64,000 nt of DNA from an uncultured Pelagibacteraceae bacterium. GTDB taxonomy: Bacteria; Pseudomonadota; Alphaproteobacteria; Pelagibacterales; Pelagibacteraceae. The position numbers and the translations under genes were made by a program. The stretch is taken from assembly GCA_902613915.1 (NCBI GenBank), contig CACMJB010000001.1, positions 1 through 64,000 on the forward strand. Direction: 5' to 3'. The notes under the pieces are model-generated. The model was not told the origin of the DNA and searched no databases. It saw only the letters and a list, made by a program, of their open reading frames with translations. This document shows positions 1-64,000 of the stretch, piece after piece; the first letter of the stretch is position 1, and each line of letters begins with the position of its first letter.

Positions 1-339
1 TGCTTTAGGTTCTTCTTTGCTTTCTTCGCCTGCTTTTTTTCTCTCTTTTTTAGGAATTGCTTTATTAGGATTGTTACCAGGTTTAGGCATTGGCATTATT
101 TGAGCCTCTCCTAAAATTCTAGAAACTCTAAGAGTTGGTTGAGCTCCTTTACTCATCCAATACTTAACTCTTTCTGCTTCCACTTTTATTCTTTCTTTTT
201 TATCTTTAGGAAGCAAAGGATTGTAAGAACCAATTTTTTCGATAAATTTACCATCTCGCGGGTATCTGCTATCGGCTATTACGATTTTATAGATTGGTCT
301 TTTTCTAACCCCTCCCATTGATAGTCTTATTTTTAACAT
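1..339 (-). CDS. rpsP: 30S ribosomal protein S16, partial (C-terminal end runs off the window)
   Basis: Minus-strand reading from the CAT at 337-339 gives MLKIRLSMGGVRKRPIYKIVIADSRYPRDGKFIEKIGSYNPLLPKDKKERI..., a typical S16 sequence; adjacent to ffh. Confidence 0.93.
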   Translation of the reverse strand, partial: MLKIRLSMGGVRKRPIYKIVIADSRYPRDGKFIEKIGSYNPLLPKDKKERIKVEAERVKYWMSKGAQPTLRVSRILGEAQIMPMPKPGNNPNKAIPKKERKKAGEESKEEPKA

Positions 340-349
340 TTTATACCTT

Positions 350-1720
350 TCATTTTAGTTGATTGAGCATTTCATCTGGTATCATTCCAGATGGAATTTT
401 TTTTCCTTGTGACATCTTTTTCATCATATCTGACATCATTTTAAATTGTTTTAAAAGTTTATTTATTTTTGAGACATCTACTCCGGCGCCCTTTGAAATT
501 CTTTTTCTTCTAGAGCCGCTGATAATTTTTGGATTCTCTTTTTCTTTTTTAGTCATTGATAAAATTATAGCTTCGTTTTCAATTAACATTTTTTCATCAA
601 TATTTGCTTGATCCATTTTAGCTTTCATTTTATTTACGCCTGGTAGCATCGACATGACACCTTCCATGCCTCCCATTTTTTTCATTTGTCTTAACTGGGA
701 CAAATAAGTATCCATTGTAAATATTCCTTTTTTTAATTCCTCTTCAGTTTCTTTAATTTTTTCTTCACCTAAATTCTGTGCTGCTTTTTCAACTAAAGTT
801 ACAACATCGCCCATTCCAAGAATTCTATTTGCCAATCTATCTGGATGAAACATTTCAAAGTCTGAGATTTTTTCCCCAACTCCAATGTATTTTATTGGTT
901 TTCCAGTAACCTGCTTCATGCTTAAAGCGGCTCCACCACGTGCATCTCCATCAACTCTAGTTAAAATAATTGATGAAAGATTTACTGCTGCATCGAATTC
1001 TTTGGCTATGTTAACAGCTATTTGACCTGTTAAAGAGTCTGCTACTAAAATTGTTTCAACAGGATTTGTAATCTCTTTAATTTGTTTTATCTCAGACATC
1101 ATTGGAAGATCAATTTGCGTTCTTCCGGCTGTATCAAAAATTATTACATCTGAACCATTTAAATTAGCTGCGTTGAGTGCTCTTTTACTTATATCTAGTG
1201 GTTGTTGATTATCGACAATTGGTAAGCATTGTATATCATTCTTCTCAGCTAATAATTTTAGCTGCTCTTGAGCAGCTGGCCTATATACGTCTAGACTTGC
1301 TACCATTACTTTTTTTTTGTGTTTATTTTGAATAAGTGAAGCTAGTTTTGCTGCAGAAGTTGTTTTACCTGAACCCTGCAACCCAACTAAAAGTATTGAA
1401 ATAGGTGGAACAGCTTTTAGATTTATTTCTTCATTTTTAGATCCTAAAATTGTTACAAGTTCATCATAAACTATCTTTACTATCATTTGGCCTGGAGAAG
1501 TTGACTTAATAATTTCCTGACCAATAGCCTTTGGTTTCACGTTTGAAATAAATTCTTTAACAACTGGTAATGCCACATCGGCTTCTAGAAGAGCTAAACG
1601 TATTTCTTTTAAACCTGAGTCAACTTGCTCTTCTGTAAGAGAAGGAGCACTTTTTAATTTAGAAAAAATACTTTCTAATTTATTTGTTAAATTTTCAAAC
1701 ATTTTTATAACACCCAACAC
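350..1720 (-). CDS. ffh: Signal recognition particle protein Ffh; likely true start at internal MFENLTNKL
   Basis: SRP54 GTPase motifs (GLQGSGKTTSAAKLA, DTAGR) and a Met-rich C-terminal M domain (MKKMGGMEGVMSMLPG). Confidence 0.97.
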   Translation of the reverse strand: MLGVIKMFENLTNKLESIFSKLKSAPSLTEEQVDSGLKEIRLALLEADVALPVVKEFISNVKPKAIGQEIIKSTSPGQMIVKIVYDELVTILGSKNEEINLKAVPPISILLVGLQGSGKTTSAAKLASLIQNKHKKKVMVASLDVYRPAAQEQLKLLAEKNDIQCLPIVDNQQPLDISKRALNAANLNGSDVIIFDTAGRTQIDLPMMSEIKQIKEITNPVETILVADSLTGQIAVNIAKEFDAAVNLSSIILTRVDGDARGGAALSMKQVTGKPIKYIGVGEKISDFEMFHPDRLANRILGMGDVVTLVEKAAQNLGEEKIKETEEELKKGIFTMDTYLSQLRQMKKMGGMEGVMSMLPGVNKMKAKMDQANIDEKMLIENEAIILSMTKKEKENPKIISGSRRKRISKGAGVDVSKINKLLKQFKMMSDMMKKMSQGKKIPSGMIPDEMLNQLK

Positions 1721-1831
1721 CTATCGCACTAGTGGGCGAACCTTCGCTGACTAGTGTCGACACTCTTGTTTTCAAGAGCACCGCAAAGACTTGTGTATTT
1801 GCGGAAAGTGTCCGGAAAGTACAATTTGGGG
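1711..1831. ncRNA. Candidate structured RNA/leader between ffh and dapF (strand unknown)
   Basis: Nested inverted repeats: CACTAGT/ACTAGTG (1727-1733/1750-1756) enclosing GCGAA/TTCGC; CTCTTG-TTTT-CAAGAG (1763-1778); CCGCAAA/TTTGCGG (1781-1787/1798-1804); GACACT/AGTGTC (1759-1764/1807-1812); outer CCCAA/TTGGG. Confidence 0.5.
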
Positions 1832-1866
1832 TTTTAAAAGTCAATGAATAATTATACTAATCAAAT

Positions 1867-2685
1867 ATGGTGATGATTAACGCGTATAAAATGGATGGAC
1901 TAGGTAATGATTTTATCATAATCGATAGAAGAAAAAATCATGTCGAGCTATCAAAAAATAAAATTATAGAATTAGGAAAAAGGTCAAATATCGGATTTGA
2001 CCAAATAATTTATATTGAAAAAGAAATTGAAAATTCATTTCCAATAAAAATTTTTAATTCTGATGGGGGAGAAGTAGAAGCTTGTGGAAATGGAAGTAGA
2101 TGTATCGCCTATCTATTAGGAGAAAAAAATAATTCAAAATCTATAAAGATTAAAACAAATAATAGAACCCTTAATGCTGAAATTGTTGGTGAACACTCTG
2201 TTAAGTTAAACATGGGCAAACCATTATTTAATTGGGAAAAAATTCCATTAAGTAAAAATTTAGATCATAAAAAAATTTCTATTGATATTGATGGAAAGTC
2301 TTTTGAAGATGGTTTTTGTGTTAATATTGGTAACCCACATATAATTTTTTTTGTAAAAGATTGTATGAATGTTGATTTAAAAACTTTCGGTCCAAAAATT
2401 GAAAATCATAATCTTTTCCCCGAACGAACAAATGTTACTTTTGCTGAGATAGCAGAAAATAATTTGATTAAAGTAAATGTTTGGGAAAGAGGCGCGGGCC
2501 TTACTAAAGCTTGCGGTACTGCTGCTTGTGCTACAGCTGTGGCTGCATACAAAAATGAATTTGTCGACAATAAAGTTGATATTCAATTCAAAGAAGGCCT
2601 TTTAAAAATAGAAATAGATGCTGAGGAAAATATCTTTATGACCGGCCCTGTTTCTAAAATCGAAAATTTAGAATTAGAAATTTAG
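1867..2685 (+). CDS. dapF: Diaminopimelate epimerase
   Basis: MDGLGNDFIIIDRR, EACGNGSRC and KACGTAACA motifs containing both catalytic Cys. Confidence 0.96.
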   Translation: MVMINAYKMDGLGNDFIIIDRRKNHVELSKNKIIELGKRSNIGFDQIIYIEKEIENSFPIKIFNSDGGEVEACGNGSRCIAYLLGEKNNSKSIKIKTNNRTLNAEIVGEHSVKLNMGKPLFNWEKIPLSKNLDHKKISIDIDGKSFEDGFCVNIGNPHIIFFVKDCMNVDLKTFGPKIENHNLFPERTNVTFAEIAENNLIKVNVWERGAGLTKACGTAACATAVAAYKNEFVDNKVDIQFKEGLLKIEIDAEENIFMTGPVSKIENLELEI

Positions 2686-2686
2686 T

Positions 2687-3607
2687 ATGGGGTTATTTGA
2701 TAAATTTAAAACTGGTCTTGGAAAAAGTTCTTCTGGACTTGCAGATGGAATAAAAAATATTTTTTCAACAAAAAAAATAAACGCTGAAATTTTAGATGAG
2801 TTTGAGGAATTACTTATTTCTTCTGATGTAGGCATTGAAGTTGCTAAGGAACTTAAAAAAGATTTTGAAACATTTAAAATAGATAAAAAGTTAGATGATC
2901 ATAAAGAAATTTTAAAACTTTTAGCTGATAAATTAGCAATTGATCTTCAAAAGTATGAAAAAGACTTAAGCATGATGGGAAATGCTAAATCAGCAGTTAT
3001 TGTAGTTTCAGGAGTTAACGGCGTTGGAAAAACAACAAGTATTGGTAAACTTGGAAAATATTTTAAAAATAATAATAGATCTGTTGTTTTTGGAGCAGCC
3101 GATACTTTCAGAGCAGCAGCTATAGATCAATTACAAGTTTGGGCAGCCAGAATTAAAGTAGATATTATAAAATCCGAAATTAACAGTGATCCTGCGTCAG
3201 TAGCTTTTAAGACTGCAGAATTTGCAAAAAAAAATGAAATTGATGTAGCACTAATTGATACTGCTGGAAGACTTCAAAATAAAAAAAACTTAATGGAAGA
3301 GTATAGGAAAATAATTAATGTTTTAAAAAAAATCGATCAATCTTATCCTAATGAAGTAATTTTGGTAATTGATGCAACGACTGGGCAAAATGCACTTAGT
3401 CAAGTAGAGGAATTTAGTAAAATTCATAATCTCACTGGCTTAATTATTACAAAACTTGATAGCTCCGCAAAAGGTGGAATTTTATTAGCAGTTTGTAAGA
3501 AATTTAATCTACCCATTGTTGCAATAGGAATGGGAGAAAAAGAGGATGACTTACATCCTTTCAATGCAGAATATTTTTCAAAAGCTTTGTTAGGAATTGA
3601 TGTTTAG
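2687..3607 (+). CDS. ftsY: SRP receptor FtsY
   Basis: NG GTPase domain: GVNGVGKTTSIGKL, AADTFRAAAIDQL, DTAGRLQNKKNLMEE, TKLDSSAKGG. Confidence 0.96.
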   Translation: MGLFDKFKTGLGKSSSGLADGIKNIFSTKKINAEILDEFEELLISSDVGIEVAKELKKDFETFKIDKKLDDHKEILKLLADKLAIDLQKYEKDLSMMGNAKSAVIVVSGVNGVGKTTSIGKLGKYFKNNNRSVVFGAADTFRAAAIDQLQVWAARIKVDIIKSEINSDPASVAFKTAEFAKKNEIDVALIDTAGRLQNKKNLMEEYRKIINVLKKIDQSYPNEVILVIDATTGQNALSQVEEFSKIHNLTGLIITKLDSSAKGGILLAVCKKFNLPIVAIGMGEKEDDLHPFNAEYFSKALLGIDV

Positions 3608-4393
3608 AATAACTTTTACTGCATTAAGTAAATCATCGTTGAACTCCATCATATGATCATCTTCCTCTGAAAAATATTTGTATTTTGGCTCATTAGCCAT
3701 TCGATAAAGTTTTTCTCCCATAAAAAAGGGTACGATGTTATCTTTTTTTCCATGCATTATTAAAACTGGGATCTTGATGTTTTTAATCTTTTTAATTGTG
3801 TCATACCTATCTTTAAGCAAAAGATTTACGGGTAAGTATGGATAATAAATTTTTGCAGCATCTGCTATTGATGTAAATGGAGACTCTAAAACAATTCCTG
3901 AAAAAGAATTATTCTGACCCAATTCTGTAGCTACGCCTGTGCCTAGTGACTCGCCATATAAAATTATGTTTTTATTTTTTACGCCGGTCTTGTTAAGCCA
4001 TTCGACTGATTTTCTAGCATCATTATATAAATTTTTTTCTGTAGGCTTACCTGGATTACCACTAAATCCTCTCCATGAAATTATAAGAATATTTACATCT
4101 AGTTTATTAAATTCATTAAGCTTATGAACTCTATTAGTTAGATCACCTGCATTGCCATGAAAGTATAAAATAGTTTTATTTTTTTTTAGGTCTTTTTCCA
4201 AAAACCAAGATTTAAGTTTTACATCTTTATCAACCTCAATAAAAACTTCTTCATAATCAAATTGAATTTCGTTTCCCGTGTAGTTATTTTCACCTGGGTG
4301 ATAAAGTAATTTTCTTTGGTATAGATAAGTAAAAAGAACAATTATAATGTAAGCTAATATTATTGATGATAAAGCTAAATAAAGATACTTCAT
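3590..4393 (-). CDS. Alpha/beta hydrolase (Bem46/ABHD13-like)
   Basis: FHGNAGDLTNR, nucleophile elbow GESLGTG, LIMHGKKDNIVPF; N-terminal TM anchor. Confidence 0.85.
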   Translation of the reverse strand: MKYLYLALSSIILAYIIIVLFTYLYQRKLLYHPGENNYTGNEIQFDYEEVFIEVDKDVKLKSWFLEKDLKKNKTILYFHGNAGDLTNRVHKLNEFNKLDVNILIISWRGFSGNPGKPTEKNLYNDARKSVEWLNKTGVKNKNIILYGESLGTGVATELGQNNSFSGIVLESPFTSIADAAKIYYPYLPVNLLLKDRYDTIKKIKNIKIPVLIMHGKKDNIVPFFMGEKLYRMANEPKYKYFSEEDDHMMEFNDDLLNAVKVILNINS

Positions 4394-5292
4394 GCTTTTT
4401 TCCTAGCTAAATAAACTCCAGTAAACACCAGTAAGCCGCCTAAATAATGAAAACTGAGAAGAGGTTCTTCAAAAATTATAATTCCAAAAATAGATCCATA
4501 GACTGCAAATAAATATAAGGTAAAACCGGCAAATGAAGCGCCTACATATTTTTGTAAACGCGTATACAAGGAAAAAGCTATAATACTAGGAGAAATAGCT
4601 GCAAATATAATCCAGAACAAAAATGTCCGATTATAGTTTGTCTTTGCAAAGTAAATATTTTCTAAAATAAAAAATGGGAAAAGTGATATAAATCCAAACA
4701 TGGCGATTAAAGTAAATCGGGCCATCAAACTAAATTTTGATTTCCAATTTAATAAATAAATTGAGTAAAGAGCCCAGCCTAAAGCTGCTCCCAAAACCCA
4801 TAAATCGCCTGTTGTAAAATTTAGATTAATTAAAAAATCTAAATTACCTTTAGATATAATTGTAAAAACACCTGTAATACAAATTAATAAGCCTAATATC
4901 CTTAAATAATTAATTTTTTCTTTAAAGAATAGAATTGATAAAAAAATTATTATTACTGGTGAAGATGTATATATTATACCAATATTGGCCATTGTTGTTG
5001 TCATGCCTGCAAGATTTGGTAAAGCTCCACATATACCGCATCCCATTGAACCTAAGAAAAACAGCTTAAAAAATTCTTTATTAAGTTCTTTTTTATGTTT
5101 TAAAATTTCATTAAAAAAAAAAGGAAATAATATGATAAATACTGTAAACCATCGCCAAAACGCTAGAGAAATAGGAGGCACGAACTCCACACCTCCTCTT
5201 GCAACAATAGTATTTGTAGCCATAAAAATTGGCTGAATTAACAAAAGTAGATAAGGAGCGTAAGGATTATTTTTTGTCAATGAAGGCTTCAT
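4390..5292 (-). CDS. EamA/DMT-family transporter
   Basis: About ten hydrophobic segments; two EamA-type repeats. Confidence 0.88.
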   Translation of the reverse strand: MKPSLTKNNPYAPYLLLLIQPIFMATNTIVARGGVEFVPPISLAFWRWFTVFIILFPFFFNEILKHKKELNKEFFKLFFLGSMGCGICGALPNLAGMTTTMANIGIIYTSSPVIIIFLSILFFKEKINYLRILGLLICITGVFTIISKGNLDFLINLNFTTGDLWVLGAALGWALYSIYLLNWKSKFSLMARFTLIAMFGFISLFPFFILENIYFAKTNYNRTFLFWIIFAAISPSIIAFSLYTRLQKYVGASFAGFTLYLFAVYGSIFGIIIFEEPLLSFHYLGGLLVFTGVYLARKKA

Positions 5293-5446
5293 AGAACATC
5301 ATTACAATTACCATACCCATTAAAATGTAAACAGGAAGCACATCAAAAAAACCTATCATCATTGATCTAGTTAATGTCGTAGCTAGACCAATTAAAAAAA
5401 ACGTACAGAGTGCAACTCCAATAATTATTGTAACTTTATCCTTCAT
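5267..5446 (-). CDS. Small hydrophobic membrane protein (59 aa), not in the supplied ORF track
   Basis: Hand translation: MKDKVTIIIGVALCTFFLIGLATTLTRSMMIGFFDVLPVYILMGMVIVMMFYEAFIDKK; overlaps the amidase 3' end and the DMT gene start. Confidence 0.6.
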   Translation of the reverse strand: MKDKVTIIIGVALCTFFLIGLATTLTRSMMIGFFDVLPVYILMGMVIVMMFYEAFIDKK

Positions 5447-6770
5447 CTTTGCAATTTTTCTCTAGCCAGTTCGCTGTTCCCAAGAATCTTAAGTCATCAA
5501 GTTTGTCACCAACTACCTGGACACCTAATGGTAGGTCATTTTCACCTGTAAGTAAAGGCAAGGAAATTGTCGGTAACCCAAGATAAGTCCAAATCTTTTG
5601 AAAGTCTGCACTCCCAGTAGATTTTAATCCTTTGTCAGCAACACCGCTTGATGATGGAGTTATAATTCCATGATAATCCTCAAATACTTCTTTGTATGAC
5701 TCATAGCTTTGCTTCATAAAATCTGCAGCGTCACCATATTCTTTTGCTGAATATTTTAATCCTCTGGAAATAGCTTCTCTCATTTCTTTTGATAGTTTTG
5801 TTTTATCTTTTTTATAATAAACCTGAAAATTATTTGCCATGTCGACTTCATGAATTATTTGATGATACTTTGGAATATCCTCAAAATATGATGGTGTATC
5901 AAATACCTCGATATTCTTTTTAAAATTTTTAATTAAAAATTCAAAAGCCTCTTGAGATTTCTTGTTAATATTTTTCCAATTTTTTGTTTTATAAAAAATA
6001 AACTTAGGGTCAAAAACAGGACCTTTCTCACATTCCTCCACCATCTTTTCAGCAGCAAAGTAAACTGTGGAAGGATCGTGTAAATCTTTTCTAATAAGTG
6101 ACTTAGCAAGTAAAGCAACATCTTTTACTGTTTTACCAAATACACCCATTGTATCTAATTTGTCTGAAACCTTAAGGACGCCATTTCTTGAGATCAATCC
6201 ATAAGAAGGTTTATAGCCAACAACTCCACAATATGATGCTGGTCTAATTACTGAACCTCCTGTTTGAGAGCCTACAGATAAAGGGGCCATATGTGCAGCA
6301 ACTGCGGCTGCTGATCCACTCGATGACCCTCCTGGTGTTCTTGAATAATCATGGGGATTTTTTGTTTTAGAAGGATGTATGTATGCAAGTTCACACGTAA
6401 CAGTCTTACCCATTATAATTGCACCTGAATTTTTTAGTAAGTTTACAATTTCAGAGTCTTGTGAGTTAGACATTTTTTTTCTAAAAACTGTCCCACATTC
6501 AGTCGGCATGTCATAAGTTCCAATAATATCTTTTATTGCAACTGGTATCCCATGTAGTGGCCCTAGAGGTTTTCCTGATTTTCTGTAAGTATCTGCTTCT
6601 TCAGCTTTTTCTATTAAAAGTTTTTTATCTATAAATTGCCAAGCTTGAACATCTTTTTCAAATTTTTTTATTCTATCTAAATAAGCTGTACAGAGATCGA
6701 CGGATGATATTTCACCTGAATGAAGTTTTTGAGATAACTCGTAAGCACTTAAAGAAGTAACATCTATCAT
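5436..6770 (-). CDS. Amidase (amidase-signature/GatA-like family)
   Basis: Amidase signature GGSSSGSAAAVAA..PLSVGSQTGGSVIRPASYCGVVGYKPS. Confidence 0.93.
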   Translation of the reverse strand: MIDVTSLSAYELSQKLHSGEISSVDLCTAYLDRIKKFEKDVQAWQFIDKKLLIEKAEEADTYRKSGKPLGPLHGIPVAIKDIIGTYDMPTECGTVFRKKMSNSQDSEIVNLLKNSGAIIMGKTVTCELAYIHPSKTKNPHDYSRTPGGSSSGSAAAVAAHMAPLSVGSQTGGSVIRPASYCGVVGYKPSYGLISRNGVLKVSDKLDTMGVFGKTVKDVALLAKSLIRKDLHDPSTVYFAAEKMVEECEKGPVFDPKFIFYKTKNWKNINKKSQEAFEFLIKNFKKNIEVFDTPSYFEDIPKYHQIIHEVDMANNFQVYYKKDKTKLSKEMREAISRGLKYSAKEYGDAADFMKQSYESYKEVFEDYHGIITPSSSGVADKGLKSTGSADFQKIWTYLGLPTISLPLLTGENDLPLGVQVVGDKLDDLRFLGTANWLEKNCKDEG

Positions 6771-6779
6771 TCAAATTTA

Positions 6780-8141
6780 TTAATTAGCAAATAGTGTATC
6801 TGGCAACCAAAGTGCTATTCCTGGGAAGAGGTACATTAAAAACATAGCTAATATTACAATACCTAGAAAAGGCATAATACCTTTGAAAATATCTAACAAC
6901 TCTACATTTTTAGTTTGCACACCCTTTAAATAGTAAGCGGACATGGCCATGGGTGGTGTTAAAAATGAGGTTTGTAAATTTAATGCAATTAGCATTGCAA
7001 AAAAATAAGGGTTAACCCCAAAAAATTCCACTAAAGGTAAAAATATTGGTACAAAAATAATTAATATTTCTGTCCACTCTAATGGCCAACCTAGTAAGAA
7101 AATTATTATTTGCGTTATTACTAGAAACTGCCAAGGCTGTAGGTTCATTGATTTGAAGAAATGTTCAAATACTTCATGTCCACCTAAATACGAGAAGACT
7201 GATGCAAAAGTCCATGATCCTATAAACAACCACATAATCATGGCAGTAGTTTTTGCAGTTAAAAAAACTGATTCTTTAAAGTTTTTCCATTTAAGTGTTT
7301 TGTAAAAATATGAAAGAACTAAGGCACCAAAAGCTCCAACTGCCGCAGCCTCCGCTGGAGTTGCAAGTCCCCCTAAAATAGTTCCTAAAACTAAAATTAT
7401 TAAAGAGAACAGTGGTAAGAAAGAAACCAATACCTCTTTTAGGATAACTGATCTTGGTGGAATATCCTCTTTGGGTGGTTTAGGTGCAATCGAAGGATTA
7501 AAATAAGCTAGAGTTACCGCATAACCGATATAAAGTCCTGCTAATAATAATCCTGGAAAAATTGCTGCAGCAAATAATCTTAAAGGAGAAAGTTGAGCAA
7601 TTACAGAGTAAACGATTAACATGATGCTTGGTGGAATTAAAATTCCCAAACAACCTCCAGAACAAATTACTCCAGATGCAAATTTTTTATCATATCCTGC
7701 TTTAATCATTGCCGGCCAAGCAAGAAGTCCCATTAAAGTAACAACGGCGCCAATAATTCCAGTTGCTGTAGAAAATAATGCACATGTAACTAATGCAGCT
7801 ACTGCCATTGAGGCTGGTAGTCTGTGTGAAGCTAGTCTAATTGCAAAAAACAATCTGGATACTATTCCTGCTCTTTCAACTAGATACCCCATAAATAAAA
7901 AGAGTGGGACCGCTGTCAAAACTGTATTATCCATAACGGTGTAGGTATTTTGGACAAATAATTGAAAAATTCTATTATCAAGAAAGTGTTCCATTCTTGT
8001 CGGATCAAAGTAAGCGTAATAACCAAAACCAACTCCCATTGCCATTAATGTAAATGCTATTGGGAAACCAAGTAGCACTGCGAACAGGAATATTCCCATC
8101 ATTAAAATTGCAATTTCAGGATTTGTTAAACTAAATAACAT
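6780..8141 (-). CDS. TRAP transporter large permease (DctM family)
   Basis: Polytopic protein with DctM-type segments (GGCLGILIPPSIMLIVYSVIAQ, TPPMAMSAYYLKGV). Confidence 0.93.
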   Translation of the reverse strand: MLFSLTNPEIAILMMGIFLFAVLLGFPIAFTLMAMGVGFGYYAYFDPTRMEHFLDNRIFQLFVQNTYTVMDNTVLTAVPLFLFMGYLVERAGIVSRLFFAIRLASHRLPASMAVAALVTCALFSTATGIIGAVVTLMGLLAWPAMIKAGYDKKFASGVICSGGCLGILIPPSIMLIVYSVIAQLSPLRLFAAAIFPGLLLAGLYIGYAVTLAYFNPSIAPKPPKEDIPPRSVILKEVLVSFLPLFSLIILVLGTILGGLATPAEAAAVGAFGALVLSYFYKTLKWKNFKESVFLTAKTTAMIMWLFIGSWTFASVFSYLGGHEVFEHFFKSMNLQPWQFLVITQIIIFLLGWPLEWTEILIIFVPIFLPLVEFFGVNPYFFAMLIALNLQTSFLTPPMAMSAYYLKGVQTKNVELLDIFKGIMPFLGIVILAMFLMYLFPGIALWLPDTLFAN

Positions 8142-8715
8142 CTTTTTGATCCTCGTCTTGTGAAGTTCTCATTAACATTTTTTCTGTCTCTTCAGCTACA
8201 ACCATTCGAGCAGGCCAATGACCGGTTTGAATACAAATTATTGATCTAAAAACTTCACTAATACCTTGAATAATTAATAGGACTCCTGCAGCAGGAATTA
8301 AAGATTTTGCCATATAAATTTGAATCTGTGCAGGACTATTCCAACTTGTTTCTTTAATCTTCCAAGCTAATGCCGCATATTCATAACCATAAAATGCGAG
8401 AGCAAGTACACCTGGAAAGAAAAATATAAAGTATAAAACTAAATCGATGTAACCCTGAGTTCTTGGTTTAAAAAGTCTATAAATTACATCACCTCTTACA
8501 TGAGCCTCGGTAGAAAGAGTGTAAGCACCTGCCATCATAAAAATCGCGCCGTACATTTGTAAACTGAAATCAAAATTCCATAAAGTAGGGGCATTAAAGG
8601 CATATGCCATAACAACTTCATAACAAGTTCCGCCCATTAAAATTACAATGCACCAAGAAAACGCCTTTCCAACGGAAGTGCTTAGAGTATCTGCAAAATG
8701 AATAAATCTCCTCAT
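8131..8715 (-). CDS. TRAP transporter small permease (DctQ family)
   Basis: Four-TM DctQ-like protein between DctM and DctP genes. Confidence 0.9.
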   Translation of the reverse strand: MRRFIHFADTLSTSVGKAFSWCIVILMGGTCYEVVMAYAFNAPTLWNFDFSLQMYGAIFMMAGAYTLSTEAHVRGDVIYRLFKPRTQGYIDLVLYFIFFFPGVLALAFYGYEYAALAWKIKETSWNSPAQIQIYMAKSLIPAAGVLLIIQGISEVFRSIICIQTGHWPARMVVAEETEKMLMRTSQDEDQKDVI

Positions 8716-8753
8716 GAATTTTTAAACTATTCTAATTTTTTTATTATTTCCAT

Positions 8754-8785
8754 AAAAAAAGGGGGTGAAAAATCACCCCCTTTTT
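8754..8785 (-). terminator. Rho-independent terminator/attenuator after the TRAP binding-protein gene
   Basis: GGGGGTGA-AAAA-TCACCCCC flanked by A-tract and T-tract; lies between dctP-like and dctQ-like genes. Confidence 0.85.
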
Positions 8786-8801
8786 ATTGTTTAAAATATA
8801 A

Positions 8802-9950
8802 TTAAATTTTAACTTTAGCTATAGAGCCGAATTCATTCTCATAAGCCAACTTGTAATTAGGTTGGTTCATGAGTAAGTATTTCATAACTCTTTTCGCGTA
8901 AGCTTTTTGTGAATCTACAATCTTTTTAAAGAACGGATCTTTCTTATTGAAATCACCAATTACTTTATCCCAACCTTTTAATTGTTGAGCTAAGATCGCA
9001 TCAGATGTTTGATACACATTTACTTTATGCTGGTTCATCAATTTAGATAAGTCAGCAGAGTATCTTACTAATGCTTTAAAGTAGTTATCACTGTTCGCAG
9101 CATAAGCAGCATTTTTTAGAATAGCCTGATGCTTAGGCGATAATCCATTAAATGTCTTCTTATTTACTGGGATTTCAAACATCTCTTGTGATTGGTGGAA
9201 GCTTCCTAAGTGATAATGCTTAGAAACATCTTGCATACCAAACTGAGAGTCTGATGTTGGGTTGTTAAACTCAGCAGCTTCAATCAAACCTGTCTTCATT
9301 GCAGGCTGGATCTCTCCACCTGGTAATTGTCTTACAACCATTCCCATTGCTGTTAATACGTTTGTAGCTAATCCTACAGTTCTATACTTCATACCTTTTA
9401 CATCAGATACTTTTGTTACGTTCTTTTTGAACCATCCAAAAGGCTGTGCAGGCATTGGCATATGGAAGAAACCAATATAATCGAAACCTACTTTTGCAAG
9501 AGTTTCATCATAAAGTTTTCTACCTCCACCATACTCAATCCATCCCATAATTTCTTGAGATGACATTCCGTATGACGGACCAGTACCGAATAGAGAAGCT
9601 GCTGGATTTTTTCCATACCAATAAGCTGTTACCCAGTGTCCCATATCAAGTACACCTGAACTTACTGCTTGTCCAATTTCCGAAGTTTTTACTACAGCTC
9701 CAACTGGCTGAAGATCAATTTTTAATTCACCTCCAGACATGTCGCTTACCATTTTTGCGTAGTCGCCAGCCATTTCAAAGAAAATGTTAGCGCCTGACGG
9801 CCAAGCCGCTTGCATCTTTAAAGTCTGAGGAGCACCTAATGCAATGTTTGGCATTGCAACTGTTGCTGCCGCTGCAGCACCCGTAGCTGCTGCTGCTTTA
9901 AAGAACTTACGTCTTGATGGAGTTTTTACTCCTTTTATTTTTTTTGACAT
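8802..9950 (-). CDS. TRAP transporter substrate-binding protein (DctP/TakP-like), Tat signal
   Basis: N-terminal SRRKFFKAAAATGAAAAA Tat-like signal; TakP/FcbT-like body. Confidence 0.92.
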   Translation of the reverse strand: MSKKIKGVKTPSRRKFFKAAAATGAAAAATVAMPNIALGAPQTLKMQAAWPSGANIFFEMAGDYAKMVSDMSGGELKIDLQPVGAVVKTSEIGQAVSSGVLDMGHWVTAYWYGKNPAASLFGTGPSYGMSSQEIMGWIEYGGGRKLYDETLAKVGFDYIGFFHMPMPAQPFGWFKKNVTKVSDVKGMKYRTVGLATNVLTAMGMVVRQLPGGEIQPAMKTGLIEAAEFNNPTSDSQFGMQDVSKHYHLGSFHQSQEMFEIPVNKKTFNGLSPKHQAILKNAAYAANSDNYFKALVRYSADLSKLMNQHKVNVYQTSDAILAQQLKGWDKVIGDFNKKDPFFKKIVDSQKAYAKRVMKYLLMNQPNYKLAYENEFGSIAKVKI

Positions 9951-10063
9951 ATGTCCTCCGTTGTTAATTAACTAAAATATTTAAACATAAACTCATTTCA
10001 GAGTCTTCATATATTTTTAGAATTATTTTAAAGTAAATTTTTAAGATTCAATCTAAAGGTGTA

Positions 10064-11017
10064 TTAATTTACCTGATCTTGTGGTTTTTTACCTGAAAAA
10101 AACTGCTCTAAATTTTTAGTTGCACGGTATGCCATGTCCCATCTTGTTCTCTTAGTTGCGCTTCCAAGGTGTGGTAATAAAAAAATATTTTTTAGTTTTA
10201 AGTATTCAGGGTGGATTTTTGGTTCACCGTTATAGACATCTAAGCCGTAAGCAAACACTGTTCCATTTTTTATAGCTTCTACCATAGCATCATCATCAAC
10301 TACATCTCCTCTAGCGGCATTACCTATTACAGTATTCTTTTTTAAATAACCCAAAGTTTCTTTATTAATTATTTTTGTTGTTTCTGGTGTAGCTGGGCAA
10401 TTAACTGAAAGAAATTCACTTTGTTCGAAAAGACCTTTTAAAGTGTCATGATAAATAGCTCCATCTTCAAGATCTGAAGAAAGCTTAGATCTATTGTGAT
10501 AGTGTATTTCCATACCAAAAGCTTTAGCACGTTTTGCTACGGCTCTTCCTATTCTGCCCATACCAAGTATACCAAGTCTCTTATTTGACATTTGTTTTCC
10601 AAGTAAAAAATCCCACGACCATTTCCAATCTTGTTTTTCTGCGGCCAATCTTCCTTCATAGGCTTTTCTAGAAGCACCTAGTAAAAGTAAAATTTGAATA
10701 TCAGCAGTGGCATCTGTAAGAACATCAGGGGTATTAGTTACGGTGATGTTTTTTTTACGTGCTGCTTCTATATCAATATTTCCAAAACCAACCGCACCGT
10801 TTGCAATTATTTTTATAGAATCTGATAATTTTGAAATTGTCTCTGCATTAATGGGATCAGTCACTGAGCTAAGTATCCCATCAAATCCTTTTGACTGCTC
10901 AATAATTTCTTCAGGCTTATATATCTTGTCGTTAGTGTTTAATGTTACATCAAAAAGTTCTTTTAGTTTATCTTCGTTTTCTTTTAAAAGTGTACGCGTA
11001 ACAAATATTTTTTTCAT
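10064..11017 (-). CDS. D-2-hydroxyacid dehydrogenase (glyoxylate/hydroxypyruvate reductase type)
   Basis: LGILGMGRIGRAVAKRAKAFGM NAD-binding motif; NAARGDVVDDDAMV; LLPHLGSAT. Confidence 0.9.
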   Translation of the reverse strand: MKKIFVTRTLLKENEDKLKELFDVTLNTNDKIYKPEEIIEQSKGFDGILSSVTDPINAETISKLSDSIKIIANGAVGFGNIDIEAARKKNITVTNTPDVLTDATADIQILLLLGASRKAYEGRLAAEKQDWKWSWDFLLGKQMSNKRLGILGMGRIGRAVAKRAKAFGMEIHYHNRSKLSSDLEDGAIYHDTLKGLFEQSEFLSVNCPATPETTKIINKETLGYLKKNTVIGNAARGDVVDDDAMVEAIKNGTVFAYGLDVYNGEPKIHPEYLKLKNIFLLPHLGSATKRTRWDMAYRATKNLEQFFSGKKPQDQVN

Positions 11018-11020
11018 AAA

Positions 11021-12319
11021 TTATAAATTTTGTAATTTATATGGTTTTGGCCCACCAGTAAACCAATCAAGAAGTTCAATTGTATGTATTATCGGTATTC
11101 TTGTTCCTGCAGAAATTTGAGTAATACATCCAATGTTTCCTGTCGAAATAAAATCTGGTGAAATTTTTTCTATATTCTTAACTTTATTTTGTAATAAAGA
11201 TTTTGCCATTTTTTGATGAAGAATATTATAAGTTCCTGCTGAACCGCAACATAAATGTCCTTCAGGAATTTCTAGTACTTCATTTCCAGTTTTTGCTATT
11301 AATTCTTTAGGTTGAGAGTGTACTTTCTGTCCATGTTGCATAGAACAAGCTGAATGATATGCAATTTTGTATTTTTTTTCATCATTAAATTTAAAATTAA
11401 GTTTTAAATTTTCATCTAAAAATTCTGTAATGTCTTTTGTAAGTTCAGAAATCTTACTTGCTTTTTTCTTTAGTTCTTTGTCATTTTTAAAAATATGGCC
11501 GTAATCTTTTAGTGTTGTACCGCAACCGGAAGTGTTGCTTATTATTGCATCAAGCCCATTTGATAAATATTCTTCATGCCAACTTTCAATATTTTTTACA
11601 AAAGAGGTTTTTGCTAAATCTTTTTTCCCTAAATGATGGTTTAGGGAACCGCAACATTCTATATCTGGCATTACTACTACTTCAACATCATGTCGATTAA
11701 GTAATCTGATAGTTGACTCATTTATTTCAGGTGAGATAACTCTTTGCACACATCCTGTTAAAAGAGCTACTCTAGAAATTACTTTTCCACTTTGTGGAGA
11801 ATAGACTTTTTGTATCTTCAATTTTTTTGAAGGTATCTTATCCGGCATCAACTTTAGTGAATTTTTAAAAAATTGAGGTAATAAAAAACTAAAAGGCTTT
11901 ATTATTTTTGAAACTAAAGCTAACATTAAAAAAACTTTTGGTCTTGGAAGTACAAAAGATAAAATAGATCTAAAAGATCTATCTAAAAAAGGTCTTTTAT
12001 ATGTCTCCTCAACATAATTTCTACCATGATCTATCAGGTGCATATAGTTCACTCCTGATGGGCAAGTTGTCATGCAGGAATAACAAGATAAACAACTATC
12101 AATATGTTGGGCTATTTTTTTATTTGCTGGCTTGTTATTTTCAAGCATGTCTTTGATTAAGTAAATTCTACCTCTTGGACCCTCTAACTCATCGCCGCTA
12201 ATTCCATAAGTTGGACATGTGGCATTACACATTCCGCAATGGACACATTTTCTTACTATGCTTTCGCTCGTTTTATTGTCTTTATTCTCAAGTTGTTTAT
12301 CTGAAAAAGATGTTTGCAT
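11021..12319 (-). CDS. glcF: Glycolate oxidase iron-sulfur subunit
   Basis: Two CxxCxxCxxxCP ferredoxin motifs (CVHCGMCNATCP, CLSCYSCMTTCP), CCG domains; next to glcE/glcD. Confidence 0.95.
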   Translation of the reverse strand: MQTSFSDKQLENKDNKTSESIVRKCVHCGMCNATCPTYGISGDELEGPRGRIYLIKDMLENNKPANKKIAQHIDSCLSCYSCMTTCPSGVNYMHLIDHGRNYVEETYKRPFLDRSFRSILSFVLPRPKVFLMLALVSKIIKPFSFLLPQFFKNSLKLMPDKIPSKKLKIQKVYSPQSGKVISRVALLTGCVQRVISPEINESTIRLLNRHDVEVVVMPDIECCGSLNHHLGKKDLAKTSFVKNIESWHEEYLSNGLDAIISNTSGCGTTLKDYGHIFKNDKELKKKASKISELTKDITEFLDENLKLNFKFNDEKKYKIAYHSACSMQHGQKVHSQPKELIAKTGNEVLEIPEGHLCCGSAGTYNILHQKMAKSLLQNKVKNIEKISPDFISTGNIGCITQISAGTRIPIIHTIELLDWFTGGPKPYKLQNL

Positions 12320-13599
12320 TATATTCCTGAATACATTTTACCCGGGTTAAAAATCCTTTTTGGATCAAAACTTTTTTTAATTTTTTCTGATATTTTATAC
12401 TTAATTGGATCAATAGTAAAAATGTCTGCTGAGGCCTTCAGGTCCTCTTCGACTTTAATTATTGTGCAATAACCAAAATGCTCTTGGGCAATTTCTTTTA
12501 TTTCTCTAAGTGTTTTTAAATTTATTTTTTCTAATTCTAACCAGATCAGACTACCTCCCCAGTCCAAGAAGTAATTTGCATCAAAAGTTTTAAGTTTTTG
12601 GATTACATTAAAAGTTTCACTTACAGGAACTACAATTCTCAATAAATTGCTTTTGCTATTTGAAAATACCTCTAAATTTTTTGTTTTATTCCAAAAAATA
12701 TTTGTTTGTACTGACTCTAAAATGGAAAATTCATTCTCATGTAGGCTTAATTCTTTAATTAATCGTTTTATTCTTTCGTCAACTGAATTTGATGGACCCT
12801 CTATTCTAATAGCTGTTAGAGCACCTTTATGAGTTAAATCATTAAATGTAAAATTATTATCAAATTTTTCTGGGTAAAAAACACCTCCTGATGGATCTGT
12901 AGATGAAGAAAGTGCAATTCCTAAATACTCTATAGCTTTTTTTAAATGAGGATTATTTATTATAAGTGTCTTGCTACTATCGGGCTTAGGTAAAACTTTA
13001 ACTGAAAGGTCTGTTAAAACTGTTAGTGTGCCAAATGACCCTGAAAGGAGTTTGCATAAATCATATCCCGTTACATTTTTAACTACTGTTCCACCAGATT
13101 TTATAATTTCTCCTTTACCATTAACTCCTTGAAAACCTAACAAATGATCTCTAGCACTTCCAACTTTAAATCTTCTTGGGCCTGCAAAGTTTGATGAAAC
13201 TACACCTCCAATAGTTCCTGCATTGCTTGATCCTTTAAATAAGAATCCAAAATCAATTGGCTCAAAAGCAAGTTGCTGATTATTTTTATCTAACTCAGCA
13301 ACTATATCTTTAACAGGAGTCCCTGCCTTAACTTTTATATATAGTTCTTCAGGTTTATATTCGATTATGCCGGAATATTTTGAAAGGCTTAAAGTTTTTT
13401 CAGACTGAAAATTTCTTCCAATTTTTTGTTTTGATTTCGTACCGTTTATTTCTAATGGAATATTCTTTTTGTAACAATCTTTTATAATCTCAACAATCTC
13501 TTCTCTAGTTGATGGATTATAAGTGCTCTGATTAAAATCTAGGAATGTCTGGGAATTTTGTTTTTCCTCCATGGACATGAACCCTTCCTTCCTCAGCAC
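12319..13599 (-). CDS. glcE: Glycolate oxidase FAD-binding subunit GlcE
   Basis: FAD_binding_4-type domain (GGVVSSNFAGPRRFKVGSARDHLLGF); order glcD-E-F. Confidence 0.93.
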   Translation of the reverse strand: MLRKEGFMSMEEKQNSQTFLDFNQSTYNPSTREEIVEIIKDCYKKNIPLEINGTKSKQKIGRNFQSEKTLSLSKYSGIIEYKPEELYIKVKAGTPVKDIVAELDKNNQQLAFEPIDFGFLFKGSSNAGTIGGVVSSNFAGPRRFKVGSARDHLLGFQGVNGKGEIIKSGGTVVKNVTGYDLCKLLSGSFGTLTVLTDLSVKVLPKPDSSKTLIINNPHLKKAIEYLGIALSSSTDPSGGVFYPEKFDNNFTFNDLTHKGALTAIRIEGPSNSVDERIKRLIKELSLHENEFSILESVQTNIFWNKTKNLEVFSNSKSNLLRIVVPVSETFNVIQKLKTFDANYFLDWGGSLIWLELEKINLKTLREIKEIAQEHFGYCTIIKVEEDLKASADIFTIDPIKYKISEKIKKSFDPKRIFNPGKMYSGI

Positions 13600-15028
13600 A
13601 TTTTCTAAGAATTGGATATACTTTTCCTGGATTTAAAAGAGAATTAGGATCTAGCGCAACTTTAATTGTAAGCTGTTGTTGAATATCTTTATCATTAAAT
13701 GCTTCACACATTAATTCTCTTTTCTCGATACCAACTCCATGTTCTCCTGTTAAAGCTCCACCAACTTTCACGCAATACTTTAAAATATCCGCGCCAAATT
13801 CTTCACATTTTTTTAGTTCCTCTGGATCATTTGCATCAAACATAATTAACGGATGAAGATTTCCGTCTCCTGCATGAAAAGCATTGGCTACCGGCAAATT
13901 ATATTTTTTTGACAATCTTGTTATCTCGTTCAAAACCTCTGCTAATTTTCCTCTAGGTATAGATCCATCCATGCACATATAATCTGGTGCTAAAACTCCA
14001 CAAGCGGGAAATGCAGCTTTTCTTCCTGCCCAGAATTTTAATCTTTCGTCGTTAGATTTACTTATTTTTAAACTTGAGGAATTATTTTTTTCAGCAATAT
14101 TTTTTACTTTTTCTATGTATGCATTGACTTCATGCTCTGTGCCATCAAATTCTACTATCATCATTCCTTCAGCATCCGTCGGGTAACCTGCTTTAGAGTA
14201 ATCATTAGTCGCTTTAGTTAAAGCTTTATCCATAATTTCCATGCCAGCTGGAATACATCCTTGTGCAATAATTTCTGCAACGCAATTTCCAGCATCTTCA
14301 ATCGTTGGAAATCCAATTAATGCCGCTTTAACAACTTCGGGCGTTCTTAAAATTTTTACTGTTACTTCTGTTATTACACCCAGTAAACCCTCTGAACCTG
14401 TCATTAGCCCAAGAAAATCATAACCCTCCGCGTCCATAGCCTTACCACCAAATCTTGTTATTGTGCCATCCATAAGAACTACTTCAACGCCTAATAAATT
14501 ATTTGTTGTCGCTCCATATTTTAATGAGTGAACACCACCTGAGTTTTCAGCTACGTTACCACCGATTGAGCATGCTATTTGACTCGATGGGTCAGGAGCA
14601 TAATAAAAACCTTTATCTTGAACAGCTTGTGTGATGGCCAAATTAGTTACACACGGCTGAGTAACCACACATCTATTTTCATAATCTAATTCTAAAATTT
14701 TGTTGAATTTTCCCATTGCCAATAAAATACAATCTTCTAATGGCAACGATCCACCAGATAAACCAGTTCCTGCTCCTCTTGGTACGACTTTTATTTTATT
14801 ATCATTACAGTATTTTAAAATCTCACTAACTTCTTTCACTGTTTCAGGAAGAACGACGAGTAAAGGGGCTTGCTTGTATGCTGCTAAGGCATCAGTTTCG
14901 TAAGGCCTGATTTCATCTGTATGTGAAAGTACATTATTCGGATCAATGATTTTTTCGATGTCCGAAAGAATCTTATCTTTTTTAGATAAGATTGAACTGT
15001 CAACTTTTGGCATTTTTAAACTGCTCAT
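13532..15028 (-). CDS. glcD: Glycolate oxidase subunit GlcD
   Basis: PRGAGTGLSGGSLP, AGDGNLHPLI, GEHGVGIEKR; C-terminal CAEEGRVHVHGGKTKFPDIPRF. Confidence 0.96.
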   Translation of the reverse strand: MSSLKMPKVDSSILSKKDKILSDIEKIIDPNNVLSHTDEIRPYETDALAAYKQAPLLVVLPETVKEVSEILKYCNDNKIKVVPRGAGTGLSGGSLPLEDCILLAMGKFNKILELDYENRCVVTQPCVTNLAITQAVQDKGFYYAPDPSSQIACSIGGNVAENSGGVHSLKYGATTNNLLGVEVVLMDGTITRFGGKAMDAEGYDFLGLMTGSEGLLGVITEVTVKILRTPEVVKAALIGFPTIEDAGNCVAEIIAQGCIPAGMEIMDKALTKATNDYSKAGYPTDAEGMMIVEFDGTEHEVNAYIEKVKNIAEKNNSSSLKISKSNDERLKFWAGRKAAFPACGVLAPDYMCMDGSIPRGKLAEVLNEITRLSKKYNLPVANAFHAGDGNLHPLIMFDANDPEELKKCEEFGADILKYCVKVGGALTGEHGVGIEKRELMCEAFNDKDIQQQLTIKVALDPNSLLNPGKVYPILRKCAEEGRVHVHGGKTKFPDIPRF

Positions 15029-15077
15029 ATAATTACTTTATAATTTTAATTGTTTTTGGTCAAAATAGTTAAAAATG

Positions 15078-16241
15078 CTACTTAAGCATTTTTCCTATTT
15101 TTTCTAACGCTTTTTGAATGTTATCTCTAGATGCGGCAAAACTGAACCTCACAAAATCTATAGAAGTTTTACCAAAAGCTGTCCCTGGCACAATTGCTAC
15201 TCCTGCTTCATGCATACATTTTTTTGAAAATTCTGAGCCGTTCATTCCTGTTCCGCTTACATTTGGAAAAGCATAAAAAGCTCCTCCTGGCATACTACAA
15301 GTTATACCTGGTAAATCATTTAAACCTTTATGAATTAATTTTCTTCTTTGATCGAATTTTTCCATCATATGATGAATAGAGTCGTCAGGCCCATCAAGCG
15401 CGGCTATACCCGCGAATTGCGATGGTGCATTTACACAAGAAAAACTATTGATAGCTAATTTTGTTACGTGAGGAATTAATTTTTCTGGCCACACACTCCA
15501 ACCCATTCTCCACCCTGTCATGGAATAAGCTTTACTCCATCCATCGAGCACTATTAATCTTTCTTGTAGATCAGGATAATTAAAGAATGTTGGCATTTCT
15601 TTACCATCAAAAATTTGTCTACTATAAATCTCATCACTCAATATAAAGACATGCGGATGTTTCTTTAAACCCTCAGCAAGAAAATCTATTGCAGGTTTTT
15701 CAACAAAACTTCCAGTTGGATTATTTGGATTAATTAAAATAACTAATCTTGTTTTATCAGTTATTGAAGATAAAATTTTTTCTGGATCAAACTTTAAATC
15801 TTTTTCTTTCGTTAAATCGTAAGGAACAGCTTTGGCTCCAGTATAATTTATCATAGACTCATAGATTGGAAATCCAGGTGTTGGATGAACTATCTCGGCA
15901 CCAGGCTCACCAATCATTTGAATAGCATAATACATTGTTGGTTTTCCTCCTGGCATAATCATAATTCTCTCTGGATCAACATCTTTTTTATATAAACTTT
16001 TAATTTTTCTAGAAACAGCTTGTCTACATTCTGTAATTCCGTTTGCTAAAACATAACCATGATGACCGTCATCAATCGCTTTTTTTGCTGCATCCATAAT
16101 ATGTTGAGGCGTTTTAAAATCAGGTTGGCCCAAACCTAAGTGGATCATTTCTTTTCCTTGGGCTTCAAGTTTTTTTGCTTCTGCTAAAACACTAAATGCA
16201 GTCTCTGTTCCAAGTCTTTCTAAATTTTTCGCTAACTTCAT
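15078..16241 (-). CDS. Class I/II PLP-dependent aminotransferase
   Basis: LINPNNPTGS, LSDEIYSRQIFDG, DGWSKAYSMTGWRMGW. Confidence 0.92.
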   Translation of the reverse strand: MKLAKNLERLGTETAFSVLAEAKKLEAQGKEMIHLGLGQPDFKTPQHIMDAAKKAIDDGHHGYVLANGITECRQAVSRKIKSLYKKDVDPERIMIMPGGKPTMYYAIQMIGEPGAEIVHPTPGFPIYESMINYTGAKAVPYDLTKEKDLKFDPEKILSSITDKTRLVILINPNNPTGSFVEKPAIDFLAEGLKKHPHVFILSDEIYSRQIFDGKEMPTFFNYPDLQERLIVLDGWSKAYSMTGWRMGWSVWPEKLIPHVTKLAINSFSCVNAPSQFAGIAALDGPDDSIHHMMEKFDQRRKLIHKGLNDLPGITCSMPGGAFYAFPNVSGTGMNGSEFSKKCMHEAGVAIVPGTAFGKTSIDFVRFSFAASRDNIQKALEKIGKMLK

Positions 16242-16290
16242 AACATTAATTTATTTAAATTTTTACAATCAATCAAATTAACAAATTGCA

Positions 16291-17439
16291 TCACCTGTAT
16301 GCAATTTTTGAGCTATTAAGCTCTTTTATGCTTTTACAACCTAGTAAAATCATATCTCTTCTAATTTCTTCTCTCATTCTTTTTAAAATCTGCTCTACTC
16401 CAGCTTGACCACCAGCGCCTAAAGCAAATAAAAAGCCTTTTCCAAAACTACAAGCTGTTGCACCCAATGATAAAGCTTTTAAAACATGAGTACCTCTTCT
16501 AATACCTCCATCTAAAATAATTTCTAATTTATCTCCTACAGCTTCCTTTATTGCTGGCAGTTGATCGAAGGGTGATCGTGAACCATCAAGTTGTCTTCCG
16601 CCGTGATTTGATAACAAAATTGCAGAAGCTCCAATATCAATTGCTCTTTTTGCATCTTCGACCGACATAACGCCTTTTAATGCAAATGGTCCTCCCCATT
16701 TTTTAACAACATACTCAGCATCTTTCCAGCTCATCGCTGGATCATATTGCTCATTAATATATTCCATTACACCTTTTGCAATACTCGAACCTTTTTTTGT
16801 CCAATGAGAAACATTTGCTAACTCAAATTTTTTATTAGTCAAATAATTGAATGCCCATTTAGGATGCATTGCGAAACTCATAATACTTTTTAAAGTTAAT
16901 TTTGGTGGCGTGGTAAAACCCCATTTATGATCTCTTTCTCTGTTTCCTGCTACAACTGTATCAACAGTTAAACATAAAGATTTAAATCCTGCTGTTTTAC
17001 ATCTGTCTATTAAATTATCTGTTAAACCTTGATCTTTATGAATATAGAGTTGAAACATCTTAGGTCCGCTTGCAACATTGGCTATTTCTTCAATAGAAGA
17101 AGTTGCCATAGTCGACATACTATAAAAGGTTCCAAATTTTTCTGCAGCTCTTGCGGATGCTTTATCTCCATCGTGATGATATAATCTTTGCATTGCAGTT
17201 GGTGCCAAAAATAAAGGCAAATCAATTTTTTGACCAAACACAGTTGTTGAGAGATCAGGTTCTCCCACACTTGCCAGTATATTAGGTACCAAATCACATT
17301 TTAAAAATGACTCTGTATTTCTTTTTAAAGTAGTCTCATCATCAGCGCCTCCATCTATGTAATGAAAAATTGGCGCCGGTAAATTTTTTTTTGCTAATCT
17401 TCTAAAATCTTCGAAATTATAACAATCATCAAGACGCAT
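16291..17439 (-). CDS. FMN-dependent alpha-hydroxyacid oxidase/dehydrogenase (LldD-like)
   Basis: YIDGGADDETTLKRN, LSNHGGRQLDGSRSPFDQLP, LDGGIRRGTHVLKAL. Confidence 0.94.
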   Translation of the reverse strand: MRLDDCYNFEDFRRLAKKNLPAPIFHYIDGGADDETTLKRNTESFLKCDLVPNILASVGEPDLSTTVFGQKIDLPLFLAPTAMQRLYHHDGDKASARAAEKFGTFYSMSTMATSSIEEIANVASGPKMFQLYIHKDQGLTDNLIDRCKTAGFKSLCLTVDTVVAGNRERDHKWGFTTPPKLTLKSIMSFAMHPKWAFNYLTNKKFELANVSHWTKKGSSIAKGVMEYINEQYDPAMSWKDAEYVVKKWGGPFALKGVMSVEDAKRAIDIGASAILLSNHGGRQLDGSRSPFDQLPAIKEAVGDKLEIILDGGIRRGTHVLKALSLGATACSFGKGFLFALGAGGQAGVEQILKRMREEIRRDMILLGCKSIKELNSSKIAYR

Positions 17440-17444
17440 TATAA

Positions 17445-17948
17445 TTAAAAGTTTTTTGAAAATGTTATTTGTTGATTATCTGTCCCTGGATTTGTATCGC
17501 CCCATTCATTATTTGAAATATGACTGTAGCTATAACTCAATTTTGAGTTCTCAAATAATTCTAAACCTACTTTAATTTCACTTTTAAATTCTAAAACGCT
17601 GCCTAAATCTTTTCCATCACCTTTTTCATAATATCCAGGTGCAAAGCTTGGTAAAATTTTTAATGGACCAATACCGTATTGTCCTTCTATACCAGTGTAA
17701 AGATAAACAGAGCTGTCACCTGTCATAAATGCTCCTGTAACAGGTTTAAATTTTCCTAAAAATGTATCTCTAAATAAATTTGGATTTTTATGTTCTATTC
17801 CAAACAAAGAGGTTTGATCGTCACCCTCTTTATCAATTACATCAAAAGTTCCAGTATAAAATGAAATATTAGCTTCACCTTCATCTGCAACTAAATTACT
17901 TGTTGCGAATATTGTGAATACTAAAACTAATATGCTTTTTAAATTCAT
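17445..17948 (-). CDS. Acyloxyacyl hydrolase / PagL-like lipid A deacylase family protein
   Basis: Signal peptide, beta-barrel-like strands, H-x-S motif near the C-terminus (SYSHISNNEWGDTNPGTDN). Confidence 0.7.
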   Translation of the reverse strand: MNLKSILVLVFTIFATSNLVADEGEANISFYTGTFDVIDKEGDDQTSLFGIEHKNPNLFRDTFLGKFKPVTGAFMTGDSSVYLYTGIEGQYGIGPLKILPSFAPGYYEKGDGKDLGSVLEFKSEIKVGLELFENSKLSYSYSHISNNEWGDTNPGTDNQQITFSKNF

Positions 17949-17984
17949 GCGAAAAAATACAACTAATTGTTTAATAAGTACAGT

Positions 17985-18356
17985 TTACTTTGCTATTTTA
18001 TTTTTTTTATTAAAAAGTTTTATTATAAAAAAACCACCTAAAATTAAGGCCATATAAGGCAAGATCCACAATAATGAATTTTGAATATTTAATTGAGGCT
18101 TAAAAACAATCCACTCACCATATTTATCCGACATAAAGGAATATATCTCCTCCTCGGTTAAACCTTCATTAATCAAATCATCTACAACCATTTTTATAGT
18201 CTGAGCAAAATCAGAATTTGAGTCAGAAATTGATTGACCTTGACAAACTAAACAACGTAAATTTTTCTGAATCTCCTTCGGATCTATCTTTTTTTCGGAT
18301 GCAAATATACTTTGAGAAGCTACTAACAATATAATTATGAGATATTTTATATTCAT
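17985..18356 (-). CDS. ccmH: Cytochrome c maturation protein CcmH
   Basis: LRCLVCQGQSISDSNSDFA motif; next to ccmG/ccmF. Confidence 0.94.
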   Translation of the reverse strand: MNIKYLIIILLVASQSIFASEKKIDPKEIQKNLRCLVCQGQSISDSNSDFAQTIKMVVDDLINEGLTEEEIYSFMSDKYGEWIVFKPQLNIQNSLLWILPYMALILGGFFIIKLFNKKNKIAK

Positions 18357-18871
18357 TACTTAATAATCTCCTTTATATAATTAAGATCATTTACAGATAA
18401 AGGTCCCACAAACTTTTTTATTACAATAAGCTCTTTATCTATAAGAATACTTTCTGGAATTCCATAAATTCCAAATAAAACTGATTGTTTTCCATACATA
18501 TCCTTTGTGGACACGTCATATGGATTGCCTAGCTCACCTAAAAATTTTTTTGCTTGTTCTTTTTTATCTTTAAAATTCACGCCAACTATTTTCATATTTT
18601 TTTCTTCAGATAATCTAATTAATATTGGATGTTCAATCCGACAAGGAGCGCACCATGATGCCCAGAAATTTATTAATGTAAAATTATTTTTTCTTAAATC
18701 ATTTTTCGTAAAAAAATTTTCTTTATCAAGGTATGAAACTTTAAAATCTGGTATCTCTTTATTAATTTGATTAGCAGTATTGTAATTTGTGTCTCTATTT
18801 AAGCCTATAAAAAATACACTTAATATAAATAAAAAAATAAGAAAAATTATAGTCTTAACTATTTTTTGCAT
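18356..18871 (-). CDS. ccmG: Thiol:disulfide interchange protein CcmG/DsbE
   Basis: Thioredoxin fold with WASWCAPCRIEHP. Confidence 0.94.
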   Translation of the reverse strand: MQKIVKTIIFLIFLFILSVFFIGLNRDTNYNTANQINKEIPDFKVSYLDKENFFTKNDLRKNNFTLINFWASWCAPCRIEHPILIRLSEEKNMKIVGVNFKDKKEQAKKFLGELGNPYDVSTKDMYGKQSVLFGIYGIPESILIDKELIVIKKFVGPLSVNDLNYIKEIIK

Positions 18872-20732
18872 TTTTGAAAAATCTTAATAAACCTCCACAA
18901 ACAATCATGATTACAGAAAGCCAAATCCAGATCATTAATGGTTTTTCTTGAAACTTAATATTATAATAATCTGATCTATCAATATTACTCATAGTCAAAT
19001 AATAATCTTTAATAAAACTTGTTTTAATTGAAGCTTCGTAAGTAAGAGTTTTTGGATTACTATAAATTCGAATTTCTGGCTTTAAAATATTTCTGTCTTT
19101 TTCTTTTAATATTTCAAATTCACCGACTACAGCTTGATAATTAGTAAAATCTTTTAGTTCCAAGTTTTTAAATTCAATTGAATAATTATCAAATTTTTTT
19201 ATCTCACCAATTTTCATATTGTAATCTTTTTCGACTGAAAAAATATGATTTAAGCCGATGAACAAAACTAAAAACCCGAAAGAAGCATGGGCAATTATTC
19301 TAGCTAGGTCTAAATTGTTCTTCTTTTTTGAAATAACAAAATCTTTTAAGGATGAGAGAATTAGAAATAAAGCGCTAATAATTATAAAATTTGATAAAAT
19401 ACTAAAATTTTTAAAAAATAAAATAATCATCAAATTTATCAAAATTGCTCCGAGTAGTATTAAAAAATATAATTTAATGTTATCAAATTTATTTTTTATC
19501 CAGCTTGTATTAGGTCCTATAGCCATAAAAATTAAAAAAATTACAACTACTGGAAAAATAATAGCATTGTAAAAAGGGGGGCCTACTGAAATTTTATTTT
19601 GAGAGAGGGCATCAGTGAAAATCGGATAAATTGTACCTAGTAAAACTGTTACTAAGTAAAACATCATGAACCAGTTATTAACTAAAACAAACGTTTCTTT
19701 ACTGTTTTGGTTCAAATTATAATTTTCAGTTTTATATTTCTTAAATAAAAGAAAAACTGAACCAAAAATCATTAAACTTAAAAAAGATAAAATATAAATT
19801 CCTCTTGTAGGATCGCTCGCAAAAGTGTGCACTGAGTTTAAAATTCCAGATCTAACTAAAAATGTTCCTGTGACGCTTAAAATGAAAGTCATTAGGCATA
19901 AAATAATCACCCAAAAATAAAATAAATTTCTTTTTTCAAAAACTATTATAGAATGAAATAAAGCTGTCATTGCAAACCAAGGAAGCAAAGAAGCATTTTC
20001 AACTGGATCCCAAAACCAAAACCCTCCCCAACCTAATTCATAATAGGCCCATATAGAACCAACCAAAATTCCAAGAGTTTGAAAACTCCAAGAAATTAAT
20101 ATCCAATTTTTTATTGAACTAGCAAAATTTTTTTCAGAATAATTAGATATTAAAGATGCAATTGCAGCAGAAAAATAAATAGATGAACCCACAAAGCCTA
20201 TATAGAGTAAAGGCGGGTGTATAGCTAAAGCAGGATCTTGTAAAATTGGATTTAACCCAAGACCTTCTTTAGGTATTGGAGATAAAGGACTAAAAGGATT
20301 AGAATTTAGTATAATAAAAAATAAAAATCCTATTATTAAAATATTCTGAATAATTAATGTTAATAGTCTAAATTTTTTTGGGTGATTTTTGTTGTAAATT
20401 AAAAATAAGAATGAAAAAATTGTTAAGATAATTACCCATAACATTAAGCTCCCCTCGTGGTTTCCCCAGGTACCGGTAATCTTATAGAAAATTGGCTTCA
20501 TTGAATGCGAGTTTTGATAAACTGTAATTAAAGAAAAATCAGAAACAATAAATGCTGCTATTAAAGTGAAAAAACAAATAATGACTAAAGTGCTTTGTAT
20601 TAAACTTAACTGAAAAATGTTCTTAGTAATTTGATTGCCATTTAATTTAAGATTTTTGTTTGAGAGATAAATAATACTTAAGCTTAAAAATATACTTATA
20701 AATAATAATAAATTTCCAAAATTACTTATCAT
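18855..20732 (-). CDS. ccmF: Heme lyase subunit CcmF
   Basis: GWGGFWFWDPVENASLLPW WWD motif; GNHEGSLMLW; FLVRSGILNSVHTFASDP. Confidence 0.97.
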   Translation of the reverse strand: MISNFGNLLLFISIFLSLSIIYLSNKNLKLNGNQITKNIFQLSLIQSTLVIICFFTLIAAFIVSDFSLITVYQNSHSMKPIFYKITGTWGNHEGSLMLWVIILTIFSFLFLIYNKNHPKKFRLLTLIIQNILIIGFLFFIILNSNPFSPLSPIPKEGLGLNPILQDPALAIHPPLLYIGFVGSSIYFSAAIASLISNYSEKNFASSIKNWILISWSFQTLGILVGSIWAYYELGWGGFWFWDPVENASLLPWFAMTALFHSIIVFEKRNLFYFWVIILCLMTFILSVTGTFLVRSGILNSVHTFASDPTRGIYILSFLSLMIFGSVFLLFKKYKTENYNLNQNSKETFVLVNNWFMMFYLVTVLLGTIYPIFTDALSQNKISVGPPFYNAIIFPVVVIFLIFMAIGPNTSWIKNKFDNIKLYFLILLGAILINLMIILFFKNFSILSNFIIISALFLILSSLKDFVISKKKNNLDLARIIAHASFGFLVLFIGLNHIFSVEKDYNMKIGEIKKFDNYSIEFKNLELKDFTNYQAVVGEFEILKEKDRNILKPEIRIYSNPKTLTYEASIKTSFIKDYYLTMSNIDRSDYYNIKFQEKPLMIWIWLSVIMIVCGGLLRFFKNAKNS

Positions 20733-21150
20733 TGTTATTCATAATAGATTGAAGTTCCGGCGGCATATAATTTTCATCATGTTTTGCCAATATTCTATCA
20801 GCAATAAAAAATGATTTATCTTGTAGTTTGCCTTCAGCAACAACGCCTTTTTCTTCAGAAAATAAATTGGGCACGGTTCCGCTGTAACTAATCATTAATT
20901 CATTTTTAAAATCTGTAATAACAAATTTTATCTCCTGCTCTTTAATTTCGACAGAGTTTTTCTTTACCATTCCTCCAACTCTGATTTTTTTTTTAGAATG
21001 TATATCTTGATCGTTTTTAATATCTGTCGGAGATTTAAAATATAAAATGTTCTTATTTAAAGTTTGAAGAATAAAAAAAATTGCTAATATTGATACTAAC
21101 AATAAAGTAGCTAAAAGAGACGCTCTTTTTTTAACTTTCTTTTGAAGCAT
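20722..21150 (-). CDS. ccmE: Heme chaperone CcmE
   Basis: N-terminal TM; VTDFKNELMISYSGTVPNLFSEEKGVVAEG; LAKHDENYMPPE with the heme-binding His. Confidence 0.95.
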   Translation of the reverse strand: MLQKKVKKRASLLATLLLVSILAIFFILQTLNKNILYFKSPTDIKNDQDIHSKKKIRVGGMVKKNSVEIKEQEIKFVITDFKNELMISYSGTVPNLFSEEKGVVAEGKLQDKSFFIADRILAKHDENYMPPELQSIMNNNDK

Positions 21151-21158
21151 TTAATGCT

Positions 21159-21392
21159 TTAGATAGTTTTGCTATATGAAGATATAACTTGTGAAGCTAT
21201 TTTTGAATTTTCAATAACAGAAGTTTTTTGTTCTCTAGATAATTCATTAATTTCTTTTGCAAATTCACTCTCATATTTTTTTAATGTTTTATAAGTTTTG
21301 TAGTAAACAACTCCACACACAAAAAATGTTATCGCAAAAGATGACCAAACAAAAATGCCGTAACCATTCATTGAAATTAAATTTTGAATCAT
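21159..21392 (-). CDS. ccmD: CcmD-like heme exporter protein
   Basis: MNGYGIFVWSSFAITF motif; located between ccmC and ccmE. Confidence 0.8.
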   Translation of the reverse strand: MIQNLISMNGYGIFVWSSFAITFFVCGVVYYKTYKTLKKYESEFAKEINELSREQKTSVIENSKIASQVISSYSKTI

Positions 21393-22096
21393 AGTCTTTT
21401 TAAATTTTTTTTCTTAATTCTAATGATTTCTGTCTTATATTTCATTAGAAAAATTAACGCACAATATAACAATAACACAAAAAACATAAGAAATAATGGC
21501 ATAAGCATTGAGGAATGTATTGTGCTTGTACCTGTAAGTTTAATGCTTGCTGGTTGATGTAGTGTATTCCACCAATCAACTGAGTATTTGATAATTGGCA
21601 CATTAATAAAACCAAATATTGCTATTAAACTTGAAACCCTGTCAGCTTTATCCTCTTGAGCTATTAATTTATTAGCTAAGATAAACCCTATATAAAACAA
21701 AGAGAGTACTAACATAGAAGTTATTCTCGCGTCCCAGGCCCACCAAGTTCCCCAGGTTGGCTGCCCCCAAATAGCTCCGGTAACTATTGCAAGACATGTA
21801 AACATAAGTCCTATTGGGGCAATACTTTTAGTAATTAATTTTATGTTTTTTATTTTAAAAATAAAATTTGCTAGAGATAATAACGCAATTGTTGAAAATG
21901 AGGCTAAACCTATCCAGGCTGCAGGAACATGCACATACATTATTCTCACGCTATCCCCTTGTAAATAATCAGGCGGAGATAAAATTAAAGCAAAAGAAAG
22001 TGCAACTATTAATAAAATAAAAAAAATTGAACTAATGAATTTAGTTAATTTTTCTATCCAAATAAATGTGTTACTTAAACTAAAAAACTTAAACAT
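21389..22096 (-). CDS. ccmC: Heme exporter CcmC
   Basis: WGQPTWGTWWAWDARITSML WWD motif; VHVPAAWIG. Confidence 0.96.
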   Translation of the reverse strand: MFKFFSLSNTFIWIEKLTKFISSIFFILLIVALSFALILSPPDYLQGDSVRIMYVHVPAAWIGLASFSTIALLSLANFIFKIKNIKLITKSIAPIGLMFTCLAIVTGAIWGQPTWGTWWAWDARITSMLVLSLFYIGFILANKLIAQEDKADRVSSLIAIFGFINVPIIKYSVDWWNTLHQPASIKLTGTSTIHSSMLMPLFLMFFVLLLYCALIFLMKYKTEIIRIKKKNLKRL

Positions 22097-22132
22097 TTAA
22101 ATTGATTACAATAATATTAATTTTATGGGAAG

Positions 22133-22204
22133 GTGTTTTTAAGCCCAACTGAGAATTAGGAGGGAGTTAACTAAAGAAGTTTATCCTCAATCGGGCTAAA
22201 ACAT
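22133..22204. ncRNA. Candidate structured RNA/leader stem-loop between hspQ and ccmC
   Basis: AGCCC/GGGCT (22142-22146/22193-22197) flanked by GTGTTTT/AAAACAT pairing and an inner CTGAG/CTCA extension. Confidence 0.45.
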
Positions 22205-22268
22205 TTTAAATTTAAATGATTTCTTTGACTTCTATTTGAGTAAAAATTGTTAAATTTTAGGCAGGGAA

Positions 22269-22592
22269 TTAGTTAGAAATTTTATGGTAACTAGAGCCTT
22301 TTTTTCCTGAAAAAATTTCTTCTATTAAAGGGTGCTTAACTGGCTCTTTAGATTGATCCAATAATAAATTTTGCTCTGAAACATATGCCTCATAAGTCAC
22401 ATCATTGCTTTCGGCCAACAAATGATAAAAAGGTTGATCTTTTCTAGGTCTAACCTCTTTAGGAATTGACTGGTACCATTCCTCTGAATTATTGAATTCA
22501 AAATCTACATCGTAAATAACGCCTCTGAAATCAAAGTGTCTATGCTTTACGACTTCACCTATAGAAAATTTTGCAGTATTGCTTGTAGCCAT
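22269..22592 (-). CDS. hspQ: Heat shock protein HspQ (YccV-like)
   Basis: FSIGEVVKHRHFDFRGVIYDVDFEF...QPFYHLLAE motifs. Confidence 0.9.
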   Translation of the reverse strand: MATSNTAKFSIGEVVKHRHFDFRGVIYDVDFEFNNSEEWYQSIPKEVRPRKDQPFYHLLAESNDVTYEAYVSEQNLLLDQSKEPVKHPLIEEIFSGKKGSSYHKISN

Positions 22593-22669
22593 AAGTAATA
22601 GTTAGTAATTTTTATATTAAAATCAATATCTAATTTATAAAAATTTTATAATGTGTTAAAAATCTTATT

Positions 22670-23215
22670 GTGAATAAGTCTTTTTTAAAATTTATCACCG
22701 ATTTTGGACCCCTTCTTATTTTTTTTACTATTTATTACAAGAGTGGAAATAATTTAAAAGCCGCTATTCCTCCACTAATAATTTCAACATTGATTGCCGT
22801 AGCGATAATGTACGTAGTTGAGAAAAAAATTCCTTACGTTCCTTTAATTGGAGCCGTAGTAATATCTTTATTTGGAGGATTAACTTTATATTTTGATAAT
22901 CCAATATTTATTTACATGAAGCCCACTATAGTAAATGTAATTTTTGCATTAATACTAATAGTCAGTAAGGTTTTTTATCAAAAAAATTTTCTAAAATTGT
23001 TTTTACAAACAGCTTTTCAATTAAATGAAGAGGGATGGAGCAAGCTTAATTTTAGATGGGCATATTTTTTTATTTTTTTAGCAATTTTAAATGAGATTGT
23101 CTGGCGAACACAACCTGAAACAACATGGGTAAATTTTAAGGTTTGGGGAATGTTGCCAATCACAATTATTTTCACCGCAATGCAGGTTCCTTTAATAAAC
23201 AAATATAAAGTATGA
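22670..23215 (+). CDS. yciB: Inner membrane-spanning protein YciB / septation protein A family (GTG start)
   Basis: FITDFGPLLIFFTIYY; NEIVWRTQPETTWVNFKVWG. Confidence 0.93.
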   Translation: MNKSFLKFITDFGPLLIFFTIYYKSGNNLKAAIPPLIISTLIAVAIMYVVEKKIPYVPLIGAVVISLFGGLTLYFDNPIFIYMKPTIVNVIFALILIVSKVFYQKNFLKLFLQTAFQLNEEGWSKLNFRWAYFFIFLAILNEIVWRTQPETTWVNFKVWGMLPITIIFTAMQVPLINKYKV

Positions 23216-23559
23216 GTAAAATTAGATTAGTAATAAATAATAATAACCAACAAAGAGAAAAAGAAAAATTTTTTATTAAAAAAGAATTACAAAGTATATT
23301 AAATTTATATGCAAAGATGGTTTCTAATGGTTCATGGAAAGATTATTCTTTTTCATCAGGCGCTAAAGAAGTTTCATTTAATATCTACCAAAGAGCATCT
23401 GAAAAACCTGTAATAAGAATATCGAAAAATCTTAAACCTAAGTATTTTAATGAAAGATATTTTATTAAAGATAGAGACGGAACTATTCTAAAAAAATCAG
23501 AAAATCTAAATCAACTTATTAATAAAATGAGTTGGAATAAATTAAGAATTATTAAGTAA
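23212..23559 (+). CDS. DUF2794 family protein
   Basis: Size and sequence pattern of DUF2794; overlaps the yciB stop. Confidence 0.7.
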   Translation: MSKIRLVINNNNQQREKEKFFIKKELQSILNLYAKMVSNGSWKDYSFSSGAKEVSFNIYQRASEKPVIRISKNLKPKYFNERYFIKDRDGTILKKSENLNQLINKMSWNKLRIIK

Positions 23560-24312
23560 TTATCTTCTTTGACCAAAAAGTCTTAGAAGCATTATGAAAA
23601 GATTTATGAAATCTAAGTAAAGCGTTAACGCGCCCATAACAGCTTTTTTGCCCATTAGCTCTCCGCTGTCGCTAACTAAATACATGTTTTTAATTTTTTG
23701 AGTATCATAAGCCGTTAATCCAACAAAAATTAAAACACCGATGATTGATATAACAAAATACATCATAGGTGATTTCATGAATATGTTTACTAATGAAGCA
23801 ATTATAATTCCAAAAAGACCCATCATCAAAAATGAACCAAGTTTAGTTAAATCTCTTTTAGTAGTGTAACCATAAATGCTCATAGCGCCAAACGTTCCTG
23901 CAGTTATAAAGAAGACTCTGGTTATGCTCGTGCCTGTGTACATTAAAAAAATTGAAGAGAGCGAAGCTCCCATTAAAGCTGCAAAAATCCAAAAAGTTGT
24001 TTGTGCCTTAGCTGCAGACATTTTTGCAATTCCAAAACTCATATAAAAAACTATAGCAAGTGGAGCCAGCATAATTACCCATTTAAGCCCAGATGCATAA
24101 ATTGTATTTCCAAAATTTGTTAAACCAACAATCTGTCCACCATCAGAAGTTACAACCGCCATTTTAAAAAATGCTAAAGCAATAAAACCAGTTAATAATA
24201 CACCTGAAGCCATGTAGTTATAGACTTTCAGCATGTATGATCTTAATCCCTGGTCTATAATTGCTTCTGAAGCAGAAGATCTTACAGTGGATGTTTGTTT
24301 GTTAAATTCCAT
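23560..24312 (-). CDS. Bax inhibitor-1/YccA family membrane protein
   Basis: Seven-TM BI-1 pattern; LTAYDTQKIK and LYLDFINLFIMLLRLFG. Confidence 0.93.
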   Translation of the reverse strand: MEFNKQTSTVRSSASEAIIDQGLRSYMLKVYNYMASGVLLTGFIALAFFKMAVVTSDGGQIVGLTNFGNTIYASGLKWVIMLAPLAIVFYMSFGIAKMSAAKAQTTFWIFAALMGASLSSIFLMYTGTSITRVFFITAGTFGAMSIYGYTTKRDLTKLGSFLMMGLFGIIIASLVNIFMKSPMMYFVISIIGVLIFVGLTAYDTQKIKNMYLVSDSGELMGKKAVMGALTLYLDFINLFIMLLRLFGQRR

Positions 24313-24370
24313 ACTTTAAATATAAGATTTTTTAATAACTTTTCAATAGGCAAAATATGACCTAAAACTG

Positions 24371-25429
24371 GTGAGAAAACATTACAAATTTATGAAATTC
24401 AAAAAACTTGGAAATACCGATCTAGATGTGAGCTTAATTTGTTTAGGTACTATGACATGGGGAACTCAAAATACTGAGAAAGATGCCTTTGAACAGATGG
24501 ATTATTCTGTCAGTCAAGGCGTAAATTTTTTTGATACTGCAGAAATTTATTCGGTTCCTCCAAATTCTGACTCTTACGGAAAAACAGAGATTATGATTGG
24601 TAATTGGTTTGAAAAAAGAAAAAATAGAGACAAAATAATTTTGGCGTCTAAAGTGGCTGGACCAGGTTGCGATTGGATTAGAGGTGGTGGAAATAACTTT
24701 GATGAAAAAAAAATAGGAGAAGCAATAGATGGTAGTTTAAAAAGATTAAAGACTGATTACATCGATTTATATCAATTACATTGGCCAGAACGTTCGACTA
24801 ATTATTTTGGAAGCAGAGATTACGCACATAACAATAAAGAAGGTGAATGGAATAGTTTTGAAAATATTCTCGATGCCCTAGGTAAATATATAAAGAGTGG
24901 CAAAATTAGGTACATAGGCATGTCTAATGAAACACCGTATGGATTATCTAGGTATCTTGAAATCTCTAAAAACAAAGGCGCTCCTAGAATGATGTCAGTT
25001 CAAAACCCTTACAGCTTAGTGAATAGAACTTATGAAATTGGAATGTCTGAAATCTCAATTAGACAAAAATGTGGTTTGCTTGTTTATTATCCTCTTGCAG
25101 CTGGAGCTTTGTCAGGAAAATATAGAAATGGCGAGATGCCAAAAAATTCTAGAATGGCTCTTTTCAAAGGTTGGGAGCGTCATTTAAACCCTTTGGCAAT
25201 GCGAGCTTATGATGAGTATTACAAACTTGCCAAGGATTTTAATTTAACCATGGTTCAACTTGCGCAGTCTTTTGTTAACTCAAGACCATTTGTTACTAGT
25301 AATATTATTGGGGCCACAACGATGAAGCAACTTAAAGAAAATATTGACAGTGTTAATATTGATTTTACAGATGAAATGATGGAAAGAGTTGATAAAATTC
25401 ACAATGAAAATCCAAATCCTTCGCCATAA
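24371..25429 (+). CDS. Aldo/keto reductase (Tas-like); likely start at internal MKFKKLGNTD
   Basis: FFDTAEIYSVPP, LQLHWPERSTNYFG-like, IIGATTMKQLKENI. Confidence 0.92.
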   Translation: MRKHYKFMKFKKLGNTDLDVSLICLGTMTWGTQNTEKDAFEQMDYSVSQGVNFFDTAEIYSVPPNSDSYGKTEIMIGNWFEKRKNRDKIILASKVAGPGCDWIRGGGNNFDEKKIGEAIDGSLKRLKTDYIDLYQLHWPERSTNYFGSRDYAHNNKEGEWNSFENILDALGKYIKSGKIRYIGMSNETPYGLSRYLEISKNKGAPRMMSVQNPYSLVNRTYEIGMSEISIRQKCGLLVYYPLAAGALSGKYRNGEMPKNSRMALFKGWERHLNPLAMRAYDEYYKLAKDFNLTMVQLAQSFVNSRPFVTSNIIGATTMKQLKENIDSVNIDFTDEMMERVDKIHNENPNPSP

Positions 25430-25470
25430 ACAATCTTTATAATAGAATAGATTTAGTATAAAAAAGAATC

Positions 25471-25971
25471 ATGTCCTTTAAAAAAGTTTTAGTATTTATT
25501 TTTTTCATTACTTTTTCGCTAGAATCTTTTGCTAACACTCCAAGATCAACTGGAAAATATAAAAACTGGGAAAGTTTCGTTGCAGAAACAGATCAAGGAA
25601 AAATATGTTTTGCTCAAACAAAACCTACTAAAAGAGCGCCTGGTGCTATTAAAAGAAATGAGTCAAAATTATTTGTAACTTTCAGACCTGCAGATAGCAT
25701 AAATGATGAGGTAAGCATTACAAGTGGCCATGATTACAAAGCTTCAAGTGTTTCTGCTAGCTCAGGTAAAAGAAAATACTCATTCTTTTCCCAAAAAGAT
25801 TTTGCCTGGTTGTTAGATGATCAAGAAGAAAAAAATTTCATCAAGTTAATGAAAAGAGCAACAGATTTAATTGTAAAAGCTAGAACTACTAAAGGTGCAG
25901 AAACTACTGACCATTATTCGATGATGGGATTCACAAAAGCTTATAACACGGCAAAAAAAACTTGCGGCTAA
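25471..25971 (+). CDS. Invasion-associated locus B (IalB)-like periplasmic protein
   Basis: Signal peptide; YKNWESFVAETDQGKICFAQTKP pattern. Confidence 0.7.
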   Translation: MSFKKVLVFIFFITFSLESFANTPRSTGKYKNWESFVAETDQGKICFAQTKPTKRAPGAIKRNESKLFVTFRPADSINDEVSITSGHDYKASSVSASSGKRKYSFFSQKDFAWLLDDQEEKNFIKLMKRATDLIVKARTTKGAETTDHYSMMGFTKAYNTAKKTCG

Positions 25972-27156
25972 ATGAAAAAAATTGTTTTAGCTTATTCAGG
26001 AGGTTTGGACACCTCAATTATTCTTAGGTGGTTGCAAGAAAACTATAAGGCAGAAGTTATTGCTTACACTTCTGATATTGGTCAGGAAATTGATAGAAAA
26101 AAGATCATAAGAAATGCTAAGCGCCTAGGTGTTAAAAAAATAATTATTGAAGATCTTAAGAATATTTTTGTAAAAGATTATGTTTTTCCCATGATAAGAG
26201 CTCATGCGGTTTATGAAGGAGTTTATTTACTTGGGACATCAATAGCTAGACCTTTGATAGCTAAAAGGCAGATTGAAATAGCGAAAAAATTTAAAGCGTA
26301 TGCTGTATCGCATGGAGCTACCGGAAAAGGAAATGACCAGGTAAGGTTTGAACTCGGTTATGCTTTTTTTGGTGGTAAAAAGATTAAAACTATTGCTCCA
26401 TGGAGAGAATGGAAATTACAATCAAGAGCAGATTTAATAAAATATGCAAAGAAAAATAATATTCCAATACCTAAAGACAAAAAGGGTGCACCTCCCTTTT
26501 CTGTAGATGATAATATTTTTCATACTTCAACTGAAGGCAAAGTTTTAGAAAACCCAAAAAACTCAGCTCCAGAATTTATTTTTCAAAGAACTATATCTCC
26601 AGAAAAAGCTCCAAACAAAAAAACAAAAGTTAGAATTACTTTTAAAAATAGTGATCCTGTAGCTGTTAATGGAAAAAAATTAAAACCAGGAAAAATTTTA
26701 GAGAAATTAAATATACTCGCAGGCAAAAATGGAATTGGAAGAGTTGATCTTGTTGAAAATCGCTTTATCGGCATAAAATCGAGAGGTGTTTATGAAACAC
26801 CTGGAGGAACTTTGTTATATGCTGCTCACAGAGCGATTGAGTCTGTAACTTTAGATAAAAAAACAGCACACGAAAAAGAAAGAGTAATGCCTGAGTATGC
26901 TGAGCTAGTTTACAACGGATATTGGTTCTCTAAAAAAAGAATAAAACTTCAAAAGATAATTGATAAAAATAAAAGTAAAGTTTCTGGAGAAATAGTTCTT
27001 GGATTATATAAAGGAAATATTACAATACTCTCAAGAAGAACAAAAAATAAAGCTTACTCGATGAAAAAAGTTTCATTTGAAGAAAATAAAACTTTTAATA
27101 AGAAAAAAGTTGAGAGTTTTATTAATTATCATTCAAAACAGTTAAATAAGTCCTAA
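25972..27156 (+). CDS. argG: Argininosuccinate synthase
   Basis: MKKIVLAYSGGLDTSIILRWL; SHGATGKGNDQVRFE; RGVYETPGGTLL. Confidence 0.98.
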   Translation: MKKIVLAYSGGLDTSIILRWLQENYKAEVIAYTSDIGQEIDRKKIIRNAKRLGVKKIIIEDLKNIFVKDYVFPMIRAHAVYEGVYLLGTSIARPLIAKRQIEIAKKFKAYAVSHGATGKGNDQVRFELGYAFFGGKKIKTIAPWREWKLQSRADLIKYAKKNNIPIPKDKKGAPPFSVDDNIFHTSTEGKVLENPKNSAPEFIFQRTISPEKAPNKKTKVRITFKNSDPVAVNGKKLKPGKILEKLNILAGKNGIGRVDLVENRFIGIKSRGVYETPGGTLLYAAHRAIESVTLDKKTAHEKERVMPEYAELVYNGYWFSKKRIKLQKIIDKNKSKVSGEIVLGLYKGNITILSRRTKNKAYSMKKVSFEENKTFNKKKVESFINYHSKQLNKS

Positions 27157-27176
27157 TAATCTGTTAAGATTAAATT

Positions 27177-27566
27177 TTGATGAGTAAAACGATTCGAAAT
27201 ATTCAACTAACAGCAGTTTTAATTCTGCTTATATCTACGGTAATAGCTTTTATCATTGAAATGATAACAATGTATGAAAATCAGACTATTACCTTGGCTG
27301 ACTTGCTTTTGATGTTTATTTATATTGAAGTTATCGGATTAGTAAAATCGTATTGGGAGACTCGAGCTGTACGAATAACTTATCCATTAGTTATAGCAAT
27401 AACGGCACTTGCCAGATTTATAATTTTACAAGATAAAGAAAGTGATCCTACAAACTTAATTTATATTTCTTTAGCTATTTTAATTGTAGCTATCTCAACA
27501 GTGATAATTAAGTTTAGAAATAGTAAATATCTTAAGATTGATAATTCTAGGTCTGGGAAGCTTTAA
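27177..27566 (+). CDS. Phosphate-starvation-inducible PsiE family membrane protein
   Basis: Four TM; ETRAVRITYPLVIAITALARFIILQ. Confidence 0.8.
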   Translation: MMSKTIRNIQLTAVLILLISTVIAFIIEMITMYENQTITLADLLLMFIYIEVIGLVKSYWETRAVRITYPLVIAITALARFIILQDKESDPTNLIYISLAILIVAISTVIIKFRNSKYLKIDNSRSGKL

Positions 27567-28392
27567 AACACTCAAGAGTATTCTTTAATAAACAAGCTAT
27601 TGTCATTGGACCCACTCCTCCTGGTACAGGTGTAATTGCTTTAGCAATATCTTTAACTTGATCAAACTCAACATCGCCAACAATTTTGTCATTAAGTTTA
27701 TTAATTCCTACATCAATAACTATCGCATCTTTTTTAACCCAATCCTTTTTAACCAAGTTTGGAACGCCAACTGCAGCAACTAATATGTCTGCTTTCAAAC
27801 ATTCCTGCTGAAGATTTTTAGTTTTGGAGTGAACGATGGTTACAGTACAATTTTCTTTTAAAAGTAACTGGGCCATAGGTTTTCCGTTTAAGTTTGATCT
27901 ACCAATAACCACCGCATGTTTACCACTTAAATTTTTTTCCACTTTTTTTATTAACATCAAACATCCCATTGGAGTACATGGAACTAAACCTTGATATCCA
28001 GAAGATAAATTACCAACATTAACTGGATTAAAACCATCTACATCTTTAGAGGGATGTATTGAATTAATAATTTTTTCTTTATCGATTTGTTTTGGTAATG
28101 GAAGCTGAACTAGGATACCTGAAACATTTTGGTCGTTATTTAATTCTTTGATTTTATTGAGTATTTCTTTTTCAGAAACATCATCTGAATATTTAATAAC
28201 ATCGGAATTCATTCCTACTTCTTTAGAATTTTTTTCTTTATTTTTTACGTAGATTTGGCTTGGTGTGTAGTTTCCAATAAGAATAACTGTTAGGCCAGGT
28301 ACTTTATTTTTAGACTTTTTTATTTTTAATATTTCTTTTTTTATTTCTTCCCTTAATAATTCAGCTTCTTTTTTTCCATCTATAATCATCAT
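27547..28392 (-). CDS. folD: Methylenetetrahydrofolate dehydrogenase/cyclohydrolase FolD
   Basis: VQLPLPKQID; VGRSNLNGKPMAQLL; TPVPGGVGPMTIACLL. Confidence 0.97.
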   Translation of the reverse strand: MMIIDGKKEAELLREEIKKEILKIKKSKNKVPGLTVILIGNYTPSQIYVKNKEKNSKEVGMNSDVIKYSDDVSEKEILNKIKELNNDQNVSGILVQLPLPKQIDKEKIINSIHPSKDVDGFNPVNVGNLSSGYQGLVPCTPMGCLMLIKKVEKNLSGKHAVVIGRSNLNGKPMAQLLLKENCTVTIVHSKTKNLQQECLKADILVAAVGVPNLVKKDWVKKDAIVIDVGINKLNDKIVGDVEFDQVKDIAKAITPVPGGVGPMTIACLLKNTLECFKASQT

Positions 28393-28682
28393 TAAAATAA
28401 ACTTGGTGCAAACATTTCAAAAACTAAATTTCTAATAAACATCAATGCTAAAATTAGAATTATTGGAGAAATATCTATTGAGCCCAAATTTGGAAGAAAT
28501 CTTTTTATGTAATTTAGAGGTGGCGCAGTTAACTTATAAGATACATCCAATAATGAATAAACGAATCTATTACTTGTATTTAAAACGTTGAAAGCAACTA
28601 ACCAGCTAATAATAACGTTTATAATTAAAATCCATATATAAAGACTGATAATGTTATCAAAAAGTATTAAAACAGATTTCAT
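28392..28682 (-). CDS. YggT family membrane protein
   Basis: RFVYSLLDVSYKLTAPPLNYIKRFLPNLGSIDISPIILILAL. Confidence 0.9.
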   Translation of the reverse strand: MKSVLILFDNIISLYIWILIINVIISWLVAFNVLNTSNRFVYSLLDVSYKLTAPPLNYIKRFLPNLGSIDISPIILILALMFIRNLVFEMFAPSLF

Positions 28683-29773
28683 TAATTTTTCTCCACATAA
28701 ATTGAGGTACTTGGAAAAGCAAATGAGGCTTTATTTTTTTCTACAATTGATTTTATTTCAATCGCTAAAGTATCTTTTACTTGCATCCATTCCAAATATT
28801 TATTTGTTTTAGTGAAACAAATTAATCTTATATCAATTGAGCTGGCTGCAAATTGATCTATATTTACAGTTAAAAAAGTATCTCCATCGCTAGAGAAATC
28901 TTTATTATTTTTAATATAATCTTCTATTTGTTCTTTTATGTCAGACAGCTGTTTGCTAGTGGTTCTATATTCTAAACCTATCAACCAATTAATTCTTCTA
29001 TTGGTTGTTTGAGAGTTATTAATTACTGCTTTTTCAGCAAACTGAAAATTAGGTATGGTTGCTAAGGACTTATCAAATCTTCTTACAACTGTTGATCTAA
29101 AACCTATAGATTCAACTGTGCCCTCTATAACTCCGTCTACATAAATCCAGTCTCCTACTTGAAATCTTCTTTCAACTAGAACTAAAATTCCAGAGATTAA
29201 ATTTTTAAATAGATCTTGTGCTCCAAGTGCAACTGCAACACCAAAAAGCCCTAGACCAGCAATAATTGGTCCAATTTTAATACCCCATAACTCTAATACT
29301 GCTGCTATACCTAAAATAAAAATTAAAACTTTAATTGCCTTTATAATCCAGTTTAATAAGTCTCTAGAAAGTAAATCCCCAATAGATCTTACCACTACTG
29401 AAAATGGACCAATAATTTGATGGAAAGTCCAAAATATCAAAATAGTTATTAAAGATCTATTTACTGTTTCTAAAAACTCAGCTGCCTGTGTTTCAATAGT
29501 TAAGTAACTTGTTGAAACAAAAAATCCTAAAACGATAGGAAAAAATTTTGCTGGCCCCTCCATTGAAGAGACAAGAGAATTATCAAAGTTATTTGAAGAT
29601 TTTGAAACATAATTTTCAAGTCGTTTTACAACAAATTTTGAAAAAATTCCTCTTAAGAGTAGAAAAAATAAAAAAATTGCTAATGCTATAATTATTTCTG
29701 AAATATTTACTCCAGAAATTCCTTTAGTCCAAACATCAAAAAATAAATCTTTAAAATTTTGTAAAACTTCCAT
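28682..29773 (-). CDS. Mechanosensitive ion channel (MscS family)
   Basis: GLFGVAVALGAQDLFKNLISGILVLVERRFQVGDWI. Confidence 0.94.
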   Translation of the reverse strand: MEVLQNFKDLFFDVWTKGISGVNISEIIIALAIFLFFLLLRGIFSKFVVKRLENYVSKSSNNFDNSLVSSMEGPAKFFPIVLGFFVSTSYLTIETQAAEFLETVNRSLITILIFWTFHQIIGPFSVVVRSIGDLLSRDLLNWIIKAIKVLIFILGIAAVLELWGIKIGPIIAGLGLFGVAVALGAQDLFKNLISGILVLVERRFQVGDWIYVDGVIEGTVESIGFRSTVVRRFDKSLATIPNFQFAEKAVINNSQTTNRRINWLIGLEYRTTSKQLSDIKEQIEDYIKNNKDFSSDGDTFLTVNIDQFAASSIDIRLICFTKTNKYLEWMQVKDTLAIEIKSIVEKNKASFAFPSTSIYVEKN

Positions 29774-30469
29774 TTAAGATCCCAATTTTATAATTTCTTC
29801 ACCTGGTTCGAATACTTCTAATTTTTTCCACCCTACCTGCTTGAATACATTCAAAACTTTTTCACTTATACATAATACTCTTGGGCCTGTCATTAAACCA
29901 TTCAGGGTGTATTTTTTTACTAGTTCTACAAAGCTTTCTGCGCTTCTTTTAGAGTAAACAAAAATTATGTCGGGAGGATAATTATTTAAAATTTTTTCAT
30001 TTTCATTATTAAGATCAACAATTTTTTCAGAAGAATAGTTAATTACTTTATCGATGAGATATCCTTCCTTCTTAAGATCTAAATCTAATTCTGTTGAAAT
30101 ATAGTCTCCACAAAAATAAGCAATTTTTTTTCTCTTATCAAAGACAGAATTTAAGATAATATTCTTTAAAGCGTTCACATTTCCTCCAGCAGAAATAGTA
30201 TTAGAATAACCTTTTTGCCTAACTATTTTTTCTGTAATTGAACCAACGCAAAAACAAAGTTTTTTTTTATCTTCATTTGTTAACTTTAAATTTCTAATCG
30301 CATTTGCACTTGTAAATATAAAGGCCTCATAATTTTTAGCATCACACGCTGGCGTAATAACAGGTTTAACTTTTAATGTTGGTATATGAATAATTTTATG
30401 CCCTAAAGAGAATAATTTTCCCATCAAATCTTCAGCATCAATTAAAGGTCTAGTAATTAATATATTCAT
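29774..30469 (-). CDS. hemD: Uroporphyrinogen-III synthase
   Basis: ITRPLIDAEDL...FTSANAIRNL; VYSKRSAESFVELV; next to hemC. Confidence 0.87.
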   Translation of the reverse strand: MNILITRPLIDAEDLMGKLFSLGHKIIHIPTLKVKPVITPACDAKNYEAFIFTSANAIRNLKLTNEDKKKLCFCVGSITEKIVRQKGYSNTISAGGNVNALKNIILNSVFDKRKKIAYFCGDYISTELDLDLKKEGYLIDKVINYSSEKIVDLNNENEKILNNYPPDIIFVYSKRSAESFVELVKKYTLNGLMTGPRVLCISEKVLNVFKQVGWKKLEVFEPGEEIIKLGS

Positions 30470-31386
30470 TTTTTTTTAAATTTATCTCCAGCTTTTAACA
30501 GTATCTCTTCACCAACTTTTTTACCAATTGCTATTGCTTCATCAATATTTCCATCGGTTTCATATTCAAAACTCTCATCACCAATATCAGAAAATAATTG
30601 AGCTCTTAGTGTCAACTTGTTATCTTTGACAATAGCTAAACCTCCAACAGCAGTTTCACAATCCCCACTAATGGTTTGAAGCATTGATCTTTCAGCTTTT
30701 GCACAAAGTTCAGTCTCATTATGATTTATTTTTTTTAAAAGATTTTTAATATTAATATTATTCTTTTTACATTGAACTGCAATCACGCCTTGACCTACGG
30801 CTGGTAAAACTTGGTTCATTTCAAATGCAAAAGCTACTTTATTTTCTAAATTTATAGACTTTAAACCTGCGGCAGCCAAAATTATTCCGTCTAGTTCATT
30901 CTCATCTATTTTTTTTATTCTGGTATCAATATTCCCTCGAATATTCTTAACCATAATTTTTTTACTAATCTTTTTTAATTGAAGTTCTCTTCTACGAGAA
31001 CTTGATCCTATTTTTAACTTGTTATTTAATCCTTCTAGATTTTTAATTTTTGTGCTTACAATAACATCTCTAAAATCATTTCTTTTAAGATATGCTCCGA
31101 TTAAGAGGCTATTATTTTCAATTGAATCCATGTCTTTTAAAGAATGGACAGCTATATCAATTTCATCTTCTAATAACTTTTCTTCAATCTCTTTGCAAAA
31201 CAAATTTTTGCCACCAATTTCAGAAAGTTTTATGTTCTTATTAATATCACCTGATGTTTTTATGGTTTGAATAATAATATCTTTTTCTTCAAGATTTTTA
31301 TGTTCTTGTAATAATAAATCTTTAACTTTAGCGACATAAGCTAATGAAAGCTTACTACCTCTTGCTCCAATTGTAATTTTAGTCAT
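30466..31386 (-). CDS. hemC: Porphobilinogen deaminase
   Basis: GARGSKLSLAYV; AVHSLKDMD; GSSSRRRELQL; SGDCETAVGGLA. Confidence 0.96.
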   Translation of the reverse strand: MTKITIGARGSKLSLAYVAKVKDLLLQEHKNLEEKDIIIQTIKTSGDINKNIKLSEIGGKNLFCKEIEEKLLEDEIDIAVHSLKDMDSIENNSLLIGAYLKRNDFRDVIVSTKIKNLEGLNNKLKIGSSSRRRELQLKKISKKIMVKNIRGNIDTRIKKIDENELDGIILAAAGLKSINLENKVAFAFEMNQVLPAVGQGVIAVQCKKNNINIKNLLKKINHNETELCAKAERSMLQTISGDCETAVGGLAIVKDNKLTLRAQLFSDIGDESFEYETDGNIDEAIAIGKKVGEEILLKAGDKFKKK

Positions 31387-31442
31387 TTATCGTTTATATA
31401 TTTGAAAGAACTAATTTATACTATTTATTTAGAAAGTGCACG

Positions 31443-32519
31443 ATGACGAAAAAACTAACTTTTTTAGGAATAGAGACAAGCTGTGATGAGACAGCAGCAG
31501 CTGTAATAAGAGAAAATGACCAAGGTACAGCAGATATTTTATCTAATGTTATATCTAGTCAGGTTAAAGAACATAATAAATTTGGTGGTGTTGTGCCGGA
31601 ACTAGCAGCTAGAGCTCATTTAGAGAATATAGAATATATTATTAAAACAGCTTTTAACAAAAGTAAGATTTCTATCGATCAAATTGACGGTGTGGCGGCA
31701 ACTGCGGGACCTGGTTTGATAGTTTGTTTAACAGTTGGGTTAAATATAGGAAAATCAATTGCTGCATTTTCGGACAAACCATTTATTGGTGTAAACCATT
31801 TGGAAGGACATGCTTTAAGTCCTGGCTTGATTAACAAAATTCAATTTCCATATTTATTATTACTAATTTCTGGTGGTCATACCCAATTTGTAATTGTTAA
31901 AGACGTTGATAAATACGAGCAATTAGGAACTACTATTGATGATGCTTTGGGAGAAGCTTTTGATAAGACAGCAAAAATGTTAGCTTTCAATTATCCTGGT
32001 GGGCCAGATATAGAAAAATTTGCTAAATTAGGTGATGAAAATTTTTTTCAATTACCTAAACCAATTATTAATAAGGCAGGTTGTAACTTATCATTCGCAG
32101 GTTTAAAGACTGCTGTTTTGAGAGAAACAAAAAAAATTAATAATAATGTGAATTTAAAGAATCACATGGCTGCTTCTTTTCAAAAAACAATCAACAAGAT
32201 TCTAAGGAAAAAAACTAGAATAGCAGTAGAAATGTTTTTGAAAAAAACTAACAAAAAGAATTTTCAGTTAATAGTTGCAGGCGGGGTAGCTGCAAATAAA
32301 TCAATTAGAGAAAATATTCTATCTTTGTCTCAAGAAATGAATTTTAATGTAGTTTTTCCAAGTTTAGAATTTTGTGGTGACAACGCAGCGATGATAGCAT
32401 GGGCTGGTATTCAAAGGTATAAAAAAAATATTACTAGTGAGCTCAATTTAACGGCTAAATCAAGATGGCCTTTAGACAAAAAAGCTCCCTACATGAAAGG
32501 GCCGGGTCTTAAACTATGA
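31443..32519 (+). CDS. tsaD: tRNA N6-threonylcarbamoyladenosine synthase TsaD
   Basis: GIETSCDETAAAVI; GVNHLEGHALSP; LISGGHTQFV; GGVAANKSIRE. Confidence 0.97.
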   Translation: MTKKLTFLGIETSCDETAAAVIRENDQGTADILSNVISSQVKEHNKFGGVVPELAARAHLENIEYIIKTAFNKSKISIDQIDGVAATAGPGLIVCLTVGLNIGKSIAAFSDKPFIGVNHLEGHALSPGLINKIQFPYLLLLISGGHTQFVIVKDVDKYEQLGTTIDDALGEAFDKTAKMLAFNYPGGPDIEKFAKLGDENFFQLPKPIINKAGCNLSFAGLKTAVLRETKKINNNVNLKNHMAASFQKTINKILRKKTRIAVEMFLKKTNKKNFQLIVAGGVAANKSIRENILSLSQEMNFNVVFPSLEFCGDNAAMIAWAGIQRYKKNITSELNLTAKSRWPLDKKAPYMKGPGLKL

Positions 32520-33799
32520 AAAGTTTCAAAATAACAGAAAAAGATGGGATAGCTTATTCTAAAAGATCTGGTGATAATAATGAAATTCATTTAAGCGAAT
32601 TAGCAGGTTACAATTCGATATTTGGAGAAAAAATTTGCCATGGTACTTTTGTTTTAGAAAAAATACTAAAAATAATTAACTTCAAAAAGATTTTAAACAA
32701 AGAGAAAAAGTTAAAAATTAAAGTCAATTTTTACTATCCAGCTTATTATGGTGAGAAGATATATTTAAAAAAGAGGAGAAACGAATATTTCGAAATATAC
32801 CAAGGTAAAAAAAGAATAATCGATATATTATTTCTAAAAAAAACAAAAAATTATAGTGAAAAAATTTTAAATCCTAATAAAAGCAAAATTTTTAAAAATA
32901 CAATTTTTCAGAAAAACAAAAGCTATGAAGAAAAAATATATTTTATTTTATCTATTATAAGTAAATATGTTGGAAAATTTTATCCTGGTAAGTATTCGAT
33001 AATAAAGGAAATAGAATTAATTTTGGAAGACGCTAAATTTATTAATGAAAGAAAAATCAAAATTAGATCTAAAAAATTGAACAAAAAATTTCCTATGATT
33101 AATAATCAGCTTAGCTCTAGAAATTTAACTGTTAATTTTTTATCTTTAATTAGACCTAAAATTATAAATGATAAGACAAAATTAAAGCAAAAATTAATAG
33201 GTAAAATTAAAAAAATTAAATATAACGCTTTAATTTTAGGTGGGAGCCAGGGTATTGGGAGAGTTATTTTCGAAATTTTAAAAAAAAATAACAATATAAT
33301 AAAAATAATTACTTATAATAAAAATTTAATTAAGTTAAATAATAAAAAAACTTTTTCATTCAAATTTGATATAAATAAAAACCATTTTACTCTTCAGAAA
33401 TATATAAAAAAATATTCTCCGCTAAGAATTTTTTATTTTATTTCACCAAAAATTTTTTTTGACAAAAAACTTTCAAAAGAAAAATATAAGGAGTTAAAAA
33501 TATTTTTTTTAGACTTCCCTAAAAAAATTCTTAATAAAACTTATAATCACAGATTAAGTTTTTTTTATCCATCTACCTCAAATATAAATAAAGATAAATC
33601 TGCAGACTATTCAAAAATTAAATTTCAAGCGGAATTACAACTTGCAAAAATTTGTAAAAAAAATAATATTAAATTTCAAACATTAAGATTGCCTGCAATT
33701 AATTCACGTCAATCTATTTCACTAATAAACCCTAATCCAGTCTCATTTACCGAATATTTAAATTCAAATTACGAATCATTTAAAAAAATTTTTTTATGA
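32516..33799 (+). CDS. Predicted MaoC-like dehydratase + short-chain dehydrogenase (SDR) fusion protein
   Basis: N-terminal GDNNEIHLSELAGYNSIFGEKICHG resembles the MaoC/hotdog motif; C-terminal NALILGGSQGIGRVIFEILKK resembles an SDR Rossmann motif. Confidence 0.65.
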   Translation: MKSFKITEKDGIAYSKRSGDNNEIHLSELAGYNSIFGEKICHGTFVLEKILKIINFKKILNKEKKLKIKVNFYYPAYYGEKIYLKKRRNEYFEIYQGKKRIIDILFLKKTKNYSEKILNPNKSKIFKNTIFQKNKSYEEKIYFILSIISKYVGKFYPGKYSIIKEIELILEDAKFINERKIKIRSKKLNKKFPMINNQLSSRNLTVNFLSLIRPKIINDKTKLKQKLIGKIKKIKYNALILGGSQGIGRVIFEILKKNNNIIKIITYNKNLIKLNNKKTFSFKFDINKNHFTLQKYIKKYSPLRIFYFISPKIFFDKKLSKEKYKELKIFFLDFPKKILNKTYNHRLSFFYPSTSNINKDKSADYSKIKFQAELQLAKICKKNNIKFQTLRLPAINSRQSISLINPNPVSFTEYLNSNYESFKKIFL

Positions 33800-34218
33800 A
33801 ATATTGGTTATTAAAATCCGAACCTGATGTTTGGTCTTTAGATCAACAAGAAAAGTCAGGTTTAAAAGGTACGACTTGGGATGGGGTTCGAAATTATCAA
33901 GCTGCTAATAATCTAAAAAAGATGAAAATAGGCGATTTGTGCTATTTTTATCATTCAAACATAGGAAAAGAGATTGTTGGTGTTGTTAAGGTGATTAAAG
34001 AGGCTTTTATCGATAAAACAGACCCTAAAAAAAGATTTGTTGCAGTTCAGGTTAGGTTCCAAAAGCGATTGAAATATCCAATAACTCTTGAAAAGATTAA
34101 AGAAATTAAAGAAATTTCCCATTTAGCGCTTATCAAACAAAGTAGGTTGTCAGTAATGCCGATAGATAATAAAAGTTGGAAAATCTTAGATAAGATGAGT
34201 AAAATAAAGTCTAGTTAG
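33796..34218 (+). CDS. EVE domain protein (thymocyte nuclear protein 1-like)
   Basis: [18 protein letters not shown]...[29 protein letters not shown]. Confidence 0.94.
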
Positions 34219-34226
34219 GAGAAATT

Positions 34227-36374
34227 GTGCCCAAAAAAAAGAAGAAGAAAAAAGTCAAAAAATTTAAGAAGAATTCTAAAAAAAGAAAAAAAGCTAGTAA
34301 AGTAAAAAAATTTAATTCAAAAAAAAGAAGGTCTTTTGGTAAAAAGTTAAAAAAGAGATCAAAGTTAAAATCTAGAAAGACTAAAAAAACTAGAAAATTT
34401 AGTTTTAAAGCACCGAAATTAATTGAGGATAGCGATGGAAAATCACTTATAAGAGTATCTGATAGTTGGGCCAACCATGCATATGTAAATAAATCTCAAT
34501 ATTTAAAAAAATATAAATTATCAATAAAAGAAAATGAAAAGTTTTGGGCTAAAGAAGGAAAAAGAATTACCTGGATAAAAAAATACTCAAAAATTAAAGA
34601 TGTAAAATATAGTAAGGATGACGTTAAAATTAAATGGTACTACGATGGAACTTTGAACGCTTCAGCTAATTGTATAGATCGTCATCTTAAAAAGAATGCA
34701 AGTAAAACTGCTATTATTTGGGTTGGAGACGATCCAGCGGACTCTAAGAAAATTTCTTATAAAGAATTACACCAAAACGTTAACAAAGTTGCTAACGGAC
34801 TAAAAAGTCTAGGAATTCAAAAAGGAGATCGTGTAACGATTTATCTAACAATGATTCCAGAACTTGCATATGTAATGCTAGCTTGTGCAAGAATAGGAGC
34901 TGTGCATTCAATTATTTTTGGAGGTTTTTCTCCAGACTCGATAGCTACACGAATAAATGACTGTGAGTCAGATTATTTAATTACAGCAGATGAAGGAGTT
35001 AGAGGGGGAAAAATTATTCCTCTTAAGAAAATTGCGGATGAAGCTCTTCAACAATGTCCAGATGTGAAAAAATGTGTTGTTGTTGAAAGAACAGGTAATC
35101 AGGTTAATTGGAATGATGAAAGAGATGTTTCATACAAAAAATTAATATCTTCAATGCCCACAAAATGTGATCCTGAAGAAATGAATGCAGAAGATCCTTT
35201 ATTTATTCTTTATACTTCTGGGTCAACTGGAAAACCTAAAGGTGTTTTGCATACTACAGGTGGTTACATGGTTTACGCTTCAATGACACATCAATATATT
35301 TTTGATTATAAACCTAACGATATCTACTGGTGTACTGCTGATATTGGATGGGTAACAGGACATAGTTATATTATTTATGGTCCACTTGCTAATGGAGCTA
35401 CAACAATAATGTTTGAAGGAGTTCCAAATTACCCGGACAATTCAAGATGGTGGCAAATTGTAGACAAACACAAAGTTAATATATTTTATACTGCTCCGAC
35501 CGCAATTCGTGCATTAATGAGAGAAGGCGATGGTCCAGTTAAAAAAGCCAGTAGAAAATCTTTAAAATTACTTGGAACAGTTGGTGAGCCGATAAATCCA
35601 GAAGCATGGTTGTGGTATTACAAAACTGTTGGTGACTCAAGATGCCCAATAGTTGATACGTGGTGGCAAACTGAAACTGGAGGAATATTAATTGCTCCTC
35701 AACCTGGAGCCATTGATTTGAAACCTGGCTCTGCAACTAAACCTTTCTATGGCATTAAGCCTCTATTGGTAGATAAAGATGGAAAAATTATTAAAGGTGA
35801 GGGACAAGGAAGATTGTGTATGGCTGGATCTTGGCCAGGGCAAATGAGAACTGTTTACGGTGATCATCAAAGGTTTATTGATACATATTTTTCTCAATTT
35901 GACGGTAAATATTTTACAGGAGATGGATGTAGAAGAGATAAAGACGGGTATTATTGGATTACAGGACGTGTTGACGATGTGATTATTGTATCAGGACATA
36001 ACCTTGGTACTGCTGAAATAGAAAGTGCTTTTGTTGCTCATCCAAAAGTAGCTGAGGCTGCTGTTGTAGGTTTTCCGCACAGTATTAAAGGTAACGGTTT
36101 GTATTGTTATGTAACTTTAAATGCTGGAGAAAATCCAACTGGCGATTTAGAAAGAGATTTGAAGCAGTGGGTAAGAAAACAAATTGGCCCTATTTGTTAT
36201 CCAGATGTAATTCAATTTGCTCCAGGTTTACCTAAAACAAGATCTGGAAAAATTATGAGAAGAATTTTAAGAAAGATTGCAGCTAACGAACCAGATAATT
36301 TAGGTGATACAACAACATTAGCAGATCCAAGTGTGGTTGCTTCTCTAGTAGAAAATAGACAAAATAGAGATTAA
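34227..36374 (+). CDS. acs: Acetyl-CoA synthetase with Lys/Arg-rich N-terminal extension (GTG start)
   Basis: [64 protein letters not shown] five nt upstream of the GTG. Confidence 0.96.
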
Positions 36375-37000
36375 TTAAATTTTAAATTTTTAGTTAATTT
36401 TTTAAATTCATCAATTTTTAAATTCCATTTTAATCTCATAGAATTTAAGACTATTTCTTTATCTAAAATTTTTAATTCATCAGCAATTGGGGCCCAATTA
36501 TAAAGCGCCAAGCAGCTTTCTTTAAATGGGTTTTCTAAATAATATTTATTAAAATTTATTTTGTAATATCGATTTAAAAATTCTTGTTTTGCTCTTTGAT
36601 AAATTTCATCGGTTAAACCGTTTTTTTTCTCATTTCCTATAATATCTAGAAAAATTTCTTTACAATCATTCTCTTTAAGATTTTTTTCTGCTATCAAATA
36701 TGAAAAAACATATAAACTACAGTCCGCTATGGCAGTCATGTAAATATTCCATTTAGCAATATTTATTGATTTAGAAAAAACATCATCTTCAACCATTGCT
36801 GTAAATTTGACGCCTATTCTTGTCTTTAAATAACCGTACAAGGTAGTCTGTGTGACGTGTGCTGATCTTTGTTGAATAAATTTTTGAAGATCTTTTTTTG
36901 AATTTATGCTTTTAAAATAACTTGTTACTTTCTCTACAGGGAATAAGTATTCTCCCATGGTTTTTAGAGTAATTCTAAGTTTTTCTATATTCAATTTCAC
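36371..37000 (-). CDS. Conserved-looking hypothetical protein (209 aa)
   Basis: Intact ORF, convergent with acs and divergent from the DUF4212/SSS symporter; no family recognised. Confidence 0.75.
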
Positions 37001-37114
37001 GTTGTATTTTAAAAACCCTTATTTTACTTAACTTATAGCATTTCAAATTGGTTTTAGGGTCCTTTTTTCCCTTTTAATTCAACTCATAATGGGTATGGTT
37101 TCACCAATTAAAGT

Positions 37115-37132
37115 ACTTTTTACGTAAAAAGT
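37115..37132. promoter_or_regulatory. Perfect 18-bp palindrome upstream of the symporter operon; candidate operator
   Basis: ACTTTTTACGTAAAAAGT is its own reverse complement; 22 bp before the ATG at 37154. Confidence 0.5.
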
Positions 37133-37153
37133 TAAAAATAAACAGGGGGAAAT

Positions 37154-37411
37154 ATGTCAAATAAAGACGCATATTGGGAAAAGACTAAGAACCACATGTT
37201 AGTAACATTGGCTCTTTGGGCTTTCTTCTCGTTAGTTGTCTTCATGTTCGGTTCTGAATTGAACACGATGTCTTTTCTTGGCTATCCACTAGCATATTAC
37301 ATGACTGCGCAAGGTTCACTTCTTGCCTTTGTGATAATTTTGTTTTGGACTGCAAATAAACAAGAAAAAATCGACGAAGAACATGGGTTCTCAGAGAGAG
37401 GGGATGACTAA
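37154..37411 (+). CDS. DUF4212 small subunit associated with sodium:solute symporter
   Basis: Two-TM short protein directly before the SSS transporter, one-nt overlap of frames. Confidence 0.88.
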   Translation: MSNKDAYWEKTKNHMLVTLALWAFFSLVVFMFGSELNTMSFLGYPLAYYMTAQGSLLAFVIILFWTANKQEKIDEEHGFSERGDD

Positions 37412-39264
37412 TGTTTAAAGGTGATTTTATAAAAAACCTTCCTAAAATATACGGGACCTACACTGGTGGTTTCTTAGTATTCATCATTTTGATGGCTATT
37501 GCGGAACAAGCAGGTGTGTCAGCTAAAAACATTGGAGTAATGTTCGTTGCTTTCACGGTTTGTATATATGCCTTAATCGGGTATTTATCACGAACCATAA
37601 ATGTAGATGCCTACTATGTTGCAGGAAGACAAGTGCCAACCGTATTTAACGGGATGGCGACAGCAGCTGACTGGATGTCAGGTGCTTCTTTCGTAGCCTT
37701 AGCGGGTGGAGTTTACTTTGGTGGTTATACTTATATGGCCTTCTTAGTAGGTTGGACAGGTGGATACGTACTTGTTGCAACTCTAATGGCTCCGTATCTA
37801 AGAAAATTTGGATGTTACACAGTTCCTGATTTTATCGGAACACGATACGGTGGTAATCTCGTAAGAGCTTGCTCTGTATTCGTGCTTTTCATAGCATCAT
37901 TTACTTACGTAACAGCGCAAATTAACGCTACGGGAACAATTGCTTCTAGAGCTCTTGGTATTCCATTCGAAGCAGGTGTATGGGTAGGATTAGTAAGTAT
38001 CCTTATCTGTTCAATGCTTGGTGGAATGAGAGCCGTAACTTGGACTCAGGTTGCTCAGTACATTGTATTAATCATCGCTTACTTGATACCAGTATTCTGG
38101 ATCAGTTCTAATGTTGGTGGAGGAATTTTCCCTCACTTAATGTTAGGTGATGAAGTTGCAAGACTTGGTGAACTTGAACAACAATTTGGACTAGTTAAAA
38201 ACAGCGCCGCAGATATGAAAGCAGCTGGGGTACCAGGAGGATTGAAATACATCTCTGGATCTCACTCTGGAGTACCTGAAGGTGGAATGGCTGTCTGGAA
38301 ATACTTATCGTTAGCGATTTGTATGATGGTGGGAACTGCATCGTTACCTCATATCTTAATGAGATACTTTACAACTCCTTCTGTTAGAGCAGCAAGAAAA
38401 TCAGTAGCTTGGTCGCTATTCTTTATTTTCTTACTTTACTCTTCAGCGCCTATGTTAGCGACATTGTCTAAGTTGGCATTGATGGATCCAAATCTACCAA
38501 CTGGAATTATCGGAAAATCTATTTCTGAAGTTCAGTCGATAGAATGGGTACAAAGATGGTCTGAAGTTAAACAAGTATTTATCGCAGACTTTAATGGTGA
38601 CGGTATACTTCAGTTGAACGAATGGTTCATGAGAGGTGACGTTGTAGTATTAGCTACTCCAGAAGTAGCAGGACTACCGTTCGTAATCTCTGGACTAGTG
38701 TTTGCTGGTGGTATGGCTGCTGCCATGTCAACTGCAGATGGTCTTGTGTTAGCGATATCAAATGCTTTATCTCATGATATTTACTACAAAATCATAGATC
38801 CAAAAGCTGATACAGCTAAAAGACTTTTAGTTGCTCGTGTACTATTAGTAATAATCGGAGCTGCTGGTGCTTACATAGCCTCTTTCAGGCTAACAAGTAT
38901 CTTAGGTTCGGTTGCTTGGGCGTTTGACTTTGCAATGTCAGGCTTGTTCTTCCCACTTGTACTTGGTGTATGGTGGAAGAGAGCTACAAGACAAGGTGCA
39001 ATCGCTGGTATCATAGCTGGAATTGTTTCAGGAACATTATACTTAACGTGGGTGTTCCCTAAATTCTCAGTGCCAATGTGGGGCGGTGTAAATGATCCAT
39101 TCTTAGGTATCGACCACTTAAGATTTGGATTAATCGGTGCTCCTATCTGTTTAGTAGTAATGGTTGTAGTTAGTTTAATGACTAAAGAACCATCTCCTTC
39201 TGTACAGAAAATGGTGGATGATACTAGAATACCAACGGGTAAACCAATCCTTGGTAAACAGTAG
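37411..39264 (+). CDS. Sodium:solute symporter, acetate/ActP-like (VC2705-type)
   Basis: SSS family segments (YYVAGRQVPTVFNGMATAADWMSGASFVALAGGVYFGGY; MAAAMSTADGLVLAISNALSHDIYYK). Confidence 0.93.
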   Translation: MFKGDFIKNLPKIYGTYTGGFLVFIILMAIAEQAGVSAKNIGVMFVAFTVCIYALIGYLSRTINVDAYYVAGRQVPTVFNGMATAADWMSGASFVALAGGVYFGGYTYMAFLVGWTGGYVLVATLMAPYLRKFGCYTVPDFIGTRYGGNLVRACSVFVLFIASFTYVTAQINATGTIASRALGIPFEAGVWVGLVSILICSMLGGMRAVTWTQVAQYIVLIIAYLIPVFWISSNVGGGIFPHLMLGDEVARLGELEQQFGLVKNSAADMKAAGVPGGLKYISGSHSGVPEGGMAVWKYLSLAICMMVGTASLPHILMRYFTTPSVRAARKSVAWSLFFIFLLYSSAPMLATLSKLALMDPNLPTGIIGKSISEVQSIEWVQRWSEVKQVFIADFNGDGILQLNEWFMRGDVVVLATPEVAGLPFVISGLVFAGGMAAAMSTADGLVLAISNALSHDIYYKIIDPKADTAKRLLVARVLLVIIGAAGAYIASFRLTSILGSVAWAFDFAMSGLFFPLVLGVWWKRATRQGAIAGIIAGIVSGTLYLTWVFPKFSVPMWGGVNDPFLGIDHLRFGLIGAPICLVVMVVVSLMTKEPSPSVQKMVDDTRIPTGKPILGKQ

Positions 39265-39286
39265 TACCAACTAATTATTTAAAATT

Positions 39287-39318
39287 AAAAGGGGCGATTT
39301 TTTCGCCCCTTTTTTTTT
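39287..39318 (+). terminator. Rho-independent terminator after the symporter
   Basis: GGGGCGA-N5-TCGCCCC followed by nine T. Confidence 0.92.
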
Positions 39319-39343
39319 GACTGAATCATGATATTTTAAAAAT

Positions 39344-39679
39344 ATGATACCTACTTGGGCAATTGTTTTAGACTACATTCTTGGAACAATAATGTGGACT
39401 TTGATTGGCAGAGCTTTCATGAACATATTTCAAAGGGAAGACTCTACTTTCTTTTTTATGAGAGTTTTTGTTAAGTACACTAATCCAATCATAAACTTAT
39501 TCAAATTTATTACCCCGAGTTTTTTATTTGGCCCTTTTATTGCGCTTTATGTTGCATGGTTTTTTTATCTTTTTAGATTTTACGCAATGCCCTACATTTT
39601 AGGTTATGATGTCTGGGGGATGTTGGCGTTTCCCTTAGAAAGTGATTTTTCAAGACAGTTATATCAGTTATTCAACTAG
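39344..39679 (+). CDS. Hypothetical membrane protein (111 aa)
   Basis: Hydrophobic ORF, at least two TM segments, own spacer. Confidence 0.7.
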   Translation: MIPTWAIVLDYILGTIMWTLIGRAFMNIFQREDSTFFFMRVFVKYTNPIINLFKFITPSFLFGPFIALYVAWFFYLFRFYAMPYILGYDVWGMLAFPLESDFSRQLYQLFN

Positions 39680-39726
39680 ACTTTTAATTTTTTTGACAAA
39701 GTTTTAGTTTAAAATATAAACAAAAT

Positions 39727-40389
39727 ATGGGCAGTTTAATTAAAATTTCACCTTCGGTTTTATCCGCTGATTTTAGCAAATTAGGAGAAGAAGTAGTGTC
39801 ATTAGAAAAAGCTGGAGCTGACTACATACATATTGATGTGATGGACGGACATTTTGTACCAAATTTAACTATTGGTCCAGAAGTAATAAAGAAACTTAGA
39901 CCGCTTACAAAAAAGATATTTGATGTTCATCTAATGATTTCACCCGTCGATAATTTTGTCAAAGACTTTGCTAATGCTGGTGCAGATATCATTACGTTTC
40001 ACCCAGAAGCAACCCCTGATGTTTCTAAAACAATTAAATTAATTAAAGAACATAATAAAAAAGTTGGTATTTCACTTAAACCAAAATCAAAAATTGATTT
40101 GATAAAGGATCATTTGAATCAAATAGACTTGGTTCTAATTATGAGTGTTGAGCCTGGATTTGGAGGTCAAAAATTTATGCCAGAGGTTTTAGAAAAAACT
40201 AAGGCTGTAAGAGAATTAATCGATAAGAATAATTTAAATGTAGATGTTGAAATAGATGGTGGAATTAATTTTGAAAACTGTTCTAAAGCAAAAAATGCTG
40301 GCGCGAATATACTTGTGTCTGGGTCAACTATCTTTAAAGAAAATAAGGGTGACCTTAAAAGAAATATAGAAATTCTTAGAAATAATTAA
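39727..40389 (+). CDS. rpe: Ribulose-phosphate 3-epimerase
   Basis: SPSVLSADFSKLGEEV; HIDVMDGHFVPNLTIGP; SVEPGFGGQKFMP; VDGGIN-like motif. Confidence 0.97.
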   Translation: MGSLIKISPSVLSADFSKLGEEVVSLEKAGADYIHIDVMDGHFVPNLTIGPEVIKKLRPLTKKIFDVHLMISPVDNFVKDFANAGADIITFHPEATPDVSKTIKLIKEHNKKVGISLKPKSKIDLIKDHLNQIDLVLIMSVEPGFGGQKFMPEVLEKTKAVRELIDKNNLNVDVEIDGGINFENCSKAKNAGANILVSGSTIFKENKGDLKRNIEILRNN

Positions 40390-40392
40390 TAA

Positions 40393-42030
40393 ATGTTTGG
40401 ACTGAAAAGTGTCTACTTTTATTTAGTTGCTTGTCAGATAACATTAATCAAGTTTTTTAAAAGAATATATTTCTCATCAAAAAATTATAATAAATCTTTA
40501 GAATCTAAAACACCACAACAAGTCTATTATAATCCGAATTCATTTTTATTATCAATAATCACTTCATACAAAACTCGCTCATTTAAAATTAATGATATAG
40601 ATCCAAATATTTTTTGGTTAGAAGATAAAAAAAAAGATGCAGAACAAATGCATAGTTTTTTATGGCTTAGCCTTATGGATAGAAAAACTGACCACACTAA
40701 AATAAAAAAAATTATTTATATTTGGATGCTAAAGAATGCAAAATATAGAAAAAAAACCTGGGAGACTTCGACATTAAGCACTAGAATTATTAGCTGGATT
40801 CTAAATGTAGATATTATTTTAAATAATAGTACTTTTGATTTTAGAAGAAATTTTTTAAATTGTTTAATTAGCCAAACTAATCATTTAAAAAAAAATATAA
40901 TATTCGAAAATAATTTTAAAAATAAAATTGAGATTTTAATTGCAATAATTTTAACTGGACTTGTTTTTAAAGAGTACGAGGAAAATTTTAATATTGGTAT
41001 CAAAGAATTAGAAACACTAATAAGAGATTTTTTTGACAATGATGGCTTTCCACTATCGCGAAATCCAAATGATTTAATATTTTTTGCAAAATATTTAATA
41101 TTTTGCAAAGAGCTTATTAAAGATAGTCAGAAATATGTGCCTGAATTTTTACAAGACATAATAGATAAAAATCTAAATTGTATTCATTTTATAAAAACAC
41201 CGAATGGGCAACTGCCACTATTTAATGGAGCTTCTGTTGTTAACTTAAATCAAATTCAAAAGTACTTAGATGAATTTAAACCTAATAGTAAAAATAAAAA
41301 TCTAGGTGGTTTATTTAAGATAAAATATAAAAATCATTTTTTAATAATAGATACAGGAAGACCTCCAAAGCAAAAATTTTCAAAATCATATCAATCAGGG
41401 CCTCTCTCTTTTGAATATTTTTTAGATGGAATAAAAATTATTACTAATTCAGGATTTGGTGGTCATATTTCAAAAAGAGCTGAAGAACTAAGTAGACTTA
41501 CTGCGTGCCAATCAACATTAAGCATTAATGATACATCTGTGACAAAATTTGAGAAAAGTGAAATGTTAAACAAAGTTTTTGGAAACTCCATTGAAGACAC
41601 CTTTAAATCTTTTGAATTGTTTTCTAAAGATGAAAATGGACTAATAGGTTGTTCATCTTCTAATAATGGTTATGAAAAAAAGTTTGGATGCACTCATAAA
41701 AGAGAAATTTATATAAATAAGGTGAACAATTGTTTAAAAGGGGTGGATCACATCATTAAAGCAAAAGATGGATATCCAATTAGATACGCATTTAGATTTC
41801 ACATTAATCCAGAGCTGAGTGCTGTTAAAACTATGAGCGGAAATAGTGCTCTAATTCAAATTTCTAAAAATAGATCACTCATCTTTACTGTCAAAGATGA
41901 AAGTTTAGAAATTGAAAAAAGTATATTTTTAGGTGGAAAAAAAATATTAGATAATACATGTATAACAATTAGTGGTAATTTAGTTAATAAAAATAAAACT
42001 TTTAACTGGGAAATTAAGAAAAATATTTAA
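40393..42030 (+). CDS. Heparinase II/III family protein
   Basis: C-terminal GPLSFEYFLDGIKIITNSGFGG...RLTACQSTLSINDTSVTKF typical of heparinase II/III-like proteins; lies between rpe and purH. Confidence 0.82.
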   Translation: MFGLKSVYFYLVACQITLIKFFKRIYFSSKNYNKSLESKTPQQVYYNPNSFLLSIITSYKTRSFKINDIDPNIFWLEDKKKDAEQMHSFLWLSLMDRKTDHTKIKKIIYIWMLKNAKYRKKTWETSTLSTRIISWILNVDIILNNSTFDFRRNFLNCLISQTNHLKKNIIFENNFKNKIEILIAIILTGLVFKEYEENFNIGIKELETLIRDFFDNDGFPLSRNPNDLIFFAKYLIFCKELIKDSQKYVPEFLQDIIDKNLNCIHFIKTPNGQLPLFNGASVVNLNQIQKYLDEFKPNSKNKNLGGLFKIKYKNHFLIIDTGRPPKQKFSKSYQSGPLSFEYFLDGIKIITNSGFGGHISKRAEELSRLTACQSTLSINDTSVTKFEKSEMLNKVFGNSIEDTFKSFELFSKDENGLIGCSSSNNGYEKKFGCTHKREIYINKVNNCLKGVDHIIKAKDGYPIRYAFRFHINPELSAVKTMSGNSALIQISKNRSLIFTVKDESLEIEKSIFLGGKKILDNTCITISGNLVNKNKTFNWEIKKNI

Positions 42031-42032
42031 AC

Positions 42033-43583
42033 ATGAATTTGAAAATTAAGAATGCTTTAATATCAGTTTCAAATAAAGAAAATTTGGTTTCGCTACTTAA
42101 AACTCTTAAAAAATTTAATGTTAATATTATAAGTTCTGGAGGAACTTATGCTTCAATTAGAAAATTAGGATATCAGTGCACAGAGCTATCAAAATATACA
42201 GGTTTTAAAGAAATGCTGGATGGGAGAGTTAAAACACTCCATCCAAAAATACATGCTGGAATTCTTCATGATAGACAAAATAAAAAACACAAAAGTGAAA
42301 TGTCTAAACAAAATTTTCCTGCCATTGATCTAATAGTTGTTAACTTTTATCCTTTTCAGAAAATTGTTTTAAGCTCAAAAAATCCAAAACAAATTATTGA
42401 AAATATTGATATTGGTGGACCTACAATGGTTAGAGCTGCAGCAAAAAACTTTAATAATGTTACAATTATAACAAACAAAGATGATTATGGATATCTGATT
42501 GAAGAATTAGAAAACCTTAAAGGAAAAACTTCCTTAAAATTTAGAGAATTAATGTCCTCAAAAGCATTTGGTTTAACCGCATATTATGATGCGATGATCG
42601 CTAATTGGTTTAATAAAAAACTCAAGATTGAATTTCCTGAAAGAAAAACAATCTTTGGAAGAAAATTGCAAAAATTGAGGTATGGCGAAAATCCTCATCA
42701 ACAAAGTTCGATTTATGTTAACGACTATAATGACAAACATTTAAAATTTGATCAAATTCATGGGAAAGAACTAAGCTACAACAATTACAATGATATGTTT
42801 GCTTCATTAGAAATTTTAAATTCTTTAAAGAAAAATTCAGGAACTGTCATTATTAAACACGCTAACCCTTGTGGTGTATCAGAAAATAAGGTTCCCTTAA
42901 TCTCTTTTAAAAATGCTTATGCATCCGATCCCATTAGTGCTTTTGGTGGAGTTATAGCTTGCAACTATAGAATTAATAAAAGGGTAGCCCTTGAAATAAA
43001 CAAAAATTTTTTAGAAGTTATTCTGGCTAAAGGATTTGAAAAAGATGCCTTGAATATTCTTAAAAAAAAGAAAAAATTAAGAATTATTGATATTTCTAAT
43101 TTTAATCTAAATAGTCTCTCTTCTATCAAAACATTTGATGGTTCTTTTTTACTACAAAGTAAAGATAATATTGTGATTGATAAAAAAAAATTGAAGTGCG
43201 TAACTAAATTAAAGCCAAACAAAAAAGAATTAGCTGAAGTTAAATTTGCATTTAATATTTGTAAATATGTTAAATCTAATGCGATAGTGTTATGTAGTAA
43301 TTTTTCAACAATCGGTATTGGGGCTGGTCAACCAAGTAGATTAGACAGTTGTAAAATTGCCGTACAAAAAGCAAAACAATTTCAATCTTCAAAAATTAAG
43401 AACTCTATAGCAGCGTCAGACGCGTTCTTTCCTTTTGCTGATGGAATAAATGCATTAATTAAAGCAGGCGTTAAAACAATAGTGCAACCAGGTGGTTCAA
43501 TTAGAGATCAAGAAGTTATTAATGCCGCTAATAAAGCCAATATTAAAATGATTTTTACTGGAATTAGACACTTCAATCATTAA
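42033..43583 (+). CDS. purH: Bifunctional AICAR formyltransferase/IMP cyclohydrolase
   Basis: LKTLHPKIHAGIL-like; LRYGENPHQQSSIY; KHANPCGVSEN; SDAFFPFADGI; QPGGSIRDQEVI. Confidence 0.97.
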   Translation: MNLKIKNALISVSNKENLVSLLKTLKKFNVNIISSGGTYASIRKLGYQCTELSKYTGFKEMLDGRVKTLHPKIHAGILHDRQNKKHKSEMSKQNFPAIDLIVVNFYPFQKIVLSSKNPKQIIENIDIGGPTMVRAAAKNFNNVTIITNKDDYGYLIEELENLKGKTSLKFRELMSSKAFGLTAYYDAMIANWFNKKLKIEFPERKTIFGRKLQKLRYGENPHQQSSIYVNDYNDKHLKFDQIHGKELSYNNYNDMFASLEILNSLKKNSGTVIIKHANPCGVSENKVPLISFKNAYASDPISAFGGVIACNYRINKRVALEINKNFLEVILAKGFEKDALNILKKKKKLRIIDISNFNLNSLSSIKTFDGSFLLQSKDNIVIDKKKLKCVTKLKPNKKELAEVKFAFNICKYVKSNAIVLCSNFSTIGIGAGQPSRLDSCKIAVQKAKQFQSSKIKNSIAASDAFFPFADGINALIKAGVKTIVQPGGSIRDQEVINAANKANIKMIFTGIRHFNH

Positions 43584-43918
43584 TCTAATTTATCAATTTT
43601 TGCTGCTAGTATAAAGTCACTTTCAGCTAACCCTTTAATTGCATGAGTAAAAATTTTTATCTTACAATAACCCCAACCAAAGGAAATGTCTGGATGATGG
43701 TTTTCTTGCTCAGCTATTTCTCCAACCTTGTTGGTGAAATTCAAGCTTTCCTTAAAATTCTTAAATTTAAAGTTTTTAATTAAATAATAGTTTTTATCCT
43801 CATTACTTTTAACATCCCAACCATCAACTTTTTTTAAATACTTATGTATTTCACTTTTATCAAATGGTGGGATATTACCATCACATGCTACACATTTTTT
43901 TTTATACAATTCAGTCAC
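43580..43918 (-). CDS. phhB: 4a-hydroxytetrahydrobiopterin dehydratase
   Basis: GEIAEQENHHPDISFGWGYCKIKIFTHAIKGLAESDFILAAKID. Confidence 0.93.
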   Translation of the reverse strand: MTELYKKKCVACDGNIPPFDKSEIHKYLKKVDGWDVKSNEDKNYYLIKNFKFKNFKESLNFTNKVGEIAEQENHHPDISFGWGYCKIKIFTHAIKGLAESDFILAAKIDKLD

Positions 43919-43971
43919 TATTATTTTTATACTAAATATTTAAATTTTAGTGTAAAATATATAATTGAAAC

Positions 43972-44763
43972 ATGTATTTAAATATAAATTATTCAAATTT
44001 AGAAAAAGTCGCAGCTGAGAATTGTAATAATTATGTTGAAGCTGAACCATTTCCATCAATTGTTTTTGATAATTTTTTTAATACAACTATACTTGAAAAA
44101 ATCTTAAGTGATTTCCCAAAAAATATAAACAAAATTGGAAATGAATATAAAAATAAAGCTGAAAAAAAACTAAGCTTAAATGATCCCGAAAAATTGTCTG
44201 AAAGTACAAATAATTTTATCAACTATTTAAACTCTGCACCGTTTGTCAAATTTCTCAACAAGTTAACAGGCATAAAAGAGACACTTATTACAGACCCTTA
44301 TTTAGTTGGAGGTGGACTTCATGAATTGAGAAACGGTGGTCATTTAAATGTTCACGCGGATTTTAATCAACACCCTAAGATGAAATTAGACCGAAGACTA
44401 AATATTTTAATTTACCTAAATCATAATTGGAAAGAAAATAACGGAGGTCATCTTGAATTATGGGATAGAAACATGAAAGAGTGTAAAAAGAAAATATTTC
44501 CTTTATTTAATAGAATGGTTGTATTTAGTACGACTGATTTTTCATATCATGGCAATCCAGATATCGTAAAAACTGATGACAACAATTCAAGAAAATCTAT
44601 TGCGTTATACTATTATTCAAATGGAAGACCTAACGAAGAGCGAGAGCTTGGATTGCATTCTACAATTTTCAGAAAAAGACCTGGTACCGATGACATAGAT
44701 GGCAATTTAGAATTTAAAAAGTTGTTTGGAAAAATTTACTTTAAATCTAAAAAAAAAATATAG
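43972..44763 (+). CDS. 2-oxoglutarate/Fe(II)-dependent oxygenase (prolyl 4-hydroxylase-like)
   Basis: HADFNQHPKMKLDRRLNILIYLNHNWKENNGGHLELWD...SYHGNP metal/2OG motif. Confidence 0.88.
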   Translation: MYLNINYSNLEKVAAENCNNYVEAEPFPSIVFDNFFNTTILEKILSDFPKNINKIGNEYKNKAEKKLSLNDPEKLSESTNNFINYLNSAPFVKFLNKLTGIKETLITDPYLVGGGLHELRNGGHLNVHADFNQHPKMKLDRRLNILIYLNHNWKENNGGHLELWDRNMKECKKKIFPLFNRMVVFSTTDFSYHGNPDIVKTDDNNSRKSIALYYYSNGRPNEERELGLHSTIFRKRPGTDDIDGNLEFKKLFGKIYFKSKKKI

Positions 44764-44767
44764 TTTT

Positions 44768-44842
44768 TGGAGCGGGCAAAGGGGTTCGAACCCTCGACCT
44801 TCTCGTTGGCAACGAGACGCTCTACCACTGAGCTATGCCCGC
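44768..44842 (-). tRNA. tRNA-Gly (anticodon GCC), CCA encoded
   Basis: Reverse complement GCGGGCATAGCTCAGTGGTAGAGCGTCTCGTTGCCAACGAGAAGGTCGAGGGTTCGAACCCCTTTGCCCGCTCCA folds as a cloverleaf with TTGCCAA anticodon loop. Confidence 0.97.
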
Positions 44843-44937
44843 AATATAAAAATAGCTTAACCTAAATTTTATTACAAAACAAGAATTTGCAACTAATTAT
44901 TATTTAAATTAAACATCAAAAATATTAATAAAAAACT

Positions 44938-45603
44938 ATGATTAAAGAAAAGCTTCGACGTGGAACGATTTTATATAAAATCTATTTATACTATAATATT
45001 TTTATTAGATATCGTTTCTTAAGAAATAAAAAATCATTTTCACAGTTTGGTGAAGATTTATTTATTGAAGAGTTTTTCGCCAATCAAAAAGAAGGTAAAT
45101 ATGTAGATCTTGGTGCTTTCCATCCAATGAGAATGAGCAATACTTTTCTACTTTATAAAAAAGGATGGTCAGGAACAAATGTGGATTTGAATCCAATTTC
45201 AATCGATTTTTTTAATCTTGCTAGAAAAAACGATAATAATATTTGTGCTTTGATAAGTGATCAGGGTAACCAGTTGAAAAATGCATATTTTGTAAATCCA
45301 TGGAGTTCAGCAAATAGTATAAACATAAGTGAGAATACTAAAATTAAAAAAGAGATGATAACTGAAACTTTTAGTAATATTGTAAATCATGATTTTGATT
45401 TTTTAAATATTGATCTTGAAGGTCATGATTATAATGTTTTGAAAACAATTAATTTTAATAAATTTCACCCTAAGCTCATATGCATCGAAATATTAAGTGA
45501 TGATCAAAATAAAAAAAGTATATTTGATCACATGACGCAAAATAATTTTGTTTTTCTTAAAAATCTTGGGCCAAGCTTTTTTTTTACAAGAGGAATTAAA
45601 TGA
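44938..45603 (+). CDS. FkbM-family methyltransferase
   Basis: SQFGEDLFIEEFF...YVDLGAFHPMRMSNTFLLYKKGWSGTNVDLNP; DFLNIDLEGHDYNVLKTI. Confidence 0.85.
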   Translation: MIKEKLRRGTILYKIYLYYNIFIRYRFLRNKKSFSQFGEDLFIEEFFANQKEGKYVDLGAFHPMRMSNTFLLYKKGWSGTNVDLNPISIDFFNLARKNDNNICALISDQGNQLKNAYFVNPWSSANSINISENTKIKKEMITETFSNIVNHDFDFLNIDLEGHDYNVLKTINFNKFHPKLICIEILSDDQNKKSIFDHMTQNNFVFLKNLGPSFFFTRGIK

Positions 45604-46421
45604 GAGTTATTGACTGTTTTTCCTATTTTGATGAGGATATAATTTTAGAGATAAGGCTTTCAACTTTATACGATTACGTTGATGAATTTGTTATTTGTGA
45701 AGCCACATTAGATCATGCAGGAAATGAAAAAAAACTTAATTTTGATTTGGATAAGTTTAAGGAATACAAGAATAAAATTAATTATATTGTAATTGATGAT
45801 TTACCAAAAGAGGTGAAAAAATTTAAAAAAAATTGGCATCCAGCACATGCACGAGATCAGTTTCAAAGAAATGCTCTTGTACGAGGTATTAATCATTGTA
45901 ACGATAACGATTTAATAATGATTTCTGATTTGGATGAGATACCAAACCCAAAAAAAATTTCAAGTTTTGGAAGTGAAAATAATTATGTCTGCTTTGTACA
46001 AAATAATTATTTATTAAAATTTAATTTACTTAATACAACTGAACCTTACTGGTATGGCACAAGAATGTGTAGAAAAAAAAATTTAAAATCACCTCAATGG
46101 CTAAGAGAAATTAAAGCAAGAAAATTACCATTCTATAAATTTTATAAGCCTCGATTTGATGAATTTATACAAGACGGTGGATGGCACTTTAGTTCAGTGA
46201 AAGACGCGAAGGGTATTTATAAGAAGTTAAACTGTTATTCAGAGCAGCAATGGAATAACGATAAATATAAAAATATTGATATTATTGAAAAAAAAATTTT
46301 TGAAAAAAAAGATCTTTTTAATAGAGATTATAAGTATAAAGTGGTTAATATTGACAATTCTTTTCCAGATTTTATTTTTAAAAATCAAGAAAGATTAAAA
46401 GATTTAATTTATAAGGAATAA
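45600..46421 (+). CDS. Glycosyltransferase family 17-like protein
   Basis: MRVIDCFSYFDEDIILEIRLSTLYDYVDEFVICEATLDHAG; MISDLDEIPNP; GGWHFSS. Confidence 0.88.
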   Translation: MRVIDCFSYFDEDIILEIRLSTLYDYVDEFVICEATLDHAGNEKKLNFDLDKFKEYKNKINYIVIDDLPKEVKKFKKNWHPAHARDQFQRNALVRGINHCNDNDLIMISDLDEIPNPKKISSFGSENNYVCFVQNNYLLKFNLLNTTEPYWYGTRMCRKKNLKSPQWLREIKARKLPFYKFYKPRFDEFIQDGGWHFSSVKDAKGIYKKLNCYSEQQWNNDKYKNIDIIEKKIFEKKDLFNRDYKYKVVNIDNSFPDFIFKNQERLKDLIYKE

Positions 46422-46422
46422 A

Positions 46423-47055
46423 ATGTTAAAAGTTACTAAAAAAAATCTGCCAAATGAAATACCTATTTTTCCTTTATCTGGAGTAATTTATTTTCCTAAA
46501 ACTAATCTTCCCCTTAATATATTTGAACAAAGATATCTAGATTTAGTAAATGATGCTTACAGCAAAGATAAATTTATGGGCATGGTACAATCTATAAAAG
46601 AAAGTGATACCGTATATGATGTTGGTTGTTTAGGAAAAATAAGTGATTATCAAAAGAGCAAGGATGGGAGGATTTTAATTAACTTAACAGGAGTTTCTAG
46701 ATTTAAAATTTTAAAAGAAATAAAAAATGAAAAATTGTACCGTGTGTTTCAAGTAGATTATAAGAGTTTTGCAGCAGATATAGAAAATAATAATAATGAG
46801 ATAAATCTGGAAGATTTAATGGAAAAAGCAAAAATCTTTTTTAAAAAAAATGGTCTTTTGTTAAATTGGGTAGAATTTGAAAAATTAGACCAAGCACAAA
46901 AAATTAACACCTTGGCCATGATTGCTCCAATTACTAATGAGGAAAAACAAAAACTTTTAGAAACAGTATCTTTAGAGAGTAAAGTGGGGACTCTTAAAAA
47001 TATAATTAATTTTTATTTACACGAAACTAATTTAAACAATCAGACTATTCAGTAG
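46423..47055 (+). CDS. Lon protease N-terminal domain-like protein
   Basis: IPIFPLSGVIYFPKTNLPLNIFEQRYLDLVNDA. Confidence 0.9.
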   Translation: MLKVTKKNLPNEIPIFPLSGVIYFPKTNLPLNIFEQRYLDLVNDAYSKDKFMGMVQSIKESDTVYDVGCLGKISDYQKSKDGRILINLTGVSRFKILKEIKNEKLYRVFQVDYKSFAADIENNNNEINLEDLMEKAKIFFKKNGLLLNWVEFEKLDQAQKINTLAMIAPITNEEKQKLLETVSLESKVGTLKNIINFYLHETNLNNQTIQ

Positions 47056-47056
47056 T

Positions 47057-48331
47057 TTAATTAGCTGACTTATTCATTGAATCAAAAAAATCAGCATTAT
47101 TTTTTGTATTTTTTAATTTTGATATTAGAAATTCAATTCCATCCATAGTGCCCATTGGACTAATAATTCTTCGCAATACATTCATCTTTGAAAGATCATC
47201 TTTTTCAAATAATAATTCTTCTCTTCTTGTTCCAGATCTAGTAATATCTAGTGCAGGATATATCCTTTTGTCTGCAACTTTTCTATCAAGTATTAACTCT
47301 GAATTACCAGTTCCTTTAAACTCCTCAAAAATTACCTCGTCCATTCTGCTCCCTGTGTCGATTAAAGCTGTGGAAATTATAGTTAAAGACCCACCTTCCT
47401 CTACGTTTCGAGCTGCACCAAAAAATCTTTTGGGTCTCTGAAGTGCATTAGCATCAACACCACCAGTTAAAACTTTTCCTGAGCTTGGTATCACGGCATT
47501 ATATGCTCTTCCTAATCTTGTAATTGAATCTAATAAAATTACTACATCCTTTTTATGTTCAACTAATCTCTTTGCTTTTTCAATTACCATCTCTGCTACA
47601 GCTACGTGCCTTGAGGCTGGTTCGTCAAAAGTTGATGCAACTACTTCGCCTTTTACCGATCTTTGCATATCTGTTACTTCCTCTGGTCTTTCATCAATTA
47701 ACAGAACCATCAAATAACATTCGGGATGATTTGCTGTAATTGATTGAGCGATGTTTTGAAGAATAATTGTTTTCCCAGCTCTAGGAGGCGAAACTATTAA
47801 TGAACGTTGTCCTTTACCGATTGGACTAACTAGATCTATAAGTCTAGCTGTATTATCTGGTTTTTTCTCAACTTTTGTACTTTCAACCTCTAACTTTATC
47901 CTCTCGTTAGGATAAAGAGGTGTTAAATTGTCAAAAGCAATTTTATTTTTTCCTTTTTCAGGTTCGTCAAAATTAATTTTATTTACCTTTAATAAAGCGA
48001 AATATCTTTCTGCATCTTTTGGACCTCTAATTTCTCCCTCAACCGAGTCTCCTGTTCTTAAGCCAAATCTTCTTATTTGGCTTGGGCTTACATAAATATC
48101 GTCTGGACCTGGTAAATAATTAGACTCTATTGCTCTTAAAAACCCAAAACCATCTTGTAAAACTTCTAATACACCTGTAGCAGTAATTTGCTCATTTTTT
48201 TCAGCTAACTTTTTTAATATAGCAAAAAGAATTTCTTGTTTTCTTAATGTGCTTGGGTTTTCAATTCCAAGCTTTTCGGCTTCATTAATAAGCTCTGCAG
48301 GATTCTTCTTTTTTAATTCTTGTAGGTTCAT
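47057..48331 (-). CDS. rho: Transcription termination factor Rho
   Basis: [46 protein letters not shown]. Confidence 0.98.
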
Positions 48332-48397
48332 GAAATTGTGTTGATTAGTAGGAAAGTGTTAAAAATATATGACTTTTTTAAAAAAATTCAAGGCCTA

Positions 48398-48832
48398 TTA
48401 TAAAGGTTTAAAAACAACAGCAAATACAACAAATATTAGTATGACTGTCGGCACTTCATTAATAATTCTATAGAATTTTGCGGATTTTGTGTTTGTAGAG
48501 TTTTTTAGGGCAACACGACATTTTCCTAAATATTCGTTATAACCTGTTAAAATAATCACTAATATTATCTTGATTTGCATCCATAATTGAGAAAAAATTT
48601 CAAATCCATTAATATGAATTAATATTAATCCAAAAACCCAGGTCAATATCATAGCTGGTCTCATAATGTAAAAAAGTAATCTTCTCTCCATTGTTTCAAA
48701 AATTTCTGTTGCTTCTTTTTTTTCTTTATTCTCTACATGATAAACAAAAATACGTGGCAAGTATAATAATCCGGCAATCCAAGATATTGCTGCGATCAAG
48801 TGGAGTGATTTAAATAAAAGGTAAAAGTTCAT
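48398..48832 (-). CDS. hemJ: Protoporphyrinogen oxidase HemJ
   Basis: LFKSLHLIAAISWIAGLLYLPRIFVYH; WMQIKIILVIILTGYN; next to hemH. Confidence 0.9.
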   Translation of the reverse strand: MNFYLLFKSLHLIAAISWIAGLLYLPRIFVYHVENKEKKEATEIFETMERRLLFYIMRPAMILTWVFGLILIHINGFEIFSQLWMQIKIILVIILTGYNEYLGKCRVALKNSTNTKSAKFYRIINEVPTVILIFVVFAVVFKPL

Positions 48833-49825
48833 TTAAATATATTTTCTCACAAGCATCTCAAGCAAATTGATATGATCTGAATTATCATTAAGGCATGGTA
48901 TTAAATCAAAGTTTTTACCACCATTTTCCATGAAGCTTTCTCTTCCTTGAATATCTATTTCTTCTAGGGTTTCTACACAATCTGAAGCAAAACCTGGGCA
49001 AATAACTAATAAGTTTTTAACTCCTTTGCTCGGCAAACTTTCTAAGGTTTTATCTGTATAAGGTGTTAGCCATTCTTGAGGGCCAAACCTTGACTGAAAA
49101 GTTGTCTGAATATCTATTTCATTAAAGCTTTCTTTCATAAGTCTCGTAGTTTTATGACAGTAACAATGGTATGGATCTCCCTTATCAAAATATTTTTTTG
49201 GAATGCCATGATATGAAGAAATAATTAAATCTGGTTTCCATCTTATTTTTCCTAATTTTTCTTTAACACTCTTTATAAGTGCATTTATGTATATTGGCTC
49301 ACTTTCATAATGAGGTATAACTTGTAAACTTGGTTGCCACCTCATGCCCATGAGCGACCTATAAACCTCATCACAAACAGTTGCTGTCGTTGCAGCCGCA
49401 TATTGTGGATACAAAGGAAGGATTATTATATTCTCACAACCGGCATCTTTAAGAATATTAAGTTTTGATTTTATGCTCGGGTTTCCATATCTCATTGCAA
49501 AATCGACAATAATTTTTTCATTTCCTATCTTGCTATTTAGTTTTTCTGCTTGGCTTCTTGTAAAATAAAGCAAAGGAGACTCGTTAGACTCTTTTCTCCA
49601 AATTTTTTTATACGCGTGTGCTGTTTTAGATGGTCTAAAAGTAAGTATAAATAAGTTTAAAATAATTTGCCACAATATAGGATTAACTTCTATTACTCTT
49701 CTATCAGAAAGAAATTCCTTTAGATATTTTCTTATATCCCACCAACTTGTAGAATCTGGTGTTCCCAAATTTATTAAAAGGACTCCTGTTTTACCAAATT
49801 TTACTTCTGGATGACCGTTTTGCAT
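48833..49825 (-). CDS. hemH: Ferrochelatase
   Basis: GVLLINLGTPDS; ISSYHGIPKKYFDKGDPYHCYC; CPGFASDCVETLEEI. Confidence 0.97.
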   Translation of the reverse strand: MQNGHPEVKFGKTGVLLINLGTPDSTSWWDIRKYLKEFLSDRRVIEVNPILWQIILNLFILTFRPSKTAHAYKKIWRKESNESPLLYFTRSQAEKLNSKIGNEKIIVDFAMRYGNPSIKSKLNILKDAGCENIIILPLYPQYAAATTATVCDEVYRSLMGMRWQPSLQVIPHYESEPIYINALIKSVKEKLGKIRWKPDLIISSYHGIPKKYFDKGDPYHCYCHKTTRLMKESFNEIDIQTTFQSRFGPQEWLTPYTDKTLESLPSKGVKNLLVICPGFASDCVETLEEIDIQGRESFMENGGKNFDLIPCLNDNSDHINLLEMLVRKYI

Positions 49826-49827
49826 TA

Positions 49828-50832
49828 TTAATACTCTCTGTAAAATTTTATTAATTTATGTACTTTGTCTGGGTTTGTTTCTGGTAGCATACCATGTCCT
49901 AGATTAAAAACATAAGGCAAACCTTTGAATGCGTCTAAATATTTTTTAGCATTATCGTAGATTTCCTCATCCGACAGTAATAAAATTTTTGGGTCTAATC
50001 CCCCTTGAATTACTGTTTCTTTTAGATTTTCTTTTGCCCACTTAGGGTCAACACTGTAATCTATATTTATTCCGTCTGGTTTAACTAAATTATTAAAATT
50101 TTTATAGTTTTCTTTTATACCTCTTGGAAAACAGATTACTGGTATCCCTTTCTTTTTACAAAAATCAACGATTTTAAAATTTGGCACATAGCAAAAATTA
50201 TTAAGATCTTCTTGTGGTATCAATCCAGCCCAAGATTCAAAAATTTGAACTACGTCAGCTCCCGCCCTAATTTGATTTTCAATATGTAAACAAAGATAAT
50301 TAATTAACTTTTCTAATATCAAGCTAACTTCTTTTTTTTGTTTATTAATTATTTTTAAATCAATTTCATTTTTATTTTGTTTAGCTCCAATCATGTATAT
50401 TAACAAAGTCCATGGAGCTCCTATAAAAGATATTAATGATTTTTCTTTATTTAATTTTTTTCTAGTAATTTCTATCGCTTTATAGACTGGTTTAAGTTTT
50501 TCAATAAATTCAAGATCATTATTTTTTAAAAATTTATCTAAATTAAAAGTTTCTAATTTTGGCCCATGATTTTTTAAAAATTCAACTTTTTGATTAAGGG
50601 CATAAGGTACCATCAAAATATCCGAAAAAATTATTGCGGAATCCAAATTAAATCTCTGAATAGGTTGTAAGGTAATTTCTGAACTCAACTCGCTATTTAG
50701 GCAAAGATTAATAAAGTTTTGGTTTTGTGATCTAATTTTTCGAAATTCAGGTAAATATCGACCTGCTTGTCTCATAAACCATACTGATTTACAAATTTTT
50801 TTATTTATTAAAATTTCTTTAAGATTATTCAT
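49828..50832 (-). CDS. hemE: Uroporphyrinogen decarboxylase
   Basis: VWFMRQAGRYLPEFRKIR; IGAPWTLLIYMI; NLGHGMLPETNPDKV. Confidence 0.97.
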   Translation of the reverse strand: MNNLKEILINKKICKSVWFMRQAGRYLPEFRKIRSQNQNFINLCLNSELSSEITLQPIQRFNLDSAIIFSDILMVPYALNQKVEFLKNHGPKLETFNLDKFLKNNDLEFIEKLKPVYKAIEITRKKLNKEKSLISFIGAPWTLLIYMIGAKQNKNEIDLKIINKQKKEVSLILEKLINYLCLHIENQIRAGADVVQIFESWAGLIPQEDLNNFCYVPNFKIVDFCKKKGIPVICFPRGIKENYKNFNNLVKPDGINIDYSVDPKWAKENLKETVIQGGLDPKILLLSDEEIYDNAKKYLDAFKGLPYVFNLGHGMLPETNPDKVHKLIKFYREY

Positions 50833-51103
50833 TAAATAATAAAAAGTTTATAAGTGTAATAAATGTTTTAGGTCCTGTTATTTAGTTATATAACGAATTA
50901 TACATTTTTTATACATAAGTCCGTTTATAATTATCCTTTATATGAGTGATTTTCGAACGTTTACCGATCTTATAAACATTGAAAAAAGCATATTATTAAC
51001 ATTCAACAAAATGTTTAAATAGTGTTAATTAATGTTAGTTATTTTTTCTTCTTTTTTTTTAATATGTAGAAAACTAACTAATTAATATTTTATTAACAAA
51101 GTT
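50833..51103. other. Candidate chromosomal replication origin (oriC)
   Basis: 271-bp AT-rich intergenic at a divergence point between hemE and ppsR-maf-aroE-coaE-dnaQ; degenerate DnaA-box-like 9-mers TTATACATA (50909), TTATAAACA (50970), TTATACATT (50898). Confidence 0.6.
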
Positions 51104-51922
51104 ATGAACGAAAAATACAATGTATATCTTGTGTCTGACTCAACTGGTGAAACGTTAGATAGAATATTTTTATCTTTAAAATCACAATTTTCTAACTTCG
51201 AATATAATAAGAAAGAATTTGCTTTTGTAAGAACCGAGCAGCAAATAGATAAAATTATCAAAGAATGTAATCAAATAGATAATGCTATAATATTATATAC
51301 AATTGTTGAGACTAAATTGGCTAAATACCTTGCAAATCAGAGTGAAAAATTTACTGTTCCTTGTTTTGGAGTTTTAGGAAACTTAATTTTAAGCTTCTCT
51401 AAATTACTTAATCAAAAAGCCATTCATAAACCAAGCGCTCAACACGTTTTAGATGACGATTATTATAAAAGAATAGAGGCTATTCAATTTACAATGTCGC
51501 ACGATGATGGAAAAAAAATAGACGATATTAATAATGCAGATGTAATTTTGTTAGGTGTGAGCAGAACCAGCAAAACCCCAACTTCTATATATCTAGCCAA
51601 CAGGGGTTACAAAACAGTAAACATTCCTCTAGTTTTGGATCAAAAAATACCTGAAAATCTAAAGTCCAACTATACTTCTTGTATAATAGGTTTGGTGGCA
51701 GATCCTGAGAGATTATCTGATATTAGGCGAAATAGAGTAGCAATAATGAAGGACCAAAAACTCAAAGAGTACACCGATCTAGATGCAATAAAAAAAGAGG
51801 TTGAAGATTCTAAAAAACTTTTTAAAAAAAATAATTGGCCAGTAATCGATGTTACAAGGAGATCTGTAGAGGAAACGGCTGCTTCGATTTTAAAGATCAT
51901 TGACATAAAAAGAAATAAATGA
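51104..51922 (+). CDS. ppsR: Pyruvate, water/phosphate dikinase regulatory protein (kinase-pyrophosphorylase, DUF299)
   Basis: VYLVSDSTGETLDRI; LLGVSRTSKTPTSIYLANRGYKTVNIPLV; GLVADPERLSDIRRNR. Confidence 0.95.
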   Translation: MNEKYNVYLVSDSTGETLDRIFLSLKSQFSNFEYNKKEFAFVRTEQQIDKIIKECNQIDNAIILYTIVETKLAKYLANQSEKFTVPCFGVLGNLILSFSKLLNQKAIHKPSAQHVLDDDYYKRIEAIQFTMSHDDGKKIDDINNADVILLGVSRTSKTPTSIYLANRGYKTVNIPLVLDQKIPENLKSNYTSCIIGLVADPERLSDIRRNRVAIMKDQKLKEYTDLDAIKKEVEDSKKLFKKNNWPVIDVTRRSVEETAASILKIIDIKRNK

Positions 51923-52503
51923 AAATAATTTTAGCCTCTAAAAGCGGTGTTAGAAAACAAATTTTAGACAAGTATAAGATTGATAATGAAGTGATGGTTT
52001 CAAATGTGGACGAAGATGAGATTAAAGACTCGCTTCTTGCAGAAGGAGCTGAACCATTAATTATTTCTAAAAATCTTGCTGAAATAAAATCTATTAAAGT
52101 AAGTAATAAAAATCCAGATCGTTTAGTGCTTGGCGCTGACAGTGTTGTCTCATTAAATAATGAACTAGTAAATAAACCTAAATCAAGAGAAGAAGCCTTC
52201 TCAATTTTAAAAAAACTTAATAACTCGACACATTACTTAATAAGTTCGGTTTGTATTTCGAAAAACGGAGCTATGGTTTGGAATCACACCGATTCTTCGG
52301 AATTGAAAATGAAAAATCTAGACGATTCTTCGTTGTCAAAATATTTAGATAAAATAAAAACAGAAACGTTATTAGCTTACGGAGTATACCAAATCGAGGC
52401 AGACGGATTAGAATTATTTGAATATGTTAAAGGAGACAAAGATTCTATTATGGGTTTACCCATTAAAGAAATAATAAATTATATAGATCAATTGAAAAAA
52501 TGA
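51919..52503 (+). CDS. maf: Maf-family nucleotide pyrophosphatase
   Basis: IILASKSGVRKQIL; LGADSVVSLN; KPKSREEAFSIL. Confidence 0.94.
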   Translation: MKIILASKSGVRKQILDKYKIDNEVMVSNVDEDEIKDSLLAEGAEPLIISKNLAEIKSIKVSNKNPDRLVLGADSVVSLNNELVNKPKSREEAFSILKKLNNSTHYLISSVCISKNGAMVWNHTDSSELKMKNLDDSSLSKYLDKIKTETLLAYGVYQIEADGLELFEYVKGDKDSIMGLPIKEIINYIDQLKK

Positions 52504-53318
52504 AAAAAAAATTTGGAATTATTGGAAATCCTATAAAACATTCTCTTTCGCCCGTGTTGCATAATTATTGGTTTGAGAAGTATGGCGTAGATGCAAGCTA
52601 TTCAATAATAGAAGCAAAAGATGAAAATTTAAAAGATATTGTAAAGAAAATTAGAAATCGTGAATTGGCGGGCATCAATGTTACTTTACCTTTTAAACAA
52701 AAAATTATTAATCAAACCGATAAAATTATTAATGATGCTGAACTTACAGGATCGGTAAATACTGTTTTGTTAGATAATGATAAAATTATTGGAGAAAATA
52801 CTGATGTATTTGGATTGCAGGCTGCATATCTTAAAGAGATTGATACCAGTTCACATAAAAGTGCTCTGATTATTGGAGCTGGAGGAGTTTCTCCATCGGT
52901 AATTTTATCTCTTCAAAAATCAGGGATTAAAGAAATATCAATAACAAATCGAACTAATGAAAAATGTATTTTTTTAAAAAAAAGATTTCCTTTTCTCAAC
53001 ATAGCTCTTTGGGGAGACCTTAAAGACGAGATAAAAAAATTTGATATAATTATAAATGCTACAAGTTTGGGTTTAAAAAATGGGGATGATTTTGATTTCA
53101 ACTTTTCAAACACGAAGGAAAATATTTTTTATATCGATACAATTTATAATCCTTTAGAAACAAAGACTTATAAATTTCTCAAAGAAGAAGGCAGAAAGGT
53201 TTTCAATGGTCTCGATATGTTTATTTATCAAGGACAAAAATCTTTTTACCTATGGAATAAAATTAATCCAGAGATTGATAATAAGTTAATCGAACTATTA
53301 AATTCAAAGCTTAAATGA
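52500..53318 (+). CDS. aroE: Shikimate dehydrogenase
   Basis: GIIGNPIKHSLSPVLHNYWF; INVTLPFKQKI; IIGAGGVSPSVI. Confidence 0.96.
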   Translation: MKKKFGIIGNPIKHSLSPVLHNYWFEKYGVDASYSIIEAKDENLKDIVKKIRNRELAGINVTLPFKQKIINQTDKIINDAELTGSVNTVLLDNDKIIGENTDVFGLQAAYLKEIDTSSHKSALIIGAGGVSPSVILSLQKSGIKEISITNRTNEKCIFLKKRFPFLNIALWGDLKDEIKKFDIIINATSLGLKNGDDFDFNFSNTKENIFYIDTIYNPLETKTYKFLKEEGRKVFNGLDMFIYQGQKSFYLWNKINPEIDNKLIELLNSKLK

Positions 53319-53881
53319 TTAAAATTGGGATCACAGGTTCATTGGCATCTGGCAAATCTACAGCTAGCAAATTTTTGTCTAGTAAGCGCGGTCCTTTATT
53401 TAGTGCTGATAGTGCAGTCAAAGAACTTTATAAAAGCCCTAGTTTCAAGAGTTTGATTAGCAAAAAGTTCAAAATAAAAAACAATAATCAAATTAAAAAA
53501 AATCTAAAAAAAATAATTTTTAATAATAGAGCCGAACTTAAAAAATTAGAAAAAATAATTCATCCTTTGGTAAGAAAAAAAATGAAAAAATTTTCATATA
53601 AAAACAAGAATAAAAAATTTTTATTTTATGAAATTCCACTCCTAATTGAGAGTAAGCTTATGAAATATTTTGATAAAATAATTTTTATAAAATCAAAAAA
53701 GCAACTTAGATTAAAAAGATTTAAGTCAAAGAATGGAGACAAAAAATTATTTAATATATTAAATAATAAGCAAATGAGAGATAATAAAAAAATTAAGTTT
53801 TGCGATTACGTTGTTGTGAATGAAAAGAATTTAAAGATTTTAAAAAAAGATCTATCAACTATAATATCTAAATATGAATGA
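53315..53881 (+). CDS. coaE: Dephospho-CoA kinase
   Basis: KIGITGSLASGKSTASKFL; IIHPLVRKKM; FLFYEIPLLIE. Confidence 0.94.
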   Translation: MIKIGITGSLASGKSTASKFLSSKRGPLFSADSAVKELYKSPSFKSLISKKFKIKNNNQIKKNLKKIIFNNRAELKKLEKIIHPLVRKKMKKFSYKNKNKKFLFYEIPLLIESKLMKYFDKIIFIKSKKQLRLKRFKSKNGDKKLFNILNNKQMRDNKKIKFCDYVVVNEKNLKILKKDLSTIISKYE

Positions 53882-54533
53882 AGTCTTTTTAGATACTGAA
53901 ACTACAGGGTTGTCATTTAAGGAAGGCCATAAGGTTGTTGAGATTGCCTGTATCGAAACTAAAGATTTAATTCCTACAGGAAAAGTATTTCATAAATTAA
54001 TTAACCCAAAAAGAAGTATGCCAAGCGAGGCATTTAACGTTCATGGTTTTTCAGAAGAATTTCTTAAAGATAAAGATACATTCGATATTATCGCTGATGA
54101 ATTTTTAAATTTTGTAAAAGATAAAAAAATTATAATTCATAATGCACCTTTTGATTTAGGATTCTTAGATGGAGAACTAGGATTACTTAAAAAAGAAAAA
54201 ATGGATAGAAAGTTAGTAATCGACTCATTAGAGGTCGCTAGAAATAAATTTCCCGGTACATCAAATTCACTAGATGCATTATGTAAAAAGTTCAATATAG
54301 ATCTTTCACGTAGGACAAAACATAATGCTTTGTTAGATTGTGAATTGTTAAGAGAAGTCTACATACATTTGCTAGGTGCCAAAGAGCCAAAATTTGATCT
54401 TACTAATAATATTGAAGCTCAGAGTTTAAATAAAACTAAAGATTATAGCAATACAATCGTGAAAATCTCAGAAGATGAAATTAAAAAACACAAAGACTTT
54501 TTAAAGTCTGAATTAAGAAAAAATTTTTATTGA
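53874..54533 (+). CDS. dnaQ: DNA polymerase III epsilon subunit
   Basis: EVFLDTETTGLSFKEGHKVVEIACIE; IHNAPFDLGFLDGEL; KHNALLDCELL. Confidence 0.96.
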   Translation: MNEVFLDTETTGLSFKEGHKVVEIACIETKDLIPTGKVFHKLINPKRSMPSEAFNVHGFSEEFLKDKDTFDIIADEFLNFVKDKKIIIHNAPFDLGFLDGELGLLKKEKMDRKLVIDSLEVARNKFPGTSNSLDALCKKFNIDLSRRTKHNALLDCELLREVYIHLLGAKEPKFDLTNNIEAQSLNKTKDYSNTIVKISEDEIKKHKDFLKSELRKNFY

Positions 54534-54946
54534 ACTTTTCTCATCTTATATAATTTTTCAAAATCTACAGTCTCATTTATTTTTACATCTTTGAAACCAG
54601 AATTTTCAAATAAAAAAACAAAAATCTGTCTTAACTCAGAATAAATTTCACTTGGAACATTTATTAATATAATTTTTTCCATTTCTTCTTTTTGAATATT
54701 TTCATTTTCTAGCTCTACAATAGTAGAGTAAATGATTTTAGTATTTATTTTTTCAAAATCATCTTTTATCGGCGTTAAACTCAAACTGGTTAACACTTCA
54801 ATTATATTTTGTTTAACTTGGGTACTTTTAATATCAATATTTATTTTGTAGTTAGATATATTTTTAGAGAGAAGAAAAAATGTTTTTGGGTTAGGAATGT
54901 TAAAGTTTAAATCCTTTATATATTTTCCAATTATTTTATAGCTCAT
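54527..54946 (-). CDS. secB: Protein-export chaperone SecB
   Basis: YIKDLNFNIPNPKTFF; ILINVPSEIYSELRQI. Confidence 0.9.
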   Translation of the reverse strand: MSYKIIGKYIKDLNFNIPNPKTFFLLSKNISNYKINIDIKSTQVKQNIIEVLTSLSLTPIKDDFEKINTKIIYSTIVELENENIQKEEMEKIILINVPSEIYSELRQIFVFLFENSGFKDVKINETVDFEKLYKMRKVQ

Positions 54947-55355
54947 CTTTTTTATGATCCACTATTTCTCCATCGATAGTCTCATCCTCATGTTTCACTA
55001 CTGTTTCAGATTTATTTTTTAAAACCAAACTAAATATTATTCTTCTAGTAAAAGGAATTAATAATAAGAACCCAATTAAATCTGTAAAGAAACCTGGTAT
55101 TATCAGAAGGAGTGCAGCTATAGCTATGGACGCTCCCGACATGATTTCGTAAATAGGCATTTTATTTTGGTATAAATTAACCATTCCAGATTTTAATGTT
55201 TGAATTCCCTGTAATTTTGCAAAATAGACACCAACTATTGCAGTTAGAAAAATAAGAGCGACAGTAATTAAGGCACCCACTTGTCCGCCTATTTTAATAA
55301 ATAGAAATATTTCAAGTGCAGGAAGAGCTATAAAAAATATAAAAAATGGGTTCAT
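54936..55355 (-). CDS. fxsA: FxsA family membrane protein
   Basis: ALPALEIFLFIKIGGQVG; GALLLIPGF-like LLLIIPGFFTDLIGFLLLIPFTR. Confidence 0.92.
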   Translation of the reverse strand: MNPFFIFFIALPALEIFLFIKIGGQVGALITVALIFLTAIVGVYFAKLQGIQTLKSGMVNLYQNKMPIYEIMSGASIAIAALLLIIPGFFTDLIGFLLLIPFTRRIIFSLVLKNKSETVVKHEDETIDGEIVDHKKDEL

Positions 55356-55381
55356 TTGTCTGATACAAAAATATATGATTA

Positions 55382-56002
55382 ATGTATATTTATCAAATTA
55401 TGAGTAACAGTTTTGGTTATATTGACATAATTTTATTAGGAATGATTGCAGGATTTATAATCTTGCGACTTAGAAGTATCTTGGGTAGAAAAACAGGTCA
55501 CGAGTCAAAAGTGTACCCAAGTTTTTCAGAGGAAAAATTCAACGTACCAAAGAAAGAAATAAAACCTGTTAAACAGAATCTCGAAACTTTAGAAGGTAAA
55601 GAAAAAAAAGAATTTTTAAAAGGAGCGGAGATTGCTTACGAAACTATTCTTACAGCCTTTGCCAGTGGAGATACTAAAAAATTCAAAGGTCTTTTAACAG
55701 CAACAATGAGCAATAATTTTAAAAGTGCTATTGATGCAAGAAATAAAGAAAACATGAAATCCGAATTTACATTTATTGGAGTAAAAGAATCTTCAGTAGA
55801 AAAATATGAAAAAGTCAAAGATGATCTATTTGCAACAGTAAAATTTGTAGCTGAAGTTATATCTGTCAAAAAAGATAAAAATAATAAGATTATCGAAGGC
55901 AGTCCAGACAAAATTAAATTTGTTTCAGATGTTTGGAAATTTACGAAAAACATTAAAAATTCAAGTCCTAACTGGTATCTAGCTGAAATCGTTAGTCAGT
56001 GA
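55382..56002 (+). CDS. Tim44/TimA family protein
   Basis: IILLGMIAGFIILRLRSILGRKTGHE; Tim44-like C-terminal domain ending DVWKFTKNIKNSSPNWYLAEI. Confidence 0.9.
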   Translation: MYIYQIMSNSFGYIDIILLGMIAGFIILRLRSILGRKTGHESKVYPSFSEEKFNVPKKEIKPVKQNLETLEGKEKKEFLKGAEIAYETILTAFASGDTKKFKGLLTATMSNNFKSAIDARNKENMKSEFTFIGVKESSVEKYEKVKDDLFATVKFVAEVISVKKDKNNKIIEGSPDKIKFVSDVWKFTKNIKNSSPNWYLAEIVSQ

Positions 56003-56415
56003 TTAAGAAAAAAGACCTTTCAAAAGATGATAGCGAAGTTTGGCAATCGTATATTAAAAACCCAACTGACGTTTACGATAAAGACTTAGGAAACAAATCA
56101 AGAAGTAGAAAAGAAAGATTTAAATTTGACCTTCATGGTTACACATTGGATGAGGCAAATAAAAAAGTAAAAGAGATAATAATCTCTTGTTCTAAAAAGA
56201 AATATAGAGAAATTTTATTAATAACAGGCAAAGGTTTACATTCAACTTCTGGTGAAGATACATATGTTTCAAGTGATCTAAGCAAACTAAGGTATTCAGT
56301 CCCTGAATTTATAAGCTCTGACGACGAATTAAAAAATTATATTATTTCAATTGAAGAGGCTGAAAAAAAAGATGGAGGAGATGGAGCTGTCCTTATTAAG
56401 CTTAAGAATCTATAA
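55999..56415 (+). CDS. Smr/MutS2 domain protein
   Basis: [26 protein letters not shown]. Confidence 0.92.
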
Positions 56416-57786
56416 TATAAATTTAGAGAGATCTGTATCTTTAACTAAATTACCTAAATTATCTTGTACGTATCTTTGATTAACAGTTATAGTTTCACCT
56501 GCTCTATCAGTTGCATTAAAACTTATATCATCTAGAACTTTTTCAATAATAGTATGCAATCTCCTTGCGCCAATATTTTCTACTGAAGAGTTGACCTCAG
56601 CTGAAATTTTAGCAAGCATATCTATACCGTCATCTGTAAACTCCAAGTTTACGTTTTCCGTTTTAAGAAGCTCTTTATATTGCTTGATTAAACTATTATC
56701 TGGTTCCTTTAGAATTCTTTTGAAATCTTCTTCTTTTAATGCATCTAACTCAACTCTTATAGGAAGCCTTCCTTGTAATTCAGGTAATAAATCAGATGGT
56801 TTAGCTAATTGAAATGCTCCTGAGGCTATGAATAAAATGTGGTCGGTTTTAATTGGACCGTGCTTAGTACTTACAGATGTACCTTCTATAAGAGGTAGCA
56901 AGTCTCTTTGTACACCTTCTCTCGAAACATCCCCGCCAACCCTATCGCTTCTTGCAGACACTTTATCTATTTCATCTAAGAATACTATTCCATTTTCTTC
57001 CGTAGCTTTTTTTGCCTCTGTTATAATCTTATCTTCCTCGATCATTTTGTCTGACTCTTGTGCAACTAGAATGTCGTGTGACTCCTTAACAGTCATCTTT
57101 TTCTTCTTGCCCTTTTTACCACCCATAGATTTTCCAAGAATATCTCCAAGATTAACCATTCCAATGTTTCCACCAGGCATTCCAGGTATTTCAAAACCTT
57201 GAAGCGGAGAAGAAGTATTTTGCACCTCTATTTCTATTTCGTTGTTATCTAGATCACCGTTTCTTAATCTTTTTCTAAAACTCTCTCTTGTAGCAACACT
57301 TGCTTTATTACCAACAAGAGCATCTAATACTTTCTCTTCAGCTTTTAGTTCTGCTTTAGCTTTAACTTCTTTTCTTCTCTTCTCTCTTTCCATAGCAATT
57401 GCTATCTCAATCAAATCTCTTATGATTTGTTCTACATCTCTTCCAACGTAACCTACTTCTGTAAATCTTGTAGCTTCGACTTTTATAAATGGAGCTTCTG
57501 CTAATTTTGAAAGTCTTCTAGAAATTTCTGTTTTACCAACACCTGTTGGCCCAATCATTAAAATATTTTTTGGAAGAACCTCATCTCTCATTTCATCTGA
57601 CAAAGCTTGTCTTCTCCATCTGTTTCTTAACGCAACAGCCACTGCTTTCTTTGCTTCTTTTTGGCCTATAACGTATCTGTCTAATTCAGATACAATTTCT
57701 CTAGGTGATAAAGCGCTTACTCTTGAGGTTTCTTTATTTTTATTTTTTACTACTTTTAAATTTGTAACTTTATTAGTTGGTGCCAT
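56410..57786 (-). CDS. hslU: HslU ATPase subunit of HslVU protease
   Basis: [60 protein letters not shown]. Confidence 0.97.
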
Positions 57787-57787
57787 A

Positions 57788-58327
57788 TTAAACTTTTTCT
57801 ATTGTAACGTTGTTATTAGTAAATACACATATGTCTGATGCAACTTTTATAGATTTTCTAGCTATATCCTCCGCGCTCATATCAGTTTCGGCTAAAACTT
57901 TTGCTGCGGCTAAGGCATAATTACCACCTGATCCAATTCCAATTATACCATCTTCTGGTTCTAAAACGTCTCCTGTCCCAGAAATTATAAAACTATGTTT
58001 TTTATCTGCAACAGCCATTAACGCTTCCAATCTTCTTAAAAATTTATCACTTCTCCAATCTTTTGCTAATTCAACTGCAGCTCTCTGCAAGTTGCCTGCA
58101 TGTTTTTCAAGTTTAGCCTCTAACCTTTCAAATAAAGTTAATGCATCGGCAGTTGAACCTGCAAACCCAGCGATCACTCCTCTACTTTCAATTTTTCTTA
58201 CTTTTTTTGCTTTGCTTTTTAAAACTGTGTTGCCAAGGCTAACTTGACCGTCACCCGCTACCACTGTTTCACCATTTTTTCTAAGTAAAACGATTGTAGT
58301 ACCGTGCCATTTTTCAGCTGTATTCAT
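57788..58327 (-). CDS. hslV: HslV protease subunit
   Basis: [45 protein letters not shown]. Confidence 0.97.
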
Positions 58328-58427
58328 AATGTTATATGTGGAGATTAATTTAAGATCTTCAATAGGTAATCTACTTTATTGATAAAATGAGTGAATATAT
58401 ATATATCAAATATTAATCAGCGTTATT

Positions 58428-59018
58428 ATGGCAAGAAAAGCAAAAATAAGTAGAAAAACAAAAGAAACCAGCATTTCAGTTTCCGTTAATTTAGACGGTA
58501 AAGGTAAGTATAAAATTAAAACTGGAATTGGTTTTCTTGACCATATGTTAGAACAGCTATCTAAACATTCATTAATAGATTTAGAAGTGAGCGCTAAAGG
58601 CGATACACACATTGATTTACATCACACTACCGAAGACACAGGAATAGCAATTGGTGAAGCTATTAAAAAAGCTGCAGGCAACCGAAAAGGGATTACAAGG
58701 TATGCCTCAACTATGATTCCAATGGATGAAACACTCAGCCGAGTTTCATTAGACGTATCAAATAGACCTTATTTAATTTGGAAAGTTAATTTACCGGTTG
58801 AGAAACTTGGCGAGATGGACACAGAATTGTTTAAAGAGTGGTTTCAAGCATTCTCTCAATCTGCCGGAGTTACCTTACACGTAGAAAACATTTACGGCGA
58901 AAATAGTCACCACAAAATTGAGTCTTGTTACAAAGGTTTAGCTAGATCATTAAAAGATGCATTAGCGATTGATAAAAGAATTAAAAACTCAATACCTTCG
59001 ACAAAAGGCTCTATTTAA
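58428..59018 (+). CDS. hisB: Imidazoleglycerol-phosphate dehydratase
   Basis: [53 protein letters not shown]. Confidence 0.97.
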
Positions 59019-59020
59019 TT

Positions 59021-59650
59021 TTGATGAATGTCACAATCGTTGACTACCAATCGGGCAATATAAGCTCAGTTATAAACTCTTTTACAGAGGTCGCTAAAGA
59101 TAAAGTTAACTTAGAAGTAACTTCTGATATTAATAAAATTAAATCTAGCGATAAGATTGTTTTACCTGGTCAAGGATCATTTAAAAGCTGTGTAGACTCT
59201 TTAAATAATATTAATGGATTAGTAGATACGCTGAAGGATTTTGCAATTACAAACAAAAAACCATTATTAGGAATCTGTGTGGGTTTACAAATGTTTGCCG
59301 ATATTGGTTATGAAGATGCAGAAACAAGAGGTTTAGGATGGGTTGCTGGCAAAGTATCTAAAATTGATAATCAAAATGGAAAATTTAAACTTCCACATAT
59401 TGGTTGGAATGAAATTAATATACAAAAAGAGAGCCAAATATTTAAAGATATAGAAAATAAATCTCATATGTATTTCGTACACAGTTATGAATTTGTTCCA
59501 AAAGATAAGTCAGTTATCTCAGCAACAACAGATTATTCATCTAAGATTGTCTGTGCTGTTGAGAAGGACAATTTGTTTGGGACACAATTTCATCCTGAGA
59601 AGAGCGATAAAACCGGACTAAAAATTATCGATAATTTTTTAAAATTATAA
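59021..59650 (+). CDS. hisH: Imidazole glycerol phosphate synthase HisH
   Basis: VDYQSGNISSVINSF; LGICVGLQMFAD; FGTQFHPEKSDKTGLKI. Confidence 0.96.
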   Translation: MMNVTIVDYQSGNISSVINSFTEVAKDKVNLEVTSDINKIKSSDKIVLPGQGSFKSCVDSLNNINGLVDTLKDFAITNKKPLLGICVGLQMFADIGYEDAETRGLGWVAGKVSKIDNQNGKFKLPHIGWNEINIQKESQIFKDIENKSHMYFVHSYEFVPKDKSVISATTDYSSKIVCAVEKDNLFGTQFHPEKSDKTGLKIIDNFLKL

Positions 59651-60375
59651 TGAAAATATTTCCAGCTATAGACATAAAAGATAAAAAATGTGTGAGATTA
59701 ATCAAAGGAAATTTTGAAAATAAAACTGAATATAAAACCTCACCAATTAACCAAGCTGGTAAGTATAAAGATCATGGTTTTAAAAATTTACACATTGTTG
59801 ATTTAGACGGAGCTTTAACTGGAGAGACAGTTAACCTAGATATTATTAAGCAGATAGTTAGTAAATATGATTTTAAAATTGAAATAGGTGGTGGCGTGAG
59901 ATCACTAGATAGCATTAAACAATATATTGAAGCAGGTGTTGAGAAAGTAATTCTAGGAAGTGGCGCAATTAAAAATAAAGAATTTTTAAAAGAAGCTTGT
60001 CAAAAATTTAAAGATCAAATTGCGTTAGGATTAGATGCGAAGGAAGGAAAACTTTCCGTATCAGGTTGGAAAGAAAATCTTAATATTAAAACCACAGACT
60101 TTCTCAAAGAAGTGAATAGTTATGGTGTGAGCCGAATTATTTATACAGATATTAATAGGGACGGAATGAAAACAAGTCCTAATTTTGAAGAGACTAAAAA
60201 AATTGCAGAACTTGCTAATTGCCCTGTTGTGATTTCAGGAGGCGTGTCTTCAATAAATGATATTAAGAAAGCTAAAGAATTAAATAATAATAAAATTGAA
60301 GGTATCATTGTTGGAAAAGCTATTTATGACGGTGATATTAAACTTGAAGAGTTAGCAAAGGAGATTAGTGCTTAA
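59650..60375 (+). CDS. hisA: HisA isomerase
   Basis: [40 protein letters not shown]. Confidence 0.97.
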
Positions 60376-61126
60376 AAATAGAATTATACCTTGTCTAGAT
60401 GTAAAGAACGGAAGAGTAGTTAAAGGTATTAACTTTGTTGAATTAAAAGATGCTGGTGACCCAGTTGAGCAAGCTAAAATTTATAGCGAGGGTGGAGCTG
60501 ATGAGATTTGTTTTTTAGATATAACAGCTTCTAATGAGAATAGAGATACGATCATTGATATTGTAAGAAAAACTGCAAAAGAATGTTTTGTCCCTCTTAC
60601 GGTTGGAGGTGGTGTTAGAACTATTCAAAATATAACTGATTTATTATTAGCAGGAGCAGACAAAGTTTCTATAAATACTGCTGCTGTTAAAAATATAAAT
60701 TTTGTTAAAGAGGCATCTAAAAAATTTGGCTCCCAATGTATTGTAGTAGCCATCGATGCTAAAAAAGTTTCTGAAAATAAATGGGAAGTTTTTACTCATG
60801 GTGGGAGAAACAAAACAGGTATTGATGCTGTTGAATTTGCTAAACAAGTAGAAACAAACGGTGCTGGAGAAATTTTATTAACCTCTATGGATAGAGATGG
60901 GACTAAGTCTGGCTATGACGTTGAATTATTAAAAGTAATTACAGTTAGCACTAATATTCCTGTTATTGCTTCTGGCGGAGTAGGAACTTTAGATCACCTT
61001 TATGATGGCATAGTTAAAGGTGGTGCAAGCGCTGTTCTAGCTGCTTCTATTTTCCATTACGGTGAATTTAAAATCAAAGAGGCTAAAGAATATTTGAATT
61101 CCAAAAATGTATCGGTAAGATTATAG
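60368..61126 (+). CDS. hisF: Imidazole glycerol phosphate synthase HisF (GTG start)
   Basis: [41 protein letters not shown]. Confidence 0.97.
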
Positions 61127-61127
61127 A

Positions 61128-61400
61128 ATGTTTGAAAATCTAGAGCAGTTAATAAAAACTATTAGGGAGAGGAAAAATTCTTCTCCTGATAAATCCTATA
61201 CAAATAAACTTCTTAACGATAAAAACCTAAGTGTTGCAAAAGTAAAAGAGGAAATAGGAGAATTAATTGAGGCTGTAGAACAAGATTCTAATAAAATTCA
61301 CGAAGCTACGGATGTTTTTTATCATTTAATGGTTTACCTAGAAGCTAATAATATTAAGATTGAAGACGTAATGAGTGAACTTAAGAAAAGACAAAAATGA
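61128..61400 (+). CDS. hisE: Phosphoribosyl-ATP pyrophosphatase
   Basis: Short MazG-like HisE pattern (KVKEEIGELIEAVEQD..EATDVFYHLMVYLEAN) after hisF. Confidence 0.92.
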   Translation: MFENLEQLIKTIRERKNSSPDKSYTNKLLNDKNLSVAKVKEEIGELIEAVEQDSNKIHEATDVFYHLMVYLEANNIKIEDVMSELKKRQK

Positions 61401-61753
61401 GTTACGATAAAAATAATATTTTTGCAAAAATTCTTAGAGGGGAAATACCGTGCAAGAAAGTTTATGAAAATGATTATGTTTTATCTTTTCACGATATAAA
61501 CCCCCAAAAAAAAATTCATGTTTTGGTAATACCTAAAGGTGAATACAAAAATTTGGACGATTTTACTGCTAATGCCTCTGATAAAGAAATAGTTGAGTTT
61601 AATAAAGCTATTACTCATGTATCAAATTTAGTTGGCGCTAAAGAGTCTGGTTATAGAGCATTAACAAATTTAGGAATTGATGGAGGTCAGGAAGTTCCTC
61701 ATCTACATTTTCATATTTTTGCTGGTGAAAAAATTGGAAAAATGGTGAACTAA
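61397..61753 (+). CDS. HIT family protein (HinT-like)
   Basis: NIFAKILRGEIPCKKVYEND; GQEVPHLHFHIFAG. Confidence 0.95.
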   Translation: MSYDKNNIFAKILRGEIPCKKVYENDYVLSFHDINPQKKIHVLVIPKGEYKNLDDFTANASDKEIVEFNKAITHVSNLVGAKESGYRALTNLGIDGGQEVPHLHFHIFAGEKIGKMVN

Positions 61754-62259
61754 TGGTTTCAAGAGTTCGAAGATATTTTTTAGAAATAAAAGATTTTAGC
61801 AAACTTATCGATTTAAACTTACCTGAAAACTATAAAATAATTTTAGATGATAAAAAAGATTTTCAATTAAATAAGTTTTTTTACAAACAAATAGGCATTG
61901 ATCATTATTGGAGAGATAGACTTCTTTGGTCTGATAAAGAATGGTTTAAATATGTTTCAAATAAAAATTTAGAAACACATATATTAAAAAATGAAGATGA
62001 TTTAATTGGTTACTATGAGCAAGAATATCACCCAAATTTGAATGAAGTAGAATTGATTAATATGGGAGTACTAAAAGAATTTAGAGGACAAAAATTAGGT
62101 TCCACGCTTTTAAACCATGCAATAGCTAGTGCTTCTAGAAAAAATCCAAGTAGAATGTGGGTACATACTTGTAGCTTAGATCATAAGCATGCTTTACGAA
62201 ATTATAAATCAAAAGGTTTTGAAATTTTCAAAGAAGAAGAAATAGATTTTGTAGCTTAA
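61753..62259 (+). CDS. GNAT family N-acetyltransferase
   Basis: VELINMGVLKEFRGQKLGSTLLNHAIASA GNAT motif A. Confidence 0.88.
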   Translation: MVSRVRRYFLEIKDFSKLIDLNLPENYKIILDDKKDFQLNKFFYKQIGIDHYWRDRLLWSDKEWFKYVSNKNLETHILKNEDDLIGYYEQEYHPNLNEVELINMGVLKEFRGQKLGSTLLNHAIASASRKNPSRMWVHTCSLDHKHALRNYKSKGFEIFKEEEIDFVA

Positions 62260-62816
62260 TTTATCTCAGGTATTTTAAAAGTATCTTTCTTATAGACATC
62301 ATTTTTAGCAACAACATTCAATGTAAAATTTATATTATTGTTGTATTGATCGATAATTTTCCAACCTTTTAAGTCCAAATTTTTTTTATCAAACATAACC
62401 GACACTTGACTCTCACCTGAATAATCTAGTTTTATCATTTGATCATTTACTTCTAATTCACTTAATTGAACTATTTCTAATAATTTATCTTTATATAAGA
62501 TATTTAAAAATGGAGATTTTGATATGGGATAATAGTAAGTTTTATTATATTTTTTTTGAGTAATTGCTAATCTTTTATTATTTATAATTAGTTCTTTCTC
62601 TTTATCATCAAAGTAATCACATTTTAATTTTCCTGGAAACTCTAAAAGGCAGCTACCTTTTTCTGTCTTATCATTGATTAATTGATTAAAAGTAAATTCT
62701 AATGAATTTAAATTATTCAGTTGATTAATTATTTGATCTTTTTCATTTGCAAAGAGATTTGCAGTTAGAAAAAAAAAGATTAAGAACAGTTTAAAGAACT
62801 TCACGTTTACCAACAT
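62256..62816 (-). CDS. lolA: Outer membrane lipoprotein carrier protein LolA; real start may be slightly downstream
   Basis: Signal peptide; [32 protein letters not shown]; downstream of ftsK. Confidence 0.85.
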
Positions 62817-64000
62817 GATTTGCTTTACTAACGATACCTTTTTCTTCCATCATATCAATAATTCTTGCAGCTCTATTGTAGCCAATTTGAAGTTTCCTTT
62901 GCAAGAAACTTGTAGAAGCCTTGCCTTCTGATTTTATAATATCAACTGCTTGAGTATATAATTCATCTGCATCTCCATCACTTTCATCTACAGAAGTGCT
63001 TCCAGTTGTTTCTAAAGCTGTAATTTCATCCATATAATCTGGTTCACCTTGAGCCCTAATAGAGTTAGTAATTTTCTCTATTTCATTTTCTGATACAAAC
63101 GGACCGTGAATTCTGACTATTCTGTTTGCTGATGACATGAAAAGCATATCACCTTTTCCTAAAAGTTGTTCTGCTCCTTGCTCTCCTAAGATCGTTCTAC
63201 TGTCTATTTTAGAACTTACTTGAAAAGATATTCTCGTTGGAAAATTCGCTTTAATTGTGCCTGTAATAACATCAACACTCGGTCTTTGAGTTGCCATGAT
63301 AATATGAATACCTGCAGCTCTAGCCATCTGAGATAATTTTTGAATATAATTTTCTATTTCTTTGCCAGCCACAAGCATCAGATCTGACATCTCGTCAACT
63401 ACTACAACAATGTAAGGCATTTTTAATTTATGTTTAGCGTTGTAACCATCTATGTTTCTAACTCCTACCTTACTCATTAACTTGTACCTGCTGTTCATTT
63501 CTTTAACTGTCCAAGCAAGCGCTGAAGTTGCTTTTTTTGCATCAGTAATAACTGGAGTTAATAAATGCGGAATCCCCTCATAAGTGGATAGCTCTAACAT
63601 TTTAGGATCGATTAAAATAAATTTACAAAGATCAGGATTCAATTTGTACAGCAGCGAAACGATTATCGTATTGATACAGACTGATTTACCTGAACCAGTT
63701 GTTCCAGCAATTAATAGATGAGGCATGGTTGTTAGATCACCTACAATAGGCATTCCCGAAATACTTTTTCCAAGTGCAATAGGAAGCTTCACATCTTTCT
63801 TTTGAAATTTCTCATAAGAAATTATTTCTCTTAGTGAAACACTTTCTCTTGTCTCATTAGGTATTTCTATACCAACTGTATTTTTACCTGGTATAACCGA
63901 TACCCTTGCTGATGTGGAACTAGTATTTCTAGCTAAATCCTCTGATAGGTTTATAATTTTTGAAACTTTAACTCCCGGCGCAGGTTCAAACTCATATAAG
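62791..64000 (-). CDS. ftsK: DNA translocase FtsK, partial (N-terminal part beyond window end)
   Basis: [27 protein letters not shown]-terminal gamma winged-helix ([25 protein letters not shown]); same frame stays open to 64000 ([33 protein letters not shown]). Confidence 0.97.

Follow-up and report, generated by a model that had tools for sequence, protein, structure and literature searches.

The DNA analyzed here (the window) comprises bases 1 to 64,000 of a 180,054-base contig from a draft genome of 21 contigs and 1.008 Mb, and the closest records that we found for it are SAR11 single-cell genomes and HIMB058. Within the window, a 271-bp spacer separates two divergent series of genes, rho, hemJ, hemH, and hemE running leftward and ppsR, maf, aroE, coaE, and dnaQ running rightward. 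Profile searches confirmed hemE and ppsR (Table 1); the remaining genes presumably are what these names say, which were given by recognizing the sequences. The spacer has a GC content of 18.8%, compared with 30.4% for the window, an AT richness as in origins of the hemE/COG1806 type, and it lies where such alphaproteobacterial origins are located, between hemE and the COG1806 (DUF299) gene ppsR. When gaps were taken between open reading frames of at least 50 amino acids, it was the longest of the window and the second longest of the contig. An earlier sequence-only reading had proposed a chromosomal origin at this place; its coordinates, neighboring genes, and strand divergence were borne out, as was its remark that this is the longest gap nearby. 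No RNA family was found in the spacer by an Rfam search, and GANTC, the CcrM site, is absent from the 271 bp; SAR11 is named among the exceptions in the CcrM survey of a Caulobacter methylation study (PMC3973325). Elsewhere in the window, Rfam matched RF01793 (ffh sRNA) at positions 1719 to 1771 on the minus strand (42.4 bits). At 43972 to 46421, near the spacer, genes resembling those for an oxygenase, an FkbM-type methyltransferase, and a glycosyltransferase stand next to a tRNA-Gly gene, which may mark the border of a variable surface-polysaccharide region.

Table 1. Genes and sequence elements at the hemE/ppsR locus (positions in the window)
Feature	Position	Strand	Remarks
hemE, uroporphyrinogen decarboxylase, left boundary gene	49828..50832	-	TIGR01464, 321.6 bits, above the cut-off of 302.95
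AT-rich gap separating the divergent hemE and ppsR, putative oriC	50833..51103		271 bp, 18.8% GC; arrangement and length conserved in SAR11
Weak DnaA-box-like 9-mer TTATACATT, first of a pair 11 bp apart	50898..50906	+	Two mismatches to TTATNCACA; TTATACA form in most of 75 sequences
DnaA-box-like 9-mer TTATACATA, second of the pair	50909..50917	+	One mismatch to TTATNCACA; mean identity 0.90
DnaA-box-like 9-mer TTATAAACA	50970..50978	+	Within one mismatch of TTATNCACA; identical in 60/75, mean identity 0.97
DnaA-box-like 9-mer TTATTAACA, 23 bp from the 50970 box	50993..51001	+	One mismatch to TTATNCACA; TTATTAACA in 36/75, TTATCAACA in 17/75
TAATTAACA, conserved weak box-like element	51023..51031	-	Two mismatches to TTATNCACA; identical in 50/75, mean identity 0.96
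Least stable 60 bp within the spacer, a T-rich tract and candidate DNA-unwinding element	51035..51094		99.7th percentile of instability in the 180-kb contig; role inferred
DnaA-box-like 9-mer TTATTAACA, starting 14 bp before the ppsR ATG	51090..51098	+	One mismatch to TTATNCACA; identical in 60/75
ppsR (DUF299/COG1806), right boundary gene	51104..51922	+	NF003742, 321.8 bits, above the cut-off of 225

The spacer contains no exact copy of the consensus DnaA box TTATNCACA. Four 9-mers within one mismatch of it are clustered there (50909, 50970, 50993, and 51090), the maximum reached in the window. The sequence-only reading had pointed to TTATACATT at 50898, TTATACATA at 50909, and TTATAAACA at 50970, all of which are present, and had missed TTATTAACA at 50993 and 51090. 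The 9-mers have the form TTATNNACA, A frequently replacing the C of the consensus, and show a preferred orientation and preferred spacings. Exact TTATNNACA occurs three times, compared with 0.17 expected, and none of 200 dinucleotide shuffles reached three, so that the cluster is not due to chance; the pattern was picked after the spacers of relatives had been seen. Three copies in 271 bp were unique to the spacer in the 180-kb contig and did not recur in 12 other stretches sampled from the genome, and within this sample no other intergenic region matched its site density. The claim of uniqueness rests on TTATNNACA, because four sites within one mismatch are also found at two other places in the contig.

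The arrangement is conserved across SAR11. All 30 loci of a first search showed divergent hemE, spacer, and ppsR (hemE was matched only in part in two), and the same order was found in 74 of the 74 informative SAR11 contigs, with spacers of 263 to 275 bp; these contigs were drawn from 80 loci in named records, the other six having ppsR within about 300 bp of the contig or locus start. Over 75 SAR11 sequences, mean identity to the window was 0.923 for the four boxes and 0.677 for the whole spacer, a contrast drawn inside one alignment of related and thus not independent sequences. The four-box identity was equalled by none of 262 circular shifts and by 1 in 10,000 random placements. TTATNNACA occurs 2.55 times per spacer in the 74 relatives (0.33 expected) and 3.37 times in other genera (0.29 expected; n = 19). 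Spacings of 23 and 11 bp between boxes are commoner than in shuffles, the 23-bp spacing being found in 69 of the 75 spacers, compared with 1.5 expected. The box 14 bp before the ppsR start is also seen in the closed genomes G001 (TTATAAACA) and G009 (TTTTCCACA). Other SAR11 genera of the same family (e.g., loci L015, L018, and L026) resemble the window in spacer position, length class, element order, and the box near the ppsR start, but 58% of their 19 spacers keep an exact TTATNCACA, compared with 1% in the window's genus. Absence of the 9-mers from relatives had been named at the outset as evidence that would count against an origin; their conservation over the 75 sequences is strong.

The hemE/COG1806 origin has been established experimentally in Caulobacter and predicted in Rickettsia and its relatives (PMC1914354), and the neighboring genes of the window match this published type; the sequence-only reading had likewise placed the Caulobacter and Rickettsia origins beside hemE. 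Caulobacter crescentus Cori (hemE / CC0001, COG1806) shares both divergent flanking genes and an AT-rich intergenic origin with the window (PMC1914354), and in both cases dnaA lies away from the origin. Cori has G-boxes (TGATCCACA) and W-boxes, whereas the boxes of the window are TTATNAACA-like, and the DnaA boxes of Caulobacter also depart from the TTATNCACA consensus (PMC4285127). Five CtrA sites are found in Cori, compared with a single TTAA-N7-TTAA and no CtrA ortholog above the cut-off here; CtrA sites are not universal in hemE-type origins, and several members of the Rickettsia/Wolbachia type have few of them, like the window (PMC1914354). The origins of Rickettsia prowazekii and Wolbachia likewise have a hemE boundary in a reduced, AT-rich genome, and in Wolbachia the partner gene has changed (PMC1914354), as it has in the SAR11 sister family described below. 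The predictions for these two organisms use TTATNCACA boxes and CtrA/IHF motifs, whereas the window has no exact box, and the Caulobacter and Rickettsia origins exceed 400 bp (PMC1914354), compared with 271 bp in the window. A literature search, mostly without subscription journals, found no paper reporting a hemE/ppsR origin for SAR11. The evidence gives good support to the view that the spacer represents a further oriC of the hemE/COG1806 type, differing in the form of its boxes (TTATNAACA) and in the absence of CtrA.

We averaged third-position GC (GC3) skew over both gene strands in 20 stretches of 20 kb per genome for three closed genomes from three genera. Mean values to the left and right of ppsR were -0.046 and 0.060, -0.035 and 0.050, and -0.046 and 0.058. 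When contiguous regions of six closed genomes and the window's own contig were pooled, the change point was placed +3 kb from ppsR, and the dnaA position was about 39 log-likelihood units worse in this seven-genome pool. The pooled signal comes from G001, G009, and G020, whose individual change points fall within -7 to +18 kb; G005 supports it, G015 shows no GC3 skew change at ppsR, and G011 is ambiguous, a change point at +68 kb being preferred in a model with free level. As indirect support, gene order agrees with that of relatives in 337 of 346 votes (97%) when the origin is set at 51.1 kb. dnaA lies 61 to 72 kb from ppsR, and the distance between parB and ppsR is 9 to 21 kb in each of the 11 genomes examined. 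Raw skew, with its minimum in the window at 31,368, was rejected as an origin marker, as it tracks gene strand, and third-position T/A skew was dropped, its best position on the own contig being +35 kb and its polarity varying between genomes. A skew minimum elsewhere had been named beforehand as evidence against the spacer, and the outcome was divided: the closed relatives change sign at ppsR and reject dnaA, but the own genome shows no detectable GC3 asymmetry, unlike these relatives in other genera.

The conservation of the 9-mers, the skew switch of the relatives, and the neighboring genes support the original proposal of an oriC with degenerate DnaA boxes. We consider it very probable, judging by sequence, that the hemE/ppsR spacer is oriC, the single chromosomal origin, kept in place since the alphaproteobacterial ancestor, and the constraint on the boxes suggests that they function as such. 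It is improbable that the spacer serves only as promoter and leader of the divergent genes hemE and ppsR, its conserved words being regulator or promoter elements. Two divergent genes starting at the spacer require promoters, and TTATAA/TATAAT-like words are present, but the other divergent-gene gaps of the contig measure at most 157 bp and hold at most one TTATNNACA (twelve longest gaps), and the skew switch of the closed relatives falls at the spacer. The sister family of the same order (f2) also argues against a mere promoter. No ppsR match was found among its listed genomes, and in the five hemE loci examined (L271, L272, L273, L274, and L275) maf adjoins hemE across a gap. This gap measures 271 bp in L271 and 275 bp in L273, and box words of the CACA type occur in it. 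This family has lost one boundary gene and, as its sequences indicate, retained the putative origin gap; the size of the spacer was thus kept after the loss of ppsR, and the promoter of a lost gene needs no upkeep at such length.

We regard it as highly unlikely that the spacer was the ancestral origin but ceased to function in clade II, with replication now beginning at a new origin elsewhere. In favor of such a move, GC3 skew on the own contig does not change at the spacer (z = -0.1), but the asymmetry is undetectable on the other own contigs too: leading and lagging genes, assigned from relatives, did not differ in GC3 on the own contig or on others (the latter contributing only 64 genes). 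Because no GC3 strand asymmetry was seen on any contig sampled, the own-genome skew test is uninformative, and the missing skew would represent a lost signal and not an origin elsewhere, which is a weak point of our reading. The 9-mers, moreover, are still strongly constrained within the window's genus, and the contig remains colinear with relatives. An origin beside dnaA, as in many other bacteria, is just as improbable: a 216-bp AT-rich gap (contig 122372 to 122587; 21% GC) precedes dnaA and the GC3 of the own contig favors the dnaA position over the spacer by 1.2 log-likelihood units, which is not significant, but the gap is without any TTATNNACA, and a skew switch at dnaA is strongly rejected for G001, G009, G020, and the pool.

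SAR11 is among the most abundant bacterial groups in the ocean. Metagenomic estimates of growth rate rely on the origin, and a defined one would give a fixed anchor for SAR11 clade II. No robust reference was identified for this clade in a published study, whose clade II genome was HIMB058 (PMC9589681). The spacer also offers a short conserved sequence for studying a CtrA-free alphaproteobacterial origin.

The DnaA of the own genome is intact and encoded at contig position 122963, 72 kb from the spacer. Its domain IV aligns with that of E. coli (1j1v), RDHTTV included, and the DNA-binding domain is canonical. Tentatively, and with slightly less than even confidence, we suggest that the DnaA-box consensus in use in this clade II genus has moved from TTATNCACA to TTATNAACA, which would make this an origin of weak boxes only, run without CtrA by a DnaA whose DNA-binding domain is still canonical. 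As its genome was streamlined, the genus may also have simplified its control of initiation. At the putative origin in the spacer, DnaA would bind the weak boxes co-operatively, and its filament, starting on the spaced pairs, would extend towards the unstable T-rich tract beside ppsR and open it, after which the helicase would be loaded and forks would leave in both directions. The T-rich tract noticed in the sequence-only reading does exist, with bounds nearer 51042 to 51061 than the 51048 to 51060 originally given. The candidate unwinding element around it is not the absolute stability minimum of the contig, which lies near 33.28 kb; by nearest-neighbor energy, the least stable DNA of the 180 kb is at window positions 33275 to 33545, outside the spacer. 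For IHF, the spacer has a single loose WATCAN5WTR match on the minus strand and no clear site, and the genome has two HU/IHF-family genes.

No CtrA ortholog above the cut-off was found, the top match to the CtrA model being PhoB (143.8 bits, compared with a cut-off of 350). The TTAA words were rejected as CtrA boxes because the ortholog is missing, and with only one TTAA-N7-TTAA and no CtrA gene the spacer does not fit the CtrA-controlled Caulobacter subtype. As CtrA is missing, initiation would be set by the level and nucleotide state of DnaA and not by CtrA blockade as in Caulobacter. Outside the window, the region at contig position 79382 (L111) encodes a 201-amino-acid protein that ends in a response-regulator DNA-binding domain and in which no receiver domain was recognized, an orphan origin-proximal regulator located 28 kb from the putative origin, and similar weak matches are found near parB in relatives.
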